A DNA stretch of 64,000 nt from Bifidobacterium breve. Its GTDB lineage: Bacteria; Actinomycetota; Actinomycetes; Nanopelagicales; Nanopelagicaceae. The DNA lies in NCBI GenBank assembly GCA_945863115.1, contig CAMAYZ010000001.1, positions 62,001-126,000 on the forward strand, read 5' to 3'. A model generated the notes under the pieces. It ran no database searches. It worked only from the letters and a program-made list of their open reading frames with translations, and was not told where the DNA came from. The position numbers and the translations under genes were made by a program. Position 1 is the stretch's first letter. Every line of letters begins with the position of its first letter. This document shows positions 1-64,000 of this stretch, piece by piece.

Positions 1-371
1 CTCCACAAATTGCTGCTGCTGAAGTTTCAGAACGTGCAGGTCGGATTGCTCATCAATTGAAACAACACATCATTGGTGTTATCGAAAACATGTCGGATTC
101 AGCATGTGCTAAATGCGGCGAGCCAATCGCAATATTTGGTACTGGTGGCGGCTTGGAGACAGCGAAACAATTATCTGAATTAGTCGGAGCTGATATTTCG
201 TTGATTGGCCAAATCCCATTCACCACGGCCCTGCGTGAAGGCGGAGATCTTGGAAACCCAATCGTCATTAGCGATCCAACATGTCCAGCAAGTGAATCTT
301 TCGCAGCAATCGTAGAGAAAATAACGCTTCGCCCAAAGTCGCTAGTGGGGGTCAGGCTCTCCGTCTCTTAA
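1..371 (+). CDS. mrp: Mrp/NBP35 family Fe-S carrier ATPase, C-terminal part (5' truncated)
   Basis: The reading frame is open from base 3 (PQIAAAEVSERAG...), so the gene starts before the window. The TTG used by the ORF track at base 57 is internal. The visible ~122 residues match the C-terminal third of Mrp/ApbC P-loop ATPases, which carry or insert iron-sulfur clusters in the cytosol. Diagnostic stretches are the post-Walker segment IGVIENMS, the CxxC pair CAKCG that bridges a cluster between subunits, and the GQIPF segment. The P-loop itself is outside the window. The next gene (PRC/MgtE-N/CBS protein) follows after 19 bp on the same strand. As I recall, mrp and an MgtE-N-type protein are also near neighbours in mycobacteria, which supports both calls. 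Confidence 0.93.
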   Translation, partial: PQIAAAEVSERAGRIAHQLKQHIIGVIENMSDSACAKCGEPIAIFGTGGGLETAKQLSELVGADISLIGQIPFTTALREGGDLGNPIVISDPTCPASESFAAIVEKITLRPKSLVGVRLSVS

Positions 372-390
372 CATCACCTAAGATTGGGCT

Positions 391-1728
391 ATGAAAACGC
401 CACCAGTAAAGAGCATCAACACAGTGGCCAAGCGACTTGTCGGACGTAGTGAATTAGTTTTACAACGCAAAAATATTAGAGAGTCTCTGGTTTCGGTTGC
501 CGGATTAATCGGGAAGCCAGTTAAGTATCAGGGTGGAAAAGAAATCGGTCGCCTCGTAGATGTTGTAGTTCGACATGGTGAAGATTCTTATCCTCCAGTT
601 TCCGGGTTAATTGTGAAAGTTGGCCAGAGTAAGTCATTTATCGATGGCGCAAGAATTTCAAAGTTAACTCAGAATGAAATTCAATTATCTTCGGCAAAAG
701 TTGACCTGACAGAATTCACTAGGCGTGAAGGTGAATCGCTTCTCGATGCAGATGTTCTGGATCACCAAATAGTTGATGTAAATGGCCTGCGAGTAGTTAG
801 ATCTTCAGATCTTTACTTAGCGCCACTTGATCGTGAAATCCGAGTTGTCGGTGTAGATATTTCATTTAAAGCTTTTCTTCGTAGAATTTTTCCTGGCGCA
901 CTTGGTCGTGGACCAATTCCAGAGCATGTTATTGACTGGGCAAACGTTGCTTCTTTGGCACACGGAACTGGAGTCGTTAGATCAACTGAATCTCGAGCTG
1001 CACTCAGTCAACTTCGTCCAGCAGATTTAGCGGACCTTATTGAAGACTTAGCGGGTCGTGAACGAAATGCTCTAATTGAAATGCTTGATCCAGAACTTGC
1101 GGCTGATGCTCTTGAAGAGATGGAAGATGATGAGTTGCAAGGATTATTACGTGGACTATCTGCACAAAGGTCTGCAGAACTTATTTCACGTATGGAACCA
1201 GATGAGGGCGCTGAAGTTCTCCGTGATCTCGATGATGACCACCGCGAAAGTATTTTTATGGAGATGGATGTTTCGGTTGCGAAGCAACTTCGCAAGCTAG
1301 TTGAATTCGATGAAACTCTCGCGGGCGGAATCATGACTTCGCACATGCTAATTACTCACGAAGCCGACACTGTTGCATCTGCACTTGCACTTCTAGTCGA
1401 GCACAGAGGGCGCGATATTTCAGATGGCGTAGTTGTTGTAGACGCAAAGGGAAAACTGCTAGATCATATTCAAATTATCGAATTAATCGCCGCAAAACCA
1501 GGTGACAAGTTGTCATCACTAATGGGTCCGCCATATCCAACTTCAGTTAATTTGAATACCAGACTTGATGAAGTTATCGACGAATTTGCAAATAACCGGG
1601 GATCTTCAATCATCGTTGTTGATGAGAAAAATAAACCAGTTGGTCGGATTCTGGCTGATGATTTAGTGGATGCTCTAGCATCAACTGCAGATACCCAAGG
1701 GTTCGCTCAGGGAAGTGGTGCTCTGTAA
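391..1728 (+). CDS. Soluble PRC-barrel / MgtE N-domain / CBS-pair protein (Mg2+ sensor-like)
   Basis: The 445-residue protein has no membrane segment. The N-terminal ~170 residues look like PRC-barrel repeats (GLIGKPVKYQGGKEIGRLVDVVV). Residues ~200-305 are the helical, acidic repeat of the MgtE intracellular N domain (LRPADLADLIEDL, LEEMEDDELQGLLRGL, MEPDEGAEVLRDL). Residues ~308-435 are a CBS pair that begins GGIMTSHMLITHEADTVASAL. In MgtE channels this N+CBS module senses cytosolic Mg2+ and gates the pore, but no pore domain follows here. The stop overlaps the start of the NRAMP-like gene (TAATG), so the two are probably co-translated. A role as a soluble regulator of that carrier is inferred from this arrangement, not shown. 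The family assignment is firm; the partner is a hypothesis. Confidence 0.85.
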   Translation: MKTPPVKSINTVAKRLVGRSELVLQRKNIRESLVSVAGLIGKPVKYQGGKEIGRLVDVVVRHGEDSYPPVSGLIVKVGQSKSFIDGARISKLTQNEIQLSSAKVDLTEFTRREGESLLDADVLDHQIVDVNGLRVVRSSDLYLAPLDREIRVVGVDISFKAFLRRIFPGALGRGPIPEHVIDWANVASLAHGTGVVRSTESRAALSQLRPADLADLIEDLAGRERNALIEMLDPELAADALEEMEDDELQGLLRGLSAQRSAELISRMEPDEGAEVLRDLDDDHRESIFMEMDVSVAKQLRKLVEFDETLAGGIMTSHMLITHEADTVASALALLVEHRGRDISDGVVVVDAKGKLLDHIQIIELIAAKPGDKLSSLMGPPYPTSVNLNTRLDEVIDEFANNRGSSIIVVDEKNKPVGRILADDLVDALASTADTQGFAQGSGAL

Positions 1729-2972
1729 TGGCTAATAAACGCACAATCTCTCCAAAGAAAATTCGGATAGCAGCGTTTCTTGCTGTTATGGGTCCTGGGC
1801 TAATTGCTGGACTTTCCGATAATGATCCAGCAGGTATTACAACTTATTCTGTTCTTGGTGCCGATTACGGTTATCAATTGCTATGGGTATTGGTTGCATC
1901 AATGTTGGCGTTAATTGTTCTACATGATTTAGGGGCAAGAATTGGTGTCGTTACTCGCCAAGGAATGATTGGTTTGATTAGACAGAAATATGGTGCAAGG
2001 TCCGGAGCCTTGAGCGCTGGTGCATTAATTCTTGCAAATATTGGAACGATGACTGCTGAGTTTGCAGGTATTGCAGCAGCTGGACAACTATTTGGTTTCA
2101 GCAAATATATAACTGTGCCCGTAGCGGCTATTGCCGTCTCATTTCTAGTGCTACGCAATTCTTTTTCTACTGTTGAAAAAGTATTCTTTATTGTCTCTGC
2201 TGGCTTTATTGCTTACATAATTGCGGGGTTCATGGCCGGACCCGATTGGGGAGCAGCCGCTAAGGGAGTCCTAATCCCAACAATTCCATTTACCCAGGAA
2301 GCAATCTTTATTGCAACTGCAACAATCGGAACAACACTTGCACCGTGGGGATTGGCATTTATTCAGTCCTACGCGGTAGATAAGCGTTTAACAAAAGATG
2401 ATTTAAAGCTTCTTAGAGTTGATGTTTGGACTGGCTCACTTCTCACAGGTGTTATTGGTTTCTTCGTAGTTGTAACTTGCGCAGCGACTCTGCACAAGCA
2501 GGGGATTCGGATAAATGATGCAGCAGATGCCGCAAAAGCTCTAGAACCACTTGCCGGATCGCTAGCAAAAGAACTCTTTGCCTTTGGCTTAGTAGGTTGT
2601 GCGCTACTTGCTGCATCAATCCTGCCCTTGTCCACCGCATATTCCGTAAGTGATCTAACCGGGCGACCAGCTGCGCTCGATGATAGTCCGAAAGAAGCAC
2701 CACTTTTCTACTTTACTTTTGGTTTTATAACAGTATTAAGCGCAACTTTAATTTTAATTCCAGGTGCTCCACTAATCAAAATTCTTGTTTTCACACAAAT
2801 CCTCAATGCGATTCTACTTTTGCCGTTGCTGATCTATATGTATGGCATTTCCAAAGATGAAAGACTCATGGGTGAGTTCGTTGCTACTCGCACAATGAAA
2901 ACCATCTATTTAATAATAATTGCTGTTGTTGGAGTCGCAATTAGTTGCATGCTCTGGTTTACGATTAATTAA
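1728..2972 (+). CDS. NRAMP-related divalent metal transporter with altered metal-site motifs
   Basis: A 414-residue polytopic membrane protein with about 11 predicted helices. The first helix reads GPGLIAGLSDNDPAGITTYS, which aligns with the NRAMP TM1 region. The canonical DPGN is DPAG here. The TM6 region (IGTTLAPWGLAFIQSYAVDK) has APW where transition-metal NRAMPs have MPH, including the methionine that selects soft metals. NRAMP proteins are proton- or ion-coupled importers of Mn2+ or Fe2+; the related NRMT clade moves Mg2+ or Mn2+. Loss of the methionine plus coupling to an MgtE-type sensor gene (TAATG overlap) points to Mg2+ or another hard cation. That substrate is inference. The downstream DMT gene again overlaps by TAATG. 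Confidence 0.85.
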   Translation: MANKRTISPKKIRIAAFLAVMGPGLIAGLSDNDPAGITTYSVLGADYGYQLLWVLVASMLALIVLHDLGARIGVVTRQGMIGLIRQKYGARSGALSAGALILANIGTMTAEFAGIAAAGQLFGFSKYITVPVAAIAVSFLVLRNSFSTVEKVFFIVSAGFIAYIIAGFMAGPDWGAAAKGVLIPTIPFTQEAIFIATATIGTTLAPWGLAFIQSYAVDKRLTKDDLKLLRVDVWTGSLLTGVIGFFVVVTCAATLHKQGIRINDAADAAKALEPLAGSLAKELFAFGLVGCALLAASILPLSTAYSVSDLTGRPAALDDSPKEAPLFYFTFGFITVLSATLILIPGAPLIKILVFTQILNAILLLPLLIYMYGISKDERLMGEFVATRTMKTIYLIIIAVVGVAISCMLWFTIN

Positions 2973-3871
2973 TGAGCAAACACGACCACACGGCTATTCC
3001 AGCAGCTAAAGATTTAGGTCTGTTATCTCTCGGGGTAATTGGAGTTGGAACATCCGGTCCAGTTGTTGCAGCAAGCATCATGCCGGTGGCTTCGCTAATT
3101 TTCTGGCGCAATCTAGGTGGCGCAGTGATGATGCTGCCCTTTGCACTTAGAAAAGCAGAGTGGAAAACGAAAGATCAGCGCAAGGCGATCTCACTATCAG
3201 CTCTTGCAGGTTTTTTCCTTGCAATGCACTTCATCTGTTTCTTCCTTGCAATGAGATATACAAGTGTTGCAACCGGTACGGCGCTAACTGCTATGCAACC
3301 GATATTTGCTGCTATCTACTTCAAAGTTCGCGGCGGCGTCATTCCTTCTCGGGCATGGAGTGGGATGCTGATTGCATTTCTCTCCGTTGTATTGATTACT
3401 GGAATTGATTTTCAAATTAGCCTACGTAACTTTTTCGGGGATATTTTGGCGATTCTAGGAGCGGCGCTCTCCGCCGCCTATGTTTTGGTTGGTTCTAAAG
3501 CACAGCAAAAAATCTCAACATCTACCTACACAACTGCTTGTTATTTAACTTGCGCAGCAACAGGTTTAATTATTGCAGTTGCAACCGGAAGCCAATTTCT
3601 GCACTTTGAAGCACGACAATGGTGGTTGGTAGTCGCTCTCATTTTTGGTGCTCAATTTTTGGGTCATACGATGTTCAATATGACACTTCCTAGAGTCTCA
3701 CCAGTTATCGTTTCGCTTGTGGTTTTCTTTGAAGTTCCAGTAAGTGCAATTATTGCTTTCTTCTGGCTTGATCAAACTCCTGCAGCAGGAATCATTCCGG
3801 GAATAATTGGCTTATTAATTGGCTGTGGTATCTTTGTATCAAGAGCGAAAGTGACTCTATTAAATGATTGA
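2972..3871 (+). CDS. EamA/DMT superfamily transporter
   Basis: A 299-residue integral membrane protein with about ten hydrophobic helices in two EamA repeats (FWRNLGGAVMMLPFALRKAEW...; LGAALSAAYVLVGSKAQQ). Family members export or import small metabolites such as amino acids or cofactors, but the substrate cannot be read from sequence. The ATG overlaps the stop of the NRAMP-like gene, and its end overlaps the PHP gene by 8 bp, so it sits in a tightly packed transcription unit. The end of repeat 2 (PAAGIIPGIIGLLIGCGIFVSRAK) is typical for the family. Confidence 0.85.
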   Translation: MSKHDHTAIPAAKDLGLLSLGVIGVGTSGPVVAASIMPVASLIFWRNLGGAVMMLPFALRKAEWKTKDQRKAISLSALAGFFLAMHFICFFLAMRYTSVATGTALTAMQPIFAAIYFKVRGGVIPSRAWSGMLIAFLSVVLITGIDFQISLRNFFGDILAILGAALSAAYVLVGSKAQQKISTSTYTTACYLTCAATGLIIAVATGSQFLHFEARQWWLVVALIFGAQFLGHTMFNMTLPRVSPVIVSLVVFFEVPVSAIIAFFWLDQTPAAGIIPGIIGLLIGCGIFVSRAKVTLLND

Positions 3872-4709
3872 TTTACACACACACTCACTTGCAAGTGATG
3901 GCACAGATACTCCGGGCGAGTTAATAAATAAAGCACACGCAAGAGGAATTTCGGTTTTAGGGTTGATGGATCACGACACCGTTGCCGGATGGGATGAAGC
4001 AATTACTTACTTGCGCCCAGGTATGTCTCTTGTCTTAGGTTCAGAAATTTCTTGTCAGGCCTTAGATGGAACCAGCGTTCATATGCTTGGCATGTTATTT
4101 GATCGTGAAAATACTGCACTTGCTGATGTCTTATCTACTACTCGAGATAATCGTTTGACCCGAATGAATCGAATAATTGCTCGGCTAAATGAAGCTGGAT
4201 TTGAAATCAGTATTGAAGATGTTCTGGCACAACTTGCACCTGGAGCAACTCTTGGTCGCCCACACCTTGCAGATGCTTTGATTGCTAAGAAAATCGTTGC
4301 AAGTAGAGATGAAGCATTTACCGAATTACTTCATAACAATTCAAAATTCTACATTTCGCATTATTCACCAACACCTGAAGATGCAATTAAGTTGATAAAG
4401 CAAGCAGGAGGAGTTGCAGTAATTGCTCATCCATTAGCTTCATTACGTGGTCGAACCGTAAGTATCGAGAGTTTTAAATCAATGGTCGAAGCTGGATTAG
4501 ATGGAATTGAAATTTCGCATCGCGATCAAAGTGAAGATGAGCGTGAATTGCTGCGTGAAGTTGTAGCGCAATATGGCATCATTGCTACTGGCTCAAGTGA
4601 CTATCATGGCAATGGAAAGTTAAACGAATTAGCAGAGTTCACTACAAAACCAGAAGATTTCGAAGCTCTAGAAGCTAGAGCAGATGCAAGAAGGGTGGTC
4701 CGCAAATGA
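3864..4709 (+). CDS. PHP-domain phosphoesterase (RnaAM / YciV-like)
   Basis: A 281-residue PHP-domain protein. The metal-binding signatures are visible in order: DLHTHSLASDGT at the N-terminus, LMDHDTVAGWDEA, EISC, IAHPLASLRG, and GSSDYHGNGK near the C-terminus. This matches the stand-alone bacterial PHP enzymes related to E. coli YciV/RnaAM, which hydrolyse 3',5'-nucleoside bisphosphates and trim short RNA 5' ends. The length is normal. It overlaps the DMT gene by 8 bp and marC by 4 bp. The exact substrate is uncertain. Confidence 0.85.
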   Translation: MIDLHTHSLASDGTDTPGELINKAHARGISVLGLMDHDTVAGWDEAITYLRPGMSLVLGSEISCQALDGTSVHMLGMLFDRENTALADVLSTTRDNRLTRMNRIIARLNEAGFEISIEDVLAQLAPGATLGRPHLADALIAKKIVASRDEAFTELLHNNSKFYISHYSPTPEDAIKLIKQAGGVAVIAHPLASLRGRTVSIESFKSMVEAGLDGIEISHRDQSEDERELLREVVAQYGIIATGSSDYHGNGKLNELAEFTTKPEDFEALEARADARRVVRK

Positions 4710-5326
4710 ATGATGCGCTTATGATTTCAGCAACAACATTTGGAATTCAGGCTTTCGTGACGCTCTTTGTGATTATGGATCCTCCTGGCGCTACTCCAAT
4801 ATTTTTGGCTTTAGTAAAAGACCAACCATCTCGCAAGCGGATTCTCATGGCTTGGCAAGGTGCTGCGGTTTCATTAATTGTGATTGTTGCTTTTGCCATT
4901 TTTGGAAAGTTTCTTCTCGAATATTTGCATATATCTGTTGAAGCGTTGCAGGGCGCTGGCGGCTTACTTCTCTTACTTATTGCACTCGAATTGTTAACTG
5001 GAAGAGATAGTTCAAGCGATAAATCAAAGGATGTAAATGTTGCGCTGGTTCCACTGGGGACACCACTTCTAGCCGGCCCAGGTGCAATTGTTACAACAAT
5101 AGTTTTCGTGCAGAACGCTCCTACCGCATCAATGAAATTAGCTTTGGCAGCAGCCATAGTTGCAGTTCACTTGGCAATCGGATTGACCTTGATGTTCTCA
5201 ACAAAAATAGTGTCCGTGATTAAAGAATCAGGCGTGACGTTGTTGGCGAGAATTGCAGGTTTGTTACTTGCAGCAATTGCAGTCGAAATGATTGTTCAGG
5301 CAATTAAAGGATTCTTCAACCTTTAA
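4706..5326 (+). CDS. MarC family membrane protein
   Basis: A 206-residue protein with six hydrophobic segments typical of the MarC/UPF0056 family (FVTLFVIMDPPGATPIFLAL near the start; VPLGTPLLAGPGAIVTTI in the middle). The biochemical role of the family is not settled despite the historic multiple-antibiotic-resistance name. The start overlaps the PHP stop (ATGA). The stop overlaps the 3' end of the convergent DUF3107 gene by 4 bp. Confidence 0.88.
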   Translation: MNDALMISATTFGIQAFVTLFVIMDPPGATPIFLALVKDQPSRKRILMAWQGAAVSLIVIVAFAIFGKFLLEYLHISVEALQGAGGLLLLLIALELLTGRDSSSDKSKDVNVALVPLGTPLLAGPGAIVTTIVFVQNAPTASMKLALAAAIVAVHLAIGLTLMFSTKIVSVIKESGVTLLARIAGLLLAAIAVEMIVQAIKGFFNL

Positions 5327-5580
5327 GCTGAAGCAAAACCGACTTTACGTTCTTCGCTCTGGCCAACCTCAACAAATGAAATTTTGTTATTAGCAATAAC
5401 TGTTTGACGGCCACGAATATCGGTCAAGGTAAGAGATTTTCCAGAATCTAGTGCTGCAGTAACAGCTTCAATTACTTTCTCTGGAGAAAGTTCACACTCG
5501 ATATGAAGCTCCTGAGTTGAATCTGCAATCCCAATACGAACTTCTGTTGCTGATCCCGATGTAGTTTTTTTAGTTGACAT
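5323..5580 (-). CDS. DUF3107 family protein
   Basis: An 85-residue soluble protein, ATEVRIGIADSTQELHIECE... ending VGFASA. It is the size and pattern of the actinobacterial DUF3107 family (M. tuberculosis Rv3208A, TB9.4). No molecular function is established that I can name. It is followed at its 5' side by a TetR gene and then divergent moeZ. This is the same neighbourhood as the Rv3206c-Rv3208A region as I recall it, which supports the call. Confidence 0.85.
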   Translation of the reverse strand: MSTKKTTSGSATEVRIGIADSTQELHIECELSPEKVIEAVTAALDSGKSLTLTDIRGRQTVIANNKISFVEVGQSEERKVGFASA

Positions 5581-5597
5581 GGCTTTAGTTTAATCGA

Positions 5598-6224
5598 TTA
5601 GTTTGCTTTAGGGAATCCAGAAATTCCCCGCCAGATGAGATTTGAAACTAGTTCTACTGCAGTCTCGCGATCTAATTTTCCATCGCGCTCTAACCAATGG
5701 CGAGCTGAAGTCTGAGCAGTTCCAATCAAACCAACAGCAAGCATCATTGAAGCCTCTTTGGTTAAACCAGTATCAAGTGAGATAACTGCGCTTAGGGCAG
5801 CTGCTGAATCGTAAGTCATTCGACTTAACCGCTCACGAACTTGAGGTTCAACGCTCATGTCACTTTCAAAGAGCAATCTAAATGCTTCACCTTCGCGATT
5901 AATAAAACCAAAGTAGGCATCGACAGTTGCATGAACACGTGCTGCGTTATCGGATGTCGAAGCAATTGCTTTTTGAATATCAAAAACTAATGAATCAATA
6001 TGCAGATCAAGAACAGCGAGATAGAGATCTAACTTCGAAGGAAAGTGTTGATACAGAACTGGCTTACTAACTTTTGCCCGATCGGCAATCTCATCCATTG
6101 CAGCCGAGTGGTATCCAGCCTGCGTGAAAACTTCCAGCGCTGCAGCAAGTAATTGCGCCCGACGCTCATCTCGAGGAAGGCGACCTTTATTTCCATTGGC
6201 TGCTGTTGTGGATTCTGTGCTCAT
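5598..6224 (-). CDS. TetR/AcrR family transcriptional regulator
   Basis: A 208-residue protein with an N-terminal helix-turn-helix at residues ~20-66 (LEVFTQAGYHSAAMDEIADR, then KVSKPVLYQHFPSKLDLYLA), diagnostic for TetR repressors. The C-terminal ligand and dimerisation domain is ordinary and gives no ligand. It shares a strand with DUF3107, 17 bp apart. It is divergent from moeZ across 166 bp that contains the inverted repeat at 6351-6366. It resembles Rv3208 by context. Confidence 0.9.
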   Translation of the reverse strand: MSTESTTAANGNKGRLPRDERRAQLLAAALEVFTQAGYHSAAMDEIADRAKVSKPVLYQHFPSKLDLYLAVLDLHIDSLVFDIQKAIASTSDNAARVHATVDAYFGFINREGEAFRLLFESDMSVEPQVRERLSRMTYDSAAALSAVISLDTGLTKEASMMLAVGLIGTAQTSARHWLERDGKLDRETAVELVSNLIWRGISGFPKAN

Positions 6225-6350
6225 TGGGCTAATCGTAGGGCCGATTGCACTATTAATGCGACTTTTTGCGAGAAACTTGCAACAAGTATCACTCTTTCAA
6301 TTTTGAATTGCGAGGAATATCAGCGAAAATTAGGGCGTTGTAATAACTGT

Positions 6351-6366
6351 CCAACCAAATTGTTGG
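6351..6366. promoter_or_regulatory. Inverted repeat in the TetR-moeZ intergenic region
   Basis: CCAAC-CAAATT-GTTGG has perfect 5-bp arms. It lies 25 bp upstream of the moeZ GTG start and in the divergent gap with the TetR gene. TetR proteins usually bind short palindromes next to their own gene, so this is a candidate operator. The arms are short enough to occur by chance. Confidence 0.35.
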
Positions 6367-6390
6367 TAAAAATTATAGAGATGAGTATTT

Positions 6391-7578
6391 GTGTCGGCCA
6401 CTTTAAAGCCACTGGTTACAGAAGGACCAGCGCTTAGCGTTGATGAAGTTCGTCGCTATAGCCGCCATCTCATAATTCCTGATGTTGGAATGAGTGGGCA
6501 ACGCCGACTAATGAATGCAAAAGTTTTATGTGTTGGAGCCGGTGGACTTGGCTCTCCAGCGCTCATGTATTTGGCAGCAGCCGGTGTCGGCACATTAGGA
6601 ATTGTCGAATTCGATACCGTTGATGAATCAAATTTGCAGCGTCAGATTATTCATGGTCAATCAGATATTGGTAAGAGCAAAGCCACAAGCGCAAAGGAAG
6701 CAATTGCCGAGATTAATCCATATGTAAATGTAGTCTTGCACGAAACTAGATTAGATGTAGATAACGTTATGGAAATTTTTGCGCAATACGATTTAATTGT
6801 TGACGGCACTGATAATTTTGCAACGAGATATCTAGTAAATGATGCCGCAGTCCTTTTAAAGAAACCATATGTTTGGGGTTCGATCTATAGATTTGATGGC
6901 CAAGCAAGTGTTTTCTGGGCCGAGCACGGTCCGTGCTACCGCTGTTTATATCCAGAACCACCACCACCAGGAATGGTGCCAAGTTGTGCCGAAGGCGGCG
7001 TGCTCGGAGTTCTTTGTGCATCAATCGGTTCGATTCAAACTACCGAAGCAATTAAATTAATCGCTGGAATCGGCGAACCACTTATTGGTCAATTAATTGT
7101 TTACGACGCTCTGGAATTGGAATATCGCAAAGTTAAGATTCGCAAGGATCCTGCTTGCCCAATCTGCAGTGACAAACCAACACAAACAAAGTTACTTCCA
7201 GATTACGAATCTTTCTGCGGAATGCTCTCCGAAGGTGCTGCGGAGGCCGCGACTGGTTCCACTATTGCGGTGACTGAACTTAAAGCCAAAATGGATAGCG
7301 GCGAGAAATTTATGCTTATTGATGTGCGCGAACCTGGGGAATTTGAGATTGTGCGAATTCCTGGGTCCGTCCTAATTCCTAAGCAAGAATTCTTAAATGG
7401 TTCTGCGCTAGAAGGCTTACCGCAAGATATTCCAATTATTTTGCACTGTAAATCTGGTGTTCGCTCTGCCGAATGTTTAGCTGTTTTGAAGCAAGCTGGT
7501 TTTGCTGATGCAACACATGTTTCTGGTGGAGTAGTTGCCTGGGTTAAACAAATCGATCCATCACTTCCAATTTATTAA
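6391..7578 (+). CDS. moeZ: Adenylyltransferase/sulfurtransferase MoeZ (ThiF/MoeB + rhodanese)
   Basis: A 395-residue protein with a GTG start. Residues ~20-250 form the ThiF/MoeB E1-like adenylating domain (ATP loop GAGGLGSPALMYLAAAGVG, substrate loop CAEGGVLGVLCASIGS). Zinc cysteines sit in CYRC and CPIC. Residues ~290-395 are a rhodanese domain with active-site loop HCKSGVRSAE. Actinobacterial MoeZ adenylates and sulfurates small sulfur-carrier proteins for molybdopterin, thiamine and other sulfur pathways. It is divergent from TetR-DUF3107, and mshB follows after 15 bp. Confidence 0.92.
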   Translation: MSATLKPLVTEGPALSVDEVRRYSRHLIIPDVGMSGQRRLMNAKVLCVGAGGLGSPALMYLAAAGVGTLGIVEFDTVDESNLQRQIIHGQSDIGKSKATSAKEAIAEINPYVNVVLHETRLDVDNVMEIFAQYDLIVDGTDNFATRYLVNDAAVLLKKPYVWGSIYRFDGQASVFWAEHGPCYRCLYPEPPPPGMVPSCAEGGVLGVLCASIGSIQTTEAIKLIAGIGEPLIGQLIVYDALELEYRKVKIRKDPACPICSDKPTQTKLLPDYESFCGMLSEGAAEAATGSTIAVTELKAKMDSGEKFMLIDVREPGEFEIVRIPGSVLIPKQEFLNGSALEGLPQDIPIILHCKSGVRSAECLAVLKQAGFADATHVSGGVVAWVKQIDPSLPIY

Positions 7579-7593
7579 TAGTTAGGTTTATAA

Positions 7594-8463
7594 ATGTCTG
7601 AGCGCTCGTTGCTTCTTGTTCATGCTCATCCAGATGACGAAACGATCAATAATGGCGCAACTATGGCTAAATATGTCAGCGAAGGTGTTCGAGTTACCTT
7701 GGTTACCTGCACTAGAGGTGAAGAAGGCGAAGTATTAATCCCAGATTTAGCACATCTAGCCAGTTCTCATAAGGATCAATTAGGCCTACATCGCGAAACA
7801 GAATTAGCAGATGCGATGGCGGCACTCGGTGTCACTGACTTTAGATTTCTAGGAGCACCAGATCGCAAGTGGCGAGATAGCGGAATGATGGGAACTGAGC
7901 CAAACAATAGAAGTGATGTTTTTTGGCAGGCCGGTTTGGATGATGCAGCAAGTTATTTAGTAAAGATAATTCGTGAAATTAAGCCACAAGTATTAATTAC
8001 TTATGATGAATTTGGCGGCTACGGCCACCCAGACCACATTCAGGCCCATCGCGTGGCAATGCGGGCCGCTGAACTTGCTGGCGATTCAAATTATGGCGAA
8101 GGTCAACCTTGGGAAATTTCTAAAATTTATTGGAACACAATGCCAAGATCAGTTATCCAAGAGGGCATCGATAAGATGAAAGAAATGGGTTCGGACTTCT
8201 TCGGAGCTGAAAGTGCTGATGATCTGCCATTTGCAAAACCTGATGAACTTGTCACAACTCTTATCGATGGAACCGCATTTATCGATTCAAAGATGAAAGC
8301 CATGGCCGCGCATCCAACCCAGATTGAATTAGATGGTCCATTCTTCGCACTCTCAAATAATTTAGGCAATCAAGTTTGGGGCCACGAGTATTACACCTTA
8401 GTAAAAGGGGAGAAGAGCTCAAACCTTGATGCAAAAGGTCGCGAGGCAGATCTCTTTGCTTAG
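7594..8463 (+). CDS. mshB: Mycothiol biosynthesis GlcNAc-Ins deacetylase MshB (PIG-L family)
   Basis: A 289-residue zinc deacetylase. The zinc/catalytic motif AHPDDE is at residues ~11-16, and the second zinc ligand region is GGYGHPDHIQAHRVAM. Internal segments (TCTRGEEGEVL; QLGLHRETELADAMAALGV) fit MshB better than the conjugate amidase Mca. MshB deacetylates 1-O-(2-acetamido-2-deoxy-glucopyranosyl)-inositol in mycothiol synthesis, an actinobacterial hallmark. The small membrane protein gene that usually follows mshB is present and overlaps its 3' end. Confidence 0.88.
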   Translation: MSERSLLLVHAHPDDETINNGATMAKYVSEGVRVTLVTCTRGEEGEVLIPDLAHLASSHKDQLGLHRETELADAMAALGVTDFRFLGAPDRKWRDSGMMGTEPNNRSDVFWQAGLDDAASYLVKIIREIKPQVLITYDEFGGYGHPDHIQAHRVAMRAAELAGDSNYGEGQPWEISKIYWNTMPRSVIQEGIDKMKEMGSDFFGAESADDLPFAKPDELVTTLIDGTAFIDSKMKAMAAHPTQIELDGPFFALSNNLGNQVWGHEYYTLVKGEKSSNLDAKGREADLFA

Positions 8464-8770
8464 TGCAATTGGAGCATTATTTTTTGGTGCCGTTATTGGA
8501 TTTATCGGCGTAATTCTTCATAATTCATTTGAACCTTTTGGAATTTTGCTAGCCTTGTTAACAACGGGGGTCGGTATTAATTTTGCTGGTCAATTATTTG
8601 GCGCTCAAAAATATAAATTGATTGCTGCGCTAGCCTGGATTGCGGTTGCCCTACGAGCTGGAACATATGGCGCAAGTGATGAAATCTTAATAATTTCAAA
8701 CCTTTACGGAAATATCTTCCTACTTGGTGGATTGCTTGTTGCATTTATTGCAGTTGTAAAGAAGCGTTAA
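8429..8770 (+). CDS. Small membrane protein downstream of mshB (DUF6113-like)
   Basis: About 113 residues with four hydrophobic helices and a basic tail (VAFIAVVKKR). The ORF track starts at TTG 8426. I prefer the adjacent ATG at 8429, with a purine-rich GGGGAGAAGAG about 11-22 bases upstream, inside mshB. It overlaps mshB by 35 bp and ends 4 bp into the 3' end of convergent cysS. A small membrane protein after mshB is common in Actinobacteria. The function is unknown. Confidence 0.75.
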   Translation: MQKVARQISLLSAIGALFFGAVIGFIGVILHNSFEPFGILLALLTTGVGINFAGQLFGAQKYKLIAALAWIAVALRAGTYGASDEILIISNLYGNIFLLGGLLVAFIAVVKKR

Positions 8771-10176
8771 TTCCAATCCCACTCTTGCCCAGCTGGTGAA
8801 TCCTTAATTGAAATTCCAAGCTTTAATAACTGGTCTCGCAAGTTATCGCTAGCTGGAAAATCTTTTGTCTCACGTGCCAGCTTTCGCTTCTCTAGTAAAT
8901 CTAAAATCTCTGGTGTAGCTTCGGCCTTTACTTTTGGTGCCCGCGCAATCTCTAATCCATAAATTTCATCTACGCTAACAAAACAAGCTAACTTCGTGGC
9001 TCCTGAAATTAATTCATCCTTCTCAAGCTTTCTAAGTTGTTGGAGCGCTCTTGGTGTATCCAAATCTTGTTGAATATCTGCCAAACTTCCCTCGCAAAAA
9101 TCGCGAACAAATTGCTCATCTATATCGCCCTGATCTTGCCATTGCGCCAGTTTTTTGCGCCAGCGTTCCAGAGTTGCATCAGCAGCACGTAGTGAATCCC
9201 AGGTTAAATCCATCTGGCTGCGGTAACGGTTCTCTAAGAAACATAATCGTAAAGCTAGGGGATCGAACCCTTTTTCAATTACATCATTCAATAAAACGAC
9301 ATTGCCAGCACTTTTTGACATCTTTCGACCTTCAAACAATAAGTGCTCGCCATGCACCCAATTTTCAACTACTTCATAGCCGACTGCAGAATTCGATTGC
9401 GCTCTCTCATTTTCATGATGGGGAAAACGTAAATCAATTCCACCTAAGTGCAAATCAACATTGCCCTCTAGAAGTTCTAGAGACATCGCAGAACATTCGA
9501 TATGCCAGCCTGGAAATCCCGGGCCCCACGGTGAATCCCAAATCATTTCGGTGCGATTTTCAGCTGCTTTCCATAGCGCCCAATCAGCATGAAAATGTTT
9601 TGCACCATCTTCGAAATAGTCATACCGATGACCCGGCTTTAATGAATCCAGTCGGTTGCCTGAAATTTCACCATATGACTCGAAGGAAGTTGCGGAGAAA
9701 TAAACACAACCATCAGTTCCCACATATGCATGTTTAGATAAAATCAAATCTGCAATAAGTTTTAGCATCAAATCGATAGTTTCACTTGCTCGCGGATATG
9801 CTGCTGCTGGAATTACATTTAATTTTGCAAGATCAGTGTGAAAATTCGCTTCATATTTTCGAGCAATTTCAAATGGGTCGATTGCTTCCGCTTTGGACTG
9901 TGCCAACAGCTTATCTTCCCCTATTTCGTTTCCAGCAATATCTTCTGCCATATGGCCGACATCGGTAATGTTCTGAATCAGCCGTGAGTCATATCCTGAA
10001 TAAGTGAGAGTTCGTTTAATTAAATCGCCTAGTAAGAATGTGCGCAGATTCCCGACATGGGCATCGCGATAAACCGTGGGACCACAACAGTAAATCGATA
10101 CTTCAAAACCATTCTTTGCACAGACCTCTTTTAAGGCGCGAGCTTTGGTATCGAAGATGAAGAGACCGGTGTTCAT
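8767..10176 (-). CDS. cysS: Cysteine--tRNA ligase
   Basis: A class I aminoacyl-tRNA synthetase of about 469 residues. It has the zinc/active-site CGPTVYRDAHVGNLRTF (HIGH-equivalent HVGN), GWHIECSAMS, the zinc-ligand segment GGIDLRFPHHENE, and KMSKSAGN. The CysRS-type signature excludes the mycothiol ligase MshC, which has a different HIGH region. The ORF track start at 10197 adds seven residues. The ATG at 10176 overlaps the stop of the upstream 62-residue gene as ATGA and gives the natural N-terminus MNTGLFIFDTKARAL, so I chose it. Being next to mshB may be chance, though cysteine also feeds mycothiol. Confidence 0.93.
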   Translation of the reverse strand: MNTGLFIFDTKARALKEVCAKNGFEVSIYCCGPTVYRDAHVGNLRTFLLGDLIKRTLTYSGYDSRLIQNITDVGHMAEDIAGNEIGEDKLLAQSKAEAIDPFEIARKYEANFHTDLAKLNVIPAAAYPRASETIDLMLKLIADLILSKHAYVGTDGCVYFSATSFESYGEISGNRLDSLKPGHRYDYFEDGAKHFHADWALWKAAENRTEMIWDSPWGPGFPGWHIECSAMSLELLEGNVDLHLGGIDLRFPHHENERAQSNSAVGYEVVENWVHGEHLLFEGRKMSKSAGNVVLLNDVIEKGFDPLALRLCFLENRYRSQMDLTWDSLRAADATLERWRKKLAQWQDQGDIDEQFVRDFCEGSLADIQQDLDTPRALQQLRKLEKDELISGATKLACFVSVDEIYGLEIARAPKVKAEATPEILDLLEKRKLARETKDFPASDNLRDQLLKLGISIKDSPAGQEWDWN

Positions 10177-10364
10177 TTGGCAGGAACCACTTTCCAAACT
10201 GCAATCACATTGTGATCAAATCTTGCCAGCGTTCCATCCTTCTTGCGGACCGCATCGATTTCTTCTAACGTCCCAAGCAAATCTCGAAAGCCACCATCTG
10301 GCTCATGTAGACGAATGGATACGCGTTTTCCAATCTCAGTTAGCGAAGGAGTGGGATTTCCCAT
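10173..10364 (-). CDS. Small SH3-like protein (N-terminal domain of Rv0428c-type acetyltransferases, stand-alone)
   Basis: 63 residues, MGNPTPSLTEIGKRVSIRLH... ending VIAVWKVVPAK. The pattern (RVSIR, a GTLEEIDAVRKKDGTLARF core, VIAVWKVVP) resembles the small N-terminal SH3-like domain that precedes the GNAT domain in actinobacterial Rv0428c-type acetyltransferases. The GNAT part is absent. Its stop overlaps the cysS start (ATGA), and it is divergent from the ferredoxin gene 112 bp away. The fold is inferred from pattern recognition; the function of the isolated domain is unknown. Confidence 0.65.
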   Translation of the reverse strand: MGNPTPSLTEIGKRVSIRLHEPDGGFRDLLGTLEEIDAVRKKDGTLARFDHNVIAVWKVVPAK

Positions 10365-10476
10365 ATTAAATGCTCCCCCTTTTCATGACTTTTCCTAATT
10401 CAACCGAACTTGAGACCTACGAAATTGCAGGTATTCGCTATCCTAGGCGCATTAGATTAGTTAGGAAGGTAGCAAA

Positions 10477-10797
10477 TTGACATACATAATCGCTGAACCG
10501 TGTGTAGACGTTAAGGATAAATCCTGTATCGAGGAATGTCCTGTTGATTGCATTTACGAGGGCGGCCGGATGCTCTATATCCAACCTGACGAGTGCGTTG
10601 ATTGCGGTGCTTGCGAACCTGTATGTCCGGTCGAAGCTATTTATTACGAAGATGATATTCCTTCGGCGTGGAAAGAATTTGGCAAGGCCAATAGCGAATT
10701 TTTCGTAGAAATTGGTTCACCTGGTGGCGCTGCCAAAGTTGGTGCATCTGCAACAGATCACGCAATGGTTAAAGCGCTTCCTCCTAAAGCTGAGTAG
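10477..10797 (+). CDS. fdxA: 7Fe ferredoxin (3Fe-4S/4Fe-4S)
   Basis: A 106-residue electron carrier with a TTG start after AGGAAGG. The cluster cysteines are C9, C17, C21 ([14 protein letters not shown]) and the second set [19 protein letters not shown]. The long C-terminal extension is typical of actinobacterial 7Fe ferredoxins (FdxA/FdxC). In many Actinobacteria such a ferredoxin gene immediately precedes dapC, as here. Redox partners cannot be read from sequence. The choice between fdxA and fdxC is nominal. Confidence 0.93.
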
Positions 10798-10805
10798 TTA
10801 GTACT

Positions 10806-11873
10806 CTGAAACTTCCAGATTTTCCTTGGGACACGTTGGCACCATATGGTGCACGTGCTCGGGAACATGTTGGGGGAATGATTGATTTATCTCAAGGAAC
10901 TCCGGTTGATGCGACTCCAGAATTTATTCAACAAGAGTTAAAAAATTCAGCAAATTCTCCAGGGTATCCGCTAACAATTGGAACACCAGAACTTCGAAGT
11001 GCGATGCGCAATTGGGCAACAAACGTTCTTGGAGCAAGTGGTGATTTTGATGTTCTGCCAACAATTGGTTCTAAAGAATTAGTTGCTTGGCTACCTTCAA
11101 TTCTTCAGGCCAATACCGTTCTGTATCCCAAAGTTGCCTATCCAACATATTTAGTTGGCTCGATGATTCACAACTCCAAAAATATTGCAGTTGATATAGA
11201 TGCGACAACTTGGCCAAAGAGTGATCTGGCTTGGATTAATTCACCTTCAAATCCAACTGGACGCGTGCATAGTGAATCGGAATTAGAAGCTGTTATTGCT
11301 TATGCCAGAAAGAATAATTCAGTAGTCGCAAGTGATGAGTGCTATATAAGTTTTCCCGCAACTGGCCCAGCTCCTGTATCAATCCTGAAATTAGCCAACG
11401 GCAACAATAAGAATTTAATTGCAGCACATTCAATGTCTAAGCGATCTAACTTGGCTGGTTATCGCGCAGGGTTAATTGTTGGTGACTCAGAAGTAATCGC
11501 AAAAATTCGTGAAGTTAGAAAGCATGCTGGAATGCTGCTTCCACTACCTATTCAAAAGGCAATGACAGCGGCACTTAGCGATGAAAAACATGTTGCAGAA
11601 CAAGCCAAGCGATATGCAACACGTCGTGAAGTATTGAGCACCGCACTTATCGCAGCAGGATTTCAAATAGATTTTTCTAACGCGGGGCTCTATATCTGGT
11701 GCACTCGAAAAGAAGATTCTTGGAAATCTGTTTCTTGGCTTGCGGATATCGGAATTCTCGCAACGCCAGGAATTTTCTATGGTGAAGCAGGTGCGCAACA
11801 TATTCGAATCGCAATGACTGCAACCGACGACCAAATTGCAGAGGCAGCCGCTCGAATTATGAAAAGCCTTTAG
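10806..11873 (+). CDS. dapC: Succinyldiaminopimelate transaminase DapC-like (probable CTG start)
   Basis: A PLP fold-type I aminotransferase of about 355 residues. The Schiff-base lysine lies in AHSMSKRSNLAGYRAGL. Substrate and cofactor segments SPSNPTGRVHSE and SDECYISF are present. It probably converts N-succinyl-2-amino-6-oxopimelate in lysine/DAP synthesis; the ferredoxin neighbour is typical for dapC. The track begins at TTG 10836. However, the in-frame upstream residues LPDFPWDT followed by LAPYGARA match the usual N-terminus of this family, and an in-frame TGA lies at 10791-10793. Between that stop and 10836 the only start-like codon is CTG at 10806, so I extended to it. Confidence 0.8.
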   Translation: MKLPDFPWDTLAPYGARAREHVGGMIDLSQGTPVDATPEFIQQELKNSANSPGYPLTIGTPELRSAMRNWATNVLGASGDFDVLPTIGSKELVAWLPSILQANTVLYPKVAYPTYLVGSMIHNSKNIAVDIDATTWPKSDLAWINSPSNPTGRVHSESELEAVIAYARKNNSVVASDECYISFPATGPAPVSILKLANGNNKNLIAAHSMSKRSNLAGYRAGLIVGDSEVIAKIREVRKHAGMLLPLPIQKAMTAALSDEKHVAEQAKRYATRREVLSTALIAAGFQIDFSNAGLYIWCTRKEDSWKSVSWLADIGILATPGIFYGEAGAQHIRIAMTATDDQIAEAAARIMKSL

Positions 11874-13061
11874 ATGGCAACCGAATTAGAAGCTGCATTT
11901 AACAGCGCTGCGCAATTAATTTCAGATACTTCAAAGCTAGTTCGCATTGTGCTCTCGGGGCGGCGTCGAAATATGACGGTTCCTTTCGAGCGAATTGATA
12001 TTCGCCCAGTATTAATCAAAGGTGCAATCACGCTTCAGATTGCCCAAAATGATGGGCGAGTTACAACCACTAAAAATATTGAGGCTAAAGATTTTGATTC
12101 AAGCTCTTATCTTGAAATGGGTTATGCCAATATTTTGGTAGAGCACACATCAGGCGCACTTACGATTCGAATTACCAAGAAAGGCGAGGCTCAGGTTCAC
12201 GAAGAGAAGGGAGTTCGCGAACAGAACCTCGAACACGACCGTAAGAAAAGCAGGTTGCTAGATGCTTCAGATCCCTTTTTGATTGAAGTTGGGATTTCAG
12301 ATTCGCAAGGCCGAGTTAAGCCAACTAAGGCAGATAAATACCTGCAAGTTGAAGAGTTCCTACGGTTGCTTGTTCCAACCCTAAATGCGGCAATCGAGGC
12401 GAAACAAATTGCTAAGCCAACTGCTGACAAACCATTAGTGATTGCTGATCTTGGTTGCGGAAGTGCCTATTTAACCTTCGCAGTTCACCAATATTTAAAG
12501 AGCATAGATATGCCAGTGCATGTAATTGGAATTGATATTAGACCAGAATCTTTGAAGCGAAATAATGAGATTGCTAAGAAGCTCAAGATTGAAAAGTCGA
12601 TTGAATTCCGAGCGGAAGCGATCGATCAAACTTCGCTGACCTCTTGCGATGTTGCCATTGCTTTGCATGCTTGCGATACCGCGACTGATGATGCAATCGC
12701 TTGGGCGGTCACTGGCGGAGCGAAATTGTTGTTAATTGCACCATGCTGTCAGCATGATTTACAAACTCAGATGAGCCAAGTTCCAGAGCCGTGGAATATT
12801 CTTACAAAACATGGATTAATGAAAGAACGCCTTGGTGATTTAATGACAGATGCACTACGGGCTCAAATTCTTAAATTACTTGGGTATCGAACTGAAGTAA
12901 TTGAATTTATTGGCGGCGAACATACTCCTAGAAATATCATGATTCGGGCAGTTCTTACTAATGCTAAAGCAGATTCTAAGGATGCTGAAACTTATAAGAA
13001 GATGTTAAGTGATTGGCAGATCGATCCGGCGTTAGCAAGCAGAGTTAACTTAATTATTTAA
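11874..13061 (+). CDS. SAM-dependent methyltransferase (methyltransferase_32-like)
   Basis: 395 residues. The N-terminal ~150 residues are a separate domain (VRIVLSGRRRNMTVPFERID...). Residues ~190-330 are a class I Rossmann methyltransferase: SAM loop IADLGCGSAYLTFAVH, acidic residue at GIDIRPESLK, motif IV-like DVAIALHACDTATDDAI, and a conserved APCCQHDL. The last segment is typical of the methyltransferase_32 family, some members of which modify RNA or small molecules. It starts directly at the dapC stop (TAGATG). The substrate is unknown. Confidence 0.8.
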   Translation: MATELEAAFNSAAQLISDTSKLVRIVLSGRRRNMTVPFERIDIRPVLIKGAITLQIAQNDGRVTTTKNIEAKDFDSSSYLEMGYANILVEHTSGALTIRITKKGEAQVHEEKGVREQNLEHDRKKSRLLDASDPFLIEVGISDSQGRVKPTKADKYLQVEEFLRLLVPTLNAAIEAKQIAKPTADKPLVIADLGCGSAYLTFAVHQYLKSIDMPVHVIGIDIRPESLKRNNEIAKKLKIEKSIEFRAEAIDQTSLTSCDVAIALHACDTATDDAIAWAVTGGAKLLLIAPCCQHDLQTQMSQVPEPWNILTKHGLMKERLGDLMTDALRAQILKLLGYRTEVIEFIGGEHTPRNIMIRAVLTNAKADSKDAETYKKMLSDWQIDPALASRVNLII

Positions 13062-14217
13062 TTACCGTGTTATACATGCGGGATAACGAGAACTCATGAT
13101 GAAGTCCGCGCTCAGCCTTAGTTAATTTGCCATTTGCTACTTCTAAGATCAGATCAAATAGTTCGCCGCCAACTTCGGAAAGCGTCTTGACGCCATCGGC
13201 AATCGTGCCGGCATTTAGATCAATCAAATCTGGAATAGCTGTTGCCATAGTGGTATTTGTTGCAACTTTAATTGTTGGCATTATTGCTGAACCAGTTGGA
13301 GTTCCACGACCAGTTGTGAAAACAACAATGTTTATTCCAGCAGCCGCAAAGCCAGTTAGTTGTTCAGTGTCATGTCCAGGTGTATCCATAAAGTAAAGAC
13401 CAGACTTTGGAACTTGATCGGCATATTCCAGAACCCCAGAAAATTGTGCGCTTCCAGCTTTCTTCGCAGCACCAAGAGATTTTTCTTCTAGCGTGGTCAG
13501 TCCACCTTCAATATTGCCACGAGATGGTTGGGCGCCACGCATATCAATACCTTCATAATTAATTGATCGCTCATACCGTGCAACAGTTTCAATAATCTGT
13601 GCGCCAATTTCCGGAGTGATTGCACGTGCTGCTAATAAATGTTCGGCACCAAGAATTTCCGTTGTTTCACCTAATACCGATGCAGATCCAAGTTCTACCA
13701 ATCGATCACTTGCAACACCGAGTGCAGGATTAGCGGTTATGCCAGAAAGCGCATCAGAGCCACCACATTCTTGACCAAGTGTTAGTGCGCTCCAAGGAGC
13801 GCTGACACGTGATTGTGCCTTAGCTTCCTTTAGTAATGAATTTGCAAGCTTTAACCCAGCACCTGCAATCTTGCCCATAGAACCAAGTTCTGCAACATTT
13901 AATATCTCTGCCTTGTTAAGCCCCAATTTCTTAGCTAAATCAATTATCAATAATTCGCCAGGAGTTCCAATGGTTATGAATACAGTTGCGTAATTATTTG
14001 GATTTGCTGCAAAGCCGGAGAAAGTTTTAATAATGCGATCAAAATCTCCATCAACTTCGCCAGACCAATCGTGGCTGACTGCGACAGCTCCATCTGATTC
14101 ATCAGCTATTTTTCGAGCTGTTGCGGAAAGCGCAGAGTGCAACGGCAGAATCAACACGTGGCTTCGTAGCCCCCATCGTCCATCAGCGCGAGCGAAAGCC
14201 TTTAATTGATTAGACAC
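13054..14217 (-). CDS. UxaA/GarD-type sugar-acid dehydratase, large subunit A (CGGSD-bearing)
   Basis: 387 residues from a GTG start at 14217 that overlaps the stop of the upstream paralog. The track start at 14265 adds 16 unlikely residues. The C-terminal half carries the family signatures LGQECGGSDALSGITANPALG, GGLTTLEEKSLGAAKKAGS, FTTGRGTPTGSAIMPTIKV and LNAGTIADG. The N-terminal 'second domain' is degenerate: where active relatives have HxxGCG and VGLGCE, this one has SHDWSG and TIGTPGE. Size and domain set resemble SuyB-like large subunits that work with a small SAF partner. Altronate/galactarate-type dehydration is the family chemistry; the actual substrate is unknown. Confidence 0.8.
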   Translation of the reverse strand: MSNQLKAFARADGRWGLRSHVLILPLHSALSATARKIADESDGAVAVSHDWSGEVDGDFDRIIKTFSGFAANPNNYATVFITIGTPGELLIIDLAKKLGLNKAEILNVAELGSMGKIAGAGLKLANSLLKEAKAQSRVSAPWSALTLGQECGGSDALSGITANPALGVASDRLVELGSASVLGETTEILGAEHLLAARAITPEIGAQIIETVARYERSINYEGIDMRGAQPSRGNIEGGLTTLEEKSLGAAKKAGSAQFSGVLEYADQVPKSGLYFMDTPGHDTEQLTGFAAAGINIVVFTTGRGTPTGSAIMPTIKVATNTTMATAIPDLIDLNAGTIADGVKTLSEVGGELFDLILEVANGKLTKAERGLHHEFSLSRMYNTVIK

Positions 14218-15022
14218 TTCGAACCTCACGCCCAGCAATGATTTCACCGGCACCAATTGTTTCAACTTTAGTTAGTTCACCATTTATGACTGCGTAAATC
14301 TTCTCCATAATTTCTTCACTTGTTGCACCAGCGCTTAAATCAAAATCTTCAGTGAGTGCAAGATGTAGCGGCGAATTACTTGCAACGTTAATGGTTGGTA
14401 TCAATGGAAAACCAGATGCTGGCTGATTTGGATCTGGGAAGGAGAGAATTACATGAACGCCAGACTCCATCAAATCTGAGAAGTTCAGTCCAGAATTCTT
14501 ATGTGATGCGGCGACAGTTATATCCACACCAACATTGGTAAGTGCCGCAACTATTTCATCTACCTTTAAATCATCGTTCGATAAATCTATTCCTAGGTGC
14601 AATCTTGGAAGGACTACGGGTGTTGGTTGGTAATAAGCCTGTAGCGCTTTTGCTGCAGCAACTCCAGTGTCTACCGTTCCTTGCACACCGCCACTTTCTT
14701 GAGTTACCAAATAATTTGTAGATTTATTCTTAGCAAGCAACTTATCGGCTAATTCGTTACCTTGAATCGTTTCGCAACCAAGGCCTACAACAAGAGTGGA
14801 GCTAACATTTGGATGGTTCGCAAGTGCCGCGAAATATTCAGTGATTCGACCAACATCATTTCCAATGAAGCCACATCCATGTTGATGGGCAAAAGTTATT
14901 GCGCCAATTTCTTTTGCAATTCGACTAGATACCCGAGTTGAACAAACAACTGAAGGGAGAATCAATTGGTGATCGCGAACTCCAATTCCACGATTGCCGT
15001 GGTCAAAACCCTTCATACTCAT
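14210..15022 (-). CDS. UxaA/GarD-type large subunit B (GCG/GLGCE-bearing, internally shortened)
   Basis: 270 residues. The N-terminal part is an intact GD_AH second domain: GVRDHQLILPSVVCS, HQHGCGFIGND and LVVGLGCETIQGNE. The C-terminal part has only the beginning and end of the GD_AH_C domain. The LGxECGGSD motif has decayed to LGIDLSND, and the central ~120 residues are missing before FPLIPTINVASN and FDLSAG. It overlaps subunit A by 8 bp and the SAF gene by 4 bp. I read it as a paralog of subunit A that kept the opposite half of the conserved residues. It could instead be a decaying copy, but the frame is clean and the overlaps are tight. Confidence 0.75.
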   Translation of the reverse strand: MSMKGFDHGNRGIGVRDHQLILPSVVCSTRVSSRIAKEIGAITFAHQHGCGFIGNDVGRITEYFAALANHPNVSSTLVVGLGCETIQGNELADKLLAKNKSTNYLVTQESGGVQGTVDTGVAAAKALQAYYQPTPVVLPRLHLGIDLSNDDLKVDEIVAALTNVGVDITVAASHKNSGLNFSDLMESGVHVILSFPDPNQPASGFPLIPTINVASNSPLHLALTEDFDLSAGATSEEIMEKIYAVINGELTKVETIGAGEIIAGREVRSV

Positions 15023-15321
15023 TTCACTTGCTCCGTTGAAAGGCGATCGCCAAGAACATTGTGGGTGTGAACATGTTCGCCAATTTGGATATCGCTCGTT
15101 GCATGTCCCATACGTTCGCCGTATTTGATGATGCCTTCATCTTTAGAAATAGCTTTTGTAGCAACTTTATGGCCACGGGGAATTCGATTTTGTATAGTGA
15201 GATTTAGCGCATCTTGTCTGATGACTTCGCCAATATCCATATCCACGAGGCAGACGGCAATATTGTCTATCTCGTTTAGAATCAGGATTTTACGATTATT
15301 TAGCATGAGGATTCGAAGCAT
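15019..15321 (-). CDS. SAF-domain small subunit of the UxaA-type dehydratase
   Basis: About 100 residues from ATG 15321 (a second ATG lies at 15306). The track start at 15447 would run through the start of the divergent lldD gene and adds no family-like sequence. The protein matches the SAF domain that forms the N-terminus of UxaA/GarD: ILILNEIDNIAVCLVDMDIGE, IPRGHKVATKAISKDEGIIKYG and a C-terminal IQIGEHVHTHNVLGDRL, with the metal-site histidines in HVHTHN. In SuyAB-type enzymes this domain is also a separate small subunit. It overlaps subunit B by 4 bp (ATGA). Confidence 0.85.
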   Translation of the reverse strand: MLRILMLNNRKILILNEIDNIAVCLVDMDIGEVIRQDALNLTIQNRIPRGHKVATKAISKDEGIIKYGERMGHATSDIQIGEHVHTHNVLGDRLSTEQVK

Positions 15322-15355
15322 ATCCCTAGCCAATTCAGATGTGTAGTATTTTCCT

Positions 15356-16585
15356 ATGGGCCAATTAAAAGTTAAACGCCGCTTTCCAGGGGTAAAAGAT
15401 TTGGCCGGATTAATGCGATTTCGCAAACCTATTTTTAATGGTCGCAAACGCCGATTATCTCGCGCTTTAACAATTTATGACTTGCGAGATATTGCTAAAC
15501 GTCGCACACCACAGGCTCCATTTGATTACACCGATGGCGGTGCTGATTCTGAATCGAGTTTAACTCGCGCACGTTCCACCTTCGAAAGAGTGGAATTCCA
15601 ACCAAGAATTCTCCGCGATGTTTCAGTTGTTGATACCTCAGTAAAAATGCTCGGACAAACCATGTCCATGCCAATTGGAATTGCACCAACAGGTTTTACT
15701 CGAATGATGCAGACCGAAGGCGAATATGCCGGTGCGACCGCGGCTCGTGATGCTGGAATTCCTTACACACTTTCAACCATGGGAACTCGTTCGATTGAAG
15801 ACGTTGCAAGAATTGCACCAGATGGTCGAAACTGGTTCCAGCTTTATATGTGGAAAGATCGCGATCGTTCAATGGCGCTAGTTGATCGCGCAAAAGCTGC
15901 AGGTTTCGATACCTTAGTTTTAACCGTGGATGTTCCAGTAGCAGGAGCCAGACTTCGCGATGTTAGAAATGGAATGACAATTCCGCCATCACTAACTTCA
16001 AAAACAATTTTGAATGCACTTCCTAGGCCAGCTTGGTGGATTAATTTTTTAACTACTGATTCTTTAAAGTTTGCCTCACTCGATAGCTGGAAGGGCACAG
16101 TTGCCGAACTTCTAGATTCAATGTTTGACCCAACTGTTACCTTTGAAGATTTAAAGTGGATTCGCAAGCAGTGGGATGGCAATCTCTTGGTAAAAGGAAT
16201 TCAAAACATTGATGATGCCGTGCTTGCACAAAAAGCTGGCGCAGATGCAATCTCACTTTCAAATCATGGTGGCCGACAATTAGATCGCGCCCCAGTGCCA
16301 TATCTATTGATTCCAGAAGCTCGCAAAGCACTCGGCAAAAAGTTCGAAATACATGCTGACACCGGAATTATGCACGGTGCAGATGTTGTTGCCTGCATTG
16401 CAGCCGGTGCTAATTTCACTTGGATTGGTCGCGCATATCTATATGGCCTAATGGCTGGCGGCAAAGAGGGCGTCGATCGCAGTCTGGAAATTCTGCGTAC
16501 CCAAATGGTTCGCACGATGAAACTACTTGGCGTTTGCTCACTTGAAGAGTTAAATCCATCGCATATTAAGTTGATTAACAAGTAG
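15356..16585 (+). CDS. lldD: FMN-dependent alpha-hydroxy-acid dehydrogenase (LldD family)
   Basis: 409 residues with the start context [16 protein letters not shown] like mycobacterial LldD2. FMN/TIM-barrel signatures: [14 protein letters not shown] at the N-terminus, [13 protein letters not shown], and the active-site [14 protein letters not shown] (catalytic His and Arg), followed by [20 protein letters not shown]. The family oxidises L-2-hydroxyacids (L-lactate most often) to 2-oxoacids at the membrane or with other acceptors. It is divergent from the SAF/UxaA genes and followed after 2 bp by a zinc dehydrogenase, so a sugar-derived hydroxyacid substrate is also possible. Confidence 0.9.
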
Positions 16586-16587
16586 CC

Positions 16588-17592
16588 ATGAAAGCAGCAG
16601 TAATAACCGGTATCGGAAAAGTTGCGATTGAAAACGTGCCTGACCCAACGCCTGGAGATCGTGATGTCATTGTTAAAGTTGCCAGCGTAGGAATTTGTGG
16701 AACCGATTTACACATTCTTGAAGGTGAATTTGCTCCAACACTTCCAATTATTCCTGGTCATGAGATGGCTGGAAAAGTTGTTGCAGTTGGCAAAGGCGTT
16801 AAAGAAGTAAAAATAGGTGACCTAGTTGCGGTTGATCCATCGCTACATTGCGGTGAATGTTTTTACTGCCGCAGAGCGCGCGGAAATCTCTGTGAAAACT
16901 GGAATGCCCTTGGAGTTTCATATCCGGGCGCCGCTGCAGAATTTTTAAAGACACCCGTAAAAAATTGTCACATCCTTCCGGCAGGTGTCGATGTTTTTGA
17001 AGCCGCACTTATTGAACCGCTCTCATGTGCAATTCGCGGATATGACGTGCTTCCTCGGATTCCAGGATCGCACTATCTGATTTACGGCTCTGGAACTATG
17101 GGACTGATGATGGCCGAACTCGCAAAGCGCAATGGCGCGGCAAGTGTTTCGATCGTAGATATAAATGAATCCAAGCTAGAGACAGCAAGAATTCTTGGAA
17201 TAGATCACGCAACATCAGATGTGAAAACTTTGAATCAGCCACGTGGTTGGGATGTTGTAATTGATTGCACTGGAGTCGCGAAAGCTATTCAGGAAGCCCT
17301 TTCACATGTCATGCCTGGTGGAACATTCCTACAATTTGGTGTTGCTAATGAGAAAGCAAAGGTAGAAATCGAACCTTTCTGGATCTACAACAAAGAGGTA
17401 ACAATCGCAGGCTCTATGGCCGTCCTTCATACCTTTGATCGAGCTGTTGATCTATTTAGTTCTAATGTATTAAATCCAAAAGTAATGATTAGCGATCGCT
17501 TTGCGCTTGATGATTACGAAGCAGCGCTCACTGCATTTAAATCTGGCAAAGGTCGCAAAATCATCATTACCCCGAATGGCAATTCAATCTAA
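16588..17592 (+). CDS. Zinc-dependent alcohol/polyol dehydrogenase 1
   Basis: A 334-residue medium-chain dehydrogenase. Catalytic zinc ligands are in GICGTDLH and PGHEMAG. The structural zinc set is CGECFYCRRARGNLC. The Rossmann loop is YGSGTMGLMMAELAKR, with the acidic residue in IVDINESK favouring NAD. It looks like sorbitol/threonine dehydrogenase relatives acting on polyols or sugars. It is followed immediately by a paralog. The substrate is unknown, but the context suggests a polyol or sugar acid feeding the cluster. Confidence 0.87.
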   Translation: MKAAVITGIGKVAIENVPDPTPGDRDVIVKVASVGICGTDLHILEGEFAPTLPIIPGHEMAGKVVAVGKGVKEVKIGDLVAVDPSLHCGECFYCRRARGNLCENWNALGVSYPGAAAEFLKTPVKNCHILPAGVDVFEAALIEPLSCAIRGYDVLPRIPGSHYLIYGSGTMGLMMAELAKRNGAASVSIVDINESKLETARILGIDHATSDVKTLNQPRGWDVVIDCTGVAKAIQEALSHVMPGGTFLQFGVANEKAKVEIEPFWIYNKEVTIAGSMAVLHTFDRAVDLFSSNVLNPKVMISDRFALDDYEAALTAFKSGKGRKIIITPNGNSI

Positions 17593-18585
17593 ATGAAAGC
17601 AGTAGTTCTATCTACAGTTGATAACTTAGCTCTTGCAGATGTCAAAAAACCAAAGCCTGGTAGCAAGGAATGTTTGGTTAAAGTTTTAGCTTGTGGAATT
17701 TGTGGAACTGATAGACATATTTATCACGGCGAATATCCTTCGGCTAAGCCAGTAATTTTGGGCCATGAATTTGGTGGCGTAATTGAGGAAGTAGGGCCCG
17801 GTTCAAAATTCCAAGTCGGTCAAGTTGTAAGTGTTGATCCCAATATAGTTTGCGGGAAATGTTTAGATTGCAAAGAGGGAAGAACTGCATTCTGCCCTGA
17901 TTTAACAGCGCTTGGCGTGAATATAAATGGTGGGCTTGCCGAGTATGTATTAACTCCGGATTCCCAGATTTATCCAGTTAGAAATGATTTAAATCCATTG
18001 CACTTAGCTTTCATCGAACCCCTCGCGTGTTCAATACGTGGACTTGATCTTGCAAACTTAAAAGGTGGCGAGAAAGTTGCGATCTTGGGCGGCGGTGTAA
18101 TTGGGCTTCTAGTAGTTCAACTTGCAAAGCTTGCCGGTGCGTCAGAAATTGTCTTAGTAACAAGACAGAAGTTTCGTCGTGATGTAGCACTGAAAATCGG
18201 AGCGACCAGAGTGATTGATCCAATAAACGAAAATGTAGATACAGCGATAACAAATATGGATGTCACATTTGAATGCGCTGGAAGCGTAGAAACTTTCAAG
18301 CAATCCCAGAAAATAACAAGACGTGGTGGTTCTGTAATCGTTCTTGGTCTTACAGCATCAGATGCAACGCTTGAAGTAAATCCATTTAATATCGTAGTTA
18401 ATGAGCTCAGAATCCAAGGTTCATTTCTGAATCCGTTGACGCAAGCCAGGGCGGCAGAATTAGTTGAGAGCGGCAAGTTGAACCTCGATATCTTGATTTC
18501 GAAGGTCGTTGATTTATCCGGAGTCAAAGCAATATTGGATGCCCCACCGGCCGAAGGCGATATTAAATACATCGCTTGTCCATAG
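17593..18585 (+). CDS. Zinc-dependent alcohol/polyol dehydrogenase 2
   Basis: 330 residues, a tandem paralog of the preceding gene whose ATG follows that gene's stop directly. Catalytic zinc: CGICGTDRHIYHGE and LGHEFGGV. Structural zinc: CGKCLDCKEGRTAFC. Nucleotide loop: ILGGGVIGLLVVQLAKLAG followed by a non-acidic VTRQKFRR, where dehydrogenase 1 has VDINESK. That difference hints at NADP preference (inference). The substrate is unknown. It is co-transcribed with lldD and the following Gfo/Idh gene by spacing. Confidence 0.87.
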   Translation: MKAVVLSTVDNLALADVKKPKPGSKECLVKVLACGICGTDRHIYHGEYPSAKPVILGHEFGGVIEEVGPGSKFQVGQVVSVDPNIVCGKCLDCKEGRTAFCPDLTALGVNINGGLAEYVLTPDSQIYPVRNDLNPLHLAFIEPLACSIRGLDLANLKGGEKVAILGGGVIGLLVVQLAKLAGASEIVLVTRQKFRRDVALKIGATRVIDPINENVDTAITNMDVTFECAGSVETFKQSQKITRRGGSVIVLGLTASDATLEVNPFNIVVNELRIQGSFLNPLTQARAAELVESGKLNLDILISKVVDLSGVKAILDAPPAEGDIKYIACP

Positions 18586-18611
18586 ATTAAATACTGGGAT
18601 AGGATTCACAA

Positions 18612-19577
18612 ATGGAAAAATTACGTTGGGGATTTATCGGTGCTGGTGGAATTGCAAAGCGGGCGTTATATCCTGCGATATCTAAATCGAATGTTGGCGA
18701 AATTTACGCAGTTGCTTCACGCGATAAGACAAAAGCGCTAACCATCTCACCAAATGGAATTGTTTACACCAGCTATGACGAACTACTAGCTGACCCTAAA
18801 GTTGAAGCGGTCTATATCTCGCTTCCAAACTCACTTCACTTACCTTTAGCAATCAAAGCAATGCGTGCTGGTAAGCATGTTCTTTGCGAGAAGCCACTTG
18901 GTATGAATGCAGCAGAAGTTGCTGAAGCTATTGCAGTATCAGAAGAGACTAAGAGAATTTTTGTTGAAGCAAGTTGGAATCGCTGGCATCCACGTAGCCA
19001 AAGAATTAGAGAAGTTGTTGCTTCAGGCGAACTTGGAAAAATAACTCGCATCAGAACTTGCTTTACATATGACGGACTTGACGAAGGAAACATTCGCCTT
19101 GATCCAGCTCTAGGTGGCGGAATTCTTTATGACCTTGGTCCTTATTCAACAGTTGCACCACTTTGGGCAATGGACTTCGCTGAGATCTCAGATCTTGATG
19201 TGAAAGTAATCTGGCACAAAGCTGGAACCGATGAGACAACTCGTGTTAACTTCAATATCGGTGGCGCAGTTGCCGAGACTGTTGCATCTGACAATATTCA
19301 AGTGACTCACTGGTTCATTGTCGAAGGAACAAAGGGTGAACTTCGCACCGGTGGAAATGACTCCTTTAATTCACATAACAGCCCAAGCACCTTAGAAATT
19401 ACAGTTGATGGCAAGGCTCGAATCGAACGTTTTGAAGCCTGCGATCCATATCAATTAATGTCTGATGCATTTGCCCGCGTAGTCCGTGGTGGAAATGATT
19501 GGTTAATGCCGATGGAGCAATCACTTAAATTCGCTAAGTTCTTTGATGCGATCTTTGCGAAGATGGGCCGTCCTTAA
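18612..19577 (+). CDS. Gfo/Idh/MocA family oxidoreductase
   Basis: 321 residues. N-terminal Rossmann fold (WGFIGAGGIAKRALYPAI), the EKP motif in GKHVLCEKPLGMNAAEV, and a C-terminal beta-sheet domain (DLGPYSTVAPLWAM). These NAD(P) enzymes oxidise or reduce sugars and inositol derivatives. The closest look is the xylose/dihydrodiol-dehydrogenase-type branch rather than IolG. It is last in the lldD-led unit, and its stop overlaps the 3' end of convergent iolB by 4 bp. Confidence 0.87.
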   Translation: MEKLRWGFIGAGGIAKRALYPAISKSNVGEIYAVASRDKTKALTISPNGIVYTSYDELLADPKVEAVYISLPNSLHLPLAIKAMRAGKHVLCEKPLGMNAAEVAEAIAVSEETKRIFVEASWNRWHPRSQRIREVVASGELGKITRIRTCFTYDGLDEGNIRLDPALGGGILYDLGPYSTVAPLWAMDFAEISDLDVKVIWHKAGTDETTRVNFNIGGAVAETVASDNIQVTHWFIVEGTKGELRTGGNDSFNSHNSPSTLEITVDGKARIERFEACDPYQLMSDAFARVVRGGNDWLMPMEQSLKFAKFFDAIFAKMGRP

Positions 19578-20473
19578 TTATTTAAGTAAGGCAGCCTTGG
19601 ATCGATATCTTTTTCGTTCCAGGTTTTACGAATCCAACCTTGTGCTGGATCATCAGTGATATTCCACGAGCGATCTGGATCTGGCCCGGCCATTACATTC
19701 ATAAAATAAAGATCGTAACCAGGTTGTGCCATGACCGGCCCATGCCAACCATGTGGAACCAGAATTACATCACCGCTTCTAACTTCGGTTGTTAAATCAA
19801 ATTCGCGTTCATCAGAGGCGCGGCCTTGAAAGAAGCCAACTGGATCTGTGTTCTCTTGTGCCGGCAAGTTCTTACTTACGGCAGCTTCGAAGTAATAAAT
19901 TTCTTCTAAGTTTGATTCGATGCCAGGGATATAGGTGTCATGTTTATGTGCAGGGGAGCCAGACCAATTTCCGGCAGGAACAAGAATTTCAACAACGATA
20001 AAGCGATCAGCTGCAAGTTCGGATGGGTCACCAAAATTATGAACTTGGCGAGAAGCTGGACCAGCACCACGGGCAAAGACCGGAACGCTTTTCACTGGAA
20101 TGTATTTATCTGGAAATGAATTCTTTGCTGGTGCCTCGGCAATAATGAAACGTCCGGTTCCAGATATCTTTATTGAAGTATCGATTGAAAGATAAAGAAC
20201 ATCAGTTGGACCGCTAAATACAGTTTCACGTCCTACAAGCTTCTGGCTTTTTGTTTCGCCATTTACAACATAATCAACAACAATGCCTTCGCCTTCAAGT
20301 GGCCAAATTAATCGCTCAACTTTGTCGGCAGCGATCTCAAAAGTTTTACCAGGAGAAAGTGTGGCAACTCTTGTGCCGGTGTGCTTCCAACCAGGAAGTT
20401 TGTCGTTGACGATTACATCCCAATCGCCGGACGCGAGTTCACCCTTTTTGTAGAAATAGCGGGGTTTACTCAT
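19574..20473 (-). CDS. iolB: 5-deoxy-glucuronate isomerase IolB
   Basis: A 299-residue bicupin of the KduI/IolB family. The metal site is visible as PAHKHDT, SNLEEIYYFEA and the late HGWHGPVM. The N-terminus (YFYKKGELASGDWDV) and the C-terminal WNITDDPAQGWIRKTW also fit. IolB isomerises 5-deoxy-D-glucuronate to 2-deoxy-5-keto-D-gluconate in myo-inositol breakdown. It is divergent from the main iol operon across a 107-bp gap that holds a candidate LacI operator (20518-20531), so both directions may share control. Confidence 0.92.
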   Translation of the reverse strand: MSKPRYFYKKGELASGDWDVIVNDKLPGWKHTGTRVATLSPGKTFEIAADKVERLIWPLEGEGIVVDYVVNGETKSQKLVGRETVFSGPTDVLYLSIDTSIKISGTGRFIIAEAPAKNSFPDKYIPVKSVPVFARGAGPASRQVHNFGDPSELAADRFIVVEILVPAGNWSGSPAHKHDTYIPGIESNLEEIYYFEAAVSKNLPAQENTDPVGFFQGRASDEREFDLTTEVRSGDVILVPHGWHGPVMAQPGYDLYFMNVMAGPDPDRSWNITDDPAQGWIRKTWNEKDIDPRLPYLNN

Positions 20474-20517
20474 GGGCCAATTCTCTCTTGAAACATTCCT
20501 AAATTGCGGCTATTGTT

Positions 20518-20531
20518 TTGGAGCGGTCCAA
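20518..20531. promoter_or_regulatory. Candidate LacI-family operator between iolB and the iol operon
   Basis: TTGGAGCGGTCCAA: perfect 5-bp arms TTGGA/TCCAA around a central GCGG. LacI-family operators are short palindromes with a central CG, and the cluster's own LacI gene is the second gene of the downstream operon. It lies 45 bp from the iolB start and 50 bp from the SDR start. I found no second copy by eye elsewhere in the cluster. Confidence 0.45.
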
Positions 20532-20580
20532 TCCTAACAGTGGAGCGCAACTATTTACTAGGGGAATTGGGTTTAAAACA

Positions 20581-21552
20581 ATGGCCAAGATTGCAGTGAC
20601 CGGATCCAATGGATTCGTTGGAGGCAATATTGCAAATATGTTGCTGGCTGCTGGTCACGAAGTAATTGGATTAGTTCGAAGCCAACCAGAAAAAACTCTG
20701 CCTTGGAAAACTACCGTTACAGATTTATCGAGCATTGCTTCAATTGCCGAAGCTACAAAAAGTTGTGCCGCAATTGTTCACAGCGGCATCGCAAATGATT
20801 TCAATAAATTACAACAAAATCGGGAATATGCATATGACTCATTTGTTGGTCTGACTCAAAGAGTCACACATGCGGCAAATAACAATGGCGCCCAGATTAT
20901 TTATATTTCAACTGGTTGGGTCATGGATGGCGCTGGCCACATGGCGCTGGAAAGCGATACCGGAAATCCAGTTAATTTCTATGGCGTTCTAAAATCTTTA
21001 GGTGAACAAGTGATTCGCGATTTGGCACCAGACACTGGTGTCATCGCAAGAGTCGATGGTGTTATGGGAATTCATCAGACTTTAGAAGTTGGACCACGAA
21101 CTCAAGATGTTGGCTTTGGATATTTCGCATCTGCTTTAGTTGCAGATTTAAAAGCTGGAAAAACCTTTACAGTATTTGGTGGCGAATTAGTAAATAAAGT
21201 AACCGCTCCTTCACTCGCCTCAGAAATTGGTGTGCAAGTCGAGCGAATTGTTTCGCGAAAAGCGCACGGGACTTTCCACCTTGTTGGCGATGATGCAATT
21301 AACAGAATGGATTACGCAAGACTGATCTGTGAAATTTTTGAATTAGATGCAACCTTGCTTCGGGAAGCCCCACCTTCTATCGAGGATCAATTCCCAGGGC
21401 AAGTGCCAGTTGACACTTCGCTCTCGAATATTGCAACTAAAAAAGCACTCGGTATTGGGCCAACTTCACTCCGCGATTTACTTGTTGCACTACGGACTGA
21501 GATTGATACCGGAAAGATAACTGCAATTACTAAGCCAGAGGTATTCGCATGA
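20581..21552 (+). CDS. NAD(P)-dependent SDR/epimerase-family oxidoreductase
   Basis: About 323 residues from ATG 20581 (the track's 20518 start lies over the candidate operator and adds 21 non-conserved residues). Extended SDR features: GSNGFVGGNIANMLLAAGHEV nucleotide loop, ISTGWVMDG, and YGVLK active-site Tyr/Lys. It resembles RmlD/epimerase-type enzymes. It is the first gene of a ~9-kb operon; its stop overlaps the lacI start (ATGA). The substrate is unknown, presumably a sugar or cyclitol intermediate. Confidence 0.8.
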   Translation: MAKIAVTGSNGFVGGNIANMLLAAGHEVIGLVRSQPEKTLPWKTTVTDLSSIASIAEATKSCAAIVHSGIANDFNKLQQNREYAYDSFVGLTQRVTHAANNNGAQIIYISTGWVMDGAGHMALESDTGNPVNFYGVLKSLGEQVIRDLAPDTGVIARVDGVMGIHQTLEVGPRTQDVGFGYFASALVADLKAGKTFTVFGGELVNKVTAPSLASEIGVQVERIVSRKAHGTFHLVGDDAINRMDYARLICEIFELDATLLREAPPSIEDQFPGQVPVDTSLSNIATKKALGIGPTSLRDLLVALRTEIDTGKITAITKPEVFA

Positions 21553-22568
21553 CAACAACAGCAAAAACAAAGCGCCCTACAATTAGAGATGTTGCAGCAA
21601 AAGCTGGGGTATCAAAATCCTTAGTTTCACTTGTGTTTTCAGCTCCACAAACAGTTAGTAGTTATCGAAAAGATTTAGTATTAAAGGCAGCTGACGAACT
21701 TGGTTTTTCGCCAAACTTTTTAGCGAGATCTTTAGCAGCCGAGACTGGAACATTTATTGGAATCTTGGTTGCTGATTTACATAACCCGCTCTTCGCTCAA
21801 ATTGTTGATCAAGTTCGGGTCGCTCTAGAGGCCGAAGGTGAATACAGTTTCATGACATCTGCGATGCTACTTAATTCGCAAGGCGAACAAATTCTTGATT
21901 CCAGAACTGTAAGCGCGCTAATTGATCTTCGCCCTAAAAGTGTTTTAGTAGTTGGCTCTGTTCCAGATATGCATCGTCTCTCTTCATTGCCTGAGACTGT
22001 TGCTATTGTTATCGCAAGCGCGATTTCGAAAGATATTGCGCGTGCAACGACCGTACGTTCAAATGACGAAATAGGAATGCGCCTCTTGATTGAACACCTT
22101 GTGGAAAATGGACATCAGAAGATTGCCCATATTTGTGTTGAAGCTGGTGACGTATCAAAGAGCCGTAGAAATGCTTACGAGTCAGCGATGAAAGAAAAAG
22201 GCCTAGCAAAGTTTATAAATGTTGAGTTTGCAAAGAGCGCTACCGAGATCGATGGTTTCGAAGCGGCTACTAAGTTGATGAATTCAAAAAATCCACCGAC
22301 TGCAATCACCGCATTTAACGACTTGTTAGCTATCGGGGCACAGGGTGCAACCGATGGCACGATTGCAATCACAGGATATGACAACACTTTCCTAGCTGAC
22401 TTAAAGCAAATTTCCCTAACATCAGTCGATCCAGGCAATACCGAAATTGCAAATAAAGCTGCAGAGCTATTGTTGAACAAAGACAGTAATCAAAAGGCAA
22501 AAACTTTCCTCATGGAACCAAAGCTAGTTGTAAGAAATTCTTCCAAATCTCTAGTTAGGAATAATTAA
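21549..22568 (+). CDS. LacI family transcriptional regulator
   Basis: 339 residues. The N-terminal LacI helix-turn-helix and hinge are clear: TIRDVAAKAGVSKSLVSLVF and ADELGFSPNFLARSLA. The periplasmic-binding-like effector domain follows (GILVADLHNPLFAQIVDQV; ITGYDNTFLADLKQISLTSV). It probably represses the iol/sugar-acid genes when inducer is absent; the inducer is unknown. Position inside the operon implies autoregulation through the site at 20518-20531 (inference). It is followed by the aldehyde dehydrogenase with no gap. Confidence 0.93.
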   Translation: MTTTAKTKRPTIRDVAAKAGVSKSLVSLVFSAPQTVSSYRKDLVLKAADELGFSPNFLARSLAAETGTFIGILVADLHNPLFAQIVDQVRVALEAEGEYSFMTSAMLLNSQGEQILDSRTVSALIDLRPKSVLVVGSVPDMHRLSSLPETVAIVIASAISKDIARATTVRSNDEIGMRLLIEHLVENGHQKIAHICVEAGDVSKSRRNAYESAMKEKGLAKFINVEFAKSATEIDGFEAATKLMNSKNPPTAITAFNDLLAIGAQGATDGTIAITGYDNTFLADLKQISLTSVDPGNTEIANKAAELLLNKDSNQKAKTFLMEPKLVVRNSSKSLVRNN

Positions 22569-23960
22569 ATGACCCTTGAAGATATTAAGTCACCATTCGA
22601 CGGATCAGTTATTGGCCAAGTGCCCGTCGCATCTCTTAAAGATGTAGATGGATATTTATCTCGCGCCGAGATTGGTGCCAAGCTTTGGCGAAATACCCCA
22701 GCCCATGTGCGCAGTGCAATCATTCTGAAGGCAGCTGCAATTGCCGAAGAGAATATTGAAGAGTTGGCTCAAATAATTTCAGGGGAAACTGGAAAAAGTC
22801 TTTTGGAAGCCCGTGCTGAAGCATCTAGATGCGGTGAGATTTTCCGACTGTCCTCATTTGAAGGTTCGCAGCTTTATGGTTCAACGCTGCCACTTGATGC
22901 AAATAAGGGAACCGGCCTTGAAAAATTAGGTTTCACAATGCGCCAACCAGTAGGAATCGTTGTTGCCATTAGCCCTTTTAATTACCCAGGCTTATTGGTT
23001 CTCCACAAAATTGGTCCAGCACTTGCAGTGGGAAATGCTGTTGTTCTAAAGCCGGCAAGAACTACGCCACTAACAGCTTTTGCGATTGCAAAGTATTTGA
23101 AAGAAGCTGGATTACCAGATGGTGTTCTGCAAGTAATTACAGGTTCAGGTTCAGTTCTCGGAGATGCTTTAGTTTCAGACCCAAGAGTTAGAAAAGTATC
23201 TTTTACTGGTTCAACAATCACCGGAACACATATTGCTTCAGTAGCTGGCGCAAAAAAGTTGTCACTTGAACTTGGTTCATCCTGCCCAGTAATTGTTATG
23301 GATGATGCAGATATTGATTATGCCGCCGATGCAATTGCGTTAGGTGGATATATAAATGCCGGACAGGTATGTATCTCAGTGCAACGTGTAATTGTTCACG
23401 AGAAAGTTATGGCTAATTTCTTAGATGCACTTAAGCCAAGAGTCGAAGCGATAAAAGTGGGCGATCCAAAGAGCGCTGATACTAAAGTCGGAACTCTGAT
23501 CTCAGAAGCCGAAGCAATTCGGGTTGAAAAATCTATTGCTGCGGCAGTAAGTGAAGGCGCAACGCTATTAACCGGCGGCGCCCGAACTGGCGCAATTGTT
23601 AAGCCAGCAATTGTTTGTGGCGTAAATCCAAAGTCTGCGTTCGCGCAAGATGAATTATTTGGTCCGGCAATTGCAGTGAGTTCAACAACTGGAATTACCG
23701 ATGCGATTTCGATTGCAAATGATTCACCTTATGGGCTTGGCGCAGGTGTATTCACTAAGAATATGGATAATTCAATTCAAGCCGCACGCGAACTTGATGC
23801 TGGAAGTATTCACATTAATTGGACTCCACTCTGGCGTGCAGACTTGATGCCATATGGCGGACTCAAATCAAGTGGAATTGGCAAAGAGGGCGTTCGCTCA
23901 ACAGTAAATGAAATGACCGAAGAAAAATCCATAATCCTTCACGGACGCAGCTGGCTATAA
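22569..23960 (+). CDS. NAD(P)-dependent aldehyde dehydrogenase
   Basis: 463 residues of the non-CoA ALDH superfamily. Cofactor and catalytic segments: ISPFNYPGLLVLHKIGPALA, the FTGST loop, the general base in LELGSSCPV, and the nucleophilic Cys in NAGQVCIS. The pattern (SIHINWTPLWRADLMPYGG) is near lactaldehyde/glycolaldehyde/semialdehyde dehydrogenases. It lacks clear marks of IolA, the CoA-acylating methylmalonate-semialdehyde enzyme. In context it could oxidise an aldehyde released by the HpcH-type aldolase or malonate semialdehyde. Confidence 0.88.
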   Translation: MTLEDIKSPFDGSVIGQVPVASLKDVDGYLSRAEIGAKLWRNTPAHVRSAIILKAAAIAEENIEELAQIISGETGKSLLEARAEASRCGEIFRLSSFEGSQLYGSTLPLDANKGTGLEKLGFTMRQPVGIVVAISPFNYPGLLVLHKIGPALAVGNAVVLKPARTTPLTAFAIAKYLKEAGLPDGVLQVITGSGSVLGDALVSDPRVRKVSFTGSTITGTHIASVAGAKKLSLELGSSCPVIVMDDADIDYAADAIALGGYINAGQVCISVQRVIVHEKVMANFLDALKPRVEAIKVGDPKSADTKVGTLISEAEAIRVEKSIAAAVSEGATLLTGGARTGAIVKPAIVCGVNPKSAFAQDELFGPAIAVSSTTGITDAISIANDSPYGLGAGVFTKNMDNSIQAARELDAGSIHINWTPLWRADLMPYGGLKSSGIGKEGVRSTVNEMTEEKSIILHGRSWL

Positions 23961-23974
23961 AAGAGGAGCATGAA

Positions 23975-25939
23975 ATGACAAATCCAAATTACGGAGCAAC
24001 CGAAAAGCTAACTGTGGGACAAGCAGTTGTCCGTTTTATCGCGGCACAGCACACAGTTGCTGACGGTGTTAAACGTCGTTTCATCCCAGCAGCAATGGGA
24101 ATTTTCGGGCACGGAAATGTTGCCGGTCTTGGTCAAGCACTTGATCAATACAACGACATTCTTCCCTTCGTTCAAGGGCGTAATGAACAAGGTTTAACCC
24201 ATGCCGCAATTGGTTTTGCAAAGGCAACAAACCGCAATCAAACATTTGCAGTTACTGCATCAATTGGGCCCGGTGCACTAAATATGGTTACAGCTGCTGG
24301 ACTTGCAACTGTTAATCATTTACCAGTTCTCTTACTTCCAGGTGATTCATACACAACACGTCGTCAAGGCCCAGTTCTGCAACAGTTAGAACATCCACTC
24401 GGACCAGATATCTCAGTCAACGATGCATTTCGCCCGATTGCAAAATTCTTTGATCGCATTACTAGACCAGAACAACTTCTTTACTCGCTTCCAAACGCAT
24501 TTAGAGTCCTAGCAAATCCAGCAGAAACCGGAGCAGTTGTTCTTGCGCTGCCACAAGATGTGCAATCACATGCCTTTGATTTCCCTAAAGAATTCTTCGA
24601 AGAGCGAATCTGGAAGATCCGTCGCGCAATTCCTGATCGTGAAGATATTGGTCAAGTTGCGAAGATGATTAAGGAATCCAAGAAGCCACTGATTATTGCT
24701 GGTGGCGGAATTAATTATTCCTCTGCAACCGCCGAACTTGAAGCTTTTGCAAATGCAACCGGAATTCCAGTTTCTGAAACCTTCGGCGGCAAAGGTGTAG
24801 TTCAAAACCCAGGGGATTGGCACCTAATGGGCCTTGGTCTTGAAGGTTCACCAGAGACAAATAAGTTAGTTGCTGAAGCAGATCTAATCATTTCAATTGG
24901 CACTCGCTTATCCGACTTTGCAACCGGTTCACAATCGATGTTCCAAAACCCGAACGTTAAGTTCGCATCAATAAATATTAAAGAACATGATGCAATCAAG
25001 CAGGGCGCAGTAGCGATTCTTGGAGATGCGAAGCTCTCATTAGTTGCACTAACTGAAGCTGTTGCTGGTTACAAAATTCCATCCGATTGGGCTACCAAGA
25101 TATCTGCTGGAACAAAAATTTGGGCGAAGCAATTGGCCGAAGCTATTGATCCCGATGTGGTTTTCGATAAGAAGACACTTCCTGATTCACCAGTAACAAA
25201 TGCAGTTATCACACAGGGGCAATTAATTGGATTAATGAATGAGACCGCAAAGAGCGGAGATGTAATTATTGCTGCAGCAGGTGGCGCACCTGGTGACATT
25301 CAAAAAGCTTGGGATGCAACTAAAGGTAAGTTCGCACATCTGGAATTTGGATTTTCTTGCATGGGTTATGAAATTCCTGCCGGTATCGGAGTTCGCCTTG
25401 CAACACCAGATCAATCAAAGCGAGTTCTAGTTTTTATCGGTGACGGAACTTTTGTTATGGCCCCAACTGAATTAGTTACGGCTGCTCAAGAAGGCATAAA
25501 CATGACAGTTGTTGTTTCGGAGAATCATGGATACCAAGTTATTCGCAGACTTCAAATGTGGCGGGTAGGAAATCACTTCGGAAATGAATTCAGATACCGC
25601 CAAGAAGGCCCTTCAGTTGCCGAAGCCGGAAGTCTTAAAGGAACTGCGCCAAGACTTGAGGGCGATTACTTAGATATAGATTTAATTAAGATGTCTGAAG
25701 GAATGGGTGCAAAAGCTATTTATGCAACCACTCCAACGGAAATTCGTAGCGCGCTTGCAGAAGCCCGCACAATTAATGGACCAGTTGTAATCGTTGTTCC
25801 AACAATTCAACATGCGAATCTGCCAGCATCAAATGTTTGGTGGGATGTTGCGCCAGCAGAAGTTTCAACCCAACCTTGGGTTGCTGCTATCCGAAGTGAT
25901 TATGAAGCTGGTCTTTCAACTCAGAGATGGCATGCGTAA
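23975..25939 (+). CDS. iolD: 3D-(3,5/4)-trihydroxycyclohexane-1,2-dione hydrolase IolD
   Basis: A 654-residue thiamine-diphosphate enzyme with a strong AGAGGAG-type RBS. Three-domain ThDP layout: PYR domain with FVQGRNEQGLTHAAIGFAK (catalytic Glu), central domain (KKPLIIAGGGINYSSA), and PP domain with the GDG...N-type motif (VFIGDGTFVMAPTELVTAAQ). Length and N-terminal VRFIAAQHTVADGVKRRF are typical for IolD, which hydrolytically opens the inositol-derived ring to 5-deoxy-glucuronate, the IolB substrate. This gene anchors the inositol interpretation. Confidence 0.95.
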   Translation: MTNPNYGATEKLTVGQAVVRFIAAQHTVADGVKRRFIPAAMGIFGHGNVAGLGQALDQYNDILPFVQGRNEQGLTHAAIGFAKATNRNQTFAVTASIGPGALNMVTAAGLATVNHLPVLLLPGDSYTTRRQGPVLQQLEHPLGPDISVNDAFRPIAKFFDRITRPEQLLYSLPNAFRVLANPAETGAVVLALPQDVQSHAFDFPKEFFEERIWKIRRAIPDREDIGQVAKMIKESKKPLIIAGGGINYSSATAELEAFANATGIPVSETFGGKGVVQNPGDWHLMGLGLEGSPETNKLVAEADLIISIGTRLSDFATGSQSMFQNPNVKFASINIKEHDAIKQGAVAILGDAKLSLVALTEAVAGYKIPSDWATKISAGTKIWAKQLAEAIDPDVVFDKKTLPDSPVTNAVITQGQLIGLMNETAKSGDVIIAAAGGAPGDIQKAWDATKGKFAHLEFGFSCMGYEIPAGIGVRLATPDQSKRVLVFIGDGTFVMAPTELVTAAQEGINMTVVVSENHGYQVIRRLQMWRVGNHFGNEFRYRQEGPSVAEAGSLKGTAPRLEGDYLDIDLIKMSEGMGAKAIYATTPTEIRSALAEARTINGPVVIVVPTIQHANLPASNVWWDVAPAEVSTQPWVAAIRSDYEAGLSTQRWHA

Positions 25940-26679
25940 TGCATAAATTTACTGATCCAAACCAAGTAACCATCGGAACTTTTCTCGGCATGGGCGCTCC
26001 TATGTCAGCAGAAATTGCTGCAGTGGGGGGAGTCGATTGGGTCCTTGTTGATTTAGAACATGGTGGCGCCGGTGAAGATGTAGTTGGGCCAACTGTTGTT
26101 GCAGGAATGGCTTACGGAATTCCAACGTTAGTTCGCGTTGAATCATCAGAGCGAATTCGAATCGGACGAGCACTTGATGCTGGTGCAAGCGGTGTAATGA
26201 TTCCAAGAATTGAAACTCCGGAACAAGTTAGCGCTGTTGTAAAACATATGTCATACCCACCATTTGGTGATCGTGGCGTCGCTACATACAATCGAAGTGC
26301 AAAGTGGGGACGCGACTTATCTGGCTTAACCCAGAAAGCTAAAGCTGCCTGCATCATTCAAATTGAAACTTTAAAGGCGCTAGAAAATGTAGAAGCAATA
26401 GCTGCAATCGAAGGCGCAGATCTCTTGTTCGTTGGACCACTCGATTTAAGTTTTGCGCTCGGGGTTCCTCGTGATTTCAAGAGTCCAATCTTTATCGAAG
26501 CATGTTCAAAGGTAATCGCAGCCGCTGACGCAAATAAGAAAGTTGCTGGAATTCTGGCTGCTGATTCTGCGGCGGCAACTGCTTTTATCGAACTTGGATT
26601 TAAATTCATCGCAATCGGTTCCGATGCAACTCTGCTTGCTGGTGCAATCACAAGCCTTGTAACCCAACTAAAGAAATAA
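25939..26679 (+). CDS. HpcH/HpaI-family aldolase
   Basis: About 246 residues from the ATG at 25939 that overlaps the iolD stop (TAATG); the track's 25927 start is four codons upstream. HpcH/HpaI TIM-barrel signatures: VLVDLEHGGAGEDVVG, VRVES, VMIPRIETPEQV, IIQIETLKALENV and DLLFVGPLDLSFALG. These Mg/Mn enzymes cleave 2-keto-3-deoxy sugar acids to pyruvate (or a derivative) plus an aldehyde. That is the logical step after a UxaA-type dehydratase, and it is chemically unlike the IolJ reaction. Confidence 0.88.
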   Translation: MHKFTDPNQVTIGTFLGMGAPMSAEIAAVGGVDWVLVDLEHGGAGEDVVGPTVVAGMAYGIPTLVRVESSERIRIGRALDAGASGVMIPRIETPEQVSAVVKHMSYPPFGDRGVATYNRSAKWGRDLSGLTQKAKAACIIQIETLKALENVEAIAAIEGADLLFVGPLDLSFALGVPRDFKSPIFIEACSKVIAAADANKKVAGILAADSAAATAFIELGFKFIAIGSDATLLAGAITSLVTQLKK

Positions 26680-26687
26680 GGAAACAA

Positions 26688-27908
26688 ATGTCTGCAGCAG
26701 TTCCTAATCGCACAGTTGGTGTTGGCTTAATCAGTGTTGGCTGGATGGGAAAAGTGCACTCTCGTGCCTACCAATCACTTCCAATTGTTTACCCAGAACT
26801 TGGCATCAAGCCAAGGCTGATCATCGCTGCCGATAATGTGCAAGAGCGCGCTGACTATGCAGTAAATGTTCTTGGTTATGAGACTTCTACTCTGGATTAC
26901 AAAGAAGTCCTGGCCCATCCCGATGTCGATGTAGTTTCAATCTGTGCACCAAACTTTCTGCATGCTGAGATTGGTATTGCTGCCGCGAAAGCTGGCAAGT
27001 CTTTCTGGATTGAAAAGCCAGTAGGACGTGGTGCAACCGAAACTGAAGCGGTAGAAGCAGCAGCAATTGCAGCAGGAGTAACTACAACCATTGGGTTTAA
27101 CTATCGAAATGCACCTGCAGTTGAACATGCTAAACATTTAATTGAAAGTGGCGCACTTGGTCGCATCACAAATATTCGTGGCACTTTCTTTGCAGATTAT
27201 TCAGCTGAACCAAATGGCGCACTCTCTTGGCGCTTCATCCGTAAGTTTGCGGGCAGTGGCGTTCTTGGCGATCTGATGGGTCACTTAGCTGATCTAGTTC
27301 AATATTTAGTTGGGCCAATTTCAGAGGTAAGTGGAATGACTAAAACAATTATTACGCAGCGCCCAGTATTGGAAATGGGAACTGGAACGCACTTCGCAGT
27401 AATCGAAGGCGGAAAGATGGAACCTGTTGAGAACGAAGATTATGCGGGTGCACTAATTCGCTTTGCAGATAGCGCTGTTGCAGCAGGAGCTGTCGGAACA
27501 ATCGAAGCTTCTCGTGTTGCTGTCGGACCACGCGCGAGTTATAACTTTGAAATTTACGGAACCGAAGGTTCAATTAAATGGGACTTCGAACGAATGAATG
27601 AAATAGAAATTGCTATTGGTCGCAAGGGCGAACATGTTGGATATCAACGCGTTATGGCATCACCAGCTTTTGGGGACTTCGGAAACTTCCAGCCAGGCGC
27701 CGGAACTTCAATGGGCTATGACGATTTGAAGATTGTGGAAGCTCGCAAATTTCTTGAAGCATATTTCGGTGGACCAGCAAAGAATTCAAATATCCATGAC
27801 GCGGTATCTGCAGCACGCGTTGTGTCCGGTATTGAAGAATCTGCAGAATCAAAGAAGTGGGTTCCAATCAAACCTGTGACCGGAACTACGGCGGCTATCA
27901 GAAAATAA
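26688..27908 (+). CDS. Gfo/Idh/MocA family oxidoreductase (long, 406 aa)
   Basis: 406 residues with RBS AAGGAAAC before ATG. Rossmann loop variant GVGLISVGWMGKVHSRAYQS, the EKP motif in FWIEKPVGRGATETEAV, the catalytic-region FNYRNAPAVEHAKHLI, and GDLMGHLADLVQYLVG. The longer C-terminal domain is like enzymes acting on inositol or glucoside derivatives. The exact reaction is unknown. It sits between the aldolase and a D-2-hydroxyacid dehydrogenase in the iol operon. Confidence 0.88.
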   Translation: MSAAVPNRTVGVGLISVGWMGKVHSRAYQSLPIVYPELGIKPRLIIAADNVQERADYAVNVLGYETSTLDYKEVLAHPDVDVVSICAPNFLHAEIGIAAAKAGKSFWIEKPVGRGATETEAVEAAAIAAGVTTTIGFNYRNAPAVEHAKHLIESGALGRITNIRGTFFADYSAEPNGALSWRFIRKFAGSGVLGDLMGHLADLVQYLVGPISEVSGMTKTIITQRPVLEMGTGTHFAVIEGGKMEPVENEDYAGALIRFADSAVAAGAVGTIEASRVAVGPRASYNFEIYGTEGSIKWDFERMNEIEIAIGRKGEHVGYQRVMASPAFGDFGNFQPGAGTSMGYDDLKIVEARKFLEAYFGGPAKNSNIHDAVSAARVVSGIEESAESKKWVPIKPVTGTTAAIRK

Positions 27909-28873
27909 TGAGCACCAGTTCAATTCCAGTAATTGTTGGCCTAGGGCCAATATCAAGTGAGATAGTCGCGCCTATTTTGGGTTCGCAATTTACTTATATT
28001 GAAAATCCAACACCGCAAGATTTAGCAATTGCTGAAGGTGCAATAGTTCGAGCCGCATTCGAATTTAATAAATCTGTTTTTGAATCCATGCCAAATCTAA
28101 AAGTAATTGCGCGTACTGGTGTCGGAACCGAATTAGTTGATTTGGACGAAGCCGATGTTCGAAACATCCCGGTCGTTGTTACCCCCGGAAGCAATACCAA
28201 TGCAGTTGCAGAGGGCGTATTTGCTCAGATTCTGCATTTATCAAAGCGTCTTGGTCCGCTGACTAAATTAGTCGCAACCGGAAAATGGAATCAGCGAACA
28301 GATTATCCAGTTGGAGATTTAGCGAATCAAACTTTAGGAATTATTGGTTATGGTCGCATCGGTGCCCAGGTTGCAAAAATCGCAACAGCTTTTGATTTGA
28401 AAGTAATTGCCTTTGATCCATTTGCTGAAATTCCAACCTCACTTAAAGCAGATTCGCTATCTCAGATATTTGTAGAATCAGATGTCATAACTCTTCATGT
28501 TCCGCTAACTCCAGAGACAACCGGAATGATTGGCAAGTCAGAACTTGATTCCATTAAAACCGGAACCATTTTGATCAACTGTTCTCGAGGTGCGCTGATT
28601 GATTTAGATGCGGCTCTCGCTGCACTAAATACCGGAAAACTTGGCGGACTTGGTTTAGATGTATTTGATCCCGAACCACCAAAACATCATCCAATTTTTG
28701 ATCACGAAAACGTTGTTCTAACTCCACATGTAATGGGGCTAAGTAATCAAGCAACGGTCGCGACATATGTGATGGCAGCAGAAGGCGCCCGCGATGTTCT
28801 AACTGGAGTTAAACCAAAAGCAATAGCTAATCTAAAAAATAACCAAAATAATCAAGACAGGAGCACCAAATGA
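27908..28873 (+). CDS. D-2-hydroxyacid dehydrogenase (SerA/phosphoglycerate dehydrogenase-like)
   Basis: About 321 residues from ATG 27908, overlapping the previous stop (TAATG); the track start at 27857 is inside the preceding gene. NAD loop: LGIIGYGRIGAQVAKIATAF then acidic FDPF. Catalytic Arg in INCSRGALIDLDAALAAL, Glu in FDPEPPKHHP, His in LTPHVMGLS. There is no C-terminal ACT domain, so it is a short form. It likely interconverts a 2-oxo and D-2-hydroxy sugar acid in this cluster rather than making serine (inference). Confidence 0.87.
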   Translation: MSTSSIPVIVGLGPISSEIVAPILGSQFTYIENPTPQDLAIAEGAIVRAAFEFNKSVFESMPNLKVIARTGVGTELVDLDEADVRNIPVVVTPGSNTNAVAEGVFAQILHLSKRLGPLTKLVATGKWNQRTDYPVGDLANQTLGIIGYGRIGAQVAKIATAFDLKVIAFDPFAEIPTSLKADSLSQIFVESDVITLHVPLTPETTGMIGKSELDSIKTGTILINCSRGALIDLDAALAALNTGKLGGLGLDVFDPEPPKHHPIFDHENVVLTPHVMGLSNQATVATYVMAAEGARDVLTGVKPKAIANLKNNQNNQDRSTK

Positions 28874-29772
28874 GTGCAAAAAACGCAAAGATCGCAGCAG
28901 CACCTATTTCATGGGGAGTTTGCGAAGTTCCAGGTTGGGGACATCAAATGTCGCCCGAAAGAGTTTTAAAGGAGATGGCAGAACTCGGATTCAGTGCAAC
29001 TGAATTCGGTCCTGAAGGATTCTTACCAATGGAACCAGCACTCAAGGCTTCTATTCTTAAAGAACATAACATGACTGCAGTAGGTGGCTTTGTTCCAGTT
29101 ATTTTGCACCGTGCCGATCACGATCCAATTCCAGGTGTTCAAAAAGAACTTGAAGGATATGTTGCTGCTGGCGCAAAGACTTTAGTTCTTGCGGCGAATT
29201 CTGGAATCACCGGATACGATGAAAAGCTTCCAGTTTTGACCGATGCTGAGTGGGATATTTTGTTTAATAATCTCAATCGCATTCAGGCCGAAGCGGCAAA
29301 GATTGGCGTGAAGTCAGTGCTGCACCCTCACGTTGGAACTATGGTTGAAACTGCTGATCATGTAAACCGAGTTGTTAAAGGTTCAACAATTCCATTCTGT
29401 TTAGATACCGGTCACATGATGATTGGTGGCACAGATATCGTCGCATTCTCAAAGGATCACGCAGATCGCGTTGCGCATTCACATCTTAAAGATGTAAACA
29501 ACGCAATGGCAGCAAAAGTTCGCTCACATGAAGTTACTTACTATGACGGAATGTTGGCCGGCCTTTACACACCACTTGGCCAAGGCGACGCAAATATTCG
29601 CGCCGTTGTTCGTAACTTGGTAATGGCTGGATATGAAGGTTGGTTTGTTCTCGAACAAGACAACGCATTAAGCGCAGAGCCAGCAATCGGAGCCGGCCCA
29701 TTTAAAGATGCAAAAGCTAGTGTGGAATTCCTTCGCCAAGTTCTTGCAGAACTAGTTAGCGAAGGTTTCTAA
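28870..29772 (+). CDS. iolE: Inosose dehydratase IolE (TIM-barrel)
   Basis: 300 residues of the sugar isomerase/endonuclease-IV-like TIM barrel. N-terminal AAAPISWGVCEVPGWGHQMSP is characteristic of IolE. Metal-site residues appear in SVLHPHVGTMVET, FCLDTGHMMIGG, AHSHLKDVN and GWFVLEQD. IolE dehydrates 2-keto-myo-inositol (inosose) to the dione cleaved by IolD. It overlaps the preceding gene by ATGA and is the last gene of the operon, 4 bp from convergent iolG. Confidence 0.88.
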   Translation: MSAKNAKIAAAPISWGVCEVPGWGHQMSPERVLKEMAELGFSATEFGPEGFLPMEPALKASILKEHNMTAVGGFVPVILHRADHDPIPGVQKELEGYVAAGAKTLVLAANSGITGYDEKLPVLTDAEWDILFNNLNRIQAEAAKIGVKSVLHPHVGTMVETADHVNRVVKGSTIPFCLDTGHMMIGGTDIVAFSKDHADRVAHSHLKDVNNAMAAKVRSHEVTYYDGMLAGLYTPLGQGDANIRAVVRNLVMAGYEGWFVLEQDNALSAEPAIGAGPFKDAKASVEFLRQVLAELVSEGF

Positions 29773-29776
29773 AGCC

Positions 29777-30778
29777 TTATAGCTTTACGACTTTGCCCGT
29801 CTTTGCAGATTCGGTTGCAGCATCAGCAAGTATCAACGCTTTGCAGCCATCTTCATAAGTCGGGTTTAGTTGTTTCCCGGTCTCGATACTCTCGATAAAT
29901 AGCGCGAGCTCTTTGCGATATGAAGCGGCGTATCGCTCTAAGAAGAAGTTTAGGTATGGATCAAGTTGTTCGCTGTGATCAGACTTAAAGCTACGAACAG
30001 ATGTTGGCGCAACGTTTGTAACCTGAAGCATTCCCTTATCGCCAAAAGCTTCTAGACGTTGGTCATATCCATATGAAGAGTGGCGTGAGTTAATGATTGA
30101 AACTAACTTGCCATCAGTGCTTCGCAAGTTTGTAATCGCAGTATCGAAGTCACCTTCAGCTTTTATTTCAGAGCTAAATGCATTGGTCGCAAAGGTGCTT
30201 ACTTCAGCAATATCGCCAACGAAATAACGCGCAATATCAAAATCATGAATCACTTGGTCGCGGAAAATTCCGCCAGATACTGCGATGTATGACTGTGGTG
30301 GTGGCGCAGGATCGCGACTCGTAAGAACTAACTGCTCAAGATTTCCAAGTTCGCCAGCTTTAACTCGAGCATAAACAGCAGCAAAGTTTGGGTCATAACG
30401 ACGGTTAAAAGCTATTGAAACGTTGGTCTTTGAATTAGCGACCTTATCTTTGATTGTGTTTGCACGATTGATATCGAGATCAACTGGCTTCTCGCATAGA
30501 ACGTGAATACCGGCATCGATTGAACGGCTGATTAAATCTACGTGAGTTGGGGTAGGGGAGCCGACGATAATTGCATCTACGTCGCCTTTGGTGAAGATAT
30601 CGTTTACATCGGTTGTGTATTTTGCACCGTATTGATTTGCAAGTTTTGCTGCGCTCTCTTCGATTGCATCAACAACAACTACAAGTTCGGCACCTGCTGT
30701 GTCATTAACACTTCCAGAGTGCACAATGCCAATACGGCCCGCACCGATTACACCGATTCGTAAATTCTTCTTTGACAT
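29777..30778 (-). CDS. iolG: Inositol 2-dehydrogenase IolG
   Basis: A 333-residue Gfo/Idh/MocA enzyme of the IolG type. NAD loop: RIGVIGAGRIGIVHSGS. Catalytic Lys in VLCEKPVDLD. The family-specific SIAFNRRYDPNFAAV, SRDPAPPPQSYI and the catalytic DQVIHDFDIARYFVG are present. It oxidises myo-inositol to 2-keto-myo-inositol with NAD+, the entry reaction. RBS GGGGGA lies just upstream of its ATG. A second IolG-like gene lies 30 bp upstream on the same strand. Confidence 0.9.
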   Translation of the reverse strand: MSKKNLRIGVIGAGRIGIVHSGSVNDTAGAELVVVVDAIEESAAKLANQYGAKYTTDVNDIFTKGDVDAIIVGSPTPTHVDLISRSIDAGIHVLCEKPVDLDINRANTIKDKVANSKTNVSIAFNRRYDPNFAAVYARVKAGELGNLEQLVLTSRDPAPPPQSYIAVSGGIFRDQVIHDFDIARYFVGDIAEVSTFATNAFSSEIKAEGDFDTAITNLRSTDGKLVSIINSRHSSYGYDQRLEAFGDKGMLQVTNVAPTSVRSFKSDHSEQLDPYLNFFLERYAASYRKELALFIESIETGKQLNPTYEDGCKALILADAATESAKTGKVVKL

Positions 30779-30808
30779 TTTTCCCCCGTAGTAGTCAGGG
30801 AATAAATA

Positions 30809-31819
30809 CTAGTTATAGAAGGCTGGTTTTGCCACGTATGTAGCAGATACTTTTTCGCCAGACTTCAGTGATTTCAATCCAGCTTCAACTACTGCAACTG
30901 ACATATATCCATCCCAAGCATTTGGGCCGCCAATTTGTCCAATTTTGGCGGCATTGATCCAAGATTGAATCTCGTCGTCATATGCTCGTGCAAATCTTGT
31001 TAAATATGAAACATGTTCTGAAGTGCTTGAACGTCCGGATTCCCATGTTGTCATTCCAGTTGAGCGTCCAATTTCACTGACGCCCTTCTGGAAAACTGCT
31101 TCAGTAATAACTTGATAGCCAAATTGAACTGAAACATTCATTTCAACAGTCGCGATTACGCCAGATTCAGTTTCAAGTAGAACCAAAATTGGTTCGTTCA
31201 AACGTTCTGGGGCCAACTTATTTCGCTTAAGTTGTTTTACCTCAGCTGAAACTATCGGTGAATTAGTTAAGAATCGAACGATATCTATTTCATGAGAAAC
31301 CGAATCAGCAATCAACATTTCATTTCCATACCAATCAGGGACTGATGGATTTCGGTGAGCGCAATGCAGGGCAAGTAATTCACCGAGAGAGTTCCCGGAT
31401 ATTTGCTTCTGCAATTCAATGTAACCCTCGTCAAAGCGGCGCATAAAGCCAACCTGAATGATCTTCTTGCCACTCGCTACTTCAGCTTCGACTACGCGCA
31501 GCGCTGAAGGAACATCAGGAGTCATAGGCTTTTCGCACAAAACTGGCAGCCCCGCAGTAATTATCGGCATTAATACTTCTTCGTGAAAAGCACCAGGTGT
31601 TGCGACTAGCGCTGCATCTATCAAACCACTCGCAATTGCTTCAGCTATGTTTGCAAATTGTTTTGCATCTGGCGCATGTTTCAATGCTTCGGTTGCGCGA
31701 GCAGAATCTGGTTCAACAATTGCAGTAACGATCGCGCCCGACATTCGGGTGTTGATACGGATTATGTGATCGGTGCCCATTGCGCCGGTGCCGATGACGC
31801 AAACTCTTAGGTCTGCCAC
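30809..31819 (-). CDS. IolG-like inositol/sugar dehydrogenase (second copy)
   Basis: 336 residues. LRVCVIGTGAMGTDHIIRIN, the EKPMTPDVPSA loop, IQVGFMRRFDEGYIEL and the active-site SVSHEIDIVRFLT are typical of actinobacterial IolG-type enzymes. It may act on another inositol stereoisomer (scyllo or chiro) or on a different cyclitol. It is clearly divergent from the other copy, so not a recent duplication. It lies 5 bp after trhO and 30 bp before iolG, so the three may be co-transcribed. Confidence 0.85.
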   Translation of the reverse strand: MADLRVCVIGTGAMGTDHIIRINTRMSGAIVTAIVEPDSARATEALKHAPDAKQFANIAEAIASGLIDAALVATPGAFHEEVLMPIITAGLPVLCEKPMTPDVPSALRVVEAEVASGKKIIQVGFMRRFDEGYIELQKQISGNSLGELLALHCAHRNPSVPDWYGNEMLIADSVSHEIDIVRFLTNSPIVSAEVKQLKRNKLAPERLNEPILVLLETESGVIATVEMNVSVQFGYQVITEAVFQKGVSEIGRSTGMTTWESGRSSTSEHVSYLTRFARAYDDEIQSWINAAKIGQIGGPNAWDGYMSVAVVEAGLKSLKSGEKVSATYVAKPAFYN

Positions 31820-31824
31820 TTTTC

Positions 31825-32733
31825 TTAGCCAACCATTTCAGCGTCGCGCTTATTAGCGCCAGAGTGCACACAACTTAAATTCGAGTCCAGCTTTGAACAA
31901 TCTGCGCAGAGCAGGATTAATTCGTGGCAGCTTGCCGTCGCGCAGTTAAAGAAGGTATTTGTCTTTGCGCTGCATCGTTCACATTCGCCAATAACCTTTG
32001 TCTTTGTTGAGAAATCTATCGCCATCCGGCCATCAAAGGTAAAGAGTGAGCCTTCCCAGAGCGAATCATCGCCGAACTTATTTCCATATCTAACGATGCC
32101 ACCTTCGATTTGGTAAACCTCTTTAAATCCACGTTTGACCATAACAGCCGACAAGATTTCGCAGCGGATTCCACCAGTGCAATATGTAACAATCGGCTTA
32201 TCTTTAATGTGATCGTATTTGCCACTCTCAATTTCGCTTATAAAATCTCGGCTGCTTTCAACATCAGGAACTATTGCATTCTTGAATTTCCCGATCTTGG
32301 CTTCAAAGGCGTTGCGGCCATCAAAGAAGACAACTTCCTCGCCGCGCTCTTCAACTAATTTATCCACTTCATATGGTTTCAAATGTTTTCCGCCATTTAT
32401 AACACCGTTTATATCGACATCAATTTCAGCCGGGCTGCCGAATGCTACAAGTTCATCTTTAACGCGGACATTCAACCTTGGGAAATCTTCGCCAGTTCCA
32501 CTGGACCATTTGAAATCAATCTTTTTAAAGCCTGGATATTTTTTGGTGGTCTTAACATACTTTTTAAGTGCAGACATATCGCCGCCAACAGTTCCATTGA
32601 TTCCGTGCTTTGAAACCAAGATTCTTCCCTTGATATTTAAGGATTCACAGAGCGCCTGTTGCCATAAGCGAACAGCTTCTGGGTCAGCTATCGGCGTGAA
32701 GCCGTAATAGAGAAGTATCTTCTGGAGTTCCAC
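31825..32733 (-). CDS. trhO: tRNA uridine(34) hydroxylase TrhO (rhodanese family)
   Basis: 302 residues with a GTG start ([21 protein letters not shown]). An N-terminal acylphosphatase-like domain ([21 protein letters not shown]) is followed by a rhodanese domain with active site [18 protein letters not shown]-terminal cysteine-rich segment ([24 protein letters not shown]) is likely zinc-binding. TrhO (YceA family) hydroxylates U34 of certain tRNAs, a prephenate-independent route to 5-hydroxyuridine. It is divergent from the 84-residue membrane protein. Confidence 0.9.
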
Positions 32734-32770
32734 AGCATTATCTTAACGAGCCAAGCGTTAGGATTAAACC

Positions 32771-33025
32771 GTGGAATACAGAAAAATCTGGCGCGGAGTT
32801 CCAACTCCAGTGCGTAAGTTGATTGTCATGGTTATTGGATTCACGCTTATTGCCATCGGGGGAGTCTTAATTATTCTTCCCGGTCCATTCACGCTGCCCT
32901 TTGTTATCGGCGGACTCTTTATTCTCGCAATTGAATTTACTTGGGCCAGATCACTTCTGACTAAAGCACAAGAATCCGCAAAGAGAGTTGATCCACGAAA
33001 GCTTAGAAAACGTAAGCCAGAATAG
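32771..33025 (+). CDS. PGPGW/TIGR02611-like small membrane protein
   Basis: 84 residues with a GTG start and two hydrophobic segments around IILPGPFTLPFVIGGLFILA and a basic C-terminus (RKLRKRKPE). The ILPGP-containing turn between helices is the hallmark of this small actinobacterial membrane family. Function unknown. It is followed by speB after a clear AAAGGAG RBS. Confidence 0.75.
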   Translation: MEYRKIWRGVPTPVRKLIVMVIGFTLIAIGGVLIILPGPFTLPFVIGGLFILAIEFTWARSLLTKAQESAKRVDPRKLRKRKPE

Positions 33026-33044
33026 TTATAGAAAGGAGAGCAGA

Positions 33045-34043
33045 ATGACTAACCACGGAAACATGTATGGACCTGCCTTCACCTTTCTTGGTATTCCAAC
33101 ATGCGACTTAGATGATCCAGCAACATATAAAGGTGCCGATGTAATCATCGTTGGTGCTCCAATCGATTCCGGAACTTCACATCGTTCTGGTGCAAAGTTT
33201 GGGCCGCAAGCAATTCGAGGCGGAGATTATTTACCTCATGATGGATCAAGACCGCATCTTGCACTTCGAACCGATGGACTAAAAGATGTTAAAGTTTTTG
33301 ATGCTGGTGATTTGTTAATGCCCGGGGGAGACCTCGTTAAATCACTTGAAGTTTTGAAAGCGGCAACCGAAAAAATTTCTCGCGCCGGAATAATTCCAGT
33401 TGTGCTTGGCGGCGATCATTCAATTGCGTCAGCCGATGTTGCTGGAATCGCGATGCATCGTGGTAAAGGCAAAATCTCGATGATTCACTTTGATGCGCAC
33501 GCCGATACCGGCGAAGATCAATTTGGTGCACTTGTTGGACACGGAACCCCGATGCGAAATCTAATAAACAATGGATATGTTCGCGGTGATCGCTTTCTAC
33601 AACTCGGGCTTCGTGGGTATTGGCCAGAAGACAAAACGCTAAATTGGATGCGAGATCAAGGTATGCGCTCATACGAGATGACTGAAATTCATCACCGAGG
33701 TTTAAAAGCGGTTCTAGATGAATCTTTCGCAACTCTTACAAGTGAATGCGACGGTGTTTTTTTATCTGTTGACATTGATGTCGTCGATCCAGGGATGGCA
33801 CCAGGAACCGGAACTCCAGAACCAGGTGGAATGACAAGTCGCGAATTACTTGAAGCCGTTCGCAGAATTTGTCTTGAACTTCCTATCGTTGGTATCGATA
33901 TTGTCGAAGTTGCCCCACCATTTGATAACGCAGATATAACTGCAATTCTTGCAAACCGAGTTGTTCTAGAGGCGCTCTCTGCAATTGCAAAACGTCGAAA
34001 TGGTTCGGCATACAATCCAGCTCAGAACCTGCTTGATCGTTAA
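33045..34043 (+). CDS. speB: Agmatinase / ureohydrolase SpeB
   Basis: About 332 residues. ATG 33045 is preceded by AAAGGAGAG and replaces the track's start at 32988, which lies inside the previous gene. Binuclear Mn-site motifs of the ureohydrolase family: GGDHSIAS, FDAHADTGED and SVDIDVVDPGMAPGTGTPEP. N-terminal GAPIDSGTSHRSGAKFGPQA is typical of agmatinase. The expected reaction is agmatine to putrescine plus urea; related guanidino substrates (for example guanidinobutyrate) cannot be excluded. No ureolytic or polyamine neighbours are present. Confidence 0.88.
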   Translation: MTNHGNMYGPAFTFLGIPTCDLDDPATYKGADVIIVGAPIDSGTSHRSGAKFGPQAIRGGDYLPHDGSRPHLALRTDGLKDVKVFDAGDLLMPGGDLVKSLEVLKAATEKISRAGIIPVVLGGDHSIASADVAGIAMHRGKGKISMIHFDAHADTGEDQFGALVGHGTPMRNLINNGYVRGDRFLQLGLRGYWPEDKTLNWMRDQGMRSYEMTEIHHRGLKAVLDESFATLTSECDGVFLSVDIDVVDPGMAPGTGTPEPGGMTSRELLEAVRRICLELPIVGIDIVEVAPPFDNADITAILANRVVLEALSAIAKRRNGSAYNPAQNLLDR

Positions 34044-34059
34044 TTCGATTGCTAAACCC

Positions 34060-34659
34060 ATGACTTTGCTACATAGCCTCGACCTGCTTTCAACATTTGT
34101 CTTCGCGCTTGTTGGTGCACGGGTAGCAGCTGATAAAGGACTCGATTACGGCGGTATCGCCTTCATCGCAGCAATTGCATCGGTATCAGGCGGAACCCTT
34201 AGAAATGTGTTTCTCGGTATCCAGCCAAACTGGACCATTGATCCGTGGATTATTTCGAGCGTAATTGCCGCAGTTTTTATTACATTAGTTCTTAGGCGCG
34301 TGACACATATCGGTAAGACGCTTTTGATTATGGACACATTTGGTCTGGCTGTTGCAACAATGTCCGGAGCTCAATTAGCAGCTGAGATGGAAATCAAATG
34401 GTTTGCCGCAATTTTGTTAGGTGTTATCACTGCAGTAACTGGCGGGCTATTGCGAGATGTGCTCTGTCAGCTGGAACCAGTTCTTTTGCACCGCGAAACA
34501 ATTGGAACATCTTCACTTATGGGAGCAATTACTTTTGTGGCTTTAATTCAGATTGATCTATCACAGAATTTGGCCGCCCTTCTTGGAGGATTAGTAGTAA
34601 TTCTTACCCGCGTAATTTCAATCCAATTCGATTTACATCTTCCGAAATTCACTAAGTAA
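34060..34659 (+). CDS. UPF0126/TRIC-type membrane protein (YicG-like)
   Basis: About 199 residues from ATG 34060 (the track start at 33985 overlaps speB out of frame). Two repeated three-helix modules with the conserved glycine-rich loops AIASVSGGTLRNVFLG and TAVTGGLLRDVLCQ identify the UPF0126 family, structurally related to trimeric intracellular cation channels. Ions carried in bacteria are unproven; glycine transport has been suggested for some members. Confidence 0.85.
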   Translation: MTLLHSLDLLSTFVFALVGARVAADKGLDYGGIAFIAAIASVSGGTLRNVFLGIQPNWTIDPWIISSVIAAVFITLVLRRVTHIGKTLLIMDTFGLAVATMSGAQLAAEMEIKWFAAILLGVITAVTGGLLRDVLCQLEPVLLHRETIGTSSLMGAITFVALIQIDLSQNLAALLGGLVVILTRVISIQFDLHLPKFTK

Positions 34660-34732
34660 CAATCATGGCGAAGGTAATTAAAGGTAGCCAAAATCGCAAT
34701 ATGGATTGTCCAACTGTGGTTGTATTGCACTC

Positions 34733-35674
34733 ATGAGCACACCTTCGCGCGGAAAGATTTGGGGAGCGCTTTGGGTGGTCTACATCGTTTGGGGATCTAC
34801 GTATTTAGCAATTGAATATTCAATTCGCTCGATGCCTCCACTGTTGGCGATGGGATCCAGATTCCTTGCAGCAGGACTATTGATGGGTTTCGTGCTCGCT
34901 ATTAAATATGGTCTAGGGTTTTTAAAAATTACAAGAAGGCAGATTCCTTTCTTAGCTCTACTAGGTGCACTCTTGTTGGGGCTTGGTCTTGGAATGGTGA
35001 CTCTGGCTCAATTCAATGATGTTCCATCCGGCATGGTTGCGTTATTGATTTCAGCTCTTCCATTTTGGATTGCCATCTTTAAAGCAATCGATGGCGCAAA
35101 AACTTCCATTTGGAGTTGGGTCGGAATCGCAATTGGATTCGTCGGTGTCGGTATTTTGTTGATTCCAGAATTGTCCAAACCGAATAATAGCGCTCATATT
35201 TTATGGATGTTTATGGTGATTCTTGGAAATCTTGGTTGGGCATTTGGAACTTATATTGCTCCGCGTCTTGATTTACCAAAGAGCACTTTGGTTGTCACTT
35301 GTTACCAAATGCTTCTTGGCGGAATCGCCATGTCACTTGCAGGGCTTGTCTTCGGTGAAAATGTCGGAGATCTTTTGGATGCAACCATTTCATCATGGTT
35401 GTGGTGGGTATTTTTAGTTTTGATTGGATCAATTGCAACCTATACCTGTTATCTCTGGCTTGTCGGTAACGCTCCGGTAGGTTTAATTGCGACTTATGCG
35501 TACGTTAATCCGGTCATCGCGGTTTCACTTGGAGTTTTATTTCTCGAAGAAAAGCTTTCAATCACTTTGCTAATTGGTGCAATCGTCGTGATTCTCGGCG
35601 TATTTCTAGTAGTTAGAGTTGAAGCGCGCTCAGTTGGAAAAGCAGAACCTAGTTTGGAAGTTGATCAGAAGTAG
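34733..35674 (+). CDS. EamA/DMT superfamily transporter
   Basis: About 313 residues from ATG 34733 (MSTPSRGKIWGALW); the track start at 34706 adds nine residues. Ten hydrophobic helices in two EamA repeats; WVVYIVWGSTYLAIEYSIRSMPP is the family N-terminus, and LIATYAYVNPVIAVSLGVLFLEE marks the end of repeat 2. It is probably an exporter of small metabolites; substrate unknown. Not closely similar to the first DMT protein at 2972-3871. Confidence 0.85.
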   Translation: MSTPSRGKIWGALWVVYIVWGSTYLAIEYSIRSMPPLLAMGSRFLAAGLLMGFVLAIKYGLGFLKITRRQIPFLALLGALLLGLGLGMVTLAQFNDVPSGMVALLISALPFWIAIFKAIDGAKTSIWSWVGIAIGFVGVGILLIPELSKPNNSAHILWMFMVILGNLGWAFGTYIAPRLDLPKSTLVVTCYQMLLGGIAMSLAGLVFGENVGDLLDATISSWLWWVFLVLIGSIATYTCYLWLVGNAPVGLIATYAYVNPVIAVSLGVLFLEEKLSITLLIGAIVVILGVFLVVRVEARSVGKAEPSLEVDQK

Positions 35675-35727
35675 AAAAGTTCTCGCAGGCTATTTCCTTA
35701 AGAAGCATCCCTAGTTAGAGTTCAATA

Positions 35728-36378
35728 ATGAAATACCAACCTTCGCGTTCGCCAATCGACAAATCTCTCACAGGTGGCAATGAGTTCTTCGAACACATGA
35801 ACTCTCGTCGCAGTGTGCGTATGTTTTCGCCAGATCCTATCCCGCAAGAATTGATTGAGATTGCGGTTCGAACTGCGAATACTGCTCCAAGTGGTGCTAA
35901 CCAACAACCTTGGTTCTTCTGCGCGACATCAGATCCAATATTAAAACATCGCATTCGTGAAGCAGCTGAGATTGAAGAACGTGAGAATTATGAAGGTGGT
36001 CGCATGCCACCCTCTTGGCGCAACGCTATTTCTCATCTAGGCACTAATTCAAATAAGGAATACCTCGATATCGTGCCCTGGATTGTTGTTTGTTTTGCGC
36101 AGAAATCTCAAGTTCTTCCGGACGGAACACCACAAAAGAATTATTATGTTAATGAATCTGTTGGTTTGGCCTGCGGAATGTTTATCTCAAGTCTTCACAC
36201 AATGGGACTTTCAACCTTAACTCATACACCCAACCCGATGGGATTCTTGAGTGAAATCTTCGAACGCCCTGCAACTGAACGTCCTTACATTCTTTTTCCT
36301 GTTGGCTATCCCGCTGACGGTTGCACCGTGCCAGATCTAGAACGAAAAGAACTAGATAAAATCTTGAAGGTTTACTAA
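35728..36378 (+). CDS. Nitroreductase family protein
   Basis: 216 residues of the FMN nitroreductase fold. The FMN-binding start HMNSRRSVRMFSPDPIPQEL is followed by NTAPSGANQQPWFF, and a C-terminal GYPADGCTVP is present. Members reduce nitro or quinone compounds, or act in dehalogenation and flavin chemistry. The sequence does not say which. It is convergent with the DJ-1/PfpI gene 12 bp downstream. Confidence 0.87.
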   Translation: MKYQPSRSPIDKSLTGGNEFFEHMNSRRSVRMFSPDPIPQELIEIAVRTANTAPSGANQQPWFFCATSDPILKHRIREAAEIEERENYEGGRMPPSWRNAISHLGTNSNKEYLDIVPWIVVCFAQKSQVLPDGTPQKNYYVNESVGLACGMFISSLHTMGLSTLTHTPNPMGFLSEIFERPATERPYILFPVGYPADGCTVPDLERKELDKILKVY

Positions 36379-36390
36379 TTTAAGATTTGA

Positions 36391-37035
36391 TTAATCTTTC
36401 TTCAATACCGAATCGAAGAGCTCACGAAGTTCTGCGTGAACTTCTGCAGGTGCACTTCTTGGGTGGCCAGCGTTAAAGGGTGGCTTCGGGTCGTATTCCA
36501 TATCCAACTGCATTTTTTCTGCAAAGGCCTGTCCGAAGATTCGCTCCGCAAGAACAAGTGACATATCGATTCCTGCGGATACACCAGCAGCAGTGATGAT
36601 TTTTCCTGATTCAACAACTCGCTTATCAGTAGGTATCGCACCATAGTTTGCTAGCTCTGAATGTGAATACCAATGTGTTGTTGCGGGAACGCCTTTTAGA
36701 ACACCGGCGGCGCCTAACATAAGTGCTCCTGTGCAAACTGAAATTGTCCACTCGGTTGTGGGATGAACTTTTGCAATCCAATCAATTAGTGGATCTCCAG
36801 AACGTGCCATGGTGATGGCAGGTAGCCCACCCGGAACAACCAAAATATCTACGGCCGAAACGTCAGAGATACTTTTCTGTGCTTGCATGATCGTGGCTGA
36901 ACCATCACTGATTGGGCCAGCATTTAATGCCACGAAGGAAAACTCATATCCCGGAAACTGTGACAACGCGTGATACGGGCCAATGGCATCTAGGGGAGTA
37001 AATCCTGGGTATAACAACATTGCTATTTGTTTCAT
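36391..37035 (-). CDS. DJ-1/PfpI family protein (isonitrile hydratase-like)
   Basis: 214 residues. The nucleophile elbow SVCTGALMLGAAGVLKGVPATTHW contains the conserved Cys and the downstream ATTHW typical of the isonitrile hydratase/AraC-like-sensor branch of DJ-1/PfpI. An N-terminal LLYPGFTPLDAIGPYHALSQ also fits that branch. Enzymatic hydration of isonitriles is one known activity; protein-repair or glyoxalase roles occur in relatives. Its 5' end abuts a perfect 7-bp inverted repeat (37037-37056). Confidence 0.85.
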   Translation of the reverse strand: MKQIAMLLYPGFTPLDAIGPYHALSQFPGYEFSFVALNAGPISDGSATIMQAQKSISDVSAVDILVVPGGLPAITMARSGDPLIDWIAKVHPTTEWTISVCTGALMLGAAGVLKGVPATTHWYSHSELANYGAIPTDKRVVESGKIITAAGVSAGIDMSLVLAERIFGQAFAEKMQLDMEYDPKPPFNAGHPRSAPAEVHAELRELFDSVLKKD

Positions 37036-37036
37036 G

Positions 37037-37056
37037 GTTCAACGCTACAGTTGAAC
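37037..37056. promoter_or_regulatory. Inverted repeat GTTCAAC-N6-GTTGAAC between pfpI and luxR
   Basis: The 7-bp arms are exact reverse complements separated by GCTACA. The site starts one base upstream of the pfpI ATG and lies ~70 bp before the likely luxR start, the usual place for an operator in a divergent pair. The binding protein is unknown; the LuxR-type regulator next door is one candidate. Confidence 0.45.
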
Positions 37057-37086
37057 AGATTACAGAGGAGTAAATCCCCCCTGTTT

Positions 37087-37174
37087 ATCACCCCCCTAGG
37101 CTCAAATAGCCTTTTAAAACCATCCCAAATGCATCACCCTTGTGGGGTGAATCATGAGGCTGCTAAATCACCCC
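37087..37174. repeat. Cluster of TCACCC motifs at the luxR 5' end
   Basis: ATCACCC occurs at about 37087, 37133 and 37167, and once inverted (GGGGTGAAT) at about 37144. The second and the inverted copy form TCACCC-N5-GGGTGA. The set spans the upstream region and the first codons of the LuxR-type gene. It may be an autoregulatory binding cluster; spacing is irregular. Confidence 0.4.
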
Positions 37175-38721
37175 TTCCTGGCTTTGCCGACGGTGTGCAC
37201 AAAATTATTGAGACTGCAATCGAAAAGAATGATTTAGATTTTTTCTATCGATTGTATTTAACCAGAATGGCTGAACTATCCCTGACTGGGCAAGGAAAAG
37301 AATTTATTGAATATGCGAAAAGCTCTCTTGATGAATCAGAAAATAGTTTATTCATGACTAAGGGATTTGAAGCAATTGGTAATTTAATTGATTTAGATTT
37401 TACAAAATGCATCCTATTACTAGATGAACTTGAAGCAAGTACTCGCGAAAATGATCTGAAACCTTGGGTAGATCAAATTAGTAATTTGTGTCGGGCATAC
37501 GTTAATTTTCATAATGGCGATTATGAATTATCACTAAAGCATGCCGAAATTTCGATTGCTTCACCGATTAAAAGTGGAACTTTAGACCCAATGGACAAGG
37601 GAAGATTGATTCGGCTTGTCGCGTGTATTGGTTTGGTTACCTCTGATTTCAAGAAAATTGAAAAGTGCGCAGAAGATATTTTAAGTATTGATAATCCAGA
37701 TAATTTAATTGTTTTGGATCATGCAAAGTCTGCAATTAAATCTATGCAACTACTATTTCATGGTGAATATAACCAAGCGTATGAATTAGCCAAATCCACG
37801 ATTGCACTAGAAGAGGCTTCTGGACGAGTTGGAATTGCTTCACCATTTGATTGCAAATTTGTTGTAATGCGATGTCTTTATGAATTCTCTATGATCAATG
37901 AAGCCCTCAATGAAATTGTTAGCCTGCGGGAGGAGGCCGAACAGAACGGCTTTAAGTTTATTGTCTTTCTGTGCGACGTTGGTGAAATTAGGATTTTGTC
38001 ACGAATTCCCAACACCCAAGACAAAGTTTCTAACAAAATCAACAAATTAAGAGATCAGATTTCACTGAATCCAGAATTTAAATCACTGAGTTGGTTGGCG
38101 GATCTCTCTGAAATTTTTGTGAAAAGTCATAAGAATGATCTTGGGCGAATAGACGCTTTAATAAAGCGCAACCCTGAAAATATCTATCTGAAGAAGATAG
38201 GTAAAAGTATCTTAAAAAAGATCAAATCAGAGGATGTAAAAGTGCTTGAGGATCTTTCAGAAAACACTACTTTTGAAATCATTATGAAAAACTTGAAGTT
38301 GTCTAAACTTGAAAATAAAGGCGTCAAAAAGCAACGTGAATACTTAAGGATTGCGCTTGAAGTAGGCGAAAAGGTAGGCGCTCGAGAAATTTTTTTACGT
38401 CAGGATAATTCAACTCTTGAAGCAATCATAAATTTGTCTTCCGAGCGTGGCTCGTTGTGGTTGGAGTCATTGAGTAGATTGGCGATTGAGCGGATCAAAG
38501 AACGCAATTTGTTAGTTGAGATTAGTGGAGAACAATTGACAGCGCGTGAGATTGAGGTCTTGAAACATTTGATAACCGAAAATACCGTCTCAGAGATTGG
38601 TCAAATTTTGCACATCTCAAAAAATACGATGAAAACACACCTCCGAAACATTTATAGGAAGTTAGGTGTAGATGGCAGAGGATCAGCCGCAAAGAAGGCC
38701 AAAGAGAATCTAATAATTTAA
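37129..38721 (+). CDS. Large LuxR-type transcriptional regulator
   Basis: About 530 residues from ATG 37129; the start is uncertain (the track gives 37027, and GTG 37195 is possible). The last ~65 residues are a LuxR/GerE helix-turn-helix: LTAREIEVLKHLITEN, VSEIGQILHISKNTMKTHLR, NIYRKLGV. The rest is helical and repeat-like (KHAEISIASPIKSG..., SLREEAEQNGFK), like the TPR-type sensor part of LAL/MalT proteins, but no Walker A ATPase motif is visible. Codon use is richer in AT (many AAA, ATT, TTA) than in the neighbours, suggesting an acquired gene. The target is unknown; the divergent pfpI gene and its own upstream repeats are candidates. Confidence 0.75.
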   Translation: MHHPCGVNHEAAKSPLPGFADGVHKIIETAIEKNDLDFFYRLYLTRMAELSLTGQGKEFIEYAKSSLDESENSLFMTKGFEAIGNLIDLDFTKCILLLDELEASTRENDLKPWVDQISNLCRAYVNFHNGDYELSLKHAEISIASPIKSGTLDPMDKGRLIRLVACIGLVTSDFKKIEKCAEDILSIDNPDNLIVLDHAKSAIKSMQLLFHGEYNQAYELAKSTIALEEASGRVGIASPFDCKFVVMRCLYEFSMINEALNEIVSLREEAEQNGFKFIVFLCDVGEIRILSRIPNTQDKVSNKINKLRDQISLNPEFKSLSWLADLSEIFVKSHKNDLGRIDALIKRNPENIYLKKIGKSILKKIKSEDVKVLEDLSENTTFEIIMKNLKLSKLENKGVKKQREYLRIALEVGEKVGAREIFLRQDNSTLEAIINLSSERGSLWLESLSRLAIERIKERNLLVEISGEQLTAREIEVLKHLITENTVSEIGQILHISKNTMKTHLRNIYRKLGVDGRGSAAKKAKENLII

Positions 38722-38854
38722 CTGGCTCGTTAGGGGTTCGAAATACTGACCCGACGTGCGCAATCCATTCTGTTCACTTGGAATTTGCTTGGAGATTCTT
38801 GAAAGAGGGGGTTTGACTGCGTAGATTCTCGTTAGTCAAATTGGCTCTTCCCAG

Positions 38855-39226
38855 ATGGGCAAAACTATGGATATTCGTGAAATTAATGAGAAGCGTTATG
38901 AGATTGCCGCAAGCCAAACATCTTCAGTCATGCTGGTCGGACTTTTTTCAAACATTGGCATTTTTGCAATAACAGCCTTTGCCGATCTTTCCTCTGGAGC
39001 ACAAACTAATTGGAAAGTCATCGTGAGCATCGTTGAACTATTTTTCTTGGTGTTTGCACTAGGCGTATTTGGCGATATAGCCGCATACGTTAAAGACATT
39101 CCTAAGAATGAAGACTCAACTTGGAATAGAAATGCCCGTAAAGCTCCGCCAGAAATTTTCATGGTAATCACAGCAATTGGAATTATTGCTTTGTGGATTT
39201 TTCAGATTAGAGCAATAGGGGCCTAG
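38855..39226 (+). CDS. Small membrane protein of unknown function
   Basis: 123 residues, or 119 from the internal ATG at 38867 (MDIREINEKRYEIAA). Three hydrophobic helices (SVMLVGLFSNIGIFAITAFA, SIVELFFLVFALGVFGDIAA, EIFMVITAIGIIALWIF) and no motif I recognise. It is followed 14 bp later by a strong intrinsic terminator. It lies in the accessory patch between the LuxR gene and the tRNA-Lys-linked cassette. Confidence 0.6.
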   Translation: MGKTMDIREINEKRYEIAASQTSSVMLVGLFSNIGIFAITAFADLSSGAQTNWKVIVSIVELFFLVFALGVFGDIAAYVKDIPKNEDSTWNRNARKAPPEIFMVITAIGIIALWIFQIRAIGA

Positions 39227-39238
39227 TAATTTGGTTTG

Positions 39239-39275
39239 AAAGGGCTGGGGCTAAACACCTCAGCCCTTTTTTATT
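39239..39275 (+). terminator. Rho-independent terminator
   Basis: AGGGCTG-AGG-type stem (AGGGCTGGGG ... CCTCAGCCCT) with loop CTAAACA, then TTTTTT. It ends the small membrane protein gene. It also lies just beyond the distal tRNA-Lys repeat, so it may originally have terminated tRNA-Lys transcription from the other side. Confidence 0.85.
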
Positions 39276-39278
39276 TTG

Positions 39279-39300
39279 TAAGTGGGTTGTGAGGGACTCG
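39279..39300. repeat. 22-bp direct repeat, distal copy of the tRNA-Lys 3' end
   Basis: These 22 bases are identical to 40757-40778, sharing GTGGGTTGTGAGGGACTCG. The proximal copy is the acceptor stem, T-stem and half the T-loop of tRNA-Lys plus 4 bases beyond its 3' end. Identity stops sharply on both sides. This is what an att site left by integration into a tRNA 3' end looks like. Confidence 0.8.
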
Positions 39301-39490
39301 TTATCAAACCTTCAAACCATTCCCTTTGACCCAATATGTGGATATATCCGATCTTGACTCATCTCCAATATTAGGGATAGCCAGGGACATTTCAAAGGTT
39401 TTCAAAGACCGATAAGCCATTTTGGGAGGTAAGAGCAGAATTAAATGCTCAATATCCCATTTGGCTGGATCTCCCCATTACCCTTTTAGA

Positions 39491-40696
39491 ATGCGAATCA
39501 AGGGGAGTCTTGCCAAGGGATTTTTGATTGCCCTGGCCATTTCACTAATTCCTGTGGCAGCAATTTCAGCACAGAAAGTTAATCCAGGATCCAAATGCAA
39601 AGTGTTTATGCAAAAAGTGCCATACAAGAATAAGACATACACATGCATCAAGTTAGGCAAGAAGTTGGTTTGGAATAAAGGCGTAGAAACTGTTAAACCA
39701 GATCCCTTGCCAGTAGCAACTCCCACTCCAACTCCAACTCCCACTCCCACTCCAACTCCCACTCCAACTCCCATAGTTTTAACTTGGGGCAATATTGCGG
39801 CCAACTACGGTGAGATTTCAATAAATGTTTACAACCAAGGACAGATTCTTATAGATAGCAGTTATCAGCCAAAATATAAGTTAAATGTTTTAGTGGGGCC
39901 AAATACAAAACCCGCAATCATAAATCCTGCCGCTGCATTTGGCTTGGCATCAAATATGATGAAAAACTTTAAGCAACCCGAAGAAATTTATGCCATTTAC
40001 TACAATTTCATTGATAAAGATTGGGCTAAGAAATTTTTTCAGGAAAAAGATGGAGCACCTTGGTGGAATGGGTCAATTAATTACTCATGTCCTAGTGAAA
40101 ATAACTGCGAAATCGCAAGCGGTGGTAATTTAAGAAATTGGCAAGGATTTGTTCAGACTGGTGTGCCAAATAATCCTTGGTGGTCAGATCGCAGTCAATA
40201 TGCAGAACAGGACATTCATGAATTTACACATGTTGTTCAGTCTTATCAACAAAAACCAACATGGGGACATTGGGTAGACGCAACTCCGGTTTGGTTTTCC
40301 GAAGGACATGCGACTCTCATGCAAAAAATTGGGGGAAATAAGACTTTAGACTCATATAAATGGAATCAAGCCAGTCAGATTAAGAAATTTCCACCTGATC
40401 AGTCATTAAAGGATTTCTCTCCTGCAAGCATTCTTCAATATTACGATCAACTCACGCCAGGAAAAAACCCTGATCTGGCAAATACCAATCCCGCCCTACA
40501 TAAATATGCATATTCATTAGGTTATGCCACCGTTGAAGCTCTTGCAGCGATCGGAGGAATAGATTCTTTACTGGAACTGATAAGTCAAAATGTACCTGGA
40601 ACTACCTTTAGCCAAGCATTCAAAAAGGTGTATGGCATTGAGTGGGTCGCTGCTGCACCAATCCTTGCCGAAGTAGTTTCAAAACAAAGCAGGTAG
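39491..40696 (+). CDS. Secreted gluzincin-like metallopeptidase with Thr-Pro linker
   Basis: About 401 residues from ATG 39491, which begins a clean signal peptide ([20 protein letters not shown]...AISA); the track start at 39422 adds 23 residues ahead of it. A short Cys-containing module ([20 protein letters not shown]) precedes a (TP)9 linker. The catalytic region holds HEFTH (HExxH zinc motif, in [14 protein letters not shown]) and downstream [15 protein letters not shown], with the Glu expected as third zinc ligand in gluzincins. It is likely exported to the cell surface. Substrate unknown. It is the only gene within the tRNA-Lys direct repeats. Confidence 0.72.
39719..39772 (+). repeat. 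ACTCCN microsatellite encoding (Thr-Pro)9
   Basis: Nine tandem 6-bp units ACTCC(A/C) code for nine Thr-Pro dipeptides, an extended linker between the N-terminal module and the peptidase domain. The near-perfect DNA repeat is prone to slippage in whole-unit steps that would change linker length but keep frame. The opposite-strand Gly-Val ORF in the track is its shadow. Confidence 0.9.
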
Positions 40697-40756
40697 AACT
40701 TTTCGTTACTTTTCACTACGGATAGCGCTTGGATATTGGCCTTGCATCTACTTGCA

Positions 40757-40778
40757 TAAGTGGGTTGTGAGGGACTCG
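40757..40778. repeat. 22-bp direct repeat, proximal copy within tRNA-Lys
   Basis: Partner of 39279-39300. It covers the tRNA-Lys discriminator base, the 3' acceptor strand, the 3' T-stem strand and five T-loop bases, plus four bases downstream of the gene. Confidence 0.8.
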
Positions 40779-40833
40779 AACCCCCGACCCGGTGATTAAG
40801 AGTCACCTGCTCTACCAACTGAGCTAACAACCC
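40761..40833 (-). tRNA. tRNA-Lys(CTT)
   Basis: Read on the minus strand: acceptor GGGTTGT pairs with ACAACCC, the D-arm GCTCAGTTGGTAGAGC is standard, the anticodon stem GGTGA/TCACC has loop CTCTTAA (anticodon CTT), and the T-arm contains GGTTCGAGTCC. CCA is not encoded. The 3' end is duplicated at 39279-39300. Confidence 0.95.
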
Positions 40834-40871
40834 GAGCTCATTCAAAGGGGGAAACCTCGAACGCATCGCAG

Positions 40872-40900
40872 ACCCTATCAGCGAGAAGGGGTGTGCGCAA
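40872..40900 (-). promoter_or_regulatory. Probable promoter of tRNA-Lys
   Basis: On the minus strand TTGCGC and TAGGGT are separated by exactly 17 bases. The -10 box ends 38 bases before the mature tRNA 5' end. Reasonable sigma-70-type match; not tested. Confidence 0.45.
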
Positions 40901-40940
40901 AAGCCTAAAGCGCGTCGGAACTTCTAATGTTTAAGCCTGT

Positions 40941-41432
40941 TTAATGCTGCTTGAAACGATTATAGGAATTTACGATCTCTACTTGGGCGGCATCATGATT
41001 TACCCATTCGCCACCATGGACTTCTTTGCCTGGTTCGAGAGTTTTATAGACTTCGAAGAAGTGCTTAATTTCTTCTAGCTCGTAGTAAGGCACATCAGCT
41101 AAATCTTTGAGACCAGACTTTCGAATATCTCCAGCTGCGACACAGAGCAGTTTGTCATCGCCGCCTTTTTCATCGGTCATACGAAACATTCCGATAACGC
41201 GACAAGAAACTACGCAACCAGGGAATGTTGGTTCATCCAACATGACAAGTGCATCAAGGGGATCGCCATCATTTGAAAGTGTGTTCTTAACAAAACCATA
41301 ATCATGTGGGAAACGTGTTGCAGTGAAGAGCATTCGATCTAGACGAACTTCTCCGGTTTCATGATTGATTTCATATTTGTTTCTTGAGCCGGCTGGGATT
41401 TCAATTACTACGTCGAAGACCATAGATTCCAT
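40941..41432 (-). CDS. ppa: Inorganic pyrophosphatase
   Basis: About 163 residues from ATG 41432, preceded by AGGAGA at a good distance; the track start at 41495 runs into tRNA-His. Family I soluble pyrophosphatase: VVIEIPAGSRNKYEINHETG, the core DYGFVKNTLSNDGDPLDALV with its metal-binding aspartates, and DKGGDDKLLCVAAGD. It hydrolyses pyrophosphate in the cytosol and pulls biosynthetic reactions forward. The RBS follows the tRNA-His 3' end by only a few bases on the same strand, suggesting a shared transcript. Confidence 0.95.
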   Translation of the reverse strand: MESMVFDVVIEIPAGSRNKYEINHETGEVRLDRMLFTATRFPHDYGFVKNTLSNDGDPLDALVMLDEPTFPGCVVSCRVIGMFRMTDEKGGDDKLLCVAAGDIRKSGLKDLADVPYYELEEIKHFFEVYKTLEPGKEVHGGEWVNHDAAQVEIVNSYNRFKQH

Positions 41433-41453
41433 TTCAGGTCTCCTAAAGATTGG

Positions 41454-41527
41454 GGTGATCGACGGGGCTCGAACCCGCGACATCTCGGACCACAACCGAG
41501 TGCTCTACCAGCTGAGCTACGACCACC
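41454..41527 (-). tRNA. tRNA-His(GTG)
   Basis: Minus strand: acceptor GTGGTCG/CGATCAC with C at position 73 and an encoded G at -1, both expected for tRNA-His. Anticodon stem CTCGG/CCGAG with loop TTGTGGT (anticodon GTG). T-arm GGGTTCGAGCCC. A CCA follows in the DNA (41451-41453). ppa lies directly downstream. Confidence 0.95.
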
Positions 41528-41560
41528 ATGGATGTCATAGTCTACATTCTCCAAAGGGAA

Positions 41561-41968
41561 CTAAGACCCAGGAGTTTTAAAACCTAGGGATTTTGCGGCT
41601 TTTCGCTGGACTTTGTCGTAGGTAAGAAAATCAATGGTCTTGCTGCCAAGACTCGCAGCAGAGGCTAAGTGGATGGCATCTAAGGTCGCCAAGTTGGTGC
41701 CCTCGGATATCTCAACAGCTAAATAAGAGGTCGCCTCGTCGAATTCAATAATATTGAAGATAGCGATATCGGCCTCGAAAAGCTTTGTTGCCATGGCGAA
41801 TTCAGAAGCGCTAAGGCGTTTGCGCAGGTTGATCAGGGTTTCGGTCACACCGATTTGGGAGATGTATTTATCCTGATATCTAATGATAATTTCTTCACAT
41901 TGTTGAGAAAACTCTTCTTCAAGATACCTCTTTAGTAATGCGCTTGAGTCTAAATAAAGAGATGTCAA
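41561..41968 (-). CDS. vapC: VapC-type PIN-domain toxin
   Basis: 135 residues. PIN-domain acidic residues are visible: YLDSSALLKRYLEEE at the start, GVTETLINLRKR in the middle, LDAIHLASAASLG and FLTYDKVQRKAAKSLG late. PIN toxins cleave RNA, often tRNA or rRNA, when free of antitoxin. It overlaps the antitoxin gene by 4 bp on the same strand, the standard module layout. Confidence 0.87.
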   Translation of the reverse strand: MTSLYLDSSALLKRYLEEEFSQQCEEIIIRYQDKYISQIGVTETLINLRKRLSASEFAMATKLFEADIAIFNIIEFDEATSYLAVEISEGTNLATLDAIHLASAASLGSKTIDFLTYDKVQRKAAKSLGFKTPGS

Positions 41969-42255
41969 AATTTGCGCTCGCGACGAGATTCAATGAGCAA
42001 TTCTGTTGTTGTAGGTCCTGCCTTGCGCGGCTTAATCCGCTTGAAATTGCCCATCGAGGCGCGAGTGGCTGGTCTTACTCGCCCTTCTGCAATGGCACGT
42101 TCTAGAAATGCAGGCCGTTTAATTTCTTCACCCTGCACCGGTGTAAGGAGACAGATTGCCTGGCCGTGATTTGTAATTGTGATCTGCTCGCCCTCGTTTG
42201 CACGTTGCAGAATTTCAGATAGCCGATTTTTTAATTCCCTGATACCAATTTCCAT
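41965..42255 (-). CDS. vapB: Phd/YefM-type antitoxin partner of VapC
   Basis: 96 residues with an N-terminal Phd/YefM DNA-binding fold (IGIRELKNRLSEILQRANEG, ITITNHGQAICLLTP) and a basic, probably disordered C-terminal tail (ESRRERKF) that would wrap the toxin. It precedes and overlaps the PIN toxin gene. Autoregulation of the pair is expected from the family. The gap to orn is 44 bp. Confidence 0.87.
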   Translation of the reverse strand: MEIGIRELKNRLSEILQRANEGEQITITNHGQAICLLTPVQGEEIKRPAFLERAIAEGRVRPATRASMGNFKRIKPRKAGPTTTELLIESRRERKF

Positions 42256-42299
42256 GTGGCCACAATATCAGAATTTGTGGCTACATTTAAAGAGCGATT

Positions 42300-42860
42300 T
42301 TAATTGTTGGGGATGAAGATGGCCTTGCGGTAATACTCGAGCTCTTCGATGGAATCACGGATATCTCCGAGCGCGCGATGGTTGCCGGTCTTCTTTGGGG
42401 CGGCGAAGTAAATTCGGGGATACCAACGGCGAGCTAATTCTTTGATTGATGAGACATCGATAGTGCGATAGTGAAGATAGGCATTTAGAAGTGGCATATC
42501 GCGAGCGATAAAGGCTCGGTCGGTTCCAACTGAATTTCCAGCCAGTGGGGATTTGCCAGCGCCCGATGCATATTTTTCAAGGTAAGCAATTATTTCGGCT
42601 TCGGCCTTTTCGATTTCCACGCCATTTGGGATCTCGGTGATTAGGCCAGATTCGGTATGCATATTGGTGACAAATTCATTCATACCTTTTAATTGCTCTT
42701 CGGTTGCTCGGATAACCAGGTCAACGCCCTCGCCCAAGATGTTTAGTTCGGAGTCTGTAACCAGGACTGCGATTTCGACCAATACATCTTTATTAAGGTC
42801 TAAACCCGTCATCTCGCAATCGACCCAAATCAGGTTCGGGGAATCATTCTTTGAGCTCAC
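42300..42860 (-). CDS. orn: Oligoribonuclease
   Basis: A 186-residue DEDDh exonuclease. IWVDCEMTGLDLNKDVLVEI carries the first acidic pair, and NHRALGDIRDSIEELEYYR carries the catalytic His and last Asp. Orn degrades di- to pentaribonucleotides to mononucleotides, finishing RNA and cyclic-di-nucleotide turnover. Length is normal for the family. Confidence 0.95.
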   Translation of the reverse strand: MSSKNDSPNLIWVDCEMTGLDLNKDVLVEIAVLVTDSELNILGEGVDLVIRATEEQLKGMNEFVTNMHTESGLITEIPNGVEIEKAEAEIIAYLEKYASGAGKSPLAGNSVGTDRAFIARDMPLLNAYLHYRTIDVSSIKELARRWYPRIYFAAPKKTGNHRALGDIRDSIEELEYYRKAIFIPNN

Positions 42861-42897
42861 CGGGGGAGCCTAATCGAGATAGCGCCTTGGGCCGTAA

Positions 42898-42930
42898 TTT
42901 CACCATTCGTTCACCTTGGGTTCACTTTCT
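42898..42930 (+). promoter_or_regulatory. PHO-box-like triple direct repeat before pstC
   Basis: Three consecutive 11-bp units: TTTCACCATTC, GTTCACCTTGG and GTTCACTTTCT. Actinobacterial PHO boxes bound by PhoP are 11-bp direct repeats of GTTCACC-like sequence. A possible -10 TAGCCT begins at 42930. The array overlaps the track's TTG start for pstC, arguing for a later start. Confidence 0.75.
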
Positions 42931-42969
42931 AGCCTCGCCAACGAATTGCCTGCCCGACATAATCCCCGG

Positions 42970-43962
42970 GTGAGTCAAACCATTAACCCCGTAAGCACAA
43001 CGCCGGAGCCACGCGTGCTTGTAACTAAGCCTCGTCGTTCAGATCAATTCTTCCGAGTGATTGTTACCAGCGGTGGAATGTCCTCCTTGTTGATCCTTGG
43101 ATTAATTCTTGCATTTCTTGCTTACCGTGGATTCGAAGTATTTCGCCTCGAAGGATTCGGGTTAATAACCAGTTCGGATTGGTCAGTAGTCGAAGATGAT
43201 AACGGAAGCGTTGTCTCGCAGAGTTATGGTTTGGCCGCGATGCTTGTCGGAACAGTCTTATCTGCAACTATTGGTGTCTTTATCGGAATACCAATTGCAG
43301 TGCTGAGTGCACTCTTTCTTGAATTTTATGCAGGGCGAAAAATTCGCAACTTCCTGATCGCTCTCATTGATCTTATGGCAGCGTTCCCCTCACTTCTCTT
43401 CGGCCTTTGGGGATTTTTAGTCTTAATGCCCAGCGCGGAGTATTGGGCTAAGTTGCTTCACAAGTATTTGGGATGGATTCCAATATTCGATGTTCCTGCC
43501 CCAGTCTTTACTCGTTCACCATTTATTGCGGGCGTTGTACTCGCAATCATGATTATTCCTATTTGCACCTCTATTTCACGTGAAGTCTTCTCACAAACCC
43601 CATTGGATCGAATTCAGGCCGCATACGCCTTAGGTGCAACAAGGCTTGCAATGATTCGCGCTGTTGTCATTCCTTTTGGACGTGGTGGAGTGATTGGCGG
43701 GGCGATGCTTGGTCTTGGCCGGGCTATGGGAGAAACGGTTGCCGTCTACTCGGTTCTTAACATTGTTTACCAAGTTAACTGGCAAGTGCTCTTTGGAGCA
43801 GGTGGAAATATTGCCTCGATGATCCTGCTTAAAATCGGTGAGGCCGATCGTGACGAGACCAATGCTCTTATGGCAGCTGGACTGGTGCTCTTTTTACTAA
43901 CTCTCATCATTAACTTCATTGCTAACTTTCTTGTAAGCCGACTAGGAAAGACAGGTCGCTAA
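42970..43962 (+). CDS. pstC: Phosphate ABC transporter permease PstC
   Basis: About 330 residues from GTG 42970 (MSQTINPVSTTPEP...). The track start at 42916 lies inside the PHO-box array and is unlikely. Six membrane helices; the PstC features include SYGLAAMLVGTVLSATIGVFIG and the EAA-type coupling loop AAYALGATRLAMIRAVVIP, with GRAMGETVAVYS following. It forms the inner-membrane channel with PstA for Pi import. pstA follows directly. Confidence 0.92.
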   Translation: MSQTINPVSTTPEPRVLVTKPRRSDQFFRVIVTSGGMSSLLILGLILAFLAYRGFEVFRLEGFGLITSSDWSVVEDDNGSVVSQSYGLAAMLVGTVLSATIGVFIGIPIAVLSALFLEFYAGRKIRNFLIALIDLMAAFPSLLFGLWGFLVLMPSAEYWAKLLHKYLGWIPIFDVPAPVFTRSPFIAGVVLAIMIIPICTSISREVFSQTPLDRIQAAYALGATRLAMIRAVVIPFGRGGVIGGAMLGLGRAMGETVAVYSVLNIVYQVNWQVLFGAGGNIASMILLKIGEADRDETNALMAAGLVLFLLTLIINFIANFLVSRLGKTGR

Positions 43963-45015
43963 ATGTCCAACCTTGATCAAGTCAAACCAGGGATGCCTTG
44001 GCTGCCAACTCGGAAAGAGCGAAGCCAGAAAGCATTGAGCTTTCTTCTCTCTGTCCTTGCATCGGTTGTTCTTTTATTTACAACGGGACTCAACGGGAAA
44101 CTAGGTTGGGTCATTGCATTCTTCATCTCTTATGTTTCTATCTCATTTATTACCGAATATCGAAGAGCTGGAATCCCTGCCGCTCAAGATAGTTTGCTTA
44201 CCAGTATTTCTCGTTTTGCCATCTTCCTAGCGATTATTCCAATCGTGAGCATCTTGGCCACAGTGATTTCAAAAGGCTGGCGCGGTCTTCACTGGGGATT
44301 ATTTACACAAGACATGTCTCAAGCAACAGTCAATGACTCAATTGAAACTGGTGGAATGCTTGCAGCGATTCTTGGAACATTTATTATGGTTGGACTTGCA
44401 TTAATTTTTACGCTGCCGATCTCGATTCTCACAGCGCTCTATTTAACTGAGATTAAGGGAAAATTTGCAGGGTTGATTCGCTTTCTGGTGCAGGCGATGT
44501 CTGGAGTTCCTTCAATCGTTGCAGGTCTATTTATTCTCTCCAGTATTGTCTACCCAATTACTCAGTCGTTCTCAGGGCTTATGGGAGCCTTGGCACTCTC
44601 GATTTTGATGATCCCAACAGTTGCACGCACCGCAGAGGAAGTGCTTCTCCTGATCCCAAACGATTTACGTGAAGCTGGGCTGGCGCTCGGCGCAACCCAG
44701 TGGCGAACAGTTGCAATGGTCGTGGTCCCTGCAGTTAAGAGCGGGCTCGTGACAGCGATTATTTTGGGAGTCGCCCGAATTATTGGTGAGACAGCCCCTC
44801 TAATCCTGGTCACCGGTGGCGGCGATGCGACTAATTTCAATCCAGTCTCTGGACCAATGGGTTCGATTCCCTTCTACGTTTGGAAGGCATTTCTTTTGGG
44901 CGGCTCTGAAGAGTCCAGCTATCGCACTTGGGCGGGAATCCTGGTGCTACTAGTCTGGGTTCTTATTCTCTTCATGGCAGCCCGGCTTATCTCTTCACGG
45001 ACAAGGAAACGGTAG
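43963..45015 (+). CDS. pstA: Phosphate ABC transporter permease PstA
   Basis: 350 residues, with the ATG directly after the pstC stop. It has an N-terminal extension with extra hydrophobic segments (LLSVLASVVLLFTTGLNGKLGW), then the PstA permease core: IETGGMLAAILGTFIMVGLA, the coupling loop EAGLALGATQWRTVAMVVVPA, and ARIIGETAPLILVTGGGDATNF. It pairs with PstC. Its ATPase gene follows. Confidence 0.92.
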   Translation: MSNLDQVKPGMPWLPTRKERSQKALSFLLSVLASVVLLFTTGLNGKLGWVIAFFISYVSISFITEYRRAGIPAAQDSLLTSISRFAIFLAIIPIVSILATVISKGWRGLHWGLFTQDMSQATVNDSIETGGMLAAILGTFIMVGLALIFTLPISILTALYLTEIKGKFAGLIRFLVQAMSGVPSIVAGLFILSSIVYPITQSFSGLMGALALSILMIPTVARTAEEVLLLIPNDLREAGLALGATQWRTVAMVVVPAVKSGLVTAIILGVARIIGETAPLILVTGGGDATNFNPVSGPMGSIPFYVWKAFLLGGSEESSYRTWAGILVLLVWVLILFMAARLISSRTRKR

Positions 45016-45078
45016 ATATATATGAGCACTCACGGCGAAGTCCCACAAGAGAATTCACAACCTAAACCAGGAGATAAG

Positions 45079-45924
45079 ATGAAAACAACGACCACACCTC
45101 ATTCGTTAGCGGATTTAGCAAGCGCACGAGTAGTCAAAGCTCCAGGTACGCAGCCGATCGGTTCTGGTTTAGAGGCACGCGGTGTTCATGCATGGTTTGG
45201 CAAGAAGCATGCGCTCAAAGATGTCACCCTAGATTTTGCGGCCGGAACAGTCACAGCCCTCATCGGCCCATCAGGATGTGGAAAATCAACATTCCTTCGT
45301 ACGCTTAACCGGATGCACGAATTTATTCCAACGGCCGCTCTTGCTGGTGAAGTTCTTCTTGGCGGAAAAGATATTTATGCTGCAGGAACAGATGTAACAA
45401 AGATTCGCCTTCGTATCGGAATGGTCTTTCAAAAACCAAATCCATTCCCATCAATGACTATCGGGCAGAACGTTCTTTCAGGAATTAAGTTAGCTCAGCT
45501 CAAAGTCTCAAATACCAAAGAACTAATGGAAGAGTGCCTTGTTCGCGCGGGTTTGTGGGAAGAGGTAAAGGATCGTTTGGGCGAGCATGCAAGCGCGCTC
45601 TCTGGTGGTCAACAACAGCGTCTTTGTATTGCACGCTCTCTTGCAGTGCGCCCAGAGGTGCTGTTGATGGATGAGCCTTGTTCGGCTCTTGATCCTGGCT
45701 CAACATTCCGAATCGAACAGACTATCTCAGAGCTTTCGCGGACGATGACGATTGTAATTGTTACTCACAACATGCAGCAGGCCGCTCGCGTTTCTGATTA
45801 CTCCGCATTTATGCTCTCAGATGGCGGCCCCGGCGAATTGGTTGAAGTGGCACCCACAAACGAGCTCTTTTCTCGTCCTCGCGATAAGCGCACGGAGGAC
45901 TATGTCACCGGCCGATTCGGTTAA
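45079..45924 (+). CDS. pstB: Phosphate ABC transporter ATPase PstB
   Basis: About 281 residues. ATG 45079 has AGGAG five bases upstream, so I prefer it over the track start at 45022, though 45022 is in frame and possible. Walker A GPSGCGKST, Q-loop GMVFQKPNPFPSMTI, signature LSGGQQQRLCIARSLA, Walker B VLLMDEPCSALDPGS, H-loop IVTHNMQQAARVSD. It powers phosphate import by PstC/PstA. Confidence 0.92.
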   Translation: MKTTTTPHSLADLASARVVKAPGTQPIGSGLEARGVHAWFGKKHALKDVTLDFAAGTVTALIGPSGCGKSTFLRTLNRMHEFIPTAALAGEVLLGGKDIYAAGTDVTKIRLRIGMVFQKPNPFPSMTIGQNVLSGIKLAQLKVSNTKELMEECLVRAGLWEEVKDRLGEHASALSGGQQQRLCIARSLAVRPEVLLMDEPCSALDPGSTFRIEQTISELSRTMTIVIVTHNMQQAARVSDYSAFMLSDGGPGELVEVAPTNELFSRPRDKRTEDYVTGRFG

Positions 45925-45950
45925 TAATATAACTCAACTATTTGCGAAAA

Positions 45951-45972
45951 GTTCAATCGTTGTTCACCAAGT
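45951..45972 (+). promoter_or_regulatory. PHO-box-like direct repeat before pstS
   Basis: Two adjacent 11-bp units, GTTCAATCGTT and GTTCACCAAGT, match the unit seen before pstC. A GTTAGACCACC follows at 45981. The site lies 87 bp before the pstS ATG, suggesting pstS has its own phosphate-controlled promoter. Confidence 0.65.
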
Positions 45973-46059
45973 CGTAGCACGTTAGACCACCTCATTAACT
46001 ACTTTGAAGTTCTCACAACATGTGGGTCCCAATCTCGGGATGTAACTGAAAGGTAGAAG

Positions 46060-47205
46060 ATGAAACTCTCAAGTAAATTTGGTGTCGTAGCAGTTGCAGT
46101 CGGCCTCATCGTGGGACTTGCACCAGCGGCACAAGCGGCAAGTCTTTCGGGCGCAGGCGCTAGCTTCCCTCAACTCCTCATCGAAGCGTGCAAGGTCCCA
46201 TTCAATAAGAAAACAGGACACTCACTGACATACGGCGGCGGCGGTTCTGGAGCAGGAAAGACAGCTTCAGATAATCAGACAGGTGATGTTTGGTTCTCAG
46301 ATTCTGCACACACAGCCACAACAGCGCGCCCAACTATTGTTCATATTCCAGCGGTAGCTGCACCAATCGCTATTCTTCATAATCTACCCGCGAACACCCA
46401 GCTCTACTTATCTCCAACAACAGCTGCAAAGATCTTTGCTGGCGAAATCACACGTTGGAATGATCCAGCTATTGTAAAAGATAACAATCGCAAGGTTACA
46501 GAAGTTATTTATCGCAAAAATGCTCAGGGTGACGTTGTAAAAAATAAGGCAGGACAACCAATCGTTGTTCGCAATGTAACAAGAAATGCTCGATACACAC
46601 TTCCAAACCAGAAGATTACAGTGATCTTCCGCGCGGATAAGTCAGGCACTTCAAACAATTTCACTTCATGGCTCAGGGGCGTAAATCCAGCCACTTGGAC
46701 AAAGTCTGCAAATGACCTCTTTTCAACCGCTTTCCCAGGCAACATCAACGCACCTGGAAACATTGGCCGCATCGTTGGTGCGAACTTCTCACAAGGAGTC
46801 TCACAATTGGCAGCGGCAACAAAATACTCAATCACTTACGCCGAAGCATCTTATGGCGCTAAGTACAACCTGAAGACTGCAGCGATTGGTAATGCTGCAG
46901 GAAACTTCATGCTTCCAACAGCAACTGCAACTGGCGCCTTCCTTGCATCATCAAAGGTTGGATCAACCGGATTCTTCACCTTTGATTATGATACAAAAGA
47001 GCCAGGTGCTTACACTCTAGGAATTATTAGCTACATGCTTGGTGATTCAGACTACAAGAATAAGGCGAACGTTCCAGCAATTAAGGAGTGGGCAAACTTC
47101 ATAATCTCCCGTGAGTGCACAGATCTCGGTGCCGATGATGCCTTCATTCCAATTGAAGGTCAGTTCCGGAAGCTTGCAGAAGCTGCAATCGCTAAGTTGG
47201 GTTAA
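46060..47205 (+). CDS. pstS: Phosphate ABC transporter substrate-binding protein PstS
   Basis: 381 residues with a good RBS (AAAGGTAGAAG) and signal peptide (MKLSSKFGVVAVAVGLIVGL...AAQA). No lipobox Cys is obvious at the cleavage point, unusual for a Gram-positive PstS. Binding-protein motifs: LSGAGASFPQLLIEACKVPF, the phosphate-contact YGGGGSGAGKTASDNQTGDV, and FRADKSGTSNNFTSWL. It delivers Pi to PstCAB. It comes after pstB, with its own PHO box, and is followed by a strong terminator. Confidence 0.92.
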   Translation: MKLSSKFGVVAVAVGLIVGLAPAAQAASLSGAGASFPQLLIEACKVPFNKKTGHSLTYGGGGSGAGKTASDNQTGDVWFSDSAHTATTARPTIVHIPAVAAPIAILHNLPANTQLYLSPTTAAKIFAGEITRWNDPAIVKDNNRKVTEVIYRKNAQGDVVKNKAGQPIVVRNVTRNARYTLPNQKITVIFRADKSGTSNNFTSWLRGVNPATWTKSANDLFSTAFPGNINAPGNIGRIVGANFSQGVSQLAAATKYSITYAEASYGAKYNLKTAAIGNAAGNFMLPTATATGAFLASSKVGSTGFFTFDYDTKEPGAYTLGIISYMLGDSDYKNKANVPAIKEWANFIISRECTDLGADDAFIPIEGQFRKLAEAAIAKLG

Positions 47206-47230
47206 AACCTACTAATCCCGAAGATGAAAA

Positions 47231-47263
47231 TGAACGGCCAGGCTTATCAGCCTGGCCGTTCTT
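47231..47263 (+). terminator. Rho-independent terminator after pstS
   Basis: AACGGCCAGGC-TTATCA-GCCTGGCCGTT is a perfect 11-bp stem, followed by CTTCTTTCT. Confidence 0.88.
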
Positions 47264-47348
47264 CTTTCTCCTAATTTTCTTTTTAATTTCTTTCTAATTT
47301 TCTTCCTAATTTATTCCTAATTTCTTACTAGTGCATGGTTCTCCAGTG

Positions 47349-47422
47349 CGCGCCTGGCAGGAATCGAACCTGCGGCCTACCGCTTAGAAGGCGGTTGCTC
47401 TATCCGACTGAGCTACAGGCGC
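47349..47422 (-). tRNA. tRNA-Arg(TCT)
   Basis: Minus strand: acceptor GCGCCTG/CAGGCGC with G73, D-arm GCTCAGTCGGATAGAGC, anticodon stem ACCGC/GCGGT with loop CTTCTAA (anticodon TCT), T-arm CAGGTTCGATTCCTG. Confidence 0.95.
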
Positions 47423-47476
47423 ATTTGTTGAATTTCATGTGCGAGTCTACCGATTTGAACCGATAAGGTTTCGCAC

Positions 47477-49144
47477 ATGGCTGAGTTCATTTATACGATG
47501 AAAAAGGCGCGAAAAGCGCATGGTGACAAGGTAATTCTAGATGATGTGACCTTGATGTTTTTGCCGGGGGCAAAGATTGGCGTTGTTGGTCCTAACGGAT
47601 CCGGTAAATCAACAGTCCTGCAAATTATGGCAGGGCTACAACAACCTTCAAATGGTGAGGCTTTCTTATCGCCGGGATACACAGTCGGAATTTTGTTACA
47701 AGAGCCACCACTTGATGAAACCAAAACAGTTTTAGAGAATGTTCAAGAGGGCGTTGCTGAAACAATTGGATTACTTGCTCGCTTCAATCAAATAAGCGAT
47801 GAGATGGCCAATCCAGATGCCGACTACGACAAGTTGTTGGCCGAGATGGGAGCTCTGCAAGAACAATTGGATCACCGAAATGCTTGGGATTTAGATTCAC
47901 AACTTGAGCAAGCGATGGATGCACTTCGCTGTCCACCAGGTGATGCCGATGTAACAGTTCTATCGGGCGGCGAACGTCGTCGCGTTGCACTCTGTAAATT
48001 GCTATTGCAACAACCAGATCTTCTGCTTCTAGATGAACCAACAAACCACTTGGATGCGGAATCTGTTTTATGGCTCGAACAACATCTAAGTAAATATCCT
48101 GGCACCGTTGTAGCAATTACTCACGATAGATATTTCTTGGACAATGTTGCGCAGTGGATCTTGGAACTCGATCGTGGTCGCGCCTTCCCTTATGAAGGAA
48201 ACTATTCAACCTACTTGGATACCAAATCAACACGTTTAAAGATCGAAGGCCAGAAAGATGCCAAGCGTGCGAAGCGCCTGACTGAAGAGCTTGAATGGGT
48301 TCGGATGAATGCCAAGGGGCGCCAAGTTAAATCTAAGGCCCGTTTGGCACGCTATGAAGAGATGGCTTCTGAAGCTGAGAAGACTCGCAAATTAGATTTC
48401 GAAGAGATTCAAATCCCGATGGGTCCACGTCTTGGAAATGTTGTTGTTGAAGTAGAACATTTGAAGAAGGGCTTTGGAGATCGCTTACTTATTGATGATC
48501 TCTCATTTACCCTGCCACGTAACGGAATTGTTGGAGTAATCGGACCAAACGGCGCCGGTAAAACCACGCTATTCAAAACTATTTTGGGTATGGAACAACC
48601 AGATAGCGGCACTGTAAAGATTGGTGAAACTGTAAAGATTTCCTATGTAGACCAGTCTCGTGGTGGCATCGACCCAAAGAAGAGTTTGTGGGAAGTTGTT
48701 TCAGATGGTTTGGATTACATAAAAGTTGGGCAAGTAGAAATGCCATCGCGTGCATATGTTTCGGCATTTGGATTTAAAGGTCCAGATCAACAGAAAGCTG
48801 CCGGAGTTTTATCTGGTGGAGAACGAAATCGTTTGAACCTAGCACTAACTTTAAAAATGGGTGGAAATCTTTTACTTCTCGATGAGCCAACAAACGACCT
48901 TGATGTTGAAACACTTGGTTCATTAGAAAATGCGCTGCTCGAATTTCCTGGTTGCGCTGTAGTTATTTCCCACGATCGCTGGTTCTTGGACCGAGTCGCA
49001 ACACATATCTTGGCTTATGAAGGCGATTCACAGTGGTTCTGGTTTGAAGGAAACTTTGAATCCTACGAAGAGAACAAAGTTGCCAGATTGGGCATAGAGG
49101 CATCTAGACCGCATCGAGTTACTTATCGGAAGCTCACTCGTTAA
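47477..49144 (+). CDS. ettA: Energy-dependent translational throttle protein EttA (ABC-F)
   Basis: 555 residues with two ABC domains and no membrane segments. Domain 1: GPNGSGKST, VLSGGERRRVALCKLLL, LLLLDEPTNHLDAESV. Domain 2: GPNGAGKTT, VLSGGERNRLNLAL, LLLDEPTNDLDVETL. Between them is the ABC-F linker rich in Lys/Arg (RAKRLTEELEWVRMNAKGRQVKSKARLARYEEM), typical of EttA, which gates the ribosome's first elongation step by ATP/ADP ratio. The stop overlaps the thioesterase start (TAATG). Confidence 0.95.
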   Translation: MAEFIYTMKKARKAHGDKVILDDVTLMFLPGAKIGVVGPNGSGKSTVLQIMAGLQQPSNGEAFLSPGYTVGILLQEPPLDETKTVLENVQEGVAETIGLLARFNQISDEMANPDADYDKLLAEMGALQEQLDHRNAWDLDSQLEQAMDALRCPPGDADVTVLSGGERRRVALCKLLLQQPDLLLLDEPTNHLDAESVLWLEQHLSKYPGTVVAITHDRYFLDNVAQWILELDRGRAFPYEGNYSTYLDTKSTRLKIEGQKDAKRAKRLTEELEWVRMNAKGRQVKSKARLARYEEMASEAEKTRKLDFEEIQIPMGPRLGNVVVEVEHLKKGFGDRLLIDDLSFTLPRNGIVGVIGPNGAGKTTLFKTILGMEQPDSGTVKIGETVKISYVDQSRGGIDPKKSLWEVVSDGLDYIKVGQVEMPSRAYVSAFGFKGPDQQKAAGVLSGGERNRLNLALTLKMGGNLLLLDEPTNDLDVETLGSLENALLEFPGCAVVISHDRWFLDRVATHILAYEGDSQWFWFEGNFESYEENKVARLGIEASRPHRVTYRKLTR

Positions 49145-49551
49145 TGCGCCACCACGGAAAAACCTATGTTCGTTGGAATGATCTAGATGCATTTGGTCAT
49201 ATCAATAATGCAAATTACTTAACTTTCATTCAAGAAGTTCGAGCCGATTTCACTTGGTATTCCAGAATCGCAAAAGGTTTAAAGCCAATGTTCTCGGACA
49301 TGGTAGTTGCGCGTGCTGAAATTGATTATCTAGAGCCAATCACTGAAGGCGGCTTCGAAATTGATATTGCAGTCTGGGTTTCAAAAATCGGAAATTCTTC
49401 CTTCGTTCTTGATTATGAGTTAACCTCAAAAGCTGGAGTCCATGCCAAGGCCAGAACTGTTCAGGTCGCAGTTGATATGGAAACCAAGCGTTCTCGCGCA
49501 ATCAATGAAGAAGAGCGCACCCTACTTTCGCAATACCTCGAGCATGAGTGA
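49144..49551 (+). CDS. Hotdog-fold acyl-CoA thioesterase
   Basis: 135 residues of the 4-hydroxybenzoyl-CoA thioesterase/YbgC type. VRWNDLDAFGHINNANYLTFIQEVR carries the catalytic Asp region; VARAEIDYLEPITEGG follows. It hydrolyses acyl-CoA thioesters; chain preference unknown. In M. tuberculosis a thioesterase gene also lies beside the EttA homolog, as I recall. It overlaps ettA at its start and the globin gene at its end. Confidence 0.88.
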   Translation: MRHHGKTYVRWNDLDAFGHINNANYLTFIQEVRADFTWYSRIAKGLKPMFSDMVVARAEIDYLEPITEGGFEIDIAVWVSKIGNSSFVLDYELTSKAGVHAKARTVQVAVDMETKRSRAINEEERTLLSQYLEHE

Positions 49552-49927
49552 AGCTAGTTTTTATGAACGCGCTGGCGGCTCTGCAACATTTAAAGAGCTA
49601 ACAAAGCGTTTTTACCAAAGGGTTTCATTAGATCCAATTTTAAAACCAATGTATCCGGAAGAAGATATGGCTGGGGCAGAGGAGCGTCTTGCACTATTTC
49701 TCGAACAATATTGGGGCGGACCTTCAACTTATTCAGAGCAACGTGGCCATCCAAGACTTCGTATGCGACATGCAGAATTCCATATCGCCACACCAGAACA
49801 CGATGCTTGGCTTCAATGTATGCATGCGGCAGTAATTGATTTAGATATTGCTGAGGAACTTAAAGAAGAACTCTGGACCTATTTTCAATATGCAGCTCAT
49901 TCAATGAAGAATCAGCCAGATAGTTAA
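49544..49927 (+). CDS. glbO: Group II truncated hemoglobin (GlbO-like)
   Basis: About 127 residues from ATG 49544 (MSEASFYERAGGSATFKEL); the track start at 49442 lies inside the thioesterase. Truncated-globin marks: FYQRVSLDPILKPMYPEED, the Trp-containing EQYWGGPSTYSEQRGHPRLR, proximal His in MRHAEFHIATPEHDAW. Heme protein with roles in O2 or NO/peroxide handling. A globin near pepN and ettA matches mycobacterial gene order as I recall it. Confidence 0.92.
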   Translation: MSEASFYERAGGSATFKELTKRFYQRVSLDPILKPMYPEEDMAGAEERLALFLEQYWGGPSTYSEQRGHPRLRMRHAEFHIATPEHDAWLQCMHAAVIDLDIAEELKEELWTYFQYAAHSMKNQPDS

Positions 49928-50484
49928 TTTGCCTTAGGTTGGGATTTATTACCAATTTTTAGAATTTCGCCATTACGCAGATACCAGAGCGTTCCATCTA
50001 AAGACCTAACAGTTGTTATTCGAAGTCCAACTGATTCAACAACGCCAACAACTTCCATGGTTTCAATCTGATCTCCAACACCATATTGATCTTCAACCAA
50101 CATAAACATTCCAGCAAGAACGTCACGCACCAAAGTTTGGGCTCCCAGTCCGAGTGCAACACCGATAACACCAGCCGATGCAACAAGTGGGCCAAGATTA
50201 AATCCGAGCTCACTTAAAATCATGGTCAAGGTAATCAACCAGATGACAGCGTTAAGAGCAGATTTAAGAACAGAACCTGCAGTTCGTGCACGTTCGCGTT
50301 GGCGTTCCATTCCGCGTTTTGGACCAGGAACAAAATCCGCTTCAGCAATCCGATTTATTGCCCTTGCGACGGCGCGGCCACCGACCCTCTGAAAGACCAG
50401 GGCGATGACAAGGATCAAAATTATGTGGAAAGGCGCACCGATAAACCAGTCATAAATCTCTTGGGCATTATTGCTAAGGGTCAT
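49924..50484 (-). CDS. Small-conductance mechanosensitive channel family protein (MscS, short form)
   Basis: 186 residues: a few N-terminal helices (IILILVIALVFQRVGGRAVA; LNAVIWLITLTMILSELGF) then the MscS pore/beta segment LVASAGVIGVALGLGAQTLVRDVLAGMFMLVEDQ and VGDQIETMEVVGVVESVGLR. The large cytosolic C-terminal cage is almost absent, so this is a short MscS. It should release osmolytes on hypo-osmotic shock. Convergent overlap of 4 bp with glbO. Confidence 0.87.
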   Translation of the reverse strand: MTLSNNAQEIYDWFIGAPFHIILILVIALVFQRVGGRAVARAINRIAEADFVPGPKRGMERQRERARTAGSVLKSALNAVIWLITLTMILSELGFNLGPLVASAGVIGVALGLGAQTLVRDVLAGMFMLVEDQYGVGDQIETMEVVGVVESVGLRITTVRSLDGTLWYLRNGEILKIGNKSQPKAN

Positions 50485-50618
50485 GCTCGAAGAATAAACC
50501 TTCTATTCACGAGATTCGCCATCAGAAATGCGCGATTTTTTGCCTCTCTTACGGCACTATTTACCCAACAACACGGGCCACGCGTTGGAGCAAGATCCAT
50601 AAAAAGGGAGCATTTCAA

Positions 50619-51134
50619 GTGCCACAGACATTGGTACTGAACGCCACTTATGAGCCACTAGGTGTCGTATCAGAGAGACGAGCGTTGATCCTCGTCTTAA
50701 ATCAGCGAGCCACAACTGTCGAAGAATCTGACACTGTCCTTCATTATTCTGCTGGCGAGATAACACTTCCAGCAGTTATCAAATTAGTTAAGTTTGTTCG
50801 AATTCCTTATCGCCACGCAGTTCCACTTTCGCGTCGCGCACTCTTTGCGCGTGATGGTGGGCGATGTGTTTACTGCACCGCACCTGCAACTTCGATTGAT
50901 CATGTGATTCCACGCAGTCGTGGTGGTTCCCATAATTGGGAGAATGTTGTTTCAGCTTGCCACAAGTGCAATCACCAGAAAGCCGATCGCACGTTAAAAG
51001 AAATTGGTTGGAAGTTAAAGACGCTGCCACGCGAACCAGCAGGCGCTGCTTGGAGAATTCTGGGGACTGGAAAACCAGATACGAGATGGATTTCATACCT
51101 TCGTCCATTTGGTGCTGAACACGGCGTTGCCTAA
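50619..51134 (+). CDS. HNH endonuclease family protein
   Basis: 171 residues with a GTG start (RBS AAAAGGGAG). The C-terminal half contains a zinc-finger HNH motif: RCVYCTAPATSIDHVIPRSR, GGSHNWENVVSACHKCNHQK. The N-terminal VLNATYEPLGVVSERRALILVL is typical of conserved chromosomal HNH proteins found beside pepN in Actinobacteria, not of mobile homing nucleases. The role is unknown, perhaps DNA repair. Confidence 0.87.
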   Translation: MPQTLVLNATYEPLGVVSERRALILVLNQRATTVEESDTVLHYSAGEITLPAVIKLVKFVRIPYRHAVPLSRRALFARDGGRCVYCTAPATSIDHVIPRSRGGSHNWENVVSACHKCNHQKADRTLKEIGWKLKTLPREPAGAAWRILGTGKPDTRWISYLRPFGAEHGVA

Positions 51135-51143
51135 GATACGCAT

Positions 51144-51344
51144 ATGCAATTTTTCACTAGCGTTCTAAATCGAGTTACCCAAGAAGATGGATCTCTTCCA
51201 GGCGAGCCTCTTGGAACATTTCTTGGAATAGTTTATTTCGTAGTAATTCCAACAGCGTTATTTGTTCTTATTTCAGTCGTAGTTGCATTTTCTACAATCG
51301 ATCGCAAGAAGAAGAACAGTTCAACACTCACTCGAATTGAATAG
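51144..51344 (+). CDS. Small single-helix membrane protein
   Basis: 66 residues with one long hydrophobic segment (TFLGIVYFVVIPTALFVLISVVVAF) and a basic cytosolic tail (DRKKKNSST). No motif recognised. It lies 9 bp after the HNH gene and 3 bp before the convergent pepN end. Small membrane genes at this position are seen in other actinobacteria, which supports it being real. Confidence 0.7.
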   Translation: MQFFTSVLNRVTQEDGSLPGEPLGTFLGIVYFVVIPTALFVLISVVVAFSTIDRKKKNSSTLTRIE

Positions 51345-51347
51345 TTT

Positions 51348-53888
51348 TTAAGCATCCTTAGCTTGTGCTTTAAGAGAACGAGAAAGTGCGTCACGACTCT
51401 CTGAAACTAATCTCCGAAGGCCAGCGGCTGAATCTTTGCCAGTTGTATCAAGCCAATTAATAGTCTTATCTAAAGTCGCCTGATTAGCTATGTAGGTTGG
51501 GTAACAGAGTTCTACGAATGAGCTTCCGATATCAAATGAAGCGCTATCCCACATTGTTAGAAGTGAATCGAAATAAGGATCAACATAAGCGGCCAATAAG
51601 TCGCGCTGTCCTGAACGCATAAATCCACGGTGAATTGATGCACGGATTGAACTTGTTAAATCCTCTTTAGTAATTGCTTTCCAAGCAGCAGCCTTGGCAT
51701 CAGCAGTAGGGAATGCGGCAACACAAGTTGCGTGACCAAGTTGGCCGTTAATTGTGTTATCTCTTTCTAGTTCGGCATCTAGTTCTGTGCGAGTAAACAA
51801 GCCACGTTCGCAGAGCGCCAATACAAATGTCCAACGAAGATCTGCATCAACCTTAAGCCCAGCAAGTTTTCCATCTAGCAGCGCACGTAATTGTTTTCCA
51901 TGTCCTTCCGTTACTGCAAGACCGGCAAAGATTCTGGCGAATTGAAGTTGGTGATCGCTCTCGGCTTTTGCTGAAGCCAGTAAGTTAGCAATTCCATCAG
52001 CAACCTTGATTCGAAGTGCATCGCGATTTGCTGGGTTTGCATAAAGTTCTACGGCAGTTGTTAATTGATTGCCAATAACTGTTACGACAGTAATGTCGCT
52101 TTCACCTGGCAGGCCAGCTAATGCGATTTCAATAAAGTCAGTCGCACTTATTTCTGCGTCACGCAACATGTCCCAAGAGATTGCCCAGCACATTGCTCGG
52201 GTCAAACCATCTGAGATATCGCCTAAGTGAGATTTTAGGGTTGCTATTGAACGCTCATCTAATCGAACCTTTGCGTAAGACAAATCGCGATCATTAATTA
52301 ACAACAAGTCTGCAACTTTCTCGCCAGCTAGCTCAACAACAGTTGTGCTTGCTCCGGCAACATCTAGTTCAACAGATTTTCTTAAAACGACATCGTTGCC
52401 TTTAACATCATAAAGTCCGACGGCCAAGCGATGTGGGCGAAGTTCCTTTGATCCAGCAGGAACTAGTGGTGCTTCTTGCAGGATTTCAATCTTTGAATAT
52501 TTCTCATCTGCTATTTCCAGCTTAGGACGCAAGGTGTTTACACCCGCAGTTTGCAGCCAAGTTGAAACCCAAGGCTTTAGATCGCGGCCACTTGTCGCTG
52601 TTAGTTCAACTAATAAATCATCGAGAGTTGTGTTTGCAAAGGCGTGCTTTGCAAAATACTTCTGCAGCCCTGCGATGAAGTTGTCGCGGCCGACGTGAGC
52701 CACTAATTGTTGAAGAACCGAAGCGCCTTTGGCATATGTAATTCCATCAAAATTAGCATTAACTGTTTCGATATCAATCATGTCCGAAACGATTGGGTGC
52801 GTTGAAGATAGTTGATCTTGGCGATATGCCCAGTTCTTTCGCTCTGAGTTGAAGCCAGTCCAGGCAGTGACAAAACGAGTTCCTTCAGCTGAAGCTAAGT
52901 GTGAAGACCATTCTGCAAATGATTCGTTAAGCCACAAGTCATCCCACCACTGCATAGTGACCATATTTCCAAACCACATATGTGCCATTTCGTGCAGAAT
53001 GGTATTTGCGCGTGCGTCATACATGCGCTCGGTTACCTTGCTTCGAAATACAAGTAAGTTTTCCAGGAATGTTACGGCGCCTGAATTCTCCATTGCGCCC
53101 CAATTGAAATCGACCACTGCGATTTGATCATATTTCTCAAAGGGATAAGCAAGACCAAATACCTTTTCGAAATATGCAAAGCCCTGTTTTGTAACAAGAA
53201 AAATATCTTCAGGATCTAAAGATTCTGCTAAAGACTTACGGCAGTAGATTCCAAGTGGAACAGTTTTCTGACCAACGTATTCATCATGAACGTGATAATA
53301 AGGACCAGCGATTAGCGCTGTGATGTAGGTTGAAATTCTTGGAGTTGGTAGGAATTCCCAAACGTTCTTTTCGCCAGCAATTGAATTCTTAGCTTTAACT
53401 GGTGAGTTAGAAATAACTTCCCAATGCGCAGGGGCAGTTACGGTTAATTGGAAAGTTGCTTTTAAATCTGGCTGATCAAAGCATGGATACATCTTGCGGA
53501 TATATGCAGTCTCACCTTGGGAATATAAATAAACTTCATTATCTGCTGGGTCCACTGAATACTGCAGGCCTTCACCAGTCTTTGAGTAATCGCCCAAGAT
53601 CTCTATTACTAATTCATTCTCCGCAGCTAAACCTTTTAGGAAAACGCTTTCACCGTCGTAATCAGCAACATCAACATCCGCACCGTTTAACTTGGCAGAA
53701 ATGATTTTCTTTCCAACGGCATCGATAAATGTGTCATATCCAGGCTGGTTGCAACTGAACTTAACGGTTGATGAAGTGATGAAGTTTTCTGGGCCTTGGC
53801 AGACATCGATTGTCACCACATATGAAGTGACGGCTAGATGGCTGCTACGTTCGCGTGCTTCGGCTCTTGAGATATTTAATCCAGGCAT
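51348..53888 (-). CDS. pepN: Aminopeptidase N
   Basis: An 846-residue M1 zinc metallopeptidase. The exopeptidase loop NWGAMENSGAVTF and the zinc site HEMAHMWFGNMVTMQWWDDL with downstream NESFAEW are complete. The N-terminal domain and large helical C-terminal domain give the normal length for the actinobacterial enzyme. It removes N-terminal residues from peptides in the cytosol, consistent with peptide scavenging. Divergent from trmB across 36 bp. Confidence 0.95.
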   Translation of the reverse strand: MPGLNISRAEARERSSHLAVTSYVVTIDVCQGPENFITSSTVKFSCNQPGYDTFIDAVGKKIISAKLNGADVDVADYDGESVFLKGLAAENELVIEILGDYSKTGEGLQYSVDPADNEVYLYSQGETAYIRKMYPCFDQPDLKATFQLTVTAPAHWEVISNSPVKAKNSIAGEKNVWEFLPTPRISTYITALIAGPYYHVHDEYVGQKTVPLGIYCRKSLAESLDPEDIFLVTKQGFAYFEKVFGLAYPFEKYDQIAVVDFNWGAMENSGAVTFLENLLVFRSKVTERMYDARANTILHEMAHMWFGNMVTMQWWDDLWLNESFAEWSSHLASAEGTRFVTAWTGFNSERKNWAYRQDQLSSTHPIVSDMIDIETVNANFDGITYAKGASVLQQLVAHVGRDNFIAGLQKYFAKHAFANTTLDDLLVELTATSGRDLKPWVSTWLQTAGVNTLRPKLEIADEKYSKIEILQEAPLVPAGSKELRPHRLAVGLYDVKGNDVVLRKSVELDVAGASTTVVELAGEKVADLLLINDRDLSYAKVRLDERSIATLKSHLGDISDGLTRAMCWAISWDMLRDAEISATDFIEIALAGLPGESDITVVTVIGNQLTTAVELYANPANRDALRIKVADGIANLLASAKAESDHQLQFARIFAGLAVTEGHGKQLRALLDGKLAGLKVDADLRWTFVLALCERGLFTRTELDAELERDNTINGQLGHATCVAAFPTADAKAAAWKAITKEDLTSSIRASIHRGFMRSGQRDLLAAYVDPYFDSLLTMWDSASFDIGSSFVELCYPTYIANQATLDKTINWLDTTGKDSAAGLRRLVSESRDALSRSLKAQAKDA

Positions 53889-53924
53889 GAGCCAACCTTA
53901 TCCATCCTTATCTAAGATACCCAC

Positions 53925-54605
53925 ATGAGTTCCCCGGAGAAGAGCAGCCTTTACAACTTAAGTAATAGGTCTTTTCGTCTGCGCGGAACGCGAATTACCG
54001 AAGCCCAAGCAAAGGCGACTGATTTGTTCTGGGATCAATTCGGAATAGTTCCAGACCATCCAATAGTTCCATCTGAGATATTTCCAAATAGCAAAAAGGT
54101 AATCATGGAAATCGGCACGGGCATGGGCGAGGCCACAGCCGAAATTGCTCGCAATTTTCCTGAAACCGGATTCTTTGCTCTAGAAGTTCATCGTCCCGGA
54201 ATAGGTTCATTGCTTGCTCGAATAAATGAATTCGATTTGAAGAACCTGCGATTAATTAATGAAGATGCCCGCATTGTTCTAAACGAACAGATGCCAGATC
54301 AATGTCTCGATGGCGTGCATCTTTACTTCCCAGACCCTTGGCATAAGAAGAAACATTGGAAGCGCCGAATTGTTCAAGCAGATTTTGTAGATTTAATTTA
54401 TCGAAAGCTAAAAACTGGTGGTTATATTCATATTGCTACTGATTGGGTTGCATACGCCCAATGGAGTGAGGAGAAATTTGGGTCAGACTCCAGATTTACT
54501 GGGGGAGTTATCCCGAAACCAGATTTTCGCCCGCTAACAAGATTTGAAGGAAAGGGCCTCGGCAAAGGCCATATCGTTACAGATCTAAAATATTTAAAGG
54601 CTTAA
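53925..54605 (+). CDS. trmB: tRNA (guanine-N7-)-methyltransferase TrmB
   Basis: 226 residues. SAM loop VIMEIGTGMGEATAEIARNFP, FFALEVHRPGIGSLL, the signature YFPDPWHKKKHWKRRI, and a C-terminal TRFEGKGLGKGH. It methylates G46 of tRNA. The stop overlaps the 3' end of convergent rpiB by 4 bp. Confidence 0.95.
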   Translation: MSSPEKSSLYNLSNRSFRLRGTRITEAQAKATDLFWDQFGIVPDHPIVPSEIFPNSKKVIMEIGTGMGEATAEIARNFPETGFFALEVHRPGIGSLLARINEFDLKNLRLINEDARIVLNEQMPDQCLDGVHLYFPDPWHKKKHWKRRIVQADFVDLIYRKLKTGGYIHIATDWVAYAQWSEEKFGSDSRFTGGVIPKPDFRPLTRFEGKGLGKGHIVTDLKYLKA

Positions 54606-55057
54606 ACCTTTCCAGTCTCTTCAAATTTAGCCATCAAATTAATTCTACGAACATGTCGCTCATCACCAGGAAATGGTGTGGCGATAAATTTATCAACAAG
54701 TTCTAAACAGAATTCTTCAGAGTGCATTCGCCCACCAATTGAAATCACATTTGCATTGTTATGTTCACGCGCAAGAACCGCAGTTTCAAGCGACCAGACC
54801 AATGCCGCACGAATTCCCTTAACTTTGTTTGCAGCCATCTGTTCGCCATTTCCAGAACCACCAAGAACTATTCCGAGCGAGCCCGGATCATTTGCAACAC
54901 CCTGCGCCGCAGGAATGCAGAAAACCGGATAGTCATCTAAAGCGTCATATTCAATGGGTCCGTGGTCGATAACTTCGTGGCCATTTGCCTGCAAATGTTT
55001 AATGATTACACCTTTAAATTCCAGCCCCGCGTGATCGCTTCCAATGTGAATTCTCAT
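54602..55057 (-). CDS. rpiB: Ribose-5-phosphate isomerase B
   Basis: 151 residues of the RpiB/LacAB family: IHIGSDHAGLEFKGVI, GIVLGGSGNGEQMAANK and HNNANVISIGGRMHSE. The active-site loop has GSGNGE, with a Glu in place of the Cys of the E. coli enzyme, the actinobacterial variant. It interconverts ribose-5-P and ribulose-5-P. Gene neighbourhood with pepN and tig is typical of actinobacteria. Confidence 0.95.
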   Translation of the reverse strand: MRIHIGSDHAGLEFKGVIIKHLQANGHEVIDHGPIEYDALDDYPVFCIPAAQGVANDPGSLGIVLGGSGNGEQMAANKVKGIRAALVWSLETAVLAREHNNANVISIGGRMHSEEFCLELVDKFIATPFPGDERHVRRINLMAKFEETGKV

Positions 55058-55074
55058 TTCGCAATAATGGCAGA

Positions 55075-55112
55075 AAAGTCAAACGGCCCCCGCTATTTCT
55101 AGCGAGAGCCGC
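55075..55112 (-). terminator. Probable terminator of the Ala-rich secreted protein gene
   Basis: On the minus strand, CGGCTCTCGCT-AGAAAT-AGCGGGGGCCG forms a stem with two mismatches (11-base arms), followed by TTTGACTTTT. It lies between the secreted protein gene and rpiB, both on this strand. Confidence 0.65.
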
Positions 55113-55148
55113 GTGGTTAACGTAGAGAGTTTGGATCTGATCCTTTAT

Positions 55149-55781
55149 TTAGACAATCGATGGTCGCGCAGAAGACTTCTTCAGGCTAGATGTTGTTGTC
55201 TTTGGAGCATCGTCATTGTCTGGGCCGTGCATTTTCTTGCCCTTGCCCATTTTGTCCATTCCCTTAATTTTTGGAGCTGGAACAGATTCGACCTTTGCTG
55301 TTACACGAGCAGTTAAACCAGCCTTAGCGGTTGTTGCTTGTGCTGCAGTTAATTTTCCAGCAGTAACAGCTGCATCAATTTCAGTTGTTTGGAAATTAAT
55401 AAGTGCAGTTATAAGTGCTGCCTTCTTGTCGCCAGCAAGTGTTGCAAGTGATTTACCAGCAACGCGTGCGGCTTGAAGATCAGCTGCAGTGATTCCGAGG
55501 GTAGAAGTTATTACTACTTCTTCCGCTGCCTTATTTTCTCCACCCATCTTGCCAAATGGCATTAATGGTCTAACAGGTGCAGCTGCAGTTAACGCTGCAG
55601 TAATTGCATCTGATTGTGCTTGTGTGAGAGTTCCCTTTGCAACTAGCCCTGAAAGGACTGTTGCAACTTGTGAAGGAACACCTTTTGTTCGTCCACTATC
55701 TGCTTGCGCAGTAGAAACTGATGTAATAGTTCCGATTGAAAGTGCTGCTGCAATTGCAGCGGCTGCGATTTTCTTATTCAT
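55149..55781 (-). CDS. Secreted Ala/Thr-rich protein of unknown function
   Basis: 210 residues with a clear signal peptide (MNKKIAAAAIAAALSIGTIT...AQA) and a good AAAGGGG RBS. The mature part contains two similar helical-hairpin-like units, LVAKGTLTQAQSDAITAAL and VTAGKLTAAQATTAKAGL, and a Lys-rich tail (MGKGKKMHGPDNDD). I do not recognise a family with confidence; such 'G-x-L-T-x-A-Q' units recur in actinobacterial exported proteins. Between rpiB and the collagen-like gene, in what is otherwise core order. Confidence 0.65.
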   Translation of the reverse strand: MNKKIAAAAIAAALSIGTITSVSTAQADSGRTKGVPSQVATVLSGLVAKGTLTQAQSDAITAALTAAAPVRPLMPFGKMGGENKAAEEVVITSTLGITAADLQAARVAGKSLATLAGDKKAALITALINFQTTEIDAAVTAGKLTAAQATTAKAGLTARVTAKVESVPAPKIKGMDKMGKGKKMHGPDNDDAPKTTTSSLKKSSARPSIV

Positions 55782-56066
55782 AACTTCTTTGCCCCTTTTG
55801 TGTCGTAGCTACTTTCATAGCTTTCGATCTGTCCCAGCACCTGAAGTGGTTACTTCCGGATACCCGTAGATAACATCGTTAGGCTGAGGAGAATAATGAA
55901 TAAACCTGAATTTTAACTGTGAATGTTGAGCGTGTGTCCATACTGTTATGCGGGGCATAAGAGGCTGCACTCACAAAAGGCCTTGTGCGGGCCAGGCTAT
56001 TGGAGCACCCTTTTTATTACATCGCCCCTAAACAAGGGGAAAAGAGATTTCGGAAGGTGTGCCAGC

Positions 56067-57068
56067 ATGTTCCCCACAAAATCTTTGAGAATTTTGGCAC
56101 TATTAATAACGCCGCTCTTAATAACTGGCAATTTAACAACATCTGCCCAAGCAAATCCCGTAAAGAAATCAACAATTTCTAAAGCTGGCCGCGTAGTAAC
56201 GCCTGGAATAAACACTTTGTTAAGCGGTAAAGGTGCACCAAAATCAACCAAGGGAATTGATGGCGACTTTTACATCGATACAAATAACATGAATATATAT
56301 GGCCCAAAAACGAACAATAAATGGCCTGCACCTGTTCCATTAAAAGGTGCACCAGGAACGAATGGAACAAACGGAAGTAATGGAGCAACTGGTGCAACAG
56401 GTGCAAAGGGAACGTCAACAACTGGAATCGACGGCGCACCAGGTGCACCAGGTGCACCAGGTGCAACTGGCCCATCAGGTGCTCCGGGGTCAACTGGTCC
56501 TGCAGGTTCTGGTTCACCGGGTGCAGCAGGAAGTAATGGTGCAAGTGGCAGTAACGGAACAAACGGAACAAATGGAACAAATGGTTCGCCCGGATCAATT
56601 GGCGCAACTGGACCAAAAGGTGAAACCGGAACAGTCGGACTTACTGGGCCAGCGGGTTCATACTCTTCATCGATGGGGCTGCTGACATTTACAACAATGA
56701 TTGGCTCTAGCTCATCCACATCAATCAAAGATTTTGGCAGTTTCGTATCTGGAAAAAATTATGTTGTTCAGTTACTTCTCCATGGCGTTGCTGATACTGG
56801 GTTGGCTAAATTAATCAAACTTGGAGTCGCTGCATCAGACTCACTTGCAATACTTACTTCGGACTATGTTGTTCAAAATGGTTATACAAGTAGAAGCGGA
56901 GCTACCGAGCAAGAGAGCAGCATTATTGCAACGGTATTGGTCAATGGAGCGAGCACCACAAATAACTTTTATTTAACGGCAACAATTACTTGCAATGAAC
57001 TATCTGATTCTCCGGGACTTAGATTTACAGGTTCATTTATTGCCATGCAAGTGAGTGCGATTTCATAG
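56067..57068 (+). CDS. Secreted collagen-like repeat protein
   Basis: About 333 residues from ATG 56067, with GGAAGG nine bases upstream and a signal peptide (MFPTKSLRILALLITPLLIT...AQA); the track start at 55923 adds 48 residues. After a short GDFYIDTNNMNIYGPKTNN segment, common ahead of bacterial collagen repeats, come about 33 Gly-X-Y triplets (rich in GAP, GAT, GTN, GPK) with two interruptions. A ~135-residue beta-rich C-terminal domain follows that could be a trimerisation or adhesion head. No sorting signal or transmembrane anchor is seen. Probably a surface or filament protein; it could be phage-tail derived. Confidence 0.82.
   Translation: MFPTKSLRILALLITPLLITGNLTTSAQANPVKKSTISKAGRVVTPGINTLLSGKGAPKSTKGIDGDFYIDTNNMNIYGPKTNNKWPAPVPLKGAPGTNGTNGSNGATGATGAKGTSTTGIDGAPGAPGAPGATGPSGAPGSTGPAGSGSPGAAGSNGASGSNGTNGTNGTNGSPGSIGATGPKGETGTVGLTGPAGSYSSSMGLLTFTTMIGSSSSTSIKDFGSFVSGKNYVVQLLLHGVADTGLAKLIKLGVAASDSLAILTSDYVVQNGYTSRSGATEQESSIIATVLVNGASTTNNFYLTATITCNELSDSPGLRFTGSFIAMQVSAIS
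56346..56660 (+). repeat. Collagen-type Gly-X-Y coding repeat
   Basis: In-frame 9-bp tandem units GGTGCACCA (three in a row) and blocks of GGAACAAAY encode GAP and GTN triplets. Interruptions fall at GTSTT and GSGSP. The region is GC- and repeat-rich, so copy number may vary between strains. Confidence 0.88.
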
Positions 57069-57091
57069 TCAGTTAAGTTGAAATGATCTGG

Positions 57092-57162
57092 AGCGGGTGA
57101 CCGGGATCGAACCGGCATGGCCAGCTTGGAAGGCTGGGGCTCTACCATTGAGCTACACCCGC
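57092..57162 (-). tRNA. tRNA-Gly(TCC)
   Basis: Minus strand: acceptor GCGGGTG/CACCCGC with T73, D-arm GCTCAATGGTAGAGC, anticodon stem CCAGC/GCTGG with loop CTTCCAA (anticodon TCC), T-arm CCGGTTCGATCCCGG. CCA is encoded at 57089-57091. Confidence 0.95.
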
Positions 57163-57409
57163 AGATTTCGTGCGATACGCATGAATTGAGCGTGAACCAG
57201 CCATTATGTTACACCGCTGCGGGGATTGGCTTTGCCCACCTAATGATTTCACCCTTAAAACCCGAAACTTTTCTGGGGAAACGGTGTGTATTTGCGCGAC
57301 CTACTTATAGGTAAGGGCTAACGTGCGTTTCATCTTCCTCCGGCTTGTGCGCCGTGAATGCCCACGGGGTCGCAAACACCCCCGATACCAAAATCAGAAG
57401 GGCTCAACC
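57163..57409 (+). other. Intergenic leader region before the purine permease
   Basis: No gene seen in these 247 bp. Two things stand out: a small palindrome ACCTA-CTTA-TAGGT (57299-57312) with a -10-like TATAGG, and a hairpin pair near the gene (see 57352-57382). I do not recognise a known riboswitch consensus. Confidence 0.6.
57352..57382 (+). promoter_or_regulatory. Two mutually exclusive hairpins in the NCS2 leader
   Basis: Hairpin A is CCGTG-AATGCC-CACGG (57352-57367). Hairpin B is GGGGT-CGCAAAC-ACCCC (57366-57382). They share two G residues, so only one can form fully. Position is 28-58 bases before the permease ATG. It may be a switchable leader or coincidence; the stems are short. Confidence 0.35.
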
Positions 57410-58846
57410 ATGCTAGATAGTTATTTCAAAATATCTGAACGTGGCTCAACCGTAGGTCGCGAAGTTCGTGGTGGTTTCGTCACGTTCTTCACAATGGCTT
57501 ACATCGTGGCACTTAACCCGTTGATCATCGGATTATCTAAAGATGCTGACGGAAAGTATCTCGGAGGTGGCGACGCTCCAAACCTTGCAGCTATTGCTGC
57601 AGCAACTGCGTTAATCGCAGGTGTTCTTACAATCCTCATGGGTGTAGTTGGAAACTTTCCACTTGCGCTCGCAACAGGTCTTGGCCTAAACACATTCGTT
57701 GCAGTGAGTATTGCATCGCAGATGTCATGGGCAGATGCAATGGGACTTGTTGTTCTAGAAGGAATCATTATTACCATTCTTGTTCTGACTGGTTTTAGAA
57801 AAGCGGTATTCGGTGCGGTTCCTGCGCAACTTAAGATCGCAATCTCAGTTGGTATCGGTCTTTTCATTGCTCTAATCGGTCTGGTTGATGCAGGCTTCGT
57901 TCGTCGCACAGGTGTTGGTCCAGTGCCAGTAACACTCGGCGATGGCGGAACTCTTGTTGGTTGGCCAATCGTTGTATTTTGTTTTGGTCTTCTATTGATG
58001 ATCGGACTTATGGTCAAGAAGGTAAAGGGTGCAATTCTTATCGCAATCATCGTTTCAACTGCAGTTGCGATTGCAATTGAATCAGCCTTCAAAATTGGCC
58101 CATTGTTCGATGGCGCTACAGGAAAAACTAATCCAAAGGGCTGGAATCTAAACGTTCCTGCAATGCCTTCCGAAGTAGTTGCCACACCTGATTTTGGTCT
58201 TCTAGGACAATTCAGCCTCTTCGGTTCTTTCGAAAGAATTTCACTTGTTGCAGCAATCCTCTTTGTGTTCACACTATTGCTATCTGACTTCTTCGACACT
58301 GTCGGAACAGTTACAGCAATCGGTCACGAATCAGGATTGATCGACAGCAAGGGCGAAGTTCCAAATAACAACAAGATTCTCTTTGTTGACTCAGTGGCCG
58401 CAATGGCCGGTGGAGCTGGAAGCATCTCTTCAAATACCAGCTACATCGAATCAGCAGCAGGTGTTGGTGAAGGTGCGCGAACAGGTTTGTCATCAGTAAT
58501 AACTGGTGTGCTATTCCTGTTGACCACATTCCTTGCACCACTTGTTGCAGTTATTCCTTACGAAGCAGCAACTCCTGCTCTTGTTGTCGTCGGATTCTTG
58601 ATGATGTCACAGATCAAGGGCTTGGATTGGGCTGACTATGGAATCGGAATTCCTGCATTCCTAACAATTATCTTGATGCCATTTACTTACAATATTTCTG
58701 TAGGTATCGGCGCAGGATTTGTTTCACATGTTGTGATTCGTGTTATCCAAGGCCGTCGTAGCGAAGTTCATCCGCTGCTTCTCTTGGTATCTGGTCTCTT
58801 CATGGTCTACTTCTTAAGCTCACCAATTAATACTTGGATTGGCTAA
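57410..58846 (+). CDS. NCS2 family purine permease (AzgA/GhxP-like)
   Basis: About 478 residues from ATG 57410; the track start at 57323 adds 29 Arg-rich residues from the leader. Many membrane helices, and the AzgA-branch start MLDSYFKISERGSTVGREVRGG, FFTMAYIVALNPLIIG, the SSNTSYIESAAGVGEGARTGL segment with a conserved Glu of the binding site, and DFFDTVGTVTAIGHESGL. The branch imports guanine, hypoxanthine, adenine or xanthine with protons. It is followed by a strong terminator. Confidence 0.92.
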   Translation: MLDSYFKISERGSTVGREVRGGFVTFFTMAYIVALNPLIIGLSKDADGKYLGGGDAPNLAAIAAATALIAGVLTILMGVVGNFPLALATGLGLNTFVAVSIASQMSWADAMGLVVLEGIIITILVLTGFRKAVFGAVPAQLKIAISVGIGLFIALIGLVDAGFVRRTGVGPVPVTLGDGGTLVGWPIVVFCFGLLLMIGLMVKKVKGAILIAIIVSTAVAIAIESAFKIGPLFDGATGKTNPKGWNLNVPAMPSEVVATPDFGLLGQFSLFGSFERISLVAAILFVFTLLLSDFFDTVGTVTAIGHESGLIDSKGEVPNNNKILFVDSVAAMAGGAGSISSNTSYIESAAGVGEGARTGLSSVITGVLFLLTTFLAPLVAVIPYEAATPALVVVGFLMMSQIKGLDWADYGIGIPAFLTIILMPFTYNISVGIGAGFVSHVVIRVIQGRRSEVHPLLLLVSGLFMVYFLSSPINTWIG

Positions 58847-58870
58847 TTAAGTAATCGAGAAGTAAAAAAG

Positions 58871-58904
58871 AAAGGGCTCGGGGGAAACCTCGGGCCCTTT
58901 TTAC
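58871..58904 (+). terminator. Rho-independent terminator after the purine permease
   Basis: AAAGGGCTCGGGGG-AAACC-TCGGGCCCTTTTT: long GC-rich stem (GGGCTCG pairs with CGGGCCC with a G-T) ending in a T run. Confidence 0.85.
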
Positions 58905-58950
58905 ATTCTCAGGCGGTTTCCCGTTGGTTTTGGAGAGGGAATTTAGGGCT

Positions 58951-58956
58951 TAGAAT
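58951..58956 (+). promoter_or_regulatory. -10 element of tRNA-Pro
   Basis: TAGAAT lies 14 bases upstream of the mature tRNA 5' end. A convincing -35 at the usual spacing is not clear (TTGGAG lies at 15 bp). Confidence 0.35.
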
Positions 58957-58970
58957 TCGGACTTACGCCG

Positions 58971-59046
58971 CGGGGCGTAGCGTAGTGGCTAGCGCGCCTG
59001 CTTTGGGAGCAGGAGACCGGAGGTTCGAATCCTCTCGCCCCGACCA
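58971..59046 (+). tRNA. tRNA-Pro(TGG)
   Basis: Acceptor CGGGGCG/CGCCCCG with A73 and encoded CCA. D-arm GCGTAGTGGCTAGCGC. Anticodon stem CCTGC/GCAGG with loop TTTGGGA (anticodon TGG). T-arm GAGGTTCGAATCCTC. Trigger factor follows 38 bp later, the usual actinobacterial arrangement. Confidence 0.95.
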
Positions 59047-59084
59047 GAACAATTAATTCTCATAAATAAAACTCAAGGAGCAAA

Positions 59085-60374
59085 GTGAAAAGCGCAGTCG
59101 AAACTCTTTCCCCAACTCGTGTAAAGCTTTCTATTGAAGTTTCTTTTGAAGAATTAGAACCACATATTTCAGGTGCCTATAAAGCTCTTGGCGAACGTAT
59201 CAATATCCCAGGATTTCGTAAGGGCAAAGTTCCACAAGCGATGATCGAACAACGTGTTGGTCGCCCAGCAATTTTGGATGAAGCTATTAATTCATCTATT
59301 TCACCATTTTATGCCGCGGCACTTAAAGAGCAGAATGTTTTTGTAATCGGTCGTCCAAATATTGAAGTTACCGAATTAGTTGATCGCGAGAAGTTCTCAT
59401 TCACCGCAGAAGTAGATGTGCGACCAGAATTAAAGCTGCCAGATTTTTCAAAGATTACTCTCACCGTAGAAGATGTCGTCGTCGCTGATTCAGAAGTAGA
59501 AGAGCAAGTAGATGCCCTGCGCGCACGTTTTGGAACTTTGACCACAGTTGAAAAAGCTGTCGAGAATGGTGACTTTGTCTCATTAGATTTAGTCGCAACA
59601 ATTAATGGCGAAGCTGTTGAAGGTGGAACTGCTAACGATCTTTCTTATGAAGTTGGCACAAACCGCATGGTTGATGGCCTGGATGAAGCACTGATCGGTT
59701 TAAAGGCCGGGGAGTCAAAGAGATTTGAAACCAAACTTGTTGGTCAGAAGGATGATGAAAAGGGCGCAGTAGATGCAACAGTCAAAGCTGTTAAGCACCG
59801 CGATCTTCCAGAATTAAATGATGATTTTGCAAAGCTTGGATCTGAATTTGAAACGCTGGCTGAACTTCGCGCCGATATCCAAACTCGCCTAGAGCGCGTT
59901 AAGCATCTAGAGCAAGGTGCCCACGCAAGAGACCTTCTTGTCGAGAAGTTGATCGCTGACGTAGAAATCCCATTGCCAGAAAACATAATTGAAGATGAAG
60001 TAAATGATCACCTTGAAAAAGAAGGTCGCCTCGAAGATGCCGAGCACCGCAAAGAAGTGACTGAAGAAGTTTCAAAGTCGCTGACCCAAGAAATCCTCTT
60101 CGATAACATAGTTTCTGCCGAAAGCGTTTCAGTGAATGAGAATGAATTAACTGAATACCTGATCCGCGCATCCCAGCGTTATGGAATGTCACCTGAGCAA
60201 TTCATGAAGGAAGTTTCAGATGCTGGCCAGATCACAACAATGGTCGCTGAAGTTTCTAGAGCCAAGGCCCTTGCAGGCGTCTTATCTCGTGTAAAGGTTG
60301 TTACAACTTCTGGCAAAGAAGTAAACCTCGAAGAGTTGGCACCAAAGCAAGCTGCTGCGCCAGCCGCCGAATAA
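59085..60374 (+). CDS. tig: Trigger factor
   Basis: 429 residues with a GTG start and AAGGAG RBS. Ribosome-docking tail loop GFRKGKVPQAMIEQRVG is clear at residues ~45-60, the FKBP-like PPIase domain spans ~150-235 (NGDFVSLDLVATINGEAVEGG), and the helical C-terminal chaperone domain ends in an Ala/Pro-rich tail. It binds nascent chains at the ribosome exit. It heads the tig-clpP1-clpP2-clpX order. Confidence 0.95.
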   Translation: MKSAVETLSPTRVKLSIEVSFEELEPHISGAYKALGERINIPGFRKGKVPQAMIEQRVGRPAILDEAINSSISPFYAAALKEQNVFVIGRPNIEVTELVDREKFSFTAEVDVRPELKLPDFSKITLTVEDVVVADSEVEEQVDALRARFGTLTTVEKAVENGDFVSLDLVATINGEAVEGGTANDLSYEVGTNRMVDGLDEALIGLKAGESKRFETKLVGQKDDEKGAVDATVKAVKHRDLPELNDDFAKLGSEFETLAELRADIQTRLERVKHLEQGAHARDLLVEKLIADVEIPLPENIIEDEVNDHLEKEGRLEDAEHRKEVTEEVSKSLTQEILFDNIVSAESVSVNENELTEYLIRASQRYGMSPEQFMKEVSDAGQITTMVAEVSRAKALAGVLSRVKVVTTSGKEVNLEELAPKQAAAPAAE

Positions 60375-60416
60375 TCTGGCCTTTCTCTCAAGGCGAACAC
60401 TCAAAGCCCGATTTTT

Positions 60417-60439
60417 GCCAATTTGCGGAAGCATTTGGC
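60417..60439 (+). promoter_or_regulatory. Imperfect inverted repeat in the tig-clpP1 gap
   Basis: GCCAA-TTTGCGGAAGCAT-TTGGC: perfect 5-bp outer arms with a further TGC/GCA pair inside. Located ~70 bp before clpP1. clpP1P2 operons are commonly controlled by ClgR or stress regulators, but this does not match a consensus I can name. Confidence 0.3.
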
Positions 60440-60510
60440 CCGAAACATTGTTAGTGTCATTGCTAGGTAAATAAGGTAGAAAAGATTAAATAAACAATCA
60501 GGAGGAAGTT

Positions 60511-61128
60511 GTGGAACTCAATACGCCGCGTCTTGCGGGTTCGGCACCAAGTGGTGGATTAGATGACCAGGTTTATAACCGTCTTCTAAAAGAGCGCATC
60601 ATCTTCTTAGGTTCAGTAGTTGAAGATTCAATGGCCAATGCCATCTCTGCTCAGTTGCTATTACTTGCAGCTGAAGATCCAGATAAAGATATTTTCCTTT
60701 ACATAAATTCACCAGGCGGTTCAATCTCTGCCGGTATGGCAATTTATGACACCATGCAATACATCAAGAATGATGTTGCAACAGTTGCAATGGGACTTGC
60801 TGCATCAATGGGTCAGTTCTTACTTTGCGCAGGTGCACCAGGCAAGCGCTACGCACTTCCACACGCAAGAATTATGATGCACCAACCTTCAGGTGGAATC
60901 GGTGGAACTGCTTCAGATATCAAGATTCAAGCCGAACAAATGTCATTTACAAAGAAGAAGATGGCAGAACTAATCTCTTTCCACACTGGACAGAAGGCTG
61001 AAACTATTGAAGCTGATTCTGATCGCGATCGCTGGTTCACGGCTGAAGACGCAAAAGAATATGGCTTCGTAGATCACGTCGTGCGTTCAGCAGGACAAGT
61101 ATCTGGAAGCGGAGGAACTGCTAAATGA
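60511..61128 (+). CDS. clpP1: ATP-dependent Clp protease proteolytic subunit ClpP1
   Basis: 205 residues with GTG start and a consensus AGGAGG RBS. Serine-protease triad: Ser99 in [12 protein letters not shown], His124 in [12 protein letters not shown], and Asp of [11 protein letters not shown] (~173). Actinobacteria assemble mixed ClpP1P2 barrels fed by ClpX or ClpC. It overlaps clpP2 by 4 bp. Confidence 0.95.
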
Positions 61129-61733
61129 TAAATAACCGTTACATACTTCCAACTATTGAAGAGAAGACTTCATATGGATACAAGCGTTTAGATCCATATA
61201 CAAAGCTCTTCGAAGAGCGCATTATTTTCTTAGGCCAGGCGATTGATGACACCGTTGCAAACGATGTCATGGCCCAACTTTTAACTCTGGAATCTATGGA
61301 TCCAGATCGCGACATCATGATGTATATAAATTCACCAGGCGGTTCTTTCACTGCTCTGACTGCAATTTATGACACGATGCAATTTGTTCGACCAGATGTA
61401 ATGACAATTTGTTTGGGACAAGCAGCATCAGCTGCAGCAATCTTGCTTGCTGGCGGTGCAAAGGGAAAGCGCTACGCCCTTGAACATGCACGCATCTTGA
61501 TTCACCAGCCATATAGCGAAGGTGGCGGACAGGGTTCAGATATTGAAATCCAAGCCCGCGAAATTATGCGAATGCGTGCCTTGCTAGAAGAGATGTTGGT
61601 CAAGCATTCTGTTAAGAGCGCCGAAGAAATTACAAAAGATATCGAACGCGACAAGATCCTTACCGCAGCAGAAGCTGTTGAATACGGACTTATCGACCAA
61701 GTTATGGTGAGCCGCAAGGCATCAGCAAAATAA
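61125..61733 (+). CDS. clpP2: ATP-dependent Clp protease proteolytic subunit ClpP2
   Basis: 202 residues. Catalytic Ser102 in [16 protein letters not shown], His127 in [12 protein letters not shown], and acidic residue in [17 protein letters not shown]. It differs in the handle region from ClpP1, as expected for the obligate heteromeric partner. Start overlaps the clpP1 stop (ATGA). Confidence 0.95.
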
Positions 61734-61808
61734 AAATTCGCCTATAAGCGAACAGAGTTAGGCTGGGATTTGCCCGCAAGAATCGGGGCAAAGTCCTAGC
61801 CTTCTCTT

Positions 61809-63116
61809 ATGAATACGCGCATTGGTGAATCTGGCGATCTCTTGAAATGTTCTTTCTGCGGAAAGACCCAGAAGCAAGTTAAGAAGTTAATTGCCGGTCC
61901 TGGCGTTTACATCTGCGATGAATGTATTGAACTTTGTAATGAAATTATTATTGAAGAGCTCGAAGAGACCAGCACGCTTGGACTTGCTGAACTTCCAAAG
62001 CCACAAGAGATTTATGAATTTCTAGACCAGTATGTTGTTGGCCAAGATCGCGCAAAGAAATCTTTATCGGTTGCGGTATACAACCACTACAAACGCGTGC
62101 AATCTGGTGAATCAAAGCGCGAAGAATCAATCGAATTATCTAAATCAAATATTTTAATTCTTGGACCAACAGGTTGCGGTAAAACGCTGCTTGCTCAAAC
62201 GTTGGCTCGCATGCTCAATGTGCCATTTGCAATCGCAGATGCAACCGCATTAACTGAAGCGGGATACGTTGGTGAAGATGTTGAGAACATTCTGCTTAAG
62301 TTAATCCAAGCCGCTGATTACGATGTTAAAAAAGCCGAAACCGGAATTATCTATATTGATGAAATTGATAAGGTTGCACGCAAGAGCGAGAACCCATCAA
62401 TTACTCGCGACGTTTCAGGTGAAGGTGTGCAGCAAGCACTTCTAAAGATTCTTGAAGGCACAACAGCTGCGGTTCCACCACAAGGTGGACGTAAGCACCC
62501 ACATCAAGAATTTCTACAAATTGATACAACAAATATTCTCTTTATTGTTGGTGGCGCATTTGCTGGACTTGAGAAAATTATTGAAGGTCGCAAAGGCAAA
62601 GCTGGAGTTGGATTCAACGCAACACTTCAAAGCGCAGAAGAAAACGCGGCAAAAGATTTCTTCGGCGATGTAATGCCAGAAGATTTGCTGAAGTTTGGAA
62701 TGATTCCAGAATTTATTGGTCGTCTACCAATTCTTACAAGTGTTGAAAATCTTGATCGCCCAGCACTTATGGAAATCCTTACTGAACCAAAGAATGCATT
62801 GGTAAAGCAGTATCAGAAGCTATTTGAATTAGATGATGTAGAACTTGAATTTTCACCTGATGCACTAGAAGTTGTTGCCGATCTTGCGATAAAACGCGGA
62901 ACTGGTGCACGTGGACTTCGCGCGATTATGGAAGAAACTTTGCTTGGCGTTATGTATGAGATTCCATCTAAGCCAGAAGTGGCAAAGGTGATAATTACGC
63001 CACAAGTTGTTCTAAAAGAAGCGGCTCCAACATTGGTTAATCGCCCTGCAGGTGGCCCAAAGCGCCAGAGCAAGGCCGATAAGGCTGAGAAGAGTTCAGA
63101 AGAGAAGAGCGCTTAA
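61809..63116 (+). CDS. clpX: ATP-dependent Clp protease ATPase subunit ClpX
   Basis: 435 residues. N-terminal zinc-binding domain with Cys14, Cys17, Cys36, Cys39 ([10 protein letters not shown]...ICDECIELC). AAA+ core: Walker A GPTGCGKT at 119-126, Walker [12 protein letters not shown], pore-loop region GYVGEDV, and the sensor-2 [11 protein letters not shown]. The C-terminal tail is Lys/Glu-rich. It unfolds substrates for ClpP1P2. It lies 75 bp after clpP2, so a separate promoter is possible. Confidence 0.96.
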
Positions 63117-63132
63117 TCTAGACTCATCTCCT

Positions 63133-64000
63133 ATGAGCGATAGCAATAAATCTAGTAAGAAAGAGTTAGCGGCAACTTTCACGCCCGCTGACATCGAAGC
63201 GCCGCTCTATCAAAAATGGTTATTGGCTGGTTACTTCACAGCAGATGCAAAATCAACAAAACCGCCATTCACAATTGTTATTCCACCACCAAATGTCACA
63301 GGTAGTTTGCACATTGGTCACGCGCTAGACCACACACTTCAAGATGTTTTAATTCGCATGAAGCGCATGAAAGGTTTTGAAGCGCTCTGGCTTCCGGGAA
63401 TGGATCACGCAGGAATTGCCACTCAAAATGTTGTTGAGAAACAATTAGCTGCAAAAGGTTTATCGAGACATGATCTTGGACGCGAAGCATTTGTTGCAAA
63501 AGTTTGGGAATGGAAAGAAGAATCTGGTGGCTTAATTCTTGACCAGATGAAACGTCTTGGTGATTCTGTTGATTGGTCGCGCGAGCGATTTACGATGGAT
63601 GCCGGATTGTCGAAGGCAGTCCTTGAAATCTTCAAACGTTTATATGATGCAGAATTAATTTATCGCGCAGAACGGATTATCAACTGGTGTCCACGATGTT
63701 TAACTGCGCTCTCAGATATCGAAGTAGAACATAGCGATGATTCTGGTGAATTCGTTCAAGTTCGATATGGCGATGATGAAGTTTCAATCGTAGTTGCAAC
63801 CACACGTGCTGAAACAATGATGGGCGATGGTGCTGTTGCGGTTCACCCAGATGATCCAAGATATAAGGATTTAATTGGCAAGAAAGTTTTGTTGCCGTTA
63901 GTAAATCGGATGATTCCAATTATTGCGGATGAGTTAGTTGATCCAGACTTCGGAACTGGTGCAGTAAAAGTAACTGGTGCTCACGATCCAAATGACTTTG
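63133..64000 (+). CDS. valS: Valine--tRNA ligase (3' truncated by window)
   Basis: Open from ATG 63133 to the window end (289 codons seen). It is absent from the ORF track because no stop is reached. Class I synthetase signatures: [21 protein letters not shown] (HIGH motif) and [19 protein letters not shown]. The editing-domain region begins with [20 protein letters not shown]. The KMSKS motif lies beyond the window. valS near clpX is the usual actinobacterial order. Confidence 0.95.

Follow-up and report, generated by a model that had tools for sequence, protein, structure and literature searches.

The window under study, a stretch of 64,000 nucleotides, carries three overlapping genes that probably encode a member of the UxaA/GarD superfamily, an iron-dependent dehydratase of sugar acids (aldonates) composed of a SAF protein and two large-subunit paralogs, A and B, whose interface would hold a composite active site. 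Judged from the sequences, what is new here is a three-gene UxaA/GarD dehydratase with reciprocally incomplete large subunits, in a family known as one or two proteins; our search of open-access papers found no three-gene version. The genes of this trio, and their neighbour, are arranged as follows.

15019..15321, minus strand: SAF subunit, a stand-alone counterpart of the UxaA N-terminal domain with about 100 aa (Pfam PF08666, E 2.3e-8)
14210..15022, minus strand: subunit B, 270 aa, ATG start at 15022, with an intact GD_AH_second domain that bears three conserved Cys residues and a reduced C-domain remnant
13054..14217, minus strand: subunit A, 387 aa, GTG start at 14217, with an intact GD_AH_C domain and a second domain without these three Cys residues
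14210..14217, minus strand: B/A overlap of 8 nt, GTGTCTAA, the start of A lying within the end of B
15356..16585, plus strand: FMN-dependent (S)-lactate dehydrogenase-type oxidase, divergent neighbour (Pfam FMN_dh, 4e-127)

A preliminary description of this DNA had reported three overlapping genes in one operon, and all three open reading frames are indeed present on the minus strand. The SAF protein is 100 aa long, with an uncertain start at either 15321 or about 15306, and its gene overlaps that of B by 4 nt. The GTG start codon of A is located inside the last codons of B, an overlap that recurs in most loci of the genus represented by the window and by which translation of A is likely coupled to that of B. 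Pfam profiles detect GD_AH_second in B (3e-27) and in A (1e-12), and GD_AH_C in A (1e-93); in B, the match to GD_AH_C is partial and sub-threshold (profile positions 136-236, 2.6e-5). The domain set of the UxaA/GarD superfamily (COG2721), SAF plus GD_AH_second plus GD_AH_C, is complete when the three proteins are taken together, and in no single chain. All three miss the 730.85-bit cut-off of the GarD equivalog TIGR03248 (A, 231 bits; B, 20 bits; SAF, 38 bits), and an NCBIfam search returned no model that fits B. When the sequences in the PDB were searched, E. coli GarD (6u7l) was the sole relative of A, and B had no relative. The divergently oriented oxidase matches the NCBIfam models PRK11197 and LldD below their cut-offs.

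To assess how active-site residues are distributed between A and B, we aligned 21 proteins of each kind with 32 intact UxaA/GarD-type large subunits, which include the E. coli enzymes UxaA and GarD. We scored 65 positions whose conservation across the intact subunits is 93% or higher (E. coli UxaA numbering) and counted a position as kept when it is present in at least 90% of the proteins. By this measure, 59 of the 65 positions are kept in A, in B or in both. Nine positions, all of them in the second domain, are kept by B only (C132, G165, C166, L197, G198, C199, E200, Q225 and G227); they are found in 100% of the B proteins, and in A the corresponding values are 81% for G198 and 0-29% for the rest. 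Thirty-seven C-domain positions are kept by A only, for example C264-GGSD, N276, E297, E300, N347, K358, K365 and D395, and this set is present in 100% of the A proteins and missing from B. The remaining positions are kept in both paralogs (nine), belong to the second domain and are kept in A only (four), or fall below 90% in A as well as in B (six). The codons in the window for the key residues are listed below.

14942..14944, minus strand: Cys27 of B (LPSVVC; UxaA C132), in 21/21 B, 0/21 A and 32/32 intact subunits
14873..14875, minus strand: Cys50 of B (HQHGCG; UxaA C166), in 21/21 B, 0/21 A and 32/32 intact subunits
14771..14776, minus strand: Cys83-Glu84 of B (GLGCE; UxaA C199-E200), in 21/21 B and, for both residues, 32/32 intact subunits; at this position A keeps the Cys in 0/21 and the Glu in 4/21
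14699..14701, minus strand: Gln108 of B (QESGG; UxaA Q225), in 21/21 B and 0/21 A
13765..13767, minus strand: Cys151 of A (LGQECGGSD; UxaA C264), the proposed fourth ligand, in 21/21 A, 0/21 B and 32/32 intact subunits

Three of the four Cys residues of the superfamily (UxaA C132, C166, C199 and C264) are consequently found in B and one in A, with all four in neither chain. UxaA/GarD enzymes normally carry the full set of active-site motifs on a single large-subunit chain, which is not the case in the trio. The motifs read in the preliminary description are exact (LPSVVC, HQHGCG, GLGCE and LGIDLSND in B; PLHSA, SHDWSG, TIGTPGE and LGQECGGSD in A), and the complementary loss that it had deduced from them holds in all 21 A/B pairs. 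It had also described B as having lost its central region. The loss comprises about 85 aa of the C-domain along with every active-site residue of that domain, so that B is a strongly reduced paralog in which more is missing than one central piece. Since none of the 21 aligned A/B pairs, three of them very distant, departs from the split, the layout and motif split of the trio are confirmed as real and beyond chance.

The same four Cys residues are conserved throughout the superfamily except in sulfolactate sulfo-lyase (Watanabe et al., 2019; PMC6336799), and they have been proposed as ferric-iron ligands from sequence conservation and EPR rather than from an iron-bound structure (PMC6336799); their correspondence to the published positions was established by motif in the present alignment. 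As A and B each lack the half that the other keeps, they are very probably functional only as a pair. On the basis of sequence, distribution and selection, we propose that the large subunit has turned into an obligate A/B pair, with the SAF protein representing the usual N-terminal domain as a protein of its own. B would provide the second-domain half-site, namely the three Cys residues together with the Glu and Gln of the GLGCE and QESGG motifs, respectively, and A would contribute the C-domain half-site, consisting of CGGSD with the fourth Cys and conserved Asn, Lys, Asp and Glu residues. In such an A/B pseudo-dimer, one composite site would be intact, and the other, made up of the second domain of A and the C-domain remnant of B, would be dead and serve a structural role. 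We lean, by a modest degree, toward a specific version of this arrangement, in which three Cys residues of B and one of A hold a mononuclear iron and the heterodimer is pseudo-symmetric, its second site being inactive. The reaction would entail iron-assisted abstraction of the alpha-proton and beta-elimination, yielding a 2-keto-3-deoxy sugar acid.

The hosts of the trio are abundant, streamlined freshwater actinobacteria. In profile searches of 296 Nanopelagicales genomes, B was detected in 49, and true A (E < 1e-100) was detected in the identical 49. Co-occurrence of the genes was a check suggested in the preliminary description, and it revealed neither B without A nor A without B (Fisher 3e-57, a value inflated by linkage and shared ancestry, as the genomes are not independent). 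The order SAF-B-A is found in all 45 full loci carrying B; one further locus ends at a contig edge. Outside of the Nanopelagicales, three genomes of the actinobacterial family f57 (L134/L046, L165 and L166) have the genes in the order B-A, and their motifs are divided in the same way. In other Actinomycetota, the large subunit is intact and is either accompanied by a separate SAF protein (L137, L138) or part of a single chain (L139-L141), and a tblastn search of plasmids with B returned ordinary UxaA-family proteins only, none of which covered 80% of B. It could be argued that A and B catalyse separate reactions, on different substrates or on successive ones, and have no more than the operon in common, given that adjacency by itself is no proof of a complex and that B is predicted to fold independently. 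However, half of the conserved active site is missing from each protein, and the strict one-to-one co-occurrence, the fixed order and the overlapping frames make this reading very improbable.

A weaker A-like match only was present in 62 other genomes (E about 1e-82 for most). We rejected these as instances of A without B, as the nine loci examined turned out to be pairs of SAF and a 386-aa SuyB-like protein with no B. The existence of such Cys-lacking pairs in sister genomes does lend some weight to the view that SAF and A form an active SuyAB-like enzyme that operates without the Cys triplet, with B as a regulatory or structural pseudo-subunit. It is in keeping with this view that SuyAB has been published as lacking these Cys residues (PMC6336799), and that A joins the SuyB-like group with 77% support in a tree of the second domain, a grouping that is possibly due to long-branch attraction. 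Nevertheless, we regard this explanation as unlikely. A keeps all CGGSD-type residues of the C-domain, including eight that SuyB-like proteins have lost (G266, A275, N276, G280, L308, S359, P392 and D395), so that its C-domain continues to conform to the iron-type dehydratases, as one would predict for a protein that receives its missing half in trans. The aligned SuyB-like proteins read CGESD where A has CGGSD, and neither the CGESD-type C-domain nor the lack of a third subunit that typify SuyAB is seen in A or in the trio. Moreover, B is present whenever A is, and in 21 of 21 cases it keeps exactly the catalytic and metal residues, which a scaffold would not need.

An AlphaFold2 model of B alone attained a pLDDT of 90.9 and a pTM of 0.89, and a fold search of the PDB with this model gave no match at E<0.001, GarD included. 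A fused B-A protein was modelled from a read-through of locus L093, where only one stop codon separates B from A in the same reading frame, together with 13 other alignment rows, the depth of this alignment being limited because mixed B and A rows were misaligned in MAFFT. The fused model reached a pLDDT of 72.8 and a pTM of 0.54, and confidence in the HxxGCG and CGGSD loops dropped below 50; its best match in the PDB is GarD (E 6e-19, TM 0.56 of the target), the active-site loops being poorly modelled. GarD is reportedly a dimer with its second domain at the interface, and this would fit a site shared between chains. As B is small, has three conserved Cys residues and is predicted to fold well by itself, it could also be taken for an iron-binding accessory for delivery, redox protection or sensing, which would use a three-Cys site of its own to load or guard A; UxaA-type enzymes are, after all, iron-dependent (PMC6336799). 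We consider such a role to be improbable, as B also keeps the non-ligand residues E200, Q225 and G227 and the PN motif of the second domain, and these are exactly what A misses, the PN motif excepted.

A is monophyletic across the Nanopelagicales and f57 (bootstrap 99-100), B likewise (92), and the members from these two groups are split alike in both trees. A duplication origin had been put forward for the two large subunits; each is monophyletic, but A and B are not sisters in the second-domain tree, and a single duplication is not proven. The distances within A and B are correlated (mirror-tree r = 0.95 for 44 loci, a value reached in 0 of 1000 Mantel shuffles), as expected from co-inheritance. 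Within the genus of the window, where B proteins are 57-95% identical, the dN/dS values span 0.02-0.10, with medians of 0.10 for SAF, 0.066 for B and 0.030 for A. The test for constraint on B that the preliminary description had called for thus reveals strong purifying selection, and all three genes are constrained. Low values are also found where A has no metal residues, in its second domain (0.023), and in the reduced rest of B (0.053); hence, the "dead" halves are constrained as well, and they are presumably held as structure or interface. It is next to inconceivable that the trio is an artefact, whether of assembly or of decay or frameshift in what is really a single gene. A frameshift of this kind does occur in one reference genome (L061), which we rejected as a natural fission because its frames interrupt one another as by frameshift. 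The same layout of the trio, in contrast, is present in dozens of independently assembled genomes, including the complete chromosome CP015606 of strain IMCC26077, which belongs to a UxaC-linked lineage; its frames are open, dN/dS is well below 1, and this conservation refutes an artefact. We envisage that the reciprocal loss of active-site halves made an obligate heteromer out of a homo-oligomeric iron dehydratase, and that the resulting enzyme would have been maintained for a long time in at least two actinobacterial lineages.

The genes around the trio belong to sugar-acid catabolism, in line with the proposed dehydratase, whose substrate may vary with the gene context. In many Nanopelagicales loci, the trio adjoins UxaC (glucuronate isomerase) and a reductase of the mannitol dehydrogenase family, resembling fructuronate/tagaturonate reductases, which makes altronate a likely substrate there. 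Other loci have a class II aldolase and a kinase resembling rhamnulokinase next to the trio or, preceding it, a hydrolase of the FAH family with close similarity to 2,4-didehydro-3-deoxy-L-rhamnonate hydrolase. The FMN-dependent lactate dehydrogenase-type oxidase is a recurrent neighbour in the genus of the window, and in many of its genomes the trio is also adjacent to two Zn-alcohol dehydrogenases. UxaC was not found in the genome from which the window stems (assembly 93.5% complete), so altronate is an unlikely substrate in this case. The same genome encodes an FAH hydrolase that is 64% identical to the one preceding the trio elsewhere. A reasonable guess for the lineage of the window is a 6-deoxy acid such as L-fuconate, which would finally be cleaved to pyruvate and L-lactate.

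If our proposal is correct, the trio represents a clean natural case in which the reciprocal loss of active-site halves has converted a single-large-subunit enzyme into an obligate heteromer. The split between A and B also provides a direct test of the open question as to which residues hold the iron in the UxaA/GarD family: it implies that the second-domain Cys triplet of B and the CGGSD Cys of A must meet, and that the metal site could be rebuilt by mixing two pure proteins. In addition, it predicts a step of sugar-acid catabolism in streamlined freshwater actinobacteria at loci that standard annotation would read as broken or duplicated UxaA genes.

Several known systems approach this organization. 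The heteromeric L-fuconate dehydratase of Paraburkholderia mimosarum, compared here by description only, is like the trio a heteromeric UxaA/GarD member, but it is encoded by two genes, A19U_RS0100650/655 (PMC6336799). Campylobacter Cj0482/Cj0483 are annotated as SAF plus large subunit, with 88 and 389 aa (PMC9100392). In the actinobacterial two-gene form (L137/L138), SAF is positioned directly upstream of the large subunit, as it is in the trio; however, this form has one large subunit of about 388 aa with all four Cys residues and no B-type protein. The (2R)-sulfolactate sulfo-lyase SuyAB (SAF-type SuyA plus SuyB) is heteromeric too, and its large subunit resembles A in having no second-domain Cys residues, but it has no Cys-bearing partner, whereas B is always found with A. 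UxaA (D-altronate dehydratase) and GarD (galactarate dehydratase; PDB 6U7L), finally, possess the same three domains, the four Cys residues and the CGGSD and GLGCE motifs that are obtained when the trio is summed; they unite all motifs in a single chain, whereas the trio consists of three chains and divides the motifs between two reduced paralogs.

The trio region, in which a SAF gene adjoins the genes for the large subunits B and A of a UxaA/GarD-type dehydratase, has an inositol-catabolism-like block as its neighbour in the window, and an ORF region (cluster 8) is conserved in 14 of the compared loci:

Window 19574-29772: inositol-catabolism-like block, adjacent to the trio region, assigned mostly from sequence
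L107, 9008-10246: conserved ORF region, cluster 8, adjoining the UxaC/reductase genes
L110, 10782-11849: conserved ORF region, cluster 8, adjoining the UxaC/reductase genes

Judged largely by sequence, the block comprises IolB-like, IolD-like and IolE-like genes, a LacI regulator, an aldehyde dehydrogenase, an HpaI-type aldolase and a Gfo/Idh/MocA member. A Pfam search with the cluster 8 region (14 loci) returned no match; it may represent a gene not yet recognised, or its frame may have been chosen wrongly.

The large-subunit gene of locus L061 (genome G454) was rejected as a natural split, as its second domain and C-domain lie in different frames across a frameshift-like interruption, probably a sequencing or assembly error. 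Nanopelagicales-type loci also occur in metagenome bins titled 'Bifidobacterium breve' (L076, CAMCPZ010000008; L099, CAMDBB010000004; L109, CAMAPN010000017), titles that are apparently wrong.

Another B-like paralog, of about 350-380 aa, is present in L122-L126 (genomes G282, G178, G279, G179 and G310), where the active-site Cys residues are partly or wholly lost and an additional C-terminal part is found. Such a paralog adjoins apparent sugar ABC transporter genes in L200-L202, directly following an enolase-superfamily (MR_MLE) gene in L200. It is possibly a sensor or pseudoenzyme descended from the UxaA/GarD family.

Pairs of SAF and a SuyB-like large subunit are common among Nanopelagicaceae (L127-L133, L135, L136), and 62 genomes carry such a pair as judged by profile match. 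The SuyB-like member of the Nanopelagicaceae pair lacks the second-domain Cys and has a CGESD motif; the pair might be a sulfolactate sulfo-lyase, as in SuyAB, or a different lyase.
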